The position numbers and the translations under genes were made by a program. The notes below the pieces were generated by a model, which was given only the letters and a program-made list of their open reading frames with translations, ran no database searches and had not been told where the DNA came from. Below, piece after piece: positions 1 through 34,846 of a DNA stretch of 34,846 nt; positions within the stretch are counted from its first letter, which is position 1, and each line of letters opens with the position of its first letter. The stretch lies in the NCBI GenBank assembly GCA_014360805.1, contig JACIWU010000029.1:1-34846 (forward strand), written 5' to 3'. Source of the DNA: Chloroflexota bacterium (GTDB lineage Bacteria; Chloroflexota; Anaerolineae; DTLA01).

Positions 1-1
1 T

Positions 2-331
2 AGCGTGTTTCTGCTCTATGCTCTGGCTCATCGTTTGGAGGGCCGCCGCAAGCAACTCTCCATTCCGCAGGACTATCTGGCTCTTCTCCTGCTGATTGGG
101 ATCGCGGTAACCGGCCTCCATATCCATTTTCTCCACACGCTGGATCCGCAAGAGTTGCCGCGCTTCTTCCTGGGGTTGGCTACCTTCAACTGGCAGGCTG
201 TCCCTCAAAGCGCAGGCCCGGCTTTCGTCTGGCATTTCGCTTTGGTTCAAATCCTGATGGTCTATTTCAACTTCAGTAAGTTTAGCCATATGGTCGGCTA
301 TGTGCTGGCCAAGATGGTGGCCTACAGTTAG
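2..331 (+). CDS. Partial membrane subunit, NarI/DsrM-like (5' end outside window)
   Basis: The reading frame is open from the first bases of the window, so the N-terminus is missing. About 109 residues are visible with roughly three hydrophobic segments, and the end (around K-F-S-H-M-V-G-Y) resembles the last helix of the cytochrome-b-type gamma subunits of nitrate reductase and of DsrM/HdrE-like proteins. Those subunits hold hemes in the membrane and pass quinol electrons to a partner iron-sulfur protein. The stop codon overlaps the ribosome binding site of the next gene, an HdrD/DsrK-like protein, which fits a two-subunit quinol:thiol/disulfide-type module. Heme ligands cannot be checked because the upstream part is absent. 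The family call is inferred from the hydrophobic pattern, the tail and the neighbour. Confidence 0.6.
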   Translation, partial: SVFLLYALAHRLEGRRKQLSIPQDYLALLLLIGIAVTGLHIHFLHTLDPQELPRFFLGLATFNWQAVPQSAGPAFVWHFALVQILMVYFNFSKFSHMVGYVLAKMVAYS

Positions 332-340
332 GAGGGCGCC

Positions 341-1582
341 ATGTTGGAAAAGTTCACAGAGGTGATGCGCCAGCGCGTCAATCGCCCGCTTCAATACTTT
401 ATGGACATCTGCATTCGCTGCGGGCTTTGTGCGGATGCTTGCCACTTCTACGCCTACTCTCGCGATGTGGCCCACATCCCCGCCTATCGGGCGCTGCTGG
501 TCAAGAAACTGCTCCAATCCAAAGGCAATCCTCTCCTGGACTGGTATCGGGAAAACCAGCACCCAGACGAGCGGACGGTGGAGGAACTGCGGAAAGCGCT
601 ATGGGACTGCACCGGCTGCCGCCGCTGCACCTTGGTTTGCCCCTTCCACCTGGATACGGGTCTCCTGGTCAGCACGGCGCGTTATGCCCTGCTCCAGGAG
701 GGGATGGGGATGGAGATGGTGGCCGAGATCGGCAACGCCGAGGTCAGCAAAGGGGAGATCATTGACGCCCTGAAGGAGTTCTACGTGGAGCAGATTCGGG
801 AACTGGAGGGGCGGGTGCGACAGGACTGGGGTGTCCCCGACCTGCAGATTCCCGTGGACAAGGTCGGCGCGCGTGTCCTGTACGTGCCGGTGGTCGGCGA
901 GCATGCCATCATCCCGATGGCAAAGATTTTCCACGCGGCGAAGGAAGATTGGACGCTGAGCCTGTTCACCGCCACCAACCACTCCTTCTTCGTTGGCGAC
1001 ACGGAGAAAGCGAAACAAGCCGCTCGCTGGATTGTGGAGGAGGCCCGCCGCCTGGGCGTGCAGACCATCGCCTTCGCCGAATGCGGCCATGCCACCCGAA
1101 CGTTGTTCCAGTTCTGGGATCACTGGTTTGGGGATGAGGTCGCGGGGATCCAGCGCATGAGCGCGGTGCAACTGATCGCCTCGTACCTGCAGGAAGGGCG
1201 CATTCGCCTCCAATCTGGCATGTTTGATGTTCCCCTGACCTATCACGATCCCTGCAACCTGGGGCGCAACGTAGGCATCTTTGAGGAGCCGAGGATGCTC
1301 ATCCGCGCCGTCGCCACCGACTTCCGCGAACTGACGCCGAATCGGGAACTGAACTGGTGCTGTGGCGGGGGCGGGGGGCTGATCGCCGAACCGGACATGA
1401 AAGAGACGCGTATGAAAGGCGGCCGCAAGAAAGTGGAGCAGATTCAGCGCACCGGAGCGAAATGGGTCGTTACCGGCTGCGAGAACTGCAAGACGCAACT
1501 GGCCGACCTGAACGAGCACTACAAACTGGGCGTGGAAGTCAAAGGAGTATGGGACCTGGTCGCCGAGGCGCTGGTGCTCTAG
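341..1582 (+). CDS. HdrD/DsrK-like (Fe-S)-binding oxidoreductase subunit
   Basis: Two N-terminal 4Fe-4S motifs are visible: C24-x2-C27-x2-C30-x3-C34 and C90-x2-C93-x2-C96-x3-C100-P. A CCG domain follows: D-P-C305, C340-C341-G followed by a glycine run, and G-C380-x2-C383. This is the cysteine pattern that binds the unusual 4Fe-4S cluster of HdrB/HdrD and DsrK. The first half of the C-terminal region looks like a degenerate CCG repeat with C248-G-H. Length (413 aa) fits DsrK/GlpC-type proteins. The first ferredoxin motif ends C-H rather than the usual C-P. The start ATG sits after a strong AGGAGGG, ten bases after the stop of the membrane subunit. By family it is a cytoplasmic-face electron carrier acting with the membrane subunit; the natural disulfide or thiol substrate is unknown. 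Confidence 0.85.
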   Translation: MLEKFTEVMRQRVNRPLQYFMDICIRCGLCADACHFYAYSRDVAHIPAYRALLVKKLLQSKGNPLLDWYRENQHPDERTVEELRKALWDCTGCRRCTLVCPFHLDTGLLVSTARYALLQEGMGMEMVAEIGNAEVSKGEIIDALKEFYVEQIRELEGRVRQDWGVPDLQIPVDKVGARVLYVPVVGEHAIIPMAKIFHAAKEDWTLSLFTATNHSFFVGDTEKAKQAARWIVEEARRLGVQTIAFAECGHATRTLFQFWDHWFGDEVAGIQRMSAVQLIASYLQEGRIRLQSGMFDVPLTYHDPCNLGRNVGIFEEPRMLIRAVATDFRELTPNRELNWCCGGGGGLIAEPDMKETRMKGGRKKVEQIQRTGAKWVVTGCENCKTQLADLNEHYKLGVEVKGVWDLVAEALVL

Positions 1583-1592
1583 GCGGATAGCG

Positions 1593-1615
1593 CCAGGCAG
1601 TTCCAAACTGCCTGG
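1593..1615 (+). other. Intergenic hairpin ahead of the third gene of the redox operon
   Basis: A perfect 10-bp inverted repeat (1593-1602 and 1606-1615) has a 3-nt loop and lies between the HdrD-like gene and the small gene that follows. No T-run follows it, and a strong ribosome binding site begins about ten bases later. It looks more like an mRNA-stabilising or processing hairpin than a terminator. Confidence 0.45.
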
Positions 1616-1637
1616 TACCTGGGTCAGGAGGTGTAAA

Positions 1638-1955
1638 ATGGACCCGCAAGAATCCTCGTCTGCGCAATGGTGGGAAGAACGGCTCGTCTCCGACTATCGG
1701 GAATACCGCTGGCGCCGGCTGATGGAGCCGATGTGTCAACGGATGGAGAAATGGAAAGCCGGGGAACTCACGGCGGCCGAAATGGATCAGGCGTTTGAGG
1801 AGTGTCACCAGCACATCTGCGAACTGCGTAACATCTTGAACCAGCGGAGTGACCGAGCAGCGCTGTTGATCCAGGTGCTGGACCGGGAGTGGTTTCAGGA
1901 GTGGATTCGGCAGCATACGCCGCCCCCTGGAGCACCAGTATTAGGCTCGCTGTAG
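1638..1955 (+). CDS. Small unknown protein of the redox operon
   Basis: A 105-residue soluble protein that I do not recognise. It is rich in Trp, Glu and Arg, has no signal peptide or membrane segment, and is predicted mostly helical. Two cysteines occur in C-H-Q-H-I-C, which could bind metal but is not a known motif. The ATG follows a very good AGGAGGTG ribosome binding site at 1626-1633. It lies 55 bp after the HdrD-like gene on the same strand and is followed by a terminator, so it is probably the last gene of that operon. A role as accessory or assembly factor of the redox module is inference from position only. Confidence 0.65.
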   Translation: MDPQESSSAQWWEERLVSDYREYRWRRLMEPMCQRMEKWKAGELTAAEMDQAFEECHQHICELRNILNQRSDRAALLIQVLDREWFQEWIRQHTPPPGAPVLGSL

Positions 1956-1981
1956 ATCGGCCAGCGCCTGACATTTGCGCG

Positions 1982-2018
1982 AAAACGTGCGACATACCCG
2001 CGTGTGCCGCACGTTTTT
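1982..2018 (+). terminator. Intrinsic terminator of the HdrD-like operon
   Basis: A 10-bp inverted repeat (1982-1991 with 2008-2017) has a 16-nt loop and ends in a run of five T. The A-rich 5' arm also allows some function on the other strand. It separates the redox operon from the promoter at 2032. Confidence 0.7.
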
Positions 2019-2031
2019 CTATCCGCACTCC

Positions 2032-2060
2032 TTGACACGGGAGACGCGACATGGTACAAC
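2032..2060 (+). promoter_or_regulatory. Sigma70-type promoter of the fRMsr-like gene
   Basis: A perfect -35 TTGACA (2032-2037), a 17-bp spacer and a -10 TACAAC (2055-2060) are visible. Transcription would begin near 2067. That rules out an in-frame ATG at 2051, which overlaps the promoter, and favours the ATG at 2090. Confidence 0.75.
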
Positions 2061-2089
2061 ATCTCAAGCCGAAGAAGAGAGGTTCTGCC

Positions 2090-2578
2090 ATGAGTGAAGC
2101 CATCGCTGAAGAAGTGATCCATCGGGGAATCCGCGAAGGCTGGAGCCGCGATCGGATTCTGGATGAGGTCGTTGGGACGCTCCACAGCGCAAACCCGAAA
2201 TACCATTGGGTTGGCGTGTACCTGCTGGTCGGAGACGTACTGGTACTCGGCCCGTATCGCGGGAAGCCGACGATTCATACGCGCATCCCCATCGGCGAGG
2301 GCATCTGCGGGCTGGCTGCGCGCACCCGGGAGACGGTGAATGTGCCCGATGTACGACAAGATCCGCGCTACATCGCGTGCAGCCTGGAGACCCGCTCGGA
2401 GATTGTCGTGCCGATTCTGGATGGGGACTGCGTGTACGGCGAGATTGACATAGACAGCGACGACGAGGCGGCTTTTGACGAGGCCGACCGCGAGAGCCTG
2501 GAACGGGTGGCGCGCCTCCTGGTGCCCGTGCTGGCGAAGCCCGGATGCGGCAAGGAGGGCGCCGATGCGAATCTATGA
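2090..2578 (+). CDS. GAF-domain protein, free methionine-(R)-sulfoxide reductase-like
   Basis: A single GAF domain fills the 162-residue protein. The two cysteines that fRMsr enzymes use are present: C73 in G-I-C-G and C97 in Y-I-A-C-S, exactly 24 residues apart as in the E. coli enzyme (Cys94 and Cys118, the latter catalytic). The segment after C97 (S-E-I-V-V-P-I) and the D-I-D-S-D strand also match. The third fRMsr cysteine, ten residues before C73, is His63 here. By family the enzyme reduces free methionine-R-sulfoxide with thioredoxin. The start is set at 2090 because the earlier ATG overlaps the promoter and because GAAGAGAGG precedes this ATG. The gene overlaps the next one by 14 bp. 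A plain ligand-binding GAF protein is the alternative. Confidence 0.75.
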   Translation: MSEAIAEEVIHRGIREGWSRDRILDEVVGTLHSANPKYHWVGVYLLVGDVLVLGPYRGKPTIHTRIPIGEGICGLAARTRETVNVPDVRQDPRYIACSLETRSEIVVPILDGDCVYGEIDIDSDDEAAFDEADRESLERVARLLVPVLAKPGCGKEGADANL

Positions 2579-3194
2579 CGTGTCCGTGCCCATCCATCCG
2601 GGGATGGTGGTATGGCCTGGGGACGCGAAGGTGGTGTTGGAGCGGGTGCGCAGCCAAGAGGAGGGAAGCCGCGCCACGGTGTCCAATATCCACATGGGCC
2701 TGCACACGGGGACGCATGTTGACGCGCCGTGCCATTTCATCCCGGGTGGGCGCGGCGTGGAGTCGCTGGCGCTGGACGCTCTGGTGGGGCCGGCGTGGGT
2801 GGCGGAACTTGATGCGGCGGGACCGATTGACGCGGGCGACTTGGCGCGCGCCGGTGTGCCCGCGGGTGCCCAGCGCCTTCTGCTGAAGACGCCGAACTCG
2901 GCGCTGTGGGCGCGGCCCGACTTCTCGCAGGATTTCGCCCACCTGACGCCGGATGCCGCCCGCTGGGTGGTGGAGCGGGGACTGCGCCTGGTGGGCGTGG
3001 ACTATCTGTCCGTGGAGGCGTTCGGGGGCGACGGCTCCACGCATACGATTCTGCTGTCGGCGGGGGTCGTGATCCTGGAGGGGCTGGATCTCTCGGCAGT
3101 GAAAGGCGGCTGGTACACGTTGTACTGCCTGCCGCTCAAAGTCCTTGGGGGCGACGGCGCGCCCGCACGTGCTGTGCTTGTTACGGACGATTGA
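2565..3194 (+). CDS. Cyclase/kynurenine formamidase-family metal hydrolase
   Basis: The 209-residue protein carries the full family motif H-x-G-T-H-x-D-x-P-x-H as H47, G49-T50-H51, D53, P55 and H57, which binds metal and is catalytic in KynB-type arylformamidases. The start of the chain (I-Y-D-V-S-V-P-I, then P-G-M-V-V-W-P-G-D) is also typical. The family hydrolyses N-formylkynurenine, isatin and other small amides or cyclic compounds; with no kynurenine-pathway neighbour the substrate cannot be named. The ATG at 2565 was chosen because AAGGAGGG precedes it and residues upstream of it do not match the family. It overlaps the fRMsr-like gene, so the two are probably translationally coupled. 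Confidence 0.85.
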
Positions 3195-3219
3195 CGATGT
3201 CCAATTGGAGGTGTTCACA

Positions 3220-3780
3220 ATGGTGCAAAATCGCGTACCGCCGGGGCAAAGGCTGACAGACCGATTCCCCGTGCTGCATTATGGGCAGGTGCCGCGCTTT
3301 GACCCGGCCACGTGGACGTTGAGGGTGTTCGGCTTGGTGGAGCGGGAGCGGGTTTTCCGCTACGAGGAGTTCACGGCACTGCCCACCAAGCGCATTGTGG
3401 CCGACATCCACTGCGTAACGGGGTGGAGCAAACTGGACACCGTGTGGGAGGGCGTGTTGTTCCGCGACCTGGCGGCGCTGGTGGTGCCCAAGCCGGAGGC
3501 TCGCTACGTGATGTTCCACTGCGAGTACGGGTTCACGGCGAATCTGCCGCTGGAAGTGGTCATGGACGATGATGTGCTCCTGGCCTGGAAGTACGACGAC
3601 AAGCCGCTGACCCCGGAGCACGGTTTCCCCCTGCGGGCGGTTGTGCCCAAGCGGTACTTCTGGAAGAGCGGTAAGTGGGTTCGCGGCGTGGAGTTCATGG
3701 CTCAAGACCGGCTGGGGTTCTGGGAGCAGTACGGCTACAACAACAGCGCCGACCCGTGGAAGGAAGAGCGGTACGCGTGA
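3220..3780 (+). CDS. Cytosolic sulfite-oxidase-fold molybdopterin oxidoreductase
   Basis: The protein (186 aa) is a compact sulfite-oxidase-type molybdopterin domain. The invariant molybdenum-ligand cysteine is C65 in H-C-V-T-G-W-S. Further family signatures are [18 protein letters not shown] and K-W-V-R-G-V-E-F. There is no Tat signal, no heme domain and no dimerisation domain, so it belongs with the short soluble relatives of YedY/MsrP rather than true sulfite oxidases; electron donor and substrate are unknown. The ATG at 3220 follows GGAGGTG at 3207-3213. It is the third gene after the 2032 promoter. Cofactor assembly genes mobA, moeA and mobB lie 12-18 kb downstream. Confidence 0.85.
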
Positions 3781-3838
3781 GGGCGCGCGGCGCCGAGGGC
3801 ATTCGTCCGGCCACGGTGAGGGAACGCCACGGGTGCCT

Positions 3839-3933
3839 CATGGTATGCCTCCTACAGCAAGAAAGCCCTCTCTGGAGAGTCCAATCGCCCACCCCACGGC
3901 TGCGACCAGCGATGAGCATGCCTGTATATTATA
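3839..3933 (-). promoter_or_regulatory. Orphan minus-strand extended -10 box with downstream ribosome binding site
   Basis: Reading the minus strand, TGG-TATAAT (TATAAT at 3933-3928) is an extended -10 box; the -35 is poor. About 80 nt downstream an AGGAGG (3852-3847) precedes an ATG at 3841. The 49-codon frame runs antisense into the 3' end of the molybdoenzyme gene to 3695 and codes for an Arg/Pro/Cys-rich chain that does not look like a folded protein. This is a possible antisense or small-peptide transcript. The rest of the 232-bp gap shows no gene that I recognise. Confidence 0.25.
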
Positions 3934-3972
3934 CCACAGAACCGGGGCGCGCACAGGGAGTTTTCAGGCAGG

Positions 3973-3992
3973 GACCGCCGGGCCGGGCGGTC
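3973..3992 (-). terminator. GC-rich hairpin after the secreted protein gene (weak terminator)
   Basis: A 7-bp inverted repeat (3973-3979 with 3986-3992) has a 6-nt loop and lies 20 bp beyond the stop of the minus-strand secreted protein gene. No T-run follows on the minus strand, so any termination would be weak or factor-assisted. Confidence 0.3.
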
Positions 3993-4012
3993 GGAGGTGC
4001 GTCGCAGGTTTG

Positions 4013-5758
4013 CTACGGCAGCGCCCGCGCCTCCAGGTTGTCCCAAACGGCGTCGCCATTTCGGATGTATGCGCCGAACTTGCCGGTGGCGTACCTGGTG
4101 TCCTCCGCCGAGACGCGCTTCACGCCGTCCAGGTAGACATCCATTTTGGAGCCGTCGGCGACGACCTTGATGTGGTACGGACGGCCGTACTCCACGGTCA
4201 TAGGGTAGTAGTTCAGATAGGCGCCGGACTGATTCACGCAGAGTCTCAGCGCATTGGCGCTGGCGTCCAGCACGGCGCAGTAGTTTGATGTGCCATCCGC
4301 CGAAGCGCGGAAAATGAGGCCCGCCGCGTTGCCGCTCAGCAGAATCACCGTGCCTTCATAGACGCTGTTGTCGCCGGTTTCGCTCCTCACATTGTAGCCA
4401 ACCGTCGTGTGGGCCGCCTGCATGTACTCCCCGGGGTTGGACCACGCGCCGCCGTTGGGAGTCCAGCCAGCCAGGTCGCCATCGTTGAAGTCGTCCGAGA
4501 AGATGACGCGGGGCGTAGCAGTCCGCGTCGGCGTGCGAGTGGGCGTGCGGGTTGCAGTGCGCGTCGGCGTGTAGGTGGGGCCGGGGGCCACGCGCTGCTT
4601 CATGATGATGGGTAGGAAGGCGCGCCTCGGAGCCTGCCTCGTCGGCGTGCGGGTAGCGGTGCGCGTCGGCGTGCGGGTGGGGGTGCGGGTAGCGGTGCGC
4701 GTAGCGGTGCGCGTGGGCGTGCGGGTTGGGGTACGCGTTGCGGTGAACGTGGGCGTGGGGGTGCGCGTACTGGTGGGCGCCAGAGTCGGGAAGCTCGCCA
4801 CCTGCACGCGCAGCCGCGCCGGCAAGTTGCTGGTGGCTCCCCCCTTGCCCACGACGCGCACGCGCCACTCGCCCGTGCTGTCGGCAAACACGTAGCAGTG
4901 CTCATCGAACGTGCCGCTGAGATTGTTGCACAACTGCCGGGATGGGCTGCTGTACAAGTTCATGTCGAAGTCTTCTGGAAGGTTGTACAGGTCGGCGGTG
5001 ATCACCTGCCCCTGCACCACCGGGAATCTGAACCAGTCCTCGTCTCCAAGCGGGCAGATGCGCACGTCGTAGGTGGCGCCTGACACGAGGGGGTAGGCAT
5101 TGTAGTAGTCGTTGTAAGGCTCGTAGGGATCTTCGGCGCAACAGAAGGTGAGAGACAGGGTGTCTACGTAGAATTCTGTCCGTCCGCTCTCGTCATTCCG
5201 TGCGTCCACGATCACCTGCCAGGTCTCGTCAGGCGGGAGTCCTCCCGCGGGAAAGTATTGAAAAGTTAGGGGTATCCAGTAAACAGTCCAAGGGATATAA
5301 CTGTCGTTCCATACCCAGAATTCCCGAGAAAACCCGCTGTTGCTTTTGACGGTTATTGTCAGCGAGTCGTAGTGGCCAGGATCCTCGTCGCTCCAGACCG
5401 CAACCACGGCATGGAACCTGACGCCCACGGCTGCGAAGGGAACGTACACGTACTGAGACAACATGTCGCGCGGGTGTATTTCGTCCCGGTAGGGGTCGTA
5501 GCCCAGACAAGCGCTGTAGGTACCTGTGTGTATAGGCCAATCTTCGATGCGCGGCTGGCCGGACACGATCCAGCCCGCAAAGTTGCCCGTCTCGAAGCCG
5601 CCGTTGAGCAGCAGGTTCTCGCAGGGTTGCGCTGCGGCTGAGCAACTGTCCGAGGCTGCGACGGGCGGTCCTGCGGATTCCGGCGATGCCGACGCGGGCG
5701 GGATGGCAAACAGCCCGATGAGGAGTAAGACGATCAGCAAACCTCGTACGTGTTTCAC
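4013..5758 (-). CDS. Secreted multidomain protein: sugar-binding-like, PPC and LamG-like domains with TPT linkers
   Basis: The 581-residue chain starts with a signal peptide (K-H-V-R then a Leu-rich core, ending near A-S-A-S). Next is a beta-sandwich of carbohydrate-binding style beginning L-L-N-G-G-F-E-T-G-N-F (about residues 48-190). A PPC domain follows (about 195-320; D-E-D-W-F-R-F marks it), then a long Thr-Pro/Thr-Arg linker interrupted at about 376-388 by R-R-A-F-L-P-I-I-M-K. A second linker leads to a LamG/DUF1080-like domain (about 415-581; D-D-F-N-D-G-D-L-A-G-W). No catalytic motif was seen, so it is probably an adhesin or glycan-binding surface protein. The start is GTG with a good GGGGAGGT just upstream. 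The F-L-P-I-I motif usually sits at the C-terminus of such proteins; here it is internal. Confidence 0.8.
   Translation of the reverse strand: MKHVRGLLIVLLLIGLFAIPPASASPESAGPPVAASDSCSAAAQPCENLLLNGGFETGNFAGWIVSGQPRIEDWPIHTGTYSACLGYDPYRDEIHPRDMLSQYVYVPFAAVGVRFHAVVAVWSDEDPGHYDSLTITVKSNSGFSREFWVWNDSYIPWTVYWIPLTFQYFPAGGLPPDETWQVIVDARNDESGRTEFYVDTLSLTFCCAEDPYEPYNDYYNAYPLVSGATYDVRICPLGDEDWFRFPVVQGQVITADLYNLPEDFDMNLYSSPSRQLCNNLSGTFDEHCYVFADSTGEWRVRVVGKGGATSNLPARLRVQVASFPTLAPTSTRTPTPTFTATRTPTRTPTRTATRTATRTPTRTPTRTATRTPTRQAPRRAFLPIIMKQRVAPGPTYTPTRTATRTPTRTPTRTATPRVIFSDDFNDGDLAGWTPNGGAWSNPGEYMQAAHTTVGYNVRSETGDNSVYEGTVILLSGNAAGLIFRASADGTSNYCAVLDASANALRLCVNQSGAYLNYYPMTVEYGRPYHIKVVADGSKMDVYLDGVKRVSAEDTRYATGKFGAYIRNGDAVWDNLEARALP
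4513..4578. repeat. TPT-linker coding repeat, block 1
   Basis: Short degenerate tandem repeats of about 6 and 18 bp encode Thr-Pro-Thr-Arg units in the second linker of the secreted protein. The block lies between the internal F-L-P-I-I motif and the LamG-like domain. Confidence 0.8.
4641..4785. repeat. TPT-linker coding repeat, block 2
   Basis: The longer of the two tandem blocks in this gene (about 145 bp of G/C/T-rich hexamer units) encodes the linker between the PPC domain and the F-L-P-I-I motif. Such tracts can change length by slippage, so linker length may vary between strains. Confidence 0.8.
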
Positions 5759-5829
5759 GGCTGACCTCCCCTAATGCAACTGCCTCACATCTACGAACCG
5801 ATGGACGGTGGGCATAGTCGTGGGCCAGA

Positions 5830-8800
5830 TCAATCGCTCCGCTGGACTATGGGCAGGTACAGCCGGTGTCGGAAGACAAGGATTTCCACGGAGGCCGTGC
5901 CCACCTGCCCGTCGCTGTCGGTGGTCGTCAGGGTGATGACATGATGGCCGGGAGATAGCGTATCTACGAATAGGCTGGCCCCCACCCCCAGGGGTCCATC
6001 CAGGCTAGAGTCCCAGGCAAGCGCTTCATCAGGGAGCATCCCGTCCTCCGCGTCGCTGGCAAACCCCTGCAACGGGACCGGCTCGTCGGGGGCATAGACC
6101 GCCGCCATTCGCGGATGCGTGATCAACGCGAGAGGCGCTTTGCGCGCGACCTGGAACAACTCGCTGTCTACCTCGGTGGTGTGCACGCCATCGCTCACGC
6201 GCAAGCGTAGCCGGGCCTGTTGGCTGCCGCCGAGCGAGCGGCCATCCAGCAGCGCCTCGCCTGCCCGCAGGTTTACGGCTACAGGCATCCATGTTTCCCC
6301 ACCGTCGCGCGAGTACAGTATCTGCGCGGTGAGCAGATCGCCATCCACGTCGGTCATCTCCCATGCGGCCCGGAATGGCCCTGCGCCCTCCCAAGACTCG
6401 CCGCCGTATGGGCTGAGCCAGTGCGCCTGCGGTGCGTGCGCGCTGACCGGCACCTCCCGCAGAGTCCGGTCGCCATGGCGGAACACGATGTACCGCACGC
6501 CGGCAGGATAGGGCAGAATCTCATGGAAATGGCCGATCTCATGATCACCGCCCTGTGGACCGCTGAACGGGTCAAATCGGCGTGTGAAGAGGACCTGCGC
6601 CCCGTCATCGCGCAGTTCTATGGCGTAGGGCCCCTCGCCTTCGTCGTCGTACTGCCCGGGCGCGAATGCGTCTTGCCAGAAGGGGCGCAAGGTCAATGAG
6701 CCATCATCGGCCAGGCGACCGCTGATGATCACATACGGCTCATCGCCGGCGATGTGCGCCAGGTTGGAAGCCTCATTTGCCGCAGCGCTGTTGGGTGCGG
6801 AGGGGGCGGTAATCTTGAGTAGTTTCTTGTAGTTGTAGGGTGAAAACCAAGCGGGCCCGCAGTAAGACATCAGATCGTGAGCATTGTTTGGGTTGAAAAG
6901 ATTCCCCGTCGCGGGACGCACACCAACCTCGCCAATGACGGCATTCGGGTTTGTCGTGGTGGGCCAGGAGGGGTCCGTGTTTGCCGCGCCGCCGCAGGGC
7001 GCGTGCGGCAGATTGTAGGCATGGCCGACCTCGTGCGCCATGGTTGTGTTGCCGTTGGAACCCAGTATACCCGCGGCTACGCCGGTGCGCCCGCACCCGG
7101 CGACAAACGGCGAATTAACCGACTGATGCATGTACCCATAGATGGTCGCATTCGCCGGCCGGTTCTTCCACCCGTCGTAGAGATCCTGCAGATCATCTAG
7201 CAAGTCGGTCCACCCATTCTCACACACTACCCCATTCGTAACGTAGTTGTAGTTTGCCACCCACTGCCAGTTGGGGACGCCCCAGATTTGTACCCTGGGG
7301 ATGGGAAAGATGTCACCGAGGAAGGCGACGGATGCCGCCAGATTCGCGTCATTGGTGGCAGGCGACAGGTTGTTCGCCTGCACGTTCACCAGCCAGACGT
7401 GCGCGGGCGAGGCGGTGTAGAAAACGGCCTGTTTGTTGCCGGTGTTATTGGCGTAGTTGGTCTCCGGTATAGCGTTGTCGGGATTGATTTGGGCAGAAAG
7501 GTTGAGGGTCCCCGCGCTCAGCCAGGAGGTCGGCAGGACAAAATTGACGCTGCGCCACAGGTCAAGGCGCGCATTCGCCAGCGACAGGTTGCCGATTGTG
7601 CTTGTGCGTGTGAGCGTGCCCAGGATGGAGGAGCCTTTCCACGCGGTCAGTCGCACTGTCACATTGGGGATAACGGTGCTCTGCCCCCACCCGCTGTTCA
7701 CATAGACGCGGACCATGGTAGCCTTGTTTGCCACCAGCGGGATGGTGCCCGCGGTGTTCTGCGTTACTTGCACGACTTCCATCCCCATGAAGGTCAGATC
7801 GGGCAGTGGCGGCACGGTTACGCGCAGATGATAGGGGTTCGTGGCATCCCAGTCCGGATTGCCCAGAGGCAAGCCGCGCACGGCCAATTTCCAAATTCCC
7901 GGCCGATTCATGGCGACGTAGGAGATCGTTTCCTGCGGCGGGCCATTTTGCTCCGATGAGTCGCGCGGCATGTTATCTGGGTCATAGAGTTCTATGTAAT
8001 AGTTCTTTGGCAGGTTGCTCAACGTGGCGTTGATTGTCACCTGCCCGGGCGGCACAGGGAATTCGTACCAGTCCACATCCCCTGCCGGGCAAAGTCGCCC
8101 AATCACAGTCGTCCCCGGCGAGATGGTGGCCGCCGTGTCGGGCGTGTCGCCGGCCTCGTCCGGATAGCAGACCCGCGCCAGGAGTTTGTACGGGTGCTTC
8201 CAACTCCAGTCGGCAACGCCTTTGCCGCGTACCAGCACCCGGTACTCGCCGCTCTGCTGCGCGATGTAGGAGATATACTCATCCTTGTCCGCGCCCCATC
8301 GCTCTGAACTGGCGACGCTGCCGTACGTCGGGCTGACGAGGAACAGGTCATAGTCGGCATCCGGAGCCCGCGGCATGTCGTATAGGTGCACGGTGATCTC
8401 CTGCCCGGTGACGACCGAGAATTTCCACCAGTCCACGTCGCCGCTTGGGCAGATGTACTCTTGCACCTCGCTGTGGAGGGTCAGCGGAGTCGCCGCCGCG
8501 AAGAAATTGCCGGCATCCCCGGCGGGACACGGCGACGTCGCCGTGGGCGTGGGTGTGGGCGTCGGCAGGGGCGTGGGCGTTTGCACCGGGTGGTGGGCCG
8601 TGAAGTTGAGCACCAGGCGCGGGCAAAATGGCGTGAAATAGGGCGAGTAGTGGCGGCTGTCAAAGCCCCTCAGCCAGTCCGGGAGAGATTCGTGCCCTCG
8701 CAGTTCCAGGCCCAGGTTATGGCGCGCGCCGCTCACCCACTCGCGCACCAGGTCGGTAACGTCCCAAGCGTACACGGTGGGCGTGGACAGGTCCACCGGC

Positions 8801-10146
8801 GTGGTGGCGACGGGTGCGTCCACCGTCGGCTGGTTGTTCCACGTTACGGACATCTCTTGCCAGTCGTCGGCAATAGGGTAAACGCGGATGTCTACCGTGC
8901 TTGCGCCGCTGGCCGACGACGCCTGCAACTCCAGGGACGCGCTGTGGATGTCGGTGTCGGCGGGCAGCCAACCGAGGTTAAACCGCACCAGCGATCGGCT
9001 AATGCCGTTCTCATGCTGTCCCCAGTAGGTGCCGACGTAGAGCCAGGCCGAATCGCCGTAGTTCGCGCCCGGCGCCATCTGATTGACATAGGCGTCTTCC
9101 ACAGCGCAGAGGTTGACGATTTGCGCGCCGCTCGGGGTGGCCGTAGGCGTTGGGGTAGGGGTCCCCGCCGCCGAGGCAACCACAAAGCCGTTGCCCCCGT
9201 ATTGCCCCGTAGGTGGCTCATGCCAGACAAGGCGCATCCCCGCAACCACCTCGCCGCCACTTTCGGACCAGGCATTCACCACACTGTAGCGAGCGTCGGT
9301 AACTGCGAGGATGAGATATGGGTACATTTGCAGAGCGGCTGACCCCGGGCCCGGGACGTAGTGGAGCACAAATGAGCCGTCTTCGCTCGTTAGGGTCGCG
9401 TCCACGCGCTGCTCCAGTTCCAAAGGATGGTGCGAACCGTATAGACTCACCTCTACCTGTGGAGCCGGCAGTTGAATGGGTGTAACCCAAACGACGCCAC
9501 TGAACTCCCACACGTAGGACCAAGCCGTAGCCGTGGGCGTGGCGCTGGGCGTGCGTGTTCGCGTGGCAGTGGGCGTCGGGGTGGCTGTGGCGCTGGGCGT
9601 GTGAGTTGGCCTGACGACAGTGGCCGTCGGCGTGGCTGTGGGGGCCGGTTCGTCCCAGAAGAAGTTCTCCGCATACCCGCCCGGAGACGGGTTGTGGAAG
9701 CGAATCCAGTTTGCGCTGACCACTTCGCCGCCGGAGCCGCTGAGGGCTCCGGTAGATACGTAGCCCGAAGGGTCGGTCTCCACGATGTTGTAGTATGCGT
9801 AGTCGCCATCGTAGCCCGACACAGAAAGGCTGAATGCGCCGGAGCGGTTCGTGGTCGTCTCCCGAATCCACGTGCCCCAGCCGCCGGTGCGATTGGCCCC
9901 GTAGATGGCAACTGTTACGCCCGCCAGCGGCGTGCTGTAGTCGCCGGGCTCGCCTTGGTAAACATTGCCGCTGAAAGTCCAGGTTGGGGTTATGGCGGGC
10001 GGTTGCAAGTCGGGCTGGAGTGTGCCTGCCATCGCACCCGGCGCTGCGCCTGCACTGCCCAGGACGACTGTCAGTGCAAGTCCGAGCAGGAGCAGGGTCT
10101 TCACGGCAGCGCCCGCATGCCGATAGGGGCGCGTGCTCTTGTCCAT
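5830..10146 (-). CDS. Giant secreted metzincin-like metalloprotease with PPC and DNRLRE domains
   Basis: The protein has 1438 residues from the ATG at 10146, which follows a clear AGGAGG. Order of parts: signal peptide (about 1-40); two related beta-sandwich (carboxypeptidase-regulatory/SdrD-like) domains at about 50-160 and 205-320; a DNRLRE domain at 343-514 (D-A-Y-V-N...G-A-N-Y-G); PPC domains at about 540-655 and 655-780; a CARDB-like domain at 781-915; a catalytic region; and Ig-like domains from about 1120. The zinc motif is H1038-E-V-G-H1042-A-Y-N-L-P-H1048 with a probable Met-turn at M1093 (D-L-M-S-Y-C). The usual metzincin Gly is Asn1045 here. The C-terminus ends R-L-Y-L-P-I-V-Q-R. 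It probably digests extracellular protein or anchors at the surface. Substrate is unknown. Confidence 0.8.
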   Translation of the reverse strand: MDKSTRPYRHAGAAVKTLLLLGLALTVVLGSAGAAPGAMAGTLQPDLQPPAITPTWTFSGNVYQGEPGDYSTPLAGVTVAIYGANRTGGWGTWIRETTTNRSGAFSLSVSGYDGDYAYYNIVETDPSGYVSTGALSGSGGEVVSANWIRFHNPSPGGYAENFFWDEPAPTATPTATVVRPTHTPSATATPTPTATRTRTPSATPTATAWSYVWEFSGVVWVTPIQLPAPQVEVSLYGSHHPLELEQRVDATLTSEDGSFVLHYVPGPGSAALQMYPYLILAVTDARYSVVNAWSESGGEVVAGMRLVWHEPPTGQYGGNGFVVASAAGTPTPTPTATPSGAQIVNLCAVEDAYVNQMAPGANYGDSAWLYVGTYWGQHENGISRSLVRFNLGWLPADTDIHSASLELQASSASGASTVDIRVYPIADDWQEMSVTWNNQPTVDAPVATTPVDLSTPTVYAWDVTDLVREWVSGARHNLGLELRGHESLPDWLRGFDSRHYSPYFTPFCPRLVLNFTAHHPVQTPTPLPTPTPTPTATSPCPAGDAGNFFAAATPLTLHSEVQEYICPSGDVDWWKFSVVTGQEITVHLYDMPRAPDADYDLFLVSPTYGSVASSERWGADKDEYISYIAQQSGEYRVLVRGKGVADWSWKHPYKLLARVCYPDEAGDTPDTAATISPGTTVIGRLCPAGDVDWYEFPVPPGQVTINATLSNLPKNYYIELYDPDNMPRDSSEQNGPPQETISYVAMNRPGIWKLAVRGLPLGNPDWDATNPYHLRVTVPPLPDLTFMGMEVVQVTQNTAGTIPLVANKATMVRVYVNSGWGQSTVIPNVTVRLTAWKGSSILGTLTRTSTIGNLSLANARLDLWRSVNFVLPTSWLSAGTLNLSAQINPDNAIPETNYANNTGNKQAVFYTASPAHVWLVNVQANNLSPATNDANLAASVAFLGDIFPIPRVQIWGVPNWQWVANYNYVTNGVVCENGWTDLLDDLQDLYDGWKNRPANATIYGYMHQSVNSPFVAGCGRTGVAAGILGSNGNTTMAHEVGHAYNLPHAPCGGAANTDPSWPTTTNPNAVIGEVGVRPATGNLFNPNNAHDLMSYCGPAWFSPYNYKKLLKITAPSAPNSAAANEASNLAHIAGDEPYVIISGRLADDGSLTLRPFWQDAFAPGQYDDEGEGPYAIELRDDGAQVLFTRRFDPFSGPQGGDHEIGHFHEILPYPAGVRYIVFRHGDRTLREVPVSAHAPQAHWLSPYGGESWEGAGPFRAAWEMTDVDGDLLTAQILYSRDGGETWMPVAVNLRAGEALLDGRSLGGSQQARLRLRVSDGVHTTEVDSELFQVARKAPLALITHPRMAAVYAPDEPVPLQGFASDAEDGMLPDEALAWDSSLDGPLGVGASLFVDTLSPGHHVITLTTTDSDGQVGTASVEILVFRHRLYLPIVQRSD
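8533..8582. repeat. TPT-linker repeat before the PPC domains
   Basis: A short tandem Gly/Val-like tract on the plus strand encodes Thr-Pro repeats on the minus strand. It links the DNRLRE domain to the first PPC domain of the protease. Confidence 0.65.
9530..9645. repeat. TPT-linker repeat between the two N-terminal domains
   Basis: Degenerate tandem units encode Thr-Pro/Ala-Thr/Arg repeats between the first and second beta-sandwich domains of the protease. Another short tract at about 9135-9165 links the second domain to the DNRLRE domain. Confidence 0.65.
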
Positions 10147-10181
10147 AAGTATTGCCTCCTGACCAACGGATAGCCGTTGGT

Positions 10182-10586
10182 TCACTCGTCAGGCACCATC
10201 CCGTTCTTCGGCATCAGCACGAGGAAGGCCAGGAAGAACAGGGCAGTTGCGGCGCCCGAAGCCCAGATGAACGCGCTAGACACCCTTCCCGCAAGCCCCA
10301 AGATCGCGATGACCAACGTGGGAAGGGCGTTGTCCACCAGCCCTGCTCGGATGATCGCCACGTTGCGGAGAGGTTCTCGGTAGGCGAACCAGTAGGCAAC
10401 CCCCCAGGCCGTGGCAGCGCCCCCGAAGAGCCTGAGGTAGATGGGGTATTCAGGGATCGGTACGCCCAGCATGGAGAGGAGGGAAAGCGGGCCGAGAAGG
10501 GCAGGGAGACCCCAGACAACGATCGTGATCAGCGTCTTGACAAAGAGGACACGGCGCAGCCAAAGCAGTTTGAGGCCAGTGGCCAT
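10182..10586 (-). CDS. Small four-helix membrane protein (DoxX/BphX-like)
   Basis: The 134-residue protein has four strongly hydrophobic segments (about residues 12-35, 48-68, 83-101 and 105-127). A polar loop, A-Y-R-E-P-L-R-N, lies between helices two and three. The four-helix layout and the G-x-x-T-A-W-G motif in helix two resemble small DoxX/BphX-type membrane proteins, whose biochemical role is mostly unknown. The ATG follows AAGGAG. The stop is 35 bp before the start of the giant protease, so the two may be cotranscribed. The upstream gap (10587-10687) holds no gene. Confidence 0.65.
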   Translation of the reverse strand: MATGLKLLWLRRVLFVKTLITIVVWGLPALLGPLSLLSMLGVPIPEYPIYLRLFGGAATAWGVAYWFAYREPLRNVAIIRAGLVDNALPTLVIAILGLAGRVSSAFIWASGAATALFFLAFLVLMPKNGMVPDE

Positions 10587-10687
10587 CGTATCTCCTTACT
10601 TGTCTACTTTCTGAGATAGAGATGGGGCCTGGCGCGGGGGCAGAATCGGCGAAGAGCGCCGGGCCCCGTCCTGGTTGGGAACGTGGC

Positions 10688-11002
10688 CTACCCACCGGGC
10701 CGGATGGGCTTGGGCATGACCGGTGACGGCCCCCAGAGTTCCGCAGTCACGTTGAGGCCGAGGGTGTGCAGTTCAGACCACACCTTCTGCATCTCCTCGT
10801 TCGTGTGCCAGGTTGCCCAGGCGGCCATATCGGCGAACTCGTAGGTCGCCACGACCTGGGGAGCGCCGGCGGCTCCACGGTATGCCCGAAATGTCACCAC
10901 TCCCGGCCCGCCCACGGTGCGCGGCACTGCGCTCTTGAGCCACTCCAGGTAGGCATCCACTTTGTCCGGATGGATATCCCACTTCACCACAAAGAGCACC
11001 AT
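10688..11002 (-). CDS. Dimeric alpha/beta-barrel protein (antibiotic biosynthesis monooxygenase-like)
   Basis: The 104-residue protein opens with a strand, V-L-F-V-V-K-W-D-I, then a helix (P-D-K-V-D-A-Y-L-E-W-L) and later a strand pair around V-V-A-T-Y-E-F-A-D. That order is the ferredoxin-like fold of the ABM/dimeric alpha-beta-barrel superfamily. Members include heme-degrading, quinone-forming and stress proteins, so the reaction cannot be named. The ribosome binding site AAAGGAGGTG is strong. The gene is third in a four-gene minus-strand run of small proteins, and the next gene upstream (11066) has a related fold. Confidence 0.65.
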   Translation of the reverse strand: MVLFVVKWDIHPDKVDAYLEWLKSAVPRTVGGPGVVTFRAYRGAAGAPQVVATYEFADMAAWATWHTNEEMQKVWSELHTLGLNVTAELWGPSPVMPKPIRPGG

Positions 11003-11065
11003 CGCAGAACACCTCCTTTCTGCTCGGTTGCCATCAGGGAGCGGTGCCTGGCGCGCGTCGCCCCG

Positions 11066-11356
11066 CTACGCGCCGCTCAGATAGCGGGTCAGTCCCTGCA
11101 GCCCCTCCTCCCACGTGGCGACGGGGAAGATGTCCGCCTCCATCGCGTCAATCCAGGCCACCGAGTTGATCGTCAACGCCGCCGCATCGTCGGCCTCAAA
11201 GATGGACACTACCGCCGGTTTGCTCTTGGGCGACCAGTACTCGGCGATCAGTTTGATCCCCTCAGGGAACTTCCACTCGGCTCGGCGTCCCATCATCTCC
11301 GCCAACTTGGCCTGGTCTACGGATTCTTTCAGACTCCACAACGCGACGAACTTCAT
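11066..11356 (-). CDS. DUF3303-like small alpha/beta protein
   Basis: From the ATG at 11356 the protein is 96 residues and begins M-K-F-V-A-L-W. It resembles DUF3303 proteins, which have a dimeric alpha/beta-barrel fold; the K-L-I-A-E-Y-W and G-x-x-I-F-E-A-D-D-type positions fit the second half of that domain. The start was chosen because AAAAGGAGG sits directly upstream and the residues encoded before it do not fit the family. The function is unknown. Together with the ABM-like gene downstream it makes two tandem barrel proteins, possibly a heteromer (inference). Confidence 0.65.
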   Translation of the reverse strand: MKFVALWSLKESVDQAKLAEMMGRRAEWKFPEGIKLIAEYWSPKSKPAVVSIFEADDAAALTINSVAWIDAMEADIFPVATWEEGLQGLTRYLSGA

Positions 11357-11397
11357 GGTAGAACCTCCTTTTCGTACTTTACAACTTTCACTCAACA

Positions 11398-11646
11398 TCA
11401 CGTGGTTATTGTTTGGTCATAGTCCCCTCCTTCCGCTGGGGGCCATAGAATCTGCGGGTTCTCACCCAGTCGGCGCAGAAAATCCAACAGGTCATCCAGC
11501 GTGCTGAAAGTCCAACACCGGCCTGTTTGGACGTGTTCAACCTCACAGTGCCAACTTTGAGATATGGCGCATGGCTCGTTGCTCCCGTAAACCGACGCGC
11601 GCGAGAGGCGAACTAGGAACGACATGTACTCGCTGGATGTAGGCAT
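11398..11646 (-). CDS. Small unknown protein heading the four-gene operon
   Basis: The protein has 82 residues. The centre (C-E-V-E-H-V-Q-T-G-R-C-W-T-F) followed by a helix (L-D-D-L-L-D-F-L-R-R-L) looks like a small beta-hairpin plus helix unit. From memory this style of short protein recurs in Chloroflexota genomes, but I cannot give a function. Start context is moderate (GGAGA upstream). It precedes the DUF3303-like gene by 41 bp. It may be the first gene of the operon controlled by the region at 11703-11746. Confidence 0.55.
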   Translation of the reverse strand: MPTSSEYMSFLVRLSRASVYGSNEPCAISQSWHCEVEHVQTGRCWTFSTLDDLLDFLRRLGENPQILWPPAEGGDYDQTITT

Positions 11647-11702
11647 GTGTTCTCCATCGTATCGTTGCTCTTGCGGATGGATAACGCGGCTGCGATCGGT
11701 CT

Positions 11703-11708
11703 TTTCAA
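11703..11708 (-). promoter_or_regulatory. Possible -35 box of the small-gene operon
   Basis: TTGAAA on the minus strand lies about 60 bp upstream of the ATG at 11646. The matching -10 (near GTTATC, 17-18 bp on) is poor, which would be expected of an activator-dependent promoter. The direct repeats at 11725-11745 lie 16 bp upstream of it. Confidence 0.35.
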
Positions 11709-11724
11709 CAGGTTAGCATGAGGA

Positions 11725-11745
11725 TGGCTACAAAGTGGCTACAAA
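11725..11745. repeat. Two 10-bp direct repeats with 11-bp period, candidate SARP-type operator
   Basis: TGGCTACAAA occurs at 11725-11734 and again at 11736-11745, one base apart. The repeats therefore fall on the same face of the helix, one turn apart. SARP-family regulators are known to bind direct repeats with 11-bp spacing next to -35 boxes. The site lies between the SARP-type gene and the small-gene operon. The 134-bp gap around it contains no gene. Confidence 0.55.
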
Positions 11746-11780
11746 ACAGGGGAAACGCATGAGGGTTTCTTGCGGAGGCC

Positions 11781-14700
11781 CTACGCCTCACGGTTCACAA
11801 AGCGGAGGTAGGCCTGGCGCCGCTGGGGATTCGGGATGCGATGGGCTTTGTCTCGGATGACGGCGTCGGCCTTTTGGATATAGGCATGGGCTTCCGCGCC
11901 CCGGCCCAGGGTGTGCAGAACCCGGGCATGGGCGCGATAGACCTCTTCGCTCCCGATCCAGGCCTCGTGGGCGAGGTGGGCCAGGGCCACGGCTTGCTCG
12001 GTGTGCTCCAGGGCGGCCGCCGCTTCGCCCTGGGCCAGCAGGGCCAGGCCGGCCTCGGTCTCGCCCCACATCCTGCCGACGGGCAGCGACCCTTCGCCAG
12101 CCAGGCGGATGGCCTCGCGCGCGCACGCCAGAGCGCCAACCAGATTGTCCGCATGGCGCTCGGCACGGGCCTGGGCAGCGAACCCTGCCGCCAGGTGCTC
12201 GCGGCACTCGCTTTCCCTCGCGATGTCTATGGCCTCGGCCAAAAGGCCCTGGGCCGTGTGCTTCTCCTCGCCTTCCATTTCTACAAGCCCGAGGGCGATC
12301 AGCGCCTCGGCCAACCTGCGCCGATGCGAAACGGCGCGGGCCCGCTGCACCGCGCTTTGGAGTACGCGGCGCGCTTCGGCATTACTGCCCAGGTGGTGCA
12401 GCGCGAGCCCCAGGCCGATCTCCGCGGCGGCCGCGCCGTGCGCCTGGTGCATTTCCAGGTGCAGGGGTACGCACTCGCGGAGGTGCTCGGCAGCAATGGC
12501 ATAGAACCCCTGGTGCAGTTCCCAGTATGCGGTGTATGTGCGGGCATAGGCCTCCGCAGGGCGCGCCCCAATGCGCCGGGCCAGGGCAAGACTTTCGCTC
12601 AGCCAGCGCTGCGCCTCCAAGGAATGCCCCAGTTTCAAGTGCAGCAGGCCCATGTCCAGCAACGCCCATGCCACACCGTTGTAGTCCCCTGCTGCCCTGT
12701 GGCAGGCTTCTGCCTCTTGTTGGTAGGCCAGCGCCTGGGCGTAGTCTCCTGTATGGAGGTAGATGTAGCCGAGGTTGTGGGCAATGGGCCCGCGGATTTC
12801 GGGGCCGGCCTTCTCGCCCGCGATGGCGAGTGCGGACTCCAGGGCGGCAAGCCCTTGCCTGGGCTGGCCCAGAAGGTAGTGGGCGAATCCGATCTCAACG
12901 AGAATCTGGCACAGCATGGACCTTGCGGGCTCGGGAGCCGGGACGGGCACGGGGGCGATGTGCTGCAGGGTTGCTTGCGCCTGGCCGATCGCTTCCACAT
13001 ACTGTCCGGCCAGATTCAGGTAGCGTGTGCGGTGGAGTGTGGCGAGTAGGCAGAGATCGCTGTCGCCGCTGGCTTCCGCGAGGCCGGCCAACGCCTGTAC
13101 GTCGGCGTCGCGCTCGTCCAGCCGACCGCTCACGTACCGCAGGTGAGCGCGGTCTGCTAGCACCCGCCCGCGCTGGGCCAAGGATTCGGGCCGGGTGCGG
13201 TCCGGGTCAAGATAGTCCAGCAGCGCCAACATTCGGGTCTGGTGCTCCTCGGTCTCGTTCCAGGCGAACATGTCCGCGGCCTGCCGGGCTGCAAGGCCAT
13301 GGTACTGCAGCGCCTTCGTGAACTCGCCGCCGGCCTCAAAGTGGTGCGCCAGCGCAGCCGCGGCAGTGGGCTCCAGTTGCTCCAGGGCGCGGCCTGCGCG
13401 ACGGTGCAGGAGTTGGCGCCGGGTCGGGGCGAGACCGGCGTACACGACCCGCCGCACCAATTCGTGGTGGAAGCGATAGGGACGCGCTTGTGGCGCGCCG
13501 CGACTTTCCACCAGGAGTTGCTGCGCTACCAATTCATCCAGGCCGTCCATAGTCTCAAGTTCGGGGCGGCCTGCCGTCAGGCGCACCAGGTCCAGGCTAA
13601 GCGTGTCGCCGGCAATCGCCGCGGCCTGTAGCACCTGCCTCGCCACTGGGCTCAATCGCCGAAGCCGGTCGTCCACCGCCTGCACAACGGTCTCGGGCAA
13701 TGGAAGGTTGTCTGCATCGGCCAGGGCTTCGCGCATTCGCCCGGTCTGCATCAGGGATCGGATCGTTTCCAAGACGAAGAACGGGTTGCCTCCCGTAATC
13801 TTCCACAGGCGACGGGCAAACACCTCGTCGCCGGGAATTGTCCCGGCCAGATGCCGAAAGAGTTTGAGCACCACTTCCTCGTCCAGGCCCTCTAGTTGCA
13901 GTTCCTGTAGCGCGCCTGTGAGCGCCAGGCTGTGGCGCAGCCCGCTCACAACATCGGCCTCCTCGCTTCGGTAGACGCCGACGACCAGTAGGTAACTGCT
14001 GCCGAGTTGCCGGCCTAAGTGTGCCAGCCAGTCCAGGGTCGTGCTGTCGGCATGGTGCAGGTCGTCCAGGCATAGGGCAAGGGGGGCCAGGTCCCGCATG
14101 ACCTTGCAGAGGGCGTCAAAGAGGCGGCTGCGCGCCTCTTCCGGTTGCGCGGGCAGCGGCGACGGCAGGTCGGGGTAGAGGCCGCGCAGTTCCGGCAGAA
14201 GGCGCGAGATTTCAGTGAGCCAGACGGGGCTTACGCCGTGCGGACGCCCACGGGTGGGCGAGTCCGGCTCGGCCTCGGCGTCCGACGCTTCCGGCTCCGG
14301 GGCGAACAGCGCGCGCAGGGCTTGGATGATGGGGTGATAGGGCATGGTGCGCGTCTCGGGGTGTCCGAAACCGATGAGCACGCGCGCCCGTTTGGACAGG
14401 CGGGAGGCGAACTCGTGCAGCAGGCGCGATTTTCCCACGCCCGCCTCGCCGGAGATGAGGATCACCTGACCGGGGCCCAGGGAAGCGCGACGGTGTGCTT
14501 CCTCCAGGCGGCGCATCGCGTCTTGCCGCCCGAGCATCGGCGTGTCCATCCTGGGCAGCGCCATCATCCTGCGCTTGGGCGCGTGGCGCGGCGGCTGTCC
14601 GGCTAGGATAGCCTGGTAGACCTCGCGCGTCTCCGGCAGCGGCGCAACGTTCAGTTCGCGCTCCAGGACGGCGATGCAGCGTTCAAACTGGCGCAGGGCG

Positions 14701-15350
14701 GCGTGTCGGTCGCCGGTGGCCGCGTAGAGTTCCATCAGGCGACGGTGGATGTCCTCGGCGAGGTCGTCGGTCTCCAGGTATCGTTTCGCGTACAGGATGG
14801 CGGCGTTCAGGTCTCCGCCAGATGTTCTCTCGTCAACCAGGGTCGCCAGCGTCCGCAGGTACAGGCCCTCGCACGCCCGCTGCTCCTGGGCTGCCCACGC
14901 TTCGTATTCGGGGCTACCCGGCAGGGAGAAACCCGCCAGGAAGGCCCCGCGGTAGAGGTCAACCGCATAGCGGAGTCCCTCAGCGGTCCCACTCTCTGCG
15001 CTTTGGCGAAAGGCTACTATGTCGCACCAGACCCGCCCTGCGTCCAACGCCACGCGGTCATTGGCGATGAGCAGCAGATTGGGATCGGGCAGGGCGCGGC
15101 GGAGGTGAGTGAGGAGATGGGTCAACTTTCGGCGCGCATCGCATTCGGGCGTGTCGGGCCAGAAGAGGAAGCAGAGGTGTTCGCGGGGTACGGGCTCCAG
15201 TCGCGCTGCGAGGCGGTAGAGGAGGGCGCGGGCCTGGCGGCGTGACAGGGCCAGGGTGCCACCGGCCCGGTCCGCTTGCGGGGGCCCTAACAGATAGACT
15301 CGCAAAACCGCGTTTGCAGGGACGAGTTCGCCCTGTGTTTGATTCCGCAT
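11781..15350 (-). CDS. SARP/AfsR-type transcriptional regulator with BTAD, AAA ATPase and TPR domains
   Basis: The 1189-residue protein has a winged-helix-type N-terminus (about 15-115), a bacterial transcriptional activator domain (about 120-255), a STAND/AAA ATPase and a TPR-rich C-terminus. The Walker A is G-E-A-G-V-G-K307-S and the Walker B-like motif is L-A-L-C-L-D-D-L. The TPR region runs from about 620 to 1180 with many A-L-x-x-x-x-x-A helices. Such proteins sense an effector through the TPR/ATPase part and activate transcription through the N-terminus. The ATG at 15350 has only a weak ribosome binding site. Likely targets are its own region and the four-gene operon downstream on the same strand (inference from position and the 11-bp-period repeats). 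Confidence 0.9.
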   Translation of the reverse strand: MRNQTQGELVPANAVLRVYLLGPPQADRAGGTLALSRRQARALLYRLAARLEPVPREHLCFLFWPDTPECDARRKLTHLLTHLRRALPDPNLLLIANDRVALDAGRVWCDIVAFRQSAESGTAEGLRYAVDLYRGAFLAGFSLPGSPEYEAWAAQEQRACEGLYLRTLATLVDERTSGGDLNAAILYAKRYLETDDLAEDIHRRLMELYAATGDRHAALRQFERCIAVLERELNVAPLPETREVYQAILAGQPPRHAPKRRMMALPRMDTPMLGRQDAMRRLEEAHRRASLGPGQVILISGEAGVGKSRLLHEFASRLSKRARVLIGFGHPETRTMPYHPIIQALRALFAPEPEASDAEAEPDSPTRGRPHGVSPVWLTEISRLLPELRGLYPDLPSPLPAQPEEARSRLFDALCKVMRDLAPLALCLDDLHHADSTTLDWLAHLGRQLGSSYLLVVGVYRSEEADVVSGLRHSLALTGALQELQLEGLDEEVVLKLFRHLAGTIPGDEVFARRLWKITGGNPFFVLETIRSLMQTGRMREALADADNLPLPETVVQAVDDRLRRLSPVARQVLQAAAIAGDTLSLDLVRLTAGRPELETMDGLDELVAQQLLVESRGAPQARPYRFHHELVRRVVYAGLAPTRRQLLHRRAGRALEQLEPTAAAALAHHFEAGGEFTKALQYHGLAARQAADMFAWNETEEHQTRMLALLDYLDPDRTRPESLAQRGRVLADRAHLRYVSGRLDERDADVQALAGLAEASGDSDLCLLATLHRTRYLNLAGQYVEAIGQAQATLQHIAPVPVPAPEPARSMLCQILVEIGFAHYLLGQPRQGLAALESALAIAGEKAGPEIRGPIAHNLGYIYLHTGDYAQALAYQQEAEACHRAAGDYNGVAWALLDMGLLHLKLGHSLEAQRWLSESLALARRIGARPAEAYARTYTAYWELHQGFYAIAAEHLRECVPLHLEMHQAHGAAAAEIGLGLALHHLGSNAEARRVLQSAVQRARAVSHRRRLAEALIALGLVEMEGEEKHTAQGLLAEAIDIARESECREHLAAGFAAQARAERHADNLVGALACAREAIRLAGEGSLPVGRMWGETEAGLALLAQGEAAAALEHTEQAVALAHLAHEAWIGSEEVYRAHARVLHTLGRGAEAHAYIQKADAVIRDKAHRIPNPQRRQAYLRFVNREA

Positions 15351-15432
15351 CGCGTAACTCTCACGGCGCTGTTCGGCACGGCGGCCACGCTCGGGCCTGT
15401 CGCTCGCACGGTGCGCGTGGACGCGCAGGATA

Positions 15433-15462
15433 AGTATAGCGTGTCCGCACCCAGTCGCGCAA
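15433..15462 (-). promoter_or_regulatory. Promoter of the SARP-type regulator gene
   Basis: On the minus strand TTGCGC (15462-15457), an 18-bp spacer and TATACT (15438-15433) lie about 85 bp upstream of the start codon. The two hexamers are identical to those of the divergent mobA promoter. The gap from 15351 to 15621 holds no gene. Confidence 0.5.
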
Positions 15463-15553
15463 ATGGCGCATGCGTGGATTCGGCTTCAGCCTGTTGGTGG
15501 GACCATCGGGCGGATACCTCAAACTATGGAACCGAATCGCCAAAGGCTGCAGG

Positions 15554-15582
15554 TTGCGCGTTGTGCGCACGTCAAGTATACT
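15554..15582 (+). promoter_or_regulatory. Promoter of mobA
   Basis: TTGCGC (15554-15559), a 17-bp spacer and TATACT (15577-15582; five of six consensus bases) lie 39 bp before the mobA start. It would drive the molybdenum-cofactor island on the plus strand. Confidence 0.6.
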
Positions 15583-15621
15583 GCCTGTGTTTGTTGATGT
15601 CGTCAAGTCTGCGAGGAAATT

Positions 15622-16227
15622 ATGCCAGATGTGTCGTGCGCTGTCCTTGCTGGCGGCGCAAGTTCCCGCTTCGGCAGGGACAAGGCGCTGGTACAACTGG
15701 GCGGTCAGACCCTGATTCAGCGTGTTGTTGAGCGGCTGGGCAGGGTGTCGGATGACGTGCTGATTGTGGGCAACCGCCTGGAGCGGTTTGCTGACATGGA
15801 TGTGCGCTTGGTTGAAGACCTGGTGAAGGGGGCCGGAGCGCTGGGCGGGGTTTACACGGCCGTGCAGGCTTGCCGTCATCCGCGCGTTTTATGCGTGGCG
15901 TGCGATATGCCGTTCCTGGATTTGAATCTCATTCGCTATATGTTCCTCATCTCCGCTGGGTACGATGTCGTCATGCCGTATGTGCGTGGGGAGGCAGAGC
16001 CGCTACACGCCATTTACAGCAAGACGTGCGTGGCTGCCATCAAGGCCGCTCTGGACGCGGGCGAGCGGCGGATTATCTCCTTCTTGGGGCAGGTGCGCGT
16101 CCGCGATGTTCGCGAGGATGAAATCCGGATACTGGATCCCGATTTGCGTTCGTTCTTCAACCTGAACGTTCCTGCGGATTTGACTCGCATGGAAGCCATC
16201 CTTGAGGAGCAGAAAACCGAAGCATAA
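15622..16227 (+). CDS. mobA: Molybdenum cofactor guanylyltransferase MobA
   Basis: The 201-residue protein begins with the nucleotidyltransferase motif L-A-G-G-A-S-S-R-F-G-R-D-K-A at about residues 9-22. It later has V-L-C-V-A-C-D-M-P-F, which holds the metal-binding Asp of the family. It transfers GMP from GTP to molybdopterin to make molybdopterin guanine dinucleotide. The L-A-G-G form of the motif is the MobA (GTP) version; CTP-using MocA has L-A-A-G. Length fits MobA. The ATG follows GAGGAAATT, and its own promoter lies upstream. It opens the molybdenum-cofactor island with moeA and mobB about 4-5 kb downstream on the same strand. Confidence 0.9.
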   Translation: MPDVSCAVLAGGASSRFGRDKALVQLGGQTLIQRVVERLGRVSDDVLIVGNRLERFADMDVRLVEDLVKGAGALGGVYTAVQACRHPRVLCVACDMPFLDLNLIRYMFLISAGYDVVMPYVRGEAEPLHAIYSKTCVAAIKAALDAGERRIISFLGQVRVRDVREDEIRILDPDLRSFFNLNVPADLTRMEAILEEQKTEA

Positions 16228-16239
16228 AGGGAGGTCATC

Positions 16240-16659
16240 GTGGCAAAAGAGGCAAGAGTGCGGTGGGTGAACGGGATGCAATTCGTGGGCGAGACCGGTT
16301 CGGGCCACGCCATCGTTCTGGATGCGCCGCCGCCCGGGGGCAGAAACACGGGTGCCAGTCCCATGGAACTCCTCCTCGTGGGGTTGGCAGGGTGCACGGC
16401 TATGGACGTGGTGAACATCCTCGGCAAGAAGCGCCAGCCGTTCCGCGGCGTGGAGGTGAGCGTGCAGGGCATGCAGCGCGAAGAGCCGCCCAATTACTAC
16501 ACCGATATCCATGTGGAATACGTCGTTTACGGCAAGGGCGTGTCCGAGAAGGCTGTGGAGCAGGCCATCGCGCTCTCCGAGGAGAAGTACTGCTCGGCGG
16601 CGGCGATGATGAACAAAGTGGCGAACATCACGACATCCTTCCGCATCGTGGAGGAGTGA
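16240..16659 (+). CDS. OsmC-family protein
   Basis: The 139-residue protein has the two OsmC/Ohr cysteines: one in V-G-L-A-G-C-T-A-M-D at the start of the central helix and one in E-K-Y-C-S-A-A-A-M. The family reduces organic hydroperoxides with these thiols; members of the YhfA-like branch have an undefined role. The start is GTG with an excellent GGGAGGT upstream. The gene sits 12 bp after mobA and 15 bp before the molybdenum hydroxylase gene, inside the same transcription unit. A role in protecting or sulfurating the molybdoenzyme is possible but only a guess from position. Confidence 0.85.
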   Translation: MAKEARVRWVNGMQFVGETGSGHAIVLDAPPPGGRNTGASPMELLLVGLAGCTAMDVVNILGKKRQPFRGVEVSVQGMQREEPPNYYTDIHVEYVVYGKGVSEKAVEQAIALSEEKYCSAAAMMNKVANITTSFRIVEE

Positions 16660-16674
16660 TAGGAGCGTGCATTC

Positions 16675-19449
16675 ATGCCGACCGTGAATCTGCGAGTCAA
16701 TGGCGACTGGCATGTGCTGGAGGTGGGCGACAAGGAGTCGCTGCTGGACGTGCTCCGCGAGCGCCTGCATTTGACCGGCACGAAGAATGGGTGCGGCGAA
16801 GGCCACTGCGGGGCCTGTACGGTGATCGTGGACGGCAAGGCGCGGCGAGCCTGCATCACGCGCGCCGCGCGGCTGGACGGGAGCACCGTGTGGACGGTTG
16901 AGGCGCTCGCGCAAGAGGGACACCTGCATCCGGTTCAGCAGGCGTTCGTGGCGACGGGCGCCATTCAGTGCGGGTTCTGCACGCCCGGGATGATCATGGC
17001 TGTTAAGGCTTTGTTGGATGAGAACCCCCGCCCGACGCGCGCAGAGATCAAGGAGGTCCTGAAGGGGAACCTGTGTCGCTGCACGGGATACGTGAAAATC
17101 ATTGAGGCCGTGGAACTGGCGGCGGATCTGCTGGCAGGGCGCGCTGCTGTGGAGTCGGTCAGCGGCGCGGGCGTGGGCAAATCGGTGGCGCGGCCCGACG
17201 CCGTGGCGAAGGCCACCGGCACGGCGCAATACGCCGCCGACCTGTTCTTTGACGGGATGCTGTACGGGGCAGTCCTGCGGAGCGAATACCCTCATGCGCG
17301 CATTCTCGGCATTGACGTGAGCCAGGCGCGCACTCTGCCGGGCGTCCATGCGGTGTTGACGGCGGCCGACGTTCCCGGGCGCAAGACGCACGGCCTTGTG
17401 GTGGACGATTGGCCGGTGTTCGCCTGGGACAAGGTGCGCTACGTGGGCGATGCGATTGCCGCTGTGGCCGCCGAGACGCCCGAGATTGCCCGAGCGGCGC
17501 TGGAGCGGATCCGCGTTGACTACGAGCCGCTGCCTGTCGTTACCGATCCGGTGGCCGCCCTGGAGGAAGGCGCGCCGCGCGTGCACGAGAAGGGCAATTT
17601 GGTCTCGGAGGCGAAGGTGCTGCGGGGAGACGCGGAAGAGGCCTTCCGTAACGCCGCCGTGGTGGTGGAGCAGGTGTATGAGACACCGTTCAATGAGCAC
17701 GCTTTTCTGGAGCCAGAGACCTCGGTGGCAGTTCTGCAGGAGGATGGCGGGATCACCGTGTACGTAGGCTCACAGATTCCGTTCTCGGATCGGGCGCAGG
17801 TGGCCGCGTCGCTGGCGCTTCCGCAGGAGAAGGTTCGCATCGTCCAGACGGCGGTCGGCGGGGCGTTTGGCGGCAAGGAGGACATCAGCACGCAGATTCA
17901 CGCCGCGTTGCTGGCCCAGGCAACCGGGCGGCCGGTCAAGTTGACCCTGTCGCGGCGCGAATCCATTCGGGTACATCCGAAGCGCCACGCGACGCGCATC
18001 TGGATGAAGACGGCTGCGGCGGCGGATGGTCGGCTGCTGGCGATGAAGGCGCGCATCTGGGGCGACACGGGGGCCTATGCGTCCTTGGGCCCGCACGTCA
18101 TAAAGCGGGCCGCTACCCATGCGTCTGGCCCCTACGAAATCCCCAATGTGGACATCATCTCCTACACCGTGTACACGAACAACCCACCCGCGGGCGCGTT
18201 CCGAGGGTTCGGCGCGACACAGGCCCATTTCGCCGCAGAGTGCCAGATGGATACTCTGGCAGAACGACTTGGGATTTCGCCGCTGGAACTGCGCAGGCGG
18301 AACGCGCTTCACGTGGGCGCGACAACGGCTGCCGGCCAGGTTCTGCGCGACAGCGTTGGCCTGCCCGATACGATAGAGCGCGCGGTGGCCGCCATTCCCG
18401 AAGCGCGCGTCCTGGGCGATTCGCGGCGGACGTGGCAGCGAGGCGGCCAGCATGGGCGCAAGGTGCGCGGTTGGGGCATGGCGTGCGCCTTCAAGAACGT
18501 TGGGTTGGGCGGCGGCGTGGCGGATTCAGCCGGGGCCGAGGTGGAGTTGTGCGAAGACGGCGCTTTGGAGGTGCGCATCGGCGCGGCGGAAGTGGGCCAG
18601 GGGCTGGTGAGCGTGGCCAGCCAAATCGTGGGCGAGGTCATGGGAGTGAAGCCCGAGGATATCCGGTTGGTCGTTGGTGATACGGCTTTGACGCCGGACG
18701 GAGGGGCCACGACTGCTTCGCGACAGACGTTCATCACTGGCAATGCCGTGCGGCTTGCGGCTCTGGACTTGAAAGCGCTCCTTGCGCAAACGGCAGCCGA
18801 GATGCTGGACTCGTCGCCAGATGCGGTGGAGTTCGTGGATGGCCAGGTCGTGAGCGGCGGGGTTCGCGTGAGCCTGCGTGCCCTTGCGGAAGCGGCGCGC
18901 AAGGAAGGCCGCCGCCCTGTGGTGCGCCGCGTCTATACGCCGCCACGCACTGTGCCCTTGGGGCAGGAAGGCGATGTGCATTTCGCCTACGGGTATGCGA
19001 CGCAGGTGGCCGAGGTGGAGGTGGATTTGGACACGGGGGATGTCCGCGTGCTTCGCGTGGCCGCGGCTCATGATGTGGGCAAGGCCATCAACCCCAAGGC
19101 GGTGCGGGGGCAAATAGAGGGCGGCGTGGTGATGGGCATTGGCCTGGCGCTGAAAGAGGAATTGGTCCTCAACGAGGGCAGGATTGTGTCGGACACGCTG
19201 GCGAAATACAAGATTCCCACGGTTGACGATGTGCCCGAGATCATCCCGATTCTGGTGGAGGCGCCTGCGACAGAAGGCCCGTTCGGTGCCAAAGGCGTGG
19301 GCGAGATTCCTTCCATCGCCACCGTGCCGGCCATTGCGAATGCCATCTACGATGCGACCGGCGTGCGACTCACCCGCGTCCCGATTCGCAAGGAGCACCT
19401 GCGCGAGGCGATTCGTGCGAAGTTGGGTGGCGAGTCTCGGATAATATAA
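16675..19449 (+). CDS. One-chain molybdenum hydroxylase (xanthine dehydrogenase/aldehyde oxidoreductase family)
   Basis: The 924-residue protein fuses a two-cluster 2Fe-2S domain (about 1-155) to the molybdopterin large subunit. Cluster cysteines are C40, C45, C48 and C60, then C99, C102, C134 and C136; the first four match the numbering of Desulfovibrio gigas aldehyde oxidoreductase. The large part shows G-G-A-F-G-G-K-E, P-A-G-A-F-R-G-F-G-A and the active-site Glu877 in G-V-G-E. There is no FAD domain and no separate FAD subunit gene beside it, so it resembles the one-chain Mop-type aldehyde oxidoreductases and would pass electrons to a ferredoxin or flavodoxin. Purine substrates are possible given the deaminase downstream, but the sequence alone does not decide between aldehyde and purine. 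Confidence 0.85.
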   Translation: MPTVNLRVNGDWHVLEVGDKESLLDVLRERLHLTGTKNGCGEGHCGACTVIVDGKARRACITRAARLDGSTVWTVEALAQEGHLHPVQQAFVATGAIQCGFCTPGMIMAVKALLDENPRPTRAEIKEVLKGNLCRCTGYVKIIEAVELAADLLAGRAAVESVSGAGVGKSVARPDAVAKATGTAQYAADLFFDGMLYGAVLRSEYPHARILGIDVSQARTLPGVHAVLTAADVPGRKTHGLVVDDWPVFAWDKVRYVGDAIAAVAAETPEIARAALERIRVDYEPLPVVTDPVAALEEGAPRVHEKGNLVSEAKVLRGDAEEAFRNAAVVVEQVYETPFNEHAFLEPETSVAVLQEDGGITVYVGSQIPFSDRAQVAASLALPQEKVRIVQTAVGGAFGGKEDISTQIHAALLAQATGRPVKLTLSRRESIRVHPKRHATRIWMKTAAAADGRLLAMKARIWGDTGAYASLGPHVIKRAATHASGPYEIPNVDIISYTVYTNNPPAGAFRGFGATQAHFAAECQMDTLAERLGISPLELRRRNALHVGATTAAGQVLRDSVGLPDTIERAVAAIPEARVLGDSRRTWQRGGQHGRKVRGWGMACAFKNVGLGGGVADSAGAEVELCEDGALEVRIGAAEVGQGLVSVASQIVGEVMGVKPEDIRLVVGDTALTPDGGATTASRQTFITGNAVRLAALDLKALLAQTAAEMLDSSPDAVEFVDGQVVSGGVRVSLRALAEAARKEGRRPVVRRVYTPPRTVPLGQEGDVHFAYGYATQVAEVEVDLDTGDVRVLRVAAAHDVGKAINPKAVRGQIEGGVVMGIGLALKEELVLNEGRIVSDTLAKYKIPTVDDVPEIIPILVEAPATEGPFGAKGVGEIPSIATVPAIANAIYDATGVRLTRVPIRKEHLREAIRAKLGGESRII

Positions 19450-19450
19450 T
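19423..19450 (+). promoter_or_regulatory. Possible internal promoter of moeA
   Basis: A perfect -10 TATAAT (19445-19450) overlaps the stop of the hydroxylase gene. The -35 is weak (TTGGGT, 19423-19428, 16-bp spacer). The predicted transcription start near 19457 falls after an ATG at 19449 and so supports the moeA start at 19470. Confidence 0.4.
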
Positions 19451-19469
19451 GTTCTTGGGGGTACAGTGC

Positions 19470-20723
19470 ATGATTGCAGTTGAAGAAGCCTACGAAAGGA
19501 TTATGCAGGCCTTCCATCCTTTGGAAGCGGAAAAAGTGTCGCTGTGGGATGGGCTGGGCCGGGTGCTTGCCGAGGATGTGTATGCGGATGTCAACATCCC
19601 GCCGTTCGCGAACTCGGCCATGGATGGTTACGCCGTGCGTGCCGCGGATACGGCGGGCGCAACGCGAGAGAGCCCCGTGTGCCTCAAGGTGAAGGGCACC
19701 CTGGCCGCAGGACAGTCTCCGGATCAGGCGGTGGAGCCGGGGACTGCGATCCGAATCATGACGGGCGCGCCGATGCCGCCGGGGGCCGATGCCGTCGTAC
19801 GGTTTGAGAACACGTCGGAGGGCAAGGGGAACGCGCGGATGACCGGAACAGTGCATGAGGACGAGGTAGCGATTTACGAGCCGGTCGCCGTGAATGAGAA
19901 CGTGCGCCCCGCGGGCGAAGACATCCGCGCCGGCGAGAGGGTGCTGGCCAGTGGCACCGAGTTGCGCCCTGCCGAGTTGGGGGTGCTGGCCTCGGTGGGA
20001 CGGGTGGAGTTTCTGGCCTACCGTCGGCCGCGGGTGGCGGTGCTGGCGACCGGCGATGAGTTAGTGGAGCCAAACGAGCCGCTGACGCCTGGCAAGATTC
20101 GCAACTCCAACCTGTACACGAACGCGGCGCTGGTGCAGAAGTATGGCGGAATCCCAATACCCCTGGGCATCGCCCGCGATACGGTGGAAGATCTGACGGC
20201 GAAACTCCGGCGGGCGATAGACCTGAAGGTTGACCTCATTCTGACGTCGGCCGGGGTGTCCGTGGGGGAGTACGATGTGGTGAAGGACGTGCTGAACTCG
20301 CTGGGGCAGATTGACTTCTGGCAGGTGCGCATGAAGCCCGGCAAGCCGCTGGCTTTCGGCTATATCCAGGGCATCCCGCTCATCGGCTTTCCGGGGAATC
20401 CGGTTTCGTCCATGGTCTCGTTTGAGCGATTTGCCCGGCCAGCCATCCTCAAGATGCAGGGGAAGCGCAAACTGCGCAAGCCGGTCATCCGCGCAATCCT
20501 GCGCGAGGACGTGAAAGGGGGCGACCGCCGCGAGTTCAAGCGGGCCATTGTGGAAAGGGTTGGCGATGCCTACTACGCGCGCTTGACGGGTGATCAAGGT
20601 TCTGGAATCCTTACGTCCATGGTAAAGGCCAACGGCTTGGCGATCATTCCCGAGGGTACGAAGGTGGTCCGCGCGGGCGAGGAAGTCACCGTGGAAATGC
20701 TGGATTGGCCCGAGGAGGAATAG
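19470..20723 (+). CDS. moeA: Molybdopterin molybdenumtransferase MoeA
   Basis: The 417-residue protein has the usual MoeA course: N-terminal S/V-E-E-A-x-x-R-I, then P-P-F-A-N-S-A-M-D-G-Y-A-V-R, the G-T-A-I-R-I-M-T-G-A-P-M-P stretch, and the MoCF-BD domain with T-S-A-G-V-S-V-G-E-Y-D and G-F-P-G-N-P-V-S. The enzyme inserts molybdate into adenylated molybdopterin. The start at 19470 (M-I-A-V-E-E-A) matches the family and has T-T-G-G-G-G-G upstream; an in-frame ATG at 19449 overlaps the previous stop and the TATAAT. The gene ends 2 bp before the mobB start, so moeA and mobB are coupled. Confidence 0.93.
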   Translation: MIAVEEAYERIMQAFHPLEAEKVSLWDGLGRVLAEDVYADVNIPPFANSAMDGYAVRAADTAGATRESPVCLKVKGTLAAGQSPDQAVEPGTAIRIMTGAPMPPGADAVVRFENTSEGKGNARMTGTVHEDEVAIYEPVAVNENVRPAGEDIRAGERVLASGTELRPAELGVLASVGRVEFLAYRRPRVAVLATGDELVEPNEPLTPGKIRNSNLYTNAALVQKYGGIPIPLGIARDTVEDLTAKLRRAIDLKVDLILTSAGVSVGEYDVVKDVLNSLGQIDFWQVRMKPGKPLAFGYIQGIPLIGFPGNPVSSMVSFERFARPAILKMQGKRKLRKPVIRAILREDVKGGDRREFKRAIVERVGDAYYARLTGDQGSGILTSMVKANGLAIIPEGTKVVRAGEEVTVEMLDWPEEE

Positions 20724-20725
20724 CC

Positions 20726-21250
20726 GTGGGCAAGCCGCCAGTGGTCTCCATTGTGGGCATTTCCAACGTGGGGAAGACAACCCTGATGGTGAAACTGATC
20801 CGCGAACTGAAGCGGCGGGGCTACCGCGTGGCGACGATCAAGCACGACGTGCATGGGTTCCAGATGGACACGCCGGGCAAAGACTCGTGGAAGCACGCGG
20901 AGGCCGGCAGCGATTGTGTCGTAGTGGCGTCGCCGAAGGGGCTGGCCATGATCCGCCGCCTGGAGCACGAGTTGTCTCTGGATGAGATTGTGGAAACATT
21001 GCCGGATGTGGACATTGTGTTGACCGAGGGCTACAAGCGGGGCAACAAGCCGAAGATAGAAGTCTCGCGCGCAGCAAGAGGGACGAACCTGCTCTGCACG
21101 GAGGGGGAACTGATCGCCTTGGCGACGGATCAGAAACACGATATACGTGTGCCACAGTTTGACTTGGATGATGCGACGGGCCTTGTGGACCTTCTTGAGC
21201 GGCTTTACCTCCAAGATAAGAGGCAGACTGCTGGGGGAGGTGGAAGATGA
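20726..21250 (+). CDS. mobB: Molybdopterin-guanine dinucleotide biosynthesis protein MobB
   Basis: The 174-residue P-loop protein has G-I-S-N-V-G-K-T-T near the N-terminus, then the G-Y-R-V-A-T-I-K-H-D-V-H-G and T-E-G-Y-K-R motifs typical of MobB. MobB binds GTP and assists MobA and MoeA in cofactor delivery. The start is set at GTG 20726 because GAGGAGG precedes it and the codons before it code for the ribosome binding site itself. It begins 2 bp after the moeA stop. Its own stop overlaps the next gene's ATG (ATGA). Confidence 0.92.
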   Translation: MGKPPVVSIVGISNVGKTTLMVKLIRELKRRGYRVATIKHDVHGFQMDTPGKDSWKHAEAGSDCVVVASPKGLAMIRRLEHELSLDEIVETLPDVDIVLTEGYKRGNKPKIEVSRAARGTNLLCTEGELIALATDQKHDIRVPQFDLDDATGLVDLLERLYLQDKRQTAGGGGR

Positions 21251-21468
21251 CACGAGTGCGTTGCTTGAACAGGCGGTGCACGCTCAACGAACGGGGCACT
21301 TGTAGCGCGTCGGAGATTGATTTGGACCACGACGGGCAGTGCGAGACCGCCGAAGAGATTCCAGAGGACGAAGAGGATTTGGTCTCTCCCCTGGATGAGG
21401 AGGACCTGGACGACTGGGACGAAGAGGAAGAAGAGGACGAAGAAGACTGGGACGATGAGCCGTTCTAG
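21247..21468 (+). CDS. Small four-cysteine protein with acidic tail (DUF1540-like)
   Basis: The 73-residue protein has two parts. Residues 4-33 hold C6-x4-C11-x7-C19-x12-C32, which looks like a single small metal-binding unit of the DUF1540 type (R-C-L-N-R-R-C...G-T-C...G-Q-C). From about residue 36 the chain is almost only Asp and Glu with a few Trp. The acidic tail could bind a cation or a basic protein surface. ATGA overlap with mobB and GGAGG upstream show it is translated from the same operon. A metal-handling or chaperone role beside the molybdenum genes is inference from place and charge. Confidence 0.75.
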   Translation: MTRVRCLNRRCTLNERGTCSASEIDLDHDGQCETAEEIPEDEEDLVSPLDEEDLDDWDEEEEEDEEDWDDEPF

Positions 21469-21518
21469 CATGCCGCCCTGGTTTTGACGGCGTGCATTCT
21501 GCCGAAGGAGACGACCTA

Positions 21519-23480
21519 ATGGATGCGGATATCCTGTTTGCCGGCGGCGTTGTCGTTACAATGGACGCCGGGCGCCGAGTCATACGGGATGGGGCTGTGG
21601 CGGTGCGCGATGGTCGGATTGTCGCCGTGGGGAAGTTGGAGGATGTCCGCACCCACTGGGCTGCAAGGGAGACCCGAGACTGCGGCGGTTGCGTCGTCAT
21701 GCCTGGGCTGGTGAATACCCATACGCACCTGCCCATGAGCCTGTTGCGCGGCCTAGTGGATGACCTGCGCCTGGACGTGTGGCTCTACGGCTACATGCTG
21801 CCCGTGGAGCGCGAGTTCACGGACGAGCGTTTCTGCCGCGTGGGCACGTTGCTGTCGTGCGCGGAACTGATCCGTTCGGGCGTTACGTGCCTGGCCGACA
21901 TGTACTACTACGAGGACACCGTCGCGGAGACGGTGGCCGAGGCGGGGTTGCGGGGAGTCTGCGCTGAGACCATCATGAAGATTCCCACGCCGGATGCCGA
22001 GAGTTACGACGAAAGCCTGGACTATGCTCGGCGCTTTGTGGAAAAGTGGCATGGCCACCCGCTTATCACTCCCGCGTTTGGGCCTCATTCCATCTATCTG
22101 TGCACGCCAGAGATTCTGCATGCTACGTCCATGCTGGGCTTGAAGTACGATGTCCCGCAGTTGATTCACATCGCGGAGACTGACCTGGAGGTGCGCGAAC
22201 TCGTTGAGAAATTGGGCGAGTCGCCGGTCATCTGGATGCAGAAGCAGGGACTGCTCGTCGGCAAGATGTTGGTGGCGCATGGCGTCCATCTAACCGACGG
22301 CGAGATGCGGCTTCTGGCCGAGCGGCGTATCGGCGTGGCACACAATCCGACGAGCAATCTGAAGTTGGCCAGCGGCATCGCCCGCGTGATGGCCATGCGT
22401 CAGAGCGGGGTCAGCGTGGGGCTTGGCACCGACGGGTGCGCTAGCAACAACGACCTGGACATGTTTGAGGAGATGCGGCTTGCGGCGCTGCTGCCCAAGG
22501 GCGTGTCGGGCGACCCTACGGCGTTGCCCGCGCGGGTTGCCGTGGAGATGGCGACGCTGGAGGGCGCACGCACTCTCTATCTGGATGCGGAAATCGGCTC
22601 GCTGGAGCCAGGCAAGTGGGCCGACATCGTCGTGGTGAACCTGGACACGGTGCATGAAACCCCGAAGTTCGCAATTTCGGACAACAACGTGTACTCGCAG
22701 TTGGTGTACGCGGCGAAGAGCGCGGACGTGCGCGATGTGGCTGTCGCTGGGCGCTTCCTGATGCGAGACCGAGAACTGCTCACGATAGACGTGGCCGCTG
22801 TCCGCTCGGACGCCGAGGCCATGGCGGCCCGAATTGACCGTTTTCTGGCAGCCCGCGAGGAGGATTTGGTGGACAAGATCGTGGGCATCGGTGGCGTGGA
22901 GCAGCAGGAGACTTTTGAGGTGCAGGTGAAGGTGCGGCTGCCCGATGAGAGCGCCCTGCGGCACTTGCTAGGGCACAGGGATGTCAGCGTGATTCGCGAA
23001 AGCGTGCGCCGCCAGTACGATACCTACTTCCTGTTTGAAGATGCGGACAAGGGCCACGTTCGGTATCGCGAGGACAACGTCATCCAGCCCGATGGTTCGC
23101 TGGCGCCCCGCTACGGCCTGACGCTGCGGGGGCCAACTCTGGAGCGGGTGTATGAGAATTCCGTCATTCTGTCGCGCTCGCGATTCAGCGCCGTTGCCGA
23201 CCGCTCGCTACGTTTCTACAGGGAGTACTTCCAGCCTGACCGCATTAAGGAGGTGAACAAGGAGCGGCGCCGCTGGCGTATTCAGTACAAGGGCGTGGAT
23301 TTTGAAGTCAACGCCGACCGGCTCTTCAAGCCCGCGTATGAAGACCTGTTTCTTGAGGTGAAGAGCCGCACCTGGTCGGCGAAGGACGCTCTGGCAAAGG
23401 CACAACTCATCGGCGAGATGTTGGAGATCATGAGCGTTTCGCCGGAGCAGATTGTGCGAAAGGAATATGTGGACTTCTAG
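21519..23480 (+). CDS. MTA/SAH-deaminase-type amidohydrolase fused to a CYTH domain
   Basis: The 653-residue chain has two parts. Residues 1-450 are an amidohydrolase of the MTA/SAH deaminase class: N-T-H68-T-H70-L-P-M-S-L-L-R-G, then L-I-H-I-A-E, V-A-H-G-V-H and L-G-T-D-G-C-A-S-N-N. Such enzymes deaminate methylthioadenosine, S-adenosylhomocysteine or related nucleosides. Residues about 463-650 look like a CYTH (triphosphate tunnel) domain: E467-V-Q-V-K471 replaces E-x-E-x-K, then Y-D-T-Y-F and D-L-F-L-E-V-K-S-R-T. Standard deaminases end near 430-450 aa. No stop or frameshift separates the parts. The ATG at 21519 follows AAGGAG. MtnP lies convergent downstream. The role of the fused domain is unknown. 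Confidence 0.85.
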   Translation: MDADILFAGGVVVTMDAGRRVIRDGAVAVRDGRIVAVGKLEDVRTHWAARETRDCGGCVVMPGLVNTHTHLPMSLLRGLVDDLRLDVWLYGYMLPVEREFTDERFCRVGTLLSCAELIRSGVTCLADMYYYEDTVAETVAEAGLRGVCAETIMKIPTPDAESYDESLDYARRFVEKWHGHPLITPAFGPHSIYLCTPEILHATSMLGLKYDVPQLIHIAETDLEVRELVEKLGESPVIWMQKQGLLVGKMLVAHGVHLTDGEMRLLAERRIGVAHNPTSNLKLASGIARVMAMRQSGVSVGLGTDGCASNNDLDMFEEMRLAALLPKGVSGDPTALPARVAVEMATLEGARTLYLDAEIGSLEPGKWADIVVVNLDTVHETPKFAISDNNVYSQLVYAAKSADVRDVAVAGRFLMRDRELLTIDVAAVRSDAEAMAARIDRFLAAREEDLVDKIVGIGGVEQQETFEVQVKVRLPDESALRHLLGHRDVSVIRESVRRQYDTYFLFEDADKGHVRYREDNVIQPDGSLAPRYGLTLRGPTLERVYENSVILSRSRFSAVADRSLRFYREYFQPDRIKEVNKERRRWRIQYKGVDFEVNADRLFKPAYEDLFLEVKSRTWSAKDALAKAQLIGEMLEIMSVSPEQIVRKEYVDF

Positions 23481-23504
23481 CGGCGGCGTCGCGGTGGGAC
23501 GCAC

Positions 23505-23534
23505 AAAGGCCCTTCCCAGTCGGAAGGGCCTTTT
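23505..23534. terminator. Bidirectional terminator between the deaminase-CYTH gene and mtnP
   Basis: A perfect 12-bp stem (23505-23516 with 23522-23533) with a 5-nt loop is flanked by A and T runs in both directions. It serves the two convergent genes that meet here. Confidence 0.85.
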
Positions 23535-23554
23535 CTATGCGCGGGTGGGTCAGG

Positions 23555-24418
23555 CTACTTCAGGTACTTGTCCAGCAGAAGGCTGAGTTTCTGGCGGGTG
23601 GCCGGCGGGATTTTGGCCGGGTTGGTGATGATGGCATTCTCCAGGGCGTGGGGACACGGGCAGGTGGTCGGGCTGCCCAACGTAGGGACGGCCAAGCGGA
23701 TGATTCTCTTGGCCATTTCCACGTTCTTCTGGAGGTTCTGCACGATCATCTCTACGGTAACGGCCTCTTCGGATTCGTGCCAGACGTCGTAGTCGGTAAC
23801 GAGGGCCAGGGTGGCGTAGCAGATTTCCGCCTCGCGCGCGAGTTTGGCTTCGGGAAGCGCCGTCATGCCGATGACATCCACGCCCCACGACCGGTAGATG
23901 CGCGATTCTGCCTTCGTGGAGAATTGCGGCCCCTCCATGACGACCATCGTCCCGTCCTTGTGGACGGTGGCCCCTGCTTTCTGCGCGGCGACGTAGAGTT
24001 TCTCGCGCATGTCGGGGCAGAACGGCTCGGCGAAACTGATGTGGACCACGACCCCGTCGCCGAAGAACGTGCTCGGGCGTGCCTTGGTGCGGTCAAAGAT
24101 CTGGTCGGGGATGACGATGTGAAGCGGGGCGATCTCCTGCTTCATGCTACCGCAGGCGCTGATGGCGATGATGCGCTGCACTCCCAGGCTCTTCAGGGCG
24201 TAGATGTTTGCGCGGGCGGGCAACTCCGATGGGGAGATGTAGTGCCCTCGCCCATGACGGGGCAGGAATGCGACCCTCACGCCCTCCAGGGTGCCGACGA
24301 TGATCGCGTCGCTGGGATCGCCAAAGGGGGTTTTGAGGCGAATCTCCTCAATCTGGGTCAGGTTCTCCATTTCGTAGACACCGCTTCCGCCGATGACGCC
24401 AACGAGTACGGGTTCCAT
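23555..24418 (-). CDS. mtnP: S-methyl-5'-thioadenosine phosphorylase
   Basis: The 287-residue protein has the family signatures G-V-I-G-G-S-G-V-Y, P-R-H-G-R-G-H, A-C-G-S-M, V-V-M-E-G-P-Q-F-S-T-K-A-E-S and T-D-Y-D. The D-Y-D pair contacts the 6-amino group and marks adenosine-type (MTAP) rather than inosine/guanosine-type phosphorylases. It splits methylthioadenosine with phosphate into adenine and methylthioribose-1-phosphate for methionine salvage. The ATG at 24418 has AGGAGG upstream; residues before it do not fit. A consensus promoter with an overlapping inverted repeat sits at 24449-24483. Confidence 0.9.
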   Translation of the reverse strand: MEPVLVGVIGGSGVYEMENLTQIEEIRLKTPFGDPSDAIIVGTLEGVRVAFLPRHGRGHYISPSELPARANIYALKSLGVQRIIAISACGSMKQEIAPLHIVIPDQIFDRTKARPSTFFGDGVVVHISFAEPFCPDMREKLYVAAQKAGATVHKDGTMVVMEGPQFSTKAESRIYRSWGVDVIGMTALPEAKLAREAEICYATLALVTDYDVWHESEEAVTVEMIVQNLQKNVEMAKRIIRLAVPTLGSPTTCPCPHALENAIITNPAKIPPATRQKLSLLLDKYLK

Positions 24419-24448
24419 ACGCTTGCCTCCTGAGGTGATCACGGGAGG

Positions 24449-24477
24449 ATTATACACGCAGTTGGGCGTGTTGCCAA
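24449..24477 (-). promoter_or_regulatory. Promoter of mtnP
   Basis: On the minus strand TTGGCA (24477-24472), a 17-bp spacer and a perfect TATAAT (24454-24449) lie 30 bp before the mtnP start codon. Only one base of twelve differs from consensus. Confidence 0.8.
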
Positions 24478-24483
24478 CTGCGT
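24456..24483. promoter_or_regulatory. Perfect inverted repeat over the mtnP promoter, candidate operator
   Basis: ACGCAGTTGG (24456-24465) and its exact reverse complement (24474-24483) are separated by 8 bp. The repeat spans the spacer and the -35 box of the mtnP promoter and lies upstream of the transcription start, so it is a DNA-level operator rather than an mRNA hairpin. A repressor bound here would block RNA polymerase. The regulator is unknown. Confidence 0.65.
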
Positions 24484-24555
24484 TGAGCCTTTTCAACCCC
24501 TGTCGCTTCCGGTGCCACAGGTGGGGAGTGAGCGGAAGATGCGCGCACGTGCAAT

Positions 24556-24584
24556 TTGACGTCGGGCCTGCACACGGCTAGAAT
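24556..24584 (+). promoter_or_regulatory. Promoter of the TetR-MMPL operon
   Basis: TTGACG (24556-24561), a 17-bp spacer and TAGAAT (24579-24584) are visible. Transcription would begin near 24591, which rules out the ATG at 24585 as the tetR-family start. Confidence 0.7.
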
Positions 24585-24598
24585 ATGTCTGTCCAGAT

Positions 24599-24616
24599 TG
24601 ACTTACCGGTCGGTCA
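24599..24616. promoter_or_regulatory. Candidate TetR-family auto-operator
   Basis: TGACTTACC-GGTCGGTCA is a pseudo-palindrome matching in seven of nine pairs around a CCGG centre. The A-C-C-G-G-T core with G-A-C arms is typical of TetR-family operators. It lies just downstream of the predicted transcription start and before the regulator gene, so binding would give autorepression. Confidence 0.55.
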
Positions 24617-24638
24617 GCACAAGTCTATGAGGATGGGC

Positions 24639-25214
24639 ATGATGGAATCCACCAGGGCGCGCATCCTGCAGAAGGCGGGGGAACTGTTCGCCACGCGGGG
24701 CTACCGCGCGATCTCCATGCGGGAGATCGCTGCCGAGTGTGGCATCAGCAAGCCCGCCATCTACCATCATTTTCAGGATAAGAAGCACCTTTATCTGGAG
24801 GTGCTGGACCGCGAATTGGAGCGCCTGGTAGTCGCGTTGGATGAAGCCGGCGCCATCCCCGGCACGGCGATTGAGCGGCTATCTCGGCTGGTGCGGTGCT
24901 ACCTGGAGGCCTTGCACCGCCGCCTGTCGCTCCTCCAGTTGCTTTTTCGCGACATCGGCGACCTTGAAGGCGAGATACCGGACTTGGCGAACAAACGTGG
25001 CGAAGGGGTGCTACGACCCTTCGTCGCCCTGATTCAGGAGGGTATCGCAAGGGGAGAATTCCGGCCTGTAGATGCGACGCGGACGGCTTTGTCGCTGGTC
25101 GGCATGATGAATATCTTCGTAACGCGCACACTATTGCGGCCTGACCTAATCATTGGTGAAGAGGACGTCCTGCACACGGTGGATCTGGCTCTGAACGGAC
25201 TGATTCCGCGATAA
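24639..25214 (+). CDS. TetR-family transcriptional regulator of the MMPL exporter
   Basis: The 191-residue protein starts with a TetR helix-turn-helix: R-I-L-Q-K-A-G-E-L-F-A-T-R-G-Y, then I-S-M-R-E-I-A-A-E-C-G-I-S-K-P-A-I-Y-H-H-F. The C-terminal ligand domain is of the usual length but without a recognisable subfamily. Several ATGs lie close together (24585, 24627, 24633, 24639, 24642). GAGG at 24629-24632 fits 24639 or 24642, and the promoter excludes 24585; 24639 is used here. The MMPL exporter gene begins 20 bp downstream, so the regulator probably controls that pump and senses one of its substrates. Confidence 0.85.
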   Translation: MMESTRARILQKAGELFATRGYRAISMREIAAECGISKPAIYHHFQDKKHLYLEVLDRELERLVVALDEAGAIPGTAIERLSRLVRCYLEALHRRLSLLQLLFRDIGDLEGEIPDLANKRGEGVLRPFVALIQEGIARGEFRPVDATRTALSLVGMMNIFVTRTLLRPDLIIGEEDVLHTVDLALNGLIPR

Positions 25215-25234
25215 GAGACTGAGGAGGTGCGAAG

Positions 25235-28200
25235 ATGTTCCGGAAGTTGGCTCAGTTCGCCTTCCAGAAGCGCTGGATTGTTGTCGTCGTATGGGCGGTG
25301 TTGGCTGCGCTCATGGTTGCGTTCGCGCCGCCGCTCGCGAAGGTGGGAATCACGGATCAGGAGGCCTTTCTGCCGTCGGGTGCGCCGTCGGTGCAGGCAG
25401 GGCGCTTGATCGCCGAGAAGTTCCCCCAGGATTCTGCGCTTGGCGACACCATCGTGTTTTTCCGCGCTGCCGGCCTTACAGATGCGGACCTGACGTATGC
25501 GCGCAACGTGGAAGATTGGCTGCGTTCCCCCGATGCTCCAAGCGAGGTGTCCAAAGTCATCTCGGTGTTCACCAACCCTGAACTGGAACCGATGTTGCGG
25601 AGCGCCGACGGTACGGCGATGCTCATGTCTGTTGAGTTCTCCACGGCGGTGTCTTCGGCACCCACTCACGAAGCGGTGAATCGGATTCGCGAGTACCTGA
25701 AAGGCAGTCCGGCCGGGCTTGAGGTGTATACGGCCGGCTCCGCGTCTGTCGCCCGCGACACCCTGGAGACGGTAAAACGCAGTCTGGATCGGACAACGTG
25801 GGCCACGATCGCCCTCGTGGTGGTGATTCTGCTGGTGATCTATCGTTCGCCCGTGGCGGCGCTGGTCCCATTGGCGACAATTGGGGTGGCCTACCTTGTC
25901 TCCACTGGAGTGCTGGGATTTCTGGCCCAGGCCGGTGTCAAGATGAGCACACAGATGGACATATTCGCCGTCGTGGTCATCTTTGGCGTGGGGACGGACT
26001 ACTGTCTCTTCATCGTGTCTCGGTTCCGCGAGGAACTCCATCGCCAGCCCACGCGCTTTGAGGCGGGCGTGCGGACGATGGAGAAGATCGGCATGGTCAT
26101 CGCGGCCAGCGCGACGGTGGTGATCCTGGCGTTCCTGTTCCTGAACGTGGCGAGTTTCGGGATGAGCCGCACGCTGGGCACCGGGCTTGCGGTGTGCATC
26201 TTCATCACTTTGTTGGCGGGCCTGACCTTGACGCCGGCGCTGCTCTCGGTGATGGGCACGCGGCTTTTCTGGCCGTTCACGAACGAGGCGGAACATCCCG
26301 AACGCGGGTTCTGGCACGACCTGGCACACAATGTGAGCCGAAATGCAGCATGGATTGTGCCGGTGGTGATCATCTGCCTGCTCATCCCGTATGCGGCTTT
26401 GCCCAGGATGGTGCGGAGTTTTGACATCCTGGCCGACGTGCCGCGGGACCTGGATTCGGCGAAGGGGTTTGAGACCCTGAAGGGACATTTTGACCCCGGC
26501 GAGATTTTCCCCACGCAGGTGATGCTGTTGGCGAAGGATGGAGACATCACAGATGAGTTGGGCACGCTTGACGCGGCGGTGAAGGAGGTTCGGCAAATTC
26601 CAGGTGTGCTGCGCGTTCGTAGCCTGCTCACGCCGACCGGCGACTCTGACGGCGCGGCGCTGTTCACGGTGGCCGGGCAACTGGCGCTGCTGTCGGACGG
26701 CCTGCGCGATGCTGCGGTTGGCCTGGGCGGCGGCCAGGGTGCCCCAGCGACGGGTTCAGATCCCATCGCGCTTGCCGCTGCGATAAATGCGTATCTGGGT
26801 CAACTTGGGGAGGCGTATCCGGAGGTCAAGAGCCTGCCTGCCTACAGCGGCGCGGTTGCTGCTGCGCAAGACCTGCAGGCCCAGGTCGCACGCCTGGAGC
26901 GGCAAGTGTTGGTAACGGCGCAACTGGAAACGATCGCCGAGAAGGTTGGCATGCTCGCAACTGGTCTGCGGAGCCCACTGCTGACGGCTACGCCGGAGAC
27001 ACTGGGCCAGTACGCGGGGACTCTGGAGATGCTACAGCAGTACCTGATAGGGCTGGGGGAGGCCTACCCATTCGTCAAGACCGAGGAGAGTTACACGAAG
27101 GCGCTGGCGGGCGTGCGGGAAATCGCCGCTGCCTGGGAGCAGGTGCAGAAGGGGCTGTTCGTGTCCGGGCAGATTGGCATGATTGCCGACAGCCTGGATG
27201 CGCTGGCCAAGAAATTGGATAACCCCGCGTCGCTGATGCAGATGGACACGTCGGCACAGATGGCGGCGCTCCAGGGTTACATGGCCGAGTTGGCCGAGCG
27301 GTACACCTGGGTTGTGGCCGATCCTGCCTTTGTGGCGACCGGTGAGCATTTTGCCAAGATGGCCGAGGCGGCGAGCAAACTGCAGGGCGGGCAAGTGCCC
27401 ATGAGCGATCTGCCGGCCGTGCTCTCGGCACTGAAGGCGGAGGTTACCGGCATGGCCCAGGCCATGCGCAGCCTGGCGGATGCTTTCGCAGCGCGCGACC
27501 CGAAGGCGAGTTTCGTGCCGAAGAATCTGCTGGCGGGCATGACGGCCCCAGGGGAACTGGCACGCAAGGTGGAGGACTTCGGGTTGTCGCTGCTGGACCT
27601 TCGCGCGGCTTTTGAGGTGAAAGCGCCCGACGCGCGGTACATGGCGACGGGGCTGTCCGCCGGCGCGGGGCCAGATGTGAGCACGTTGGCCGCGGCCGTG
27701 AAGGCGCTGGCGACGAGCCTGGCTGAGGTGCAACGCGGGTTTGAGGGCAAGTCGGCCTATCTGTACCCGAAGGCGCTGTTTGCTCTGACTCCGGCAGCGC
27801 AGGCTCTGGAGAAGGCGTTCGTGTCGGAGGATGGCACGGCGACGCGGCTGTACGTCATCCTTGAGCCTGAGCCGTATTCCAATGCGGCGCTGGATCTCAG
27901 CGCGAAGGTTCGCAAGGTAGCAAGCCAGGCGGTGGAAGGCACGGGGAGCGAAGTTTACATAACAGGAAGTTCGGTCGCCTTCGCCGACATCCGCCAGGTC
28001 TCCAATGAGGATTTCGTGAAGGTGCTAGTGCTGATCGCCATCGGTGTGTTCGCGGTGATGATTGCCCTGTTGCGCTCCATCGTGGCGCCTGCGTACCTGG
28101 TGCTGACCGTGCTCCTGAGTTACGGATCCACGCTGGGCGTAACCGTATTCGTGTTCCAGATGCTGCTGGGGCAGGAGGGGGTGAACCTGCTGATTCCCAC

Positions 28201-28525
28201 CATCGTGTTGGTGCTGTTGGTGGCTCTGGGAGCGGACTACAACATCTTCCTCATGTCGCGCGTGCGCGAGGAGACTGAGTCGGCCGAGTTTTTGGAGGGG
28301 CTAATCGCCGCCACGTCCCGAACGGGCGCGATTATCACATCGTGCGGCATTGTGCTGGCGGGCACGTTCGCGACGATGATGCTTTCGCCCATGACGATGC
28401 TGTTCCAGGTGGGCGCCAGCGTGGCCTTCGGCGTGCTGTTGGATACGTTCGTGATACGGGGAATCCTGGTGCCGGGCATCGCCAGACTGCTCCGTGAGCG
28501 CAACTGGTGGCCTTCCAAGAGGTAG
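25235..28525 (+). CDS. MMPL-family (RND superfamily) exporter with repeat-bearing loop
   Basis: The 1096-residue membrane protein has the two-fold MMPL layout: one helix near residues 12-32, a loop, a five-helix bundle with the family motif G-V-G-T-D-Y in one helix, a long loop (about 395-910), and a second bundle with A-L-G-A-D-Y. The Asp/Tyr pairs are the proton-relay positions of the family. MMPL proteins export lipids, fatty acids or hydrophobic drugs. The second loop is unusually long and carries about three 80-residue and three 42-residue internal repeats, mostly helical. The ATG follows GAGGAGGTG. It shares a transcript with the TetR regulator. The substrate is unknown. Confidence 0.88.
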   Translation: MFRKLAQFAFQKRWIVVVVWAVLAALMVAFAPPLAKVGITDQEAFLPSGAPSVQAGRLIAEKFPQDSALGDTIVFFRAAGLTDADLTYARNVEDWLRSPDAPSEVSKVISVFTNPELEPMLRSADGTAMLMSVEFSTAVSSAPTHEAVNRIREYLKGSPAGLEVYTAGSASVARDTLETVKRSLDRTTWATIALVVVILLVIYRSPVAALVPLATIGVAYLVSTGVLGFLAQAGVKMSTQMDIFAVVVIFGVGTDYCLFIVSRFREELHRQPTRFEAGVRTMEKIGMVIAASATVVILAFLFLNVASFGMSRTLGTGLAVCIFITLLAGLTLTPALLSVMGTRLFWPFTNEAEHPERGFWHDLAHNVSRNAAWIVPVVIICLLIPYAALPRMVRSFDILADVPRDLDSAKGFETLKGHFDPGEIFPTQVMLLAKDGDITDELGTLDAAVKEVRQIPGVLRVRSLLTPTGDSDGAALFTVAGQLALLSDGLRDAAVGLGGGQGAPATGSDPIALAAAINAYLGQLGEAYPEVKSLPAYSGAVAAAQDLQAQVARLERQVLVTAQLETIAEKVGMLATGLRSPLLTATPETLGQYAGTLEMLQQYLIGLGEAYPFVKTEESYTKALAGVREIAAAWEQVQKGLFVSGQIGMIADSLDALAKKLDNPASLMQMDTSAQMAALQGYMAELAERYTWVVADPAFVATGEHFAKMAEAASKLQGGQVPMSDLPAVLSALKAEVTGMAQAMRSLADAFAARDPKASFVPKNLLAGMTAPGELARKVEDFGLSLLDLRAAFEVKAPDARYMATGLSAGAGPDVSTLAAAVKALATSLAEVQRGFEGKSAYLYPKALFALTPAAQALEKAFVSEDGTATRLYVILEPEPYSNAALDLSAKVRKVASQAVEGTGSEVYITGSSVAFADIRQVSNEDFVKVLVLIAIGVFAVMIALLRSIVAPAYLVLTVLLSYGSTLGVTVFVFQMLLGQEGVNLLIPTIVLVLLVALGADYNIFLMSRVREETESAEFLEGLIAATSRTGAIITSCGIVLAGTFATMMLSPMTMLFQVGASVAFGVLLDTFVIRGILVPGIARLLRERNWWPSKR

Positions 28526-28556
28526 GCGACCAAACAGCGGTGCCTTGCAAGAACAG

Positions 28557-28590
28557 AAGAGGGACACGCCCACGGGCATGTCCCTCTTTG
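28557..28590. terminator. Bidirectional terminator between the MMPL gene and scpB
   Basis: A 10-bp stem (28557-28566 with 28579-28588) plus three further inner pairs after one mismatch is followed by T on the plus strand and preceded by A-rich sequence. It serves both convergent genes. Confidence 0.75.
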
Positions 28591-28605
28591 CTTTGCCTGG
28601 CGAGG

Positions 28606-29186
<581 letters not shown>

Positions 29187-29199
<13 letters not shown>

Positions 29200-29215
29200 G
29201 CCTCCGTGGTATGAT
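29187..29215 (+). promoter_or_regulatory. Promoter of the lipoprotein gene, inside the scpB start region
   Basis: TTGTCA (29187-29192), a 17-bp spacer and an extended -10 TGG-TATGAT (29210-29215) are visible. The promoter overlaps the first codons of the divergent scpB gene, so the two genes may interfere with each other. Confidence 0.6.
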
Positions 29216-29245
29216 GTCAAGCCGGTCCTTGTGGAGCGAGTCGTG

Positions 29246-29797
29246 ATGCGAAAACTCTCACTGCTGGCATTGGCGTTGCTTTGCGTTTCCATCGCTGCCT
29301 GCAAGCCCCGGGCAGAGGCGACTCCCGCGTGCGGCGCGCCGCCCCAGATTGCTTACTCCGAGGAACTGGCGCAGTCGCTGGACGCGCGGCTGCAGCCTTA
29401 CCTTCAGGGTCGGACGGGCGAATTCGCCTTGCAGACGACTTCGCAGGAACTCACGTCCTGGATCACCTACACGGCCGCCATGTGGTCTGGGATACCGGCC
29501 CGAGATGTGGTGGTCTGGTTTTCGCCCGATCACGTACACTTTAGCGGCGTGATCACCCGCGTGCTCGTGTTCTCGTTTCGGGTTCAGGTCCATGCGCACG
29601 TCTCGCTGAGCGGCCAGGCGCTGCAGGTTTCGGTGGAGCAAGCCTGCCTGGCCGGGATTGCATTGCCCGGATGGGCTAGAAACCTGGCGAGTCGCATCAT
29701 CACCGATACCATCGCGGACACGGGGCCCTACGTGCGGTTGGAGTCGCTGGAAGTCGGCGACCATTCCCTCCGGGCAAGCGGCCGGATTGGCTACTAG
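29246..29797 (+). CDS. Secreted lipoprotein of unknown function
   Basis: The 183-residue protein starts with a short charged end and Leu-rich core, ending in the lipobox I-A-A-C19, so it should be lipid-anchored to the membrane. The mature part contains amphipathic strands, for example V-F-S-F-R-V-Q-V-H-A-H-V and L-S-G-Q-A-L-Q-V-S-V, and resembles a small beta-rich LolA/LppX-like fold only in outline. I do not recognise the family. The ATG at 29246 follows GGAG with a normal spacing; GTG at 29243 is an alternative. It has its own promoter, and its stop overlaps the stop of the convergent AmaP-like gene within four bases (CTAG at 29794-29797). Confidence 0.7.
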   Translation: MRKLSLLALALLCVSIAACKPRAEATPACGAPPQIAYSEELAQSLDARLQPYLQGRTGEFALQTTSQELTSWITYTAAMWSGIPARDVVVWFSPDHVHFSGVITRVLVFSFRVQVHAHVSLSGQALQVSVEQACLAGIALPGWARNLASRIITDTIADTGPYVRLESLEVGDHSLRASGRIGY

Positions 29798-30438
29798 GTT
29801 TGCGGAGGCTCTGGTGCTGGCGGGGGAGCCTCTTGCGGTGCTGCCTGCGGCTCGGCGGGTGCTGCCTTGGGTGTGGGCGCGACCGGCGCGGGCTGTCGCT
29901 TGTCCAGGGGCGGCACGGACATGTGGCGCACCGAGACAATCATCTTGCCCAGTGTCAGGCCCATCTGCTCCTCAATGACCGAGCGGGTGATCTGGCTCAT
30001 CTCCTCGGTCTTGGCGGGGATGTTGACGTCCTGCGTAGTCTCAATGTCCAGCGTAACGTCCACCCGCTTGCCCCTTGCGGATACGTGCGGTTTCACCGAG
30101 ACAATCTGGGGCAGTTGGTCCAGGTTGTACTGGAGGCGCTGGGCGACGGATTCCACGGCAATGCGCGCTTCGCCGCCGCTGATCTTCTCCACGCGGACAT
30201 GCTTGGGGGCAGGGCGTCGCAGTTCTAGCCACAGCAGGACGACGCACAGGGCCGCAACGCCCAAGAGCGCGATGGTCATGAGGAGCCAGCCCTGGAAACT
30301 GGAGACATAGGTCTCCAGTGCCAACACGAACTCCCCGGCGACGGTAAGCGCCTGCTTGGGCAGCACGACCACGGCGGCGCTGATGAGGATGATCGCGATC
30401 AGCAGCAACACGACGACCACGCGGTTGAAGATATTCAT
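29794..30438 (-). CDS. AmaP-like (alkaline shock) membrane anchor protein
   Basis: The 214-residue protein has two N-terminal helices (about 6-28 and 48-70), then a cytoplasmic domain like that of Asp23/Gls24 proteins: G-E-A-R-I-A-V-E-S-V, then V-D-V-T-L-D-I and I-T-R-S-V-I-E-E-Q-M-G-L-T-L-G. AmaP anchors the Asp23 envelope-stress protein to the membrane in Gram-positive bacteria. No asp23 gene is beside it. The C-terminus is a Pro/Ala-rich tail of about 40 residues. AGGAGG precedes the ATG. The gene has the best consensus promoter in the window. Confidence 0.75.
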   Translation of the reverse strand: MNIFNRVVVVLLLIAIILISAAVVVLPKQALTVAGEFVLALETYVSSFQGWLLMTIALLGVAALCVVLLWLELRRPAPKHVRVEKISGGEARIAVESVAQRLQYNLDQLPQIVSVKPHVSARGKRVDVTLDIETTQDVNIPAKTEEMSQITRSVIEEQMGLTLGKMIVSVRHMSVPPLDKRQPAPVAPTPKAAPAEPQAAPQEAPPPAPEPPQT

Positions 30439-30479
30439 GGTAATCCTCCTGGCCTTTTGATGAAGGCTTCCTGGATTTG

Positions 30480-30507
30480 ATTATACGTCTCCCGTCGGGG
30501 TTGTCAA
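30480..30507 (-). promoter_or_regulatory. Consensus promoter of the AmaP-like gene
   Basis: On the minus strand a perfect TTGACA (30507-30502), a 16-bp spacer and a perfect TATAAT (30485-30480) lie about 42 bp before the start codon. It is the closest match to sigma70 consensus in the window and suggests high expression. Confidence 0.85.
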
Positions 30508-30543
30508 CCGGTCTGCGATGGCTCGCTCGCAATGGCAGTGGCG

Positions 30544-31587
30544 TCAGATGAGCGGCCTTCCGTCCGATGGGGAAAAGCCCATGATCTCGGCGAATCGCTT
30601 CGCCAGGCGATTCTGGGCAGAGACAGGGCTTCCGCTGAATCGGATGCGCCCGCCTGCGGCCAAGCCATGGCCTCCTGCACTTCCGCTTCCGGCGACCAGT
30701 TGCTGGATAACCTCTCCGGCGTTTAGGTCCGGACTGGTGGTCCGTAGGGAGAGCACGACCTCATCTCCGAAGACCGCGATGCTGAGCACCCACACGGCTC
30801 CCTGCAAACGCGCCAGAAGGTCTGCCACTTCGGCCGCCATGTCCGGATGACCGATAGTGTCCAAAGTGGTAACGACGACGTTCCCGTAGAGCCGCGCTCG
30901 GCGCAAGGCGCGCCCCATGATGGCGAAGTAGTCGCGGGACAACTGGGCGCGCTCTATGGCTCCGAGGGTCTGCAAGTCGGCGCGTTCGTGGAGGTACAGG
31001 TACGCCAGCGCGTCGGCGCGGCTGGCCTCTCGGCTCAACCCCAGGGTGTCGGTTTTGATGCCATAGAACATGGCGGTGGCCAGGGGAGGATGCGGCTCCA
31101 CGGACATTGCCCACAGGTATCGCGTAACGATCGTTGTCGTCGCGCCGAAACGCGTTTGGACGTCGCGAAACGGGACGGCGACAGTACCAGCGGAAAGGGG
31201 GTGGTGATCAATGACGGCTAGGGGAGCAAGGGATGCCGGTAGGATATTGTTGCCGGTTCCCGGCTGTGTGTCCACGAGAAGGGCGGGTTTTTCCACGTCT
31301 AGATCGGCGTCGGTGGCGCGTTTGAGCGGGATGCGGAGGAGTTCCACCATGGCGCGGTTTTCGGCTCTGCCGATCATCCCGCCATACAGAATGGTGGCCT
31401 GACATTGGAGGGTGGACTCCAACAGCCATGCGAGTCCCCAGGCCGACGCGATGCTGTCAGGGTCTGGGTCGTTGTGGGTCAGGATCACCACGTCGCTGTG
31501 GCCGCGGAGGAGGCTCAAGAGGCGCTCCACGCGGCGGCGAACGGTGATGTAGCGTATGGCCTCTCGGTTGGGGGTTCGCCCTCGCAT
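30544..31587 (-). CDS. DHH-family phosphoesterase (NrnA-like)
   Basis: The 347-residue protein has the DHH-family motifs in order: T-H-N-D-P-D-P-D-S-I-A-S at the start, L-V-D-T-Q-P-G, the name-giving I-D-H-H-P, and the DHHA1 signature G-G-H-G-L-A-A-G-G near the C-terminus. Members are nanoRNases, pAp phosphatases or cyclic-dinucleotide phosphodiesterases, and NrnA-like proteins of this length cover the first two. No CBS or membrane domain is attached. The start at 31587 follows GGAGAG and is supported by the promoter at 31616-31644. The AmaP-like gene follows with its own promoter. Confidence 0.85.
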   Translation of the reverse strand: MRGRTPNREAIRYITVRRRVERLLSLLRGHSDVVILTHNDPDPDSIASAWGLAWLLESTLQCQATILYGGMIGRAENRAMVELLRIPLKRATDADLDVEKPALLVDTQPGTGNNILPASLAPLAVIDHHPLSAGTVAVPFRDVQTRFGATTTIVTRYLWAMSVEPHPPLATAMFYGIKTDTLGLSREASRADALAYLYLHERADLQTLGAIERAQLSRDYFAIMGRALRRARLYGNVVVTTLDTIGHPDMAAEVADLLARLQGAVWVLSIAVFGDEVVLSLRTTSPDLNAGEVIQQLVAGSGSAGGHGLAAGGRIRFSGSPVSAQNRLAKRFAEIMGFSPSDGRPLI

Positions 31588-31615
31588 GTGTTGCTCTCCG
31601 TCGGATCTCTTGCGA

Positions 31616-31644
31616 ATTGTAGCGATTTGAGGCCGGCACGTCAA
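31616..31644 (-). promoter_or_regulatory. Promoter of the DHH phosphoesterase gene
   Basis: On the minus strand TTGACG (31644-31639), a 17-bp spacer and TACAAT (31621-31616) are visible. It lies back to back with the plus-strand promoter at 31688-31716. Confidence 0.75.
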
Positions 31645-31687
31645 AGATACCTTAATTCGCGCCGTGCTCTCGTTCTGCCGTGCAGAA

Positions 31688-31716
31688 TTGACCGCAATGC
31701 GATGTCGGGCTACAAT
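31688..31716 (+). promoter_or_regulatory. Promoter of the pseudouridine synthase gene
   Basis: TTGACC (31688-31693), a 17-bp spacer and TACAAT (31711-31716) lie 35 bp before the start codon. The divergent promoter 43 bp away has the same architecture. Confidence 0.75.
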
Positions 31717-31751
31717 GGGCGCGAAGTTCACCTCTGCCGGAATTGACTTGC

Positions 31752-32546
31752 ATGAAAGAGGAGCGCCTCCAAAAGATACTGGCGCGGGCTGGGTACGGCT
31801 CTCGCCGAAGTTGTGAAGAACTGATTACCGCGGGTCGGGTTCGTGTGGACGGGAGCGTGGCTGTCCTCGGGCAGAAAGCGGACCCGGACCGGCAGGTGAT
31901 CACCGTGGACGGCGAGCGCGTGAAGATGCCCGAGACGCTGGTCTATCTGGCGCTGAACAAGCCGCGAGGCTTTCTGTCGGACACGGAGGACGCGCGCGGC
32001 CGCAAGACGGTGCTAGACCTGGTGCCACATCAGGGGCATCTTTTCGCCATTGGCAGGCTGGATCTCACCAGCGAGGGCTTGGTGCTTCTGACCAACGACG
32101 GGGACTTGGCCAATCGCCTGTTGCACCCTCGCTATGGGCACGAGCGCGAGTATCGGGTGCGGGTGGCAGGCCGTCCGTCGGAGGAAGTCCTCAGGGCGTG
32201 GTCGCGAGGCATCCTGCTAGATGGCGTGAAGACGCGACCGGCGCAGGTTAGCATCCTGCGGGCCGAGGGCGGCGACACATGGCTCCGGGTCGTCATGCAG
32301 GAAGGCAAGAAGCGGCAGATACGGCGCATCGCGGCGACGCTGGGGCATCCGGTACGGGCGCTGGTGCGGGTGCGCATCGGGCCGGTGCACTTGGGCAGAC
32401 TTGCGCCGGGGGAATGGCGGGCGCTGACGCCCAAGGAAGTCGCAGCCCTGCGAGAGGCAGTCCGCTCGGACAAGCGAGTCAAGGAAGGCGACGAGGCTTC
32501 TGCCGGTCCAAGACGCAAGCGGGGCGGCGGGGAGCGTAGCGCCTGA
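31752..32546 (+). CDS. RluB/RsuA-type rRNA pseudouridine synthase
   Basis: The 264-residue protein starts with an S4 RNA-binding domain (R-L-Q-K-I-L-A-R-A-G-Y-G-S-R-R). A synthase domain follows with the catalytic Asp in G-R-L-D-L-T-S-E-G-L and the motif E-G-K-K-R-Q-I-R-R. The family makes pseudouridine in rRNA; RluB acts on position 2605 of 23S rRNA in E. coli, and the exact site here is not shown by sequence. A basic, Gly-rich tail of about 25 residues follows the domain. ATG 31752 is used; TTG at 31743 is possible. The ribosome binding site is weak. Confidence 0.88.
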   Translation: MKEERLQKILARAGYGSRRSCEELITAGRVRVDGSVAVLGQKADPDRQVITVDGERVKMPETLVYLALNKPRGFLSDTEDARGRKTVLDLVPHQGHLFAIGRLDLTSEGLVLLTNDGDLANRLLHPRYGHEREYRVRVAGRPSEEVLRAWSRGILLDGVKTRPAQVSILRAEGGDTWLRVVMQEGKKRQIRRIAATLGHPVRALVRVRIGPVHLGRLAPGEWRALTPKEVAALREAVRSDKRVKEGDEASAGPRRKRGGGERSA

Positions 32547-32573
32547 ACGAAATCTGTGTTATGGGGAGTGAAA

Positions 32574-33284
32574 GTGCCATTACCGTCTATCATCGCCATT
32601 GATGGTACCTCTGCTTCGGGCAAAAGCACTATTGGAGGATTGCTGGCGAACCATCTGGGTTATGTGTTCTTTGATACAGGGGTGATGTACCGGGCTGTTA
32701 CCTGGGTTGCACTGTCGCGAGGGATTCCCATATCGGACGAGGAGGCGATCACGCAACTGGCGCGAGACGTGGTCATCACAGTTGAGCGGCCGCATGTTGA
32801 CGATGGGCGGCCGTACACGATTCGTGCCGACGGGGAGGACATCACCTGGGAGATTCGCAGCCCCGAAGTGGATGCGGCAGTTTCGCCGGTTTCGGCCTAT
32901 CCGGGGGTTCGCGCGGCGTTGACTGTGCAGCAGAGGCGGATCGGTCAGCAGGGGAGAATCGTCATGGTGGGCAGGGATATCGGGACGGTGGTCCTGCCTG
33001 AAGCGGATCTCAAGATATTCATGGATGCCACGCCGGAGGAACGGGCGCGCCGTCGGATGCTTGAGATGCGCGCGCGCGGGGCAAATCCCAAGTTTGAAGA
33101 TGTGCTCGCGGCCATCCGCCGCCGCGACCGATACGACAGCGAGCGGGCCGTGGCTCCGCTGACCAAGGCGGACGATGCCGTGTACCTGGATACGACGGAA
33201 CTATCCGTGGAAGGCGTTCTGGAGCGGGTTCTTGATCTGGTGGAGAATTGGGATTGCGAGGAGAAGGGGCAAGATGTGGACTAG
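32574..33284 (+). CDS. cmk: Cytidylate kinase
   Basis: The 236-residue protein has the P-loop I-D-G-T-S-A-S-G-K-S-T, then F-D-T-G-V-M-Y-R-A and G-R-D-I-G-T-V-V-L-P. These are the nucleotide-binding and CMP-binding signatures of Cmk, which phosphorylates CMP and dCMP with ATP. The start is GTG at 32574, five bases after GGGGAG; earlier in-frame GTGs at 32556 and 32568 lack such a site. The gene overlaps plsC by 11 bp. The cmk-plsC-radical SAM order seen here is common in gene neighbourhoods of this kind. Confidence 0.92.
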   Translation: MPLPSIIAIDGTSASGKSTIGGLLANHLGYVFFDTGVMYRAVTWVALSRGIPISDEEAITQLARDVVITVERPHVDDGRPYTIRADGEDITWEIRSPEVDAAVSPVSAYPGVRAALTVQQRRIGQQGRIVMVGRDIGTVVLPEADLKIFMDATPEERARRRMLEMRARGANPKFEDVLAAIRRRDRYDSERAVAPLTKADDAVYLDTTELSVEGVLERVLDLVENWDCEEKGQDVD

Positions 33285-33978
33285 ACGTGCGTTGAACTGG
33301 CTGCTTCGGCTTGCGTTTCGCCTGTTGACGCGGCTGGACGTGCGTGGGCTGGAAAATGTCCCCCTGGAGGGCCGCCAGATTCTGATGTTCAACCACGTCA
33401 ATTTTCTGGACGCCCCGCTGGCGGCTGCCTTCTGGCCGCGCGAAGTTGAGGTTCTCACGAAGGTGGAGAACCTGCGCTCGTGGCTGCTGGGGCCACTCAT
33501 GCGCCTGTATGGCGCGTTTCCGGTCAATCGCGGCGAGGTGGACCGCCGCGCGTTGACGCGGGCGACCTGGGTTCTGGAGAGCGAGCGCGTGTTGCTCATC
33601 TCACCCGAGGGCACCCGCAGCAGGGGGCGGGGGTTGGGGAAGGCAAAGGACGGCATGGCGCTGCTGGCAGTTCGGACGAAATCTCCCATCGTGCCTGTGG
33701 CGATCTGGGGACAGGAGCAAGTGATCCCCAGCCTGCTGCGCCTGCGGCGGGCAGAACTCCACATGATGGTGGGCAGGCCGTTCCGTTTTGACTACGAGGC
33801 GACGGGCAAGATTGACCGCGAGGCGATTCGGCAGATGACGGCCGAAGCCATGTACATTCTGGCGGCCATGCTGCCGGAGAGATACCGCGGGTTCTACAGC
33901 AACCTTGCCGAGGCCACCTCGCGCTATATCCGCTATGATACCGAACCGGACGTATTGAGGCAGCATACGGCAGCATGA
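33274..33978 (+). CDS. plsC: 1-acyl-sn-glycerol-3-phosphate acyltransferase
   Basis: The 234-residue protein has the four acyltransferase blocks: N-H-V-N-F-L-D (the H-x4-D catalytic pair), F-P-V-N-R-G, P-E-G-T-R-S-R and V-P-V-A-I. It adds the second acyl chain in phosphatidic acid synthesis at the inner membrane face. The N-terminus is basic with an amphipathic helix. The ATG at 33274 lies inside the cmk end, after GAGGAGAAGGGG. Its stop overlaps the next ATG (ATGA at 33975-33978). Confidence 0.92.
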   Translation: MWTRRALNWLLRLAFRLLTRLDVRGLENVPLEGRQILMFNHVNFLDAPLAAAFWPREVEVLTKVENLRSWLLGPLMRLYGAFPVNRGEVDRRALTRATWVLESERVLLISPEGTRSRGRGLGKAKDGMALLAVRTKSPIVPVAIWGQEQVIPSLLRLRRAELHMMVGRPFRFDYEATGKIDREAIRQMTAEAMYILAAMLPERYRGFYSNLAEATSRYIRYDTEPDVLRQHTAA

Positions 33979-34846
33979 GCGCACGCACGGTTTGCGGCCG
34001 CATCATCGGCGTTGAGCCGACGAGTTTTGCCGGGCGACTTGGATTGGCGCCCGGCGATTGTTTGCTCGCCATCAACGGGGCGCCCGTGCGCGATGTCCTT
34101 GACGTGCAGTTCTATGCGTCCGAGGAAGAACTGGAACTGACATTCGCGCGGGGTGGGCGGGTTCAAACCGTCAGGGGCGTGCGGGCCTATAGCGAGGCAT
34201 TGGGCCTGGAGTTTGAGACCCTGCTCTTTGACGGCCTGCGGGTGTGCCACAACCGCTGCGAGTTTTGCTTCGTGGCCCAGATGCCCAAAGGGCTGCGGCC
34301 GAGCCTGTACGTGCGGGATGACGATTATCGTCTATCCTTCCTGACGGGCAGTTTTGTTACACTGACCAACCTGACCCAGGCCGACTGGCGACGCATTGAG
34401 GTGCAGGGGCTAAGCCCGCTGTATGTCTCGGTTCATGCGACCGATCCCGCGATCCGCTCGCGGCTGCTGGGCCGGACCAACATTCCGGACATTCGCGAGC
34501 AGTTGCAGCGCCTCGCTAATCTGGGCGTGGAGGTGCACGCGCAGGTGGTGCTGGTGCCCGGCGTGAACGACGGGCCGGTGCTGGAGCGGACGATTGCCGA
34601 CCTGGCGGCGTTGTATCCCGCCGTGGCGTCGGTCTCGCTGGTGCCGGTGGGCGTGACCCGATTCCAGCGTGCCGCGATCCGTCGGTACGGGAAGAGCGAG
34701 GCGAGGGCGCTTCTTCGGCAGGCGCGGGAGTTGAGGGGGCGCTTCGCGCGTGAGTTTGGAGCGCGCTTCGTCCACCCCTCGGATGAGTTCTACTTGCTGT
34801 CTGGGGCGAGCGCGCCGCGCGCCTCGGCGTACGAGGGCTTCCCGCA
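33975..34846 (+). CDS. PDZ/radical-SAM DUF512-type protein, cut by the window end
   Basis: About 290 codons are visible and the frame is still open at the end of the window. Residues 1-70 look like a PDZ-like domain (A-G-R-L-G-L-A-P-G-D, then L-L-A-I-N-G). Next is a radical-SAM-like cluster motif C-H-N-R-C-E-F-C-F, that is C-x3-C-x2-C, and a TIM-barrel-like stretch with V-S-V-H-A-T-D-P. This order is that of the DUF512 PDZ/radical-SAM family, whose reaction is not established. ATGA overlap with plsC shows it is in the cmk-plsC operon. The C-terminal DUF512 part is only partly inside the window. Confidence 0.8.
   Translation, partial: MSARTVCGRIIGVEPTSFAGRLGLAPGDCLLAINGAPVRDVLDVQFYASEEELELTFARGGRVQTVRGVRAYSEALGLEFETLLFDGLRVCHNRCEFCFVAQMPKGLRPSLYVRDDDYRLSFLTGSFVTLTNLTQADWRRIEVQGLSPLYVSVHATDPAIRSRLLGRTNIPDIREQLQRLANLGVEVHAQVVLVPGVNDGPVLERTIADLAALYPAVASVSLVPVGVTRFQRAAIRRYGKSEARALLRQARELRGRFAREFGARFVHPSDEFYLLSGASAPRASAYEGFP

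Follow-up and report, generated by a model that had tools for sequence, protein, structure and literature searches.

The window, a 34,846-nucleotide stretch of a contig from a Chloroflexota bacterium, carries at 21519..23480 (+) a single gene whose 653-residue product joins an amidohydrolase of the nucleoside deaminase type to a CYTH domain. Both halves belong to known families; their combination is not described in the papers searched, and it and the state of the CYTH motifs appear to be new. The deaminase residues are intact, and the tunnel of the CYTH domain has lost the same two ligands of its catalytic metal site throughout the family. We put at about even the chance that the protein is a nucleoside deaminase with a non-hydrolytic, triphosphate-binding CYTH domain that serves in regulation or tethering.

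The frame is open from the ATG at 21519 to the stop codon at 23478-23480 without a break. A Shine-Dalgarno-like GAAGGAG, read directly from the sequence, lies 8 nt 5' of the start codon (21504..21510, +), and a putative terminator-like hairpin, AAAGGCCCTTCC-CAGTC-GGAAGGGCCTTTT (23505..23534, no strand assigned; read directly, no scan score), lies between the gene and its convergent neighbour. The initial annotation had described one unbroken chain and had named a frameshift between two genes as what would undo it. With a metagenome contig it is reasonable to suspect that a sequencing or assembly error joined two genes, but we found no evidence in support of this, and the comparative data already refute it: the same fused frame recurs in hundreds of independent genomes, complete ones such as that of Herpetosiphon aurantiacus DSM 785 included, and dN/dS through the junction is about 0.05. 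The probability of an artefact is negligible. Compared with its congeners, the window gene has dN/dS values of 0.041-0.044 in the deaminase and 0.049-0.060 in the CYTH part, and the two halves are thus under similarly strong purifying selection. In the helical linker between them (22791..22892, +; helices 425-448 and 450-458 in the secondary structure of the full-length model), F442, E447 and K453 are invariant (alignment A3).

Deaminase and CYTH domains

Residues 1-440 (21519..22838, +) form a domain of the MTA/SAH/adenosine deaminase type, as judged from profile and PDB sequence matches, the predicted fold and conserved residues. Pfam Amidohydro_1 (PF01979) covers residues 59-412 (E 4e-64) and scores above its curated cut-off. 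The best NCBIfam model is PRK09045 at 452.6 bits, below its cut-off of 540; the models for N-ethylammeline chlorohydrolase, 5'-deoxyadenosine deaminase and MTA/SAH deaminase come next, none of them over its cut-off. The metal ligands H68, H70, H217, H254 and D305 are kept in 78-80 of 81 homologues, with exceptions that are mostly gaps, and W88, E97 and H190, which are expected to touch the nucleoside as in TM0936, are kept in 79. E220 is also intact, and all the deaminase residues checked are present in the window protein and almost invariant in the homologues.

The full-length model (pLDDT 92.1, pTM 0.86) matches 4dzh with Z 57.7 and 1.4 A over 437 residues at 41% identity. Next come 4dyk/4gbd and then 4f0r/4f0s, all deposited as adenosine deaminases or homologues; 4gbd contains methylthio-coformycin and 4f0s inosine, and the molecule name of 4f0r is 5-methylthioadenosine/S-adenosylhomocysteine deaminase. 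Four structures from these three sets match the window deaminase at Z 56.8-57.7 with 38-41% identity over about 435 residues. The likeness to the proteins of P. aeruginosa (4dyk/4gbd), X. campestris (4dzh), C. violaceum (4f0r/4f0s) and T. maritima (TM0936) extends over the whole N-terminal domain with its metal and catalytic residues. Its first description, as a complete amidohydrolase with H68-x-H70 and the other metal motifs intact, was correct. Whereas these proteins end near residue 440, the window protein continues with the linker and the CYTH domain. This first half is predicted to act as a metal-dependent 6-aminopurine nucleoside deaminase.

The CYTH, or triphosphate-tunnel, domain occupies residues 464-653 (22908..23477, +). 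Pfam CYTH (PF01928) matches residues 467-633 with 31.4 bits in the whole protein and 35.5 bits in the domain alone, against a cut-off of 23.2. Comparison of this part with PDB sequences gave nothing significant, only chance matches to MutS and an interferon-inducible GTPase, and the fold therefore had to be shown by prediction. Modelled alone with a 55-homologue alignment (pLDDT 86.9, pTM 0.81), the domain has SaTTM, CyaB-type proteins, AtTTM3 and ThTPase among its top Foldseek matches. CYTH/TTM structures match the predicted model at Z 11-16 over 149-172 residues; VIA-align gives Z 16.3 for 2een (2.4 A over 165 residues) and Z 14.7-15.3 for SaTTM and CyaB. The initial annotation had proposed a C-terminal CYTH-like domain, to be abandoned if the tunnel fold did not match, and both the Pfam score and the predicted fold uphold it.

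Invariant in all 81 homologues are E467, Q469, K471, Q499, D501, Y503, R515, R517, K581, R583, R585, N598, D600, E613 and K615, and the motifs D501-T-Y503-F and E613-V-K615-S-R-T are present as originally described. The first tunnel motif, E467-x-Q469-x-K471 (22917..22931, +), reads ExQxK rather than the canonical ExExK in 81 of 81, a replacement already pointed out in the first inspection. A second one had been missed: in the strand-8 motif, E613-x-K615 (23355..23363, +), the first glutamate of the ExE of catalytic TTM proteins is kept and the second is lysine, again in 81 of 81. Alignment with stand-alone CYTH proteins of the same bacterial class (one multiple alignment and two profile-profile alignments, E 1e-8 and 4e-7) places Q469 at the second glutamate of ExExK and K615 at that of ExE. 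Aligned in these ways, the majority of stand-alone CYTH genes in the class have both glutamates intact; the substitutions are therefore particular to the fusion. The domain is like SaTTM, YgiF, AtTTM3, CyaB and ThTPase in its tunnel fold, the E and K of ExExK, QxDxY, RxR, KxR, the D and the site-1 glutamate; it is unlike CYTH/TTM enzymes in that every member combines ExQxK with ExK and is fused to a deaminase. The canonical T-x-K lysine is not conserved (position 537 is mostly T in the 81 homologues), which cautions against assuming normal affinity, and triphosphate binding could be weaker. The stretches RFYREYF (565-571) and SRTWS (616-620) are strongly conserved and lack an equivalent in the aligned stand-alone CYTH proteins.

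Specific CYTH activities were considered and rejected. Class IV adenylyl cyclases (CyaB) are defined by an HF motif that precedes ExExK and by Ala in place of the second Glu of ExE (PMC8233210); here HF is absent before E467, and position 615 is Lys. For thiamine triphosphatase, R515 and R517 of the W/YxRxR motif are present in the alignment and the W/Y is not conserved: position 513, which precedes R515 by two residues, is H in the window and varies among R, H, Y and others in relatives.

Predicted ligand binding and loss of hydrolysis in the tunnel

In YgiF, Glu160 and the substrate hold the metal of site 1, and Glu4, Glu6 and Glu162 hold the catalytic metal of site 2; replacement of Glu6 or Glu160 by Ala impairs activity, as does mutation at Glu4 in AtTTM3 (PMC4641920). 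In SaTTM the first Glu of the ExE motif serves metal 1 and the second metal 2 (PMC8233210). By alignment, Q469 is equivalent to YgiF Glu6, K615 to Glu162 and E613 to Glu160. The fused family thus keeps its ligand for metal 1 and most basic residues of the tunnel wall, and it has lost two of the three site-2 ligands, one of them to a positive charge, a pattern that suggests a binding domain rather than a hydrolase. A degenerating passenger domain is ruled out by the invariant tunnel residues and the dN/dS of about 0.05, which point to maintained function rather than decay. The earlier suggestion that the domain senses rather than cleaves its ligand gains strength from the second fixed site-2 loss, K615 in 81 of 81; sensing itself we still infer.

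In the reading we favour, the deaminase would remove the 6-amino group from an adenosine-like nucleoside, as its named families suggest. The tunnel keeps most of the basic residues that grip phosphate and the site-1 glutamate, a ligand of the metal bound to the substrate, but it has lost site 2, where water is activated; it should therefore bind a triphosphate-bearing ligand without cutting it. Candidate ligands are ATP or another NTP, tripolyphosphate, or the end of a polyphosphate chain. Such binding without hydrolysis would have a precedent in the trypanosome protein RESC2, which has the TTM fold without metal ligands and binds 5'-triphosphate RNA (PMC10201420). RESC1-RESC2 is, however, an RNA-editing scaffold with a deformed barrel, and its structural likeness to the CYTH domain of the fusion is remote (Z 8.5). 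We hypothesize that ligand binding regulates or positions the deaminase, changing its activity or location. An allosteric control of a new kind, in which a retired tunnel reading ATP, tripolyphosphate or polyphosphate gates a nucleoside-salvage deaminase in two Chloroflexota classes, is a tentative extension that we regard as rather unlikely.

Alternatively, the tunnel may no longer bind a small triphosphate and may serve oligomerisation or the docking of protein or RNA. The TTM-fold subunits Med18/Med20 of Mediator are a precedent for such a scaffold role. Mediator chains are among the structural matches of the model (Z 10-12.6), and the loss of two metal ligands and of the T-x-K lysine across the family would fit, as would the conserved RFYREYF and SRTWS stretches. 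A pure scaffold would not need tunnel residues, though, and K471, R515, R517, K581, R583 and E613 are kept in 81 of 81; we consider this explanation unlikely. The protein could also be a bifunctional enzyme in which the CYTH half still catalyses, for example by one-metal hydrolysis of pyrophosphate or nucleotides, and couples two steps of nucleotide breakdown. The retained site-1 glutamate and basic residues are in keeping with this, and so are plant TTM1 and TTM2, described in a superfamily survey as a nucleoside/nucleotide-type enzyme domain joined to a TTM domain without ExExK and ExE (PMC8233210). These proteins are reported there to act on pyrophosphate, indeed to prefer it, and loss of the hallmark motifs is therefore no proof of lost catalysis; the TTM1 module 7z67 is also among the structural matches of the CYTH model (Z 13.0). 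Their enzyme domain, however, is phosphoribulokinase/uridine-kinase-like and unrelated to the deaminase, and they are confined to plants and Amoebozoa and keep W/YxRxR (PMC8233210). Against continued catalysis, both site-2 changes are fixed in the fusion, and a single equivalent mutation (Glu6 in YgiF, Glu4 in AtTTM3) impairs those enzymes (PMC4641920); the absence of the cyclase HF motif and of a conserved W/YxRxR argues in the same direction. We hold a catalytic CYTH half to be distinctly unlikely.

Distribution, neighbours and candidate substrate

The fusion is old and stable. It is full-length in 38 of 60 genomes, comprising the window's own and its relatives, and cut by a contig end in two more (the contig of G005 ends inside the gene). 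The CYTH subfamily of the fusion occurs in 272 of the 397 genomes of the class, nearly always in single copy within a long fused frame. Of 301 genomes sampled across the phylum, 62 have it, 33 from the window's own class and the others from a few families outside it. Named loci come from Anaerolineae, Ardenticatenia, Herpetosiphon and members of the Roseiflexaceae/Chloroflexales. The frames that carry the matches are about 570-840 residues long. Among the matches listed with frames there is no stand-alone gene of this subfamily, apart from two shorter frames (L041, 209 aa at a contig edge, and G196, 347 aa) that do not establish one. The window's genome, a bin of 3.24 Mb, has no other CYTH domain among those found, and some relatives also carry canonical CYTH genes. 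Its nearest relatives, with a 93-94% identical protein, are MAGs labelled Chloroflexi/Anaerolineae. In a second phylum the fusion was found in 2 of 97 genomes, one labelled Deltaproteobacteria, and this rarity suggests transfer or mislabelled bins. The locus in the Deltaproteobacteria-labelled MAG is L106 (JAOAFA010000099.1, 5663-6295). In a tree of deaminase domains, the 12 unfused relatives that were read correctly group together as one clade, in agreement with the fusion having arisen once; four unfused rows read in the wrong frame are a long-branch artefact, and we draw little from the tree.

The convergent neighbour at 23555..24496 (-) had been named as MtnP, S-methyl-5'-thioadenosine phosphorylase, and its NCBIfam scores agree: TIGR01694 gives 332 bits (cut-off 275), and the methylthioinosine phosphorylase model PRK09136 is also just exceeded (223.8, cut-off 223). 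Comparison of fusion and MTAP coordinates shows this adjacency in 10 of 40 fusion-bearing genomes from seven families, always convergent and within about 2.5 kb (G000, G001, G002, G017, G019, G021, G027, G031, G049 and G054). Because the adjacency recurs, 5'-methylthioadenosine (MTA) is favoured as the most likely substrate. Pseudomonas aeruginosa uses an MTA deaminase followed by a methylthioinosine phosphorylase (PMC6302742), and by analogy a two-step route from MTA through methylthioinosine to hypoxanthine would be the most economical reading here. S-adenosylhomocysteinase is present in 57 of the 60 genomes and an MTAP-family protein in 58 at any score (53 over cut-off), so the sequences also allow adenosine and 5'-deoxyadenosine; the substrate is perhaps one of these or SAH.

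Across 80 loci there is no single conserved operon around the fusion, and no operon partner links it with the metabolism of triphosphates or polyphosphate. In 21 of the 80 the fusion adjoins a gene for a divergent membrane protein that ends in an endonuclease/exonuclease/phosphatase domain (e.g. L101:5538-7658), and in 5 a pyrimidine-nucleoside phosphorylase lies nearby. Transketolase halves occur near it in seven loci (L052, L062, L073, L044, L070, L048 and L033), with the N-half gene downstream on the same strand, at no more than about 500 bp in six of the seven. In the window's genus, xanthine dehydrogenase lies upstream of the fusion; in the window it is a single chain that comprises both the iron-sulphur and the molybdenum subunit (16675-19446, +; TIGR03311 at 900.9 bits against a cut-off of 830), with MobA upstream of it and MoeA and MobB after it. 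MoeA/MobB are found upstream of the fusion in a few other loci as well. Elsewhere in the window, the long ORFs at 2067-3218 (-), 4016-5758 (-) and 28964-29794 (+) have no Pfam match at 1e-5.

Novelty and significance

A full-text search of the open-access literature found no paper with both CYTH and amidohydrolase, which is no proof that the architecture has gone unnoted, and CYTH together with Chloroflexi gave one PIWI paper only. In the literature searched there is no sign that a triphosphate-sensing role of the fusion has been tested. The available portion of the superfamily survey gives CHAD and phosphoribulokinase fusions as the two-domain CYTH architectures and does not name an amidohydrolase (PMC8233210). 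Automatic listing of the architecture in domain databases is likely, which makes the claim of novelty more modest.

Reading the gene as a fusion improves on annotation by one half, as an amidohydrolase or as a CYTH protein. CYTH/TTM proteins have been studied mainly as enzymes, and the fusion would provide a natural triphosphate-binding regulatory domain: a subfamily widely conserved in bacteria whose metal site for hydrolysis is fixed as non-functional and which, among the matches listed with frames, is attached to a deaminase only. Its presence in cultured bacteria (Herpetosiphon) makes expression and assay possible at once. The gene would offer a first handle on the disposal of MTA or 5'-deoxyadenosine in Chloroflexota and, if the tunnel does gate the deaminase, the disposal of SAM by-products would be tied to the energy or phosphate state of the cell.
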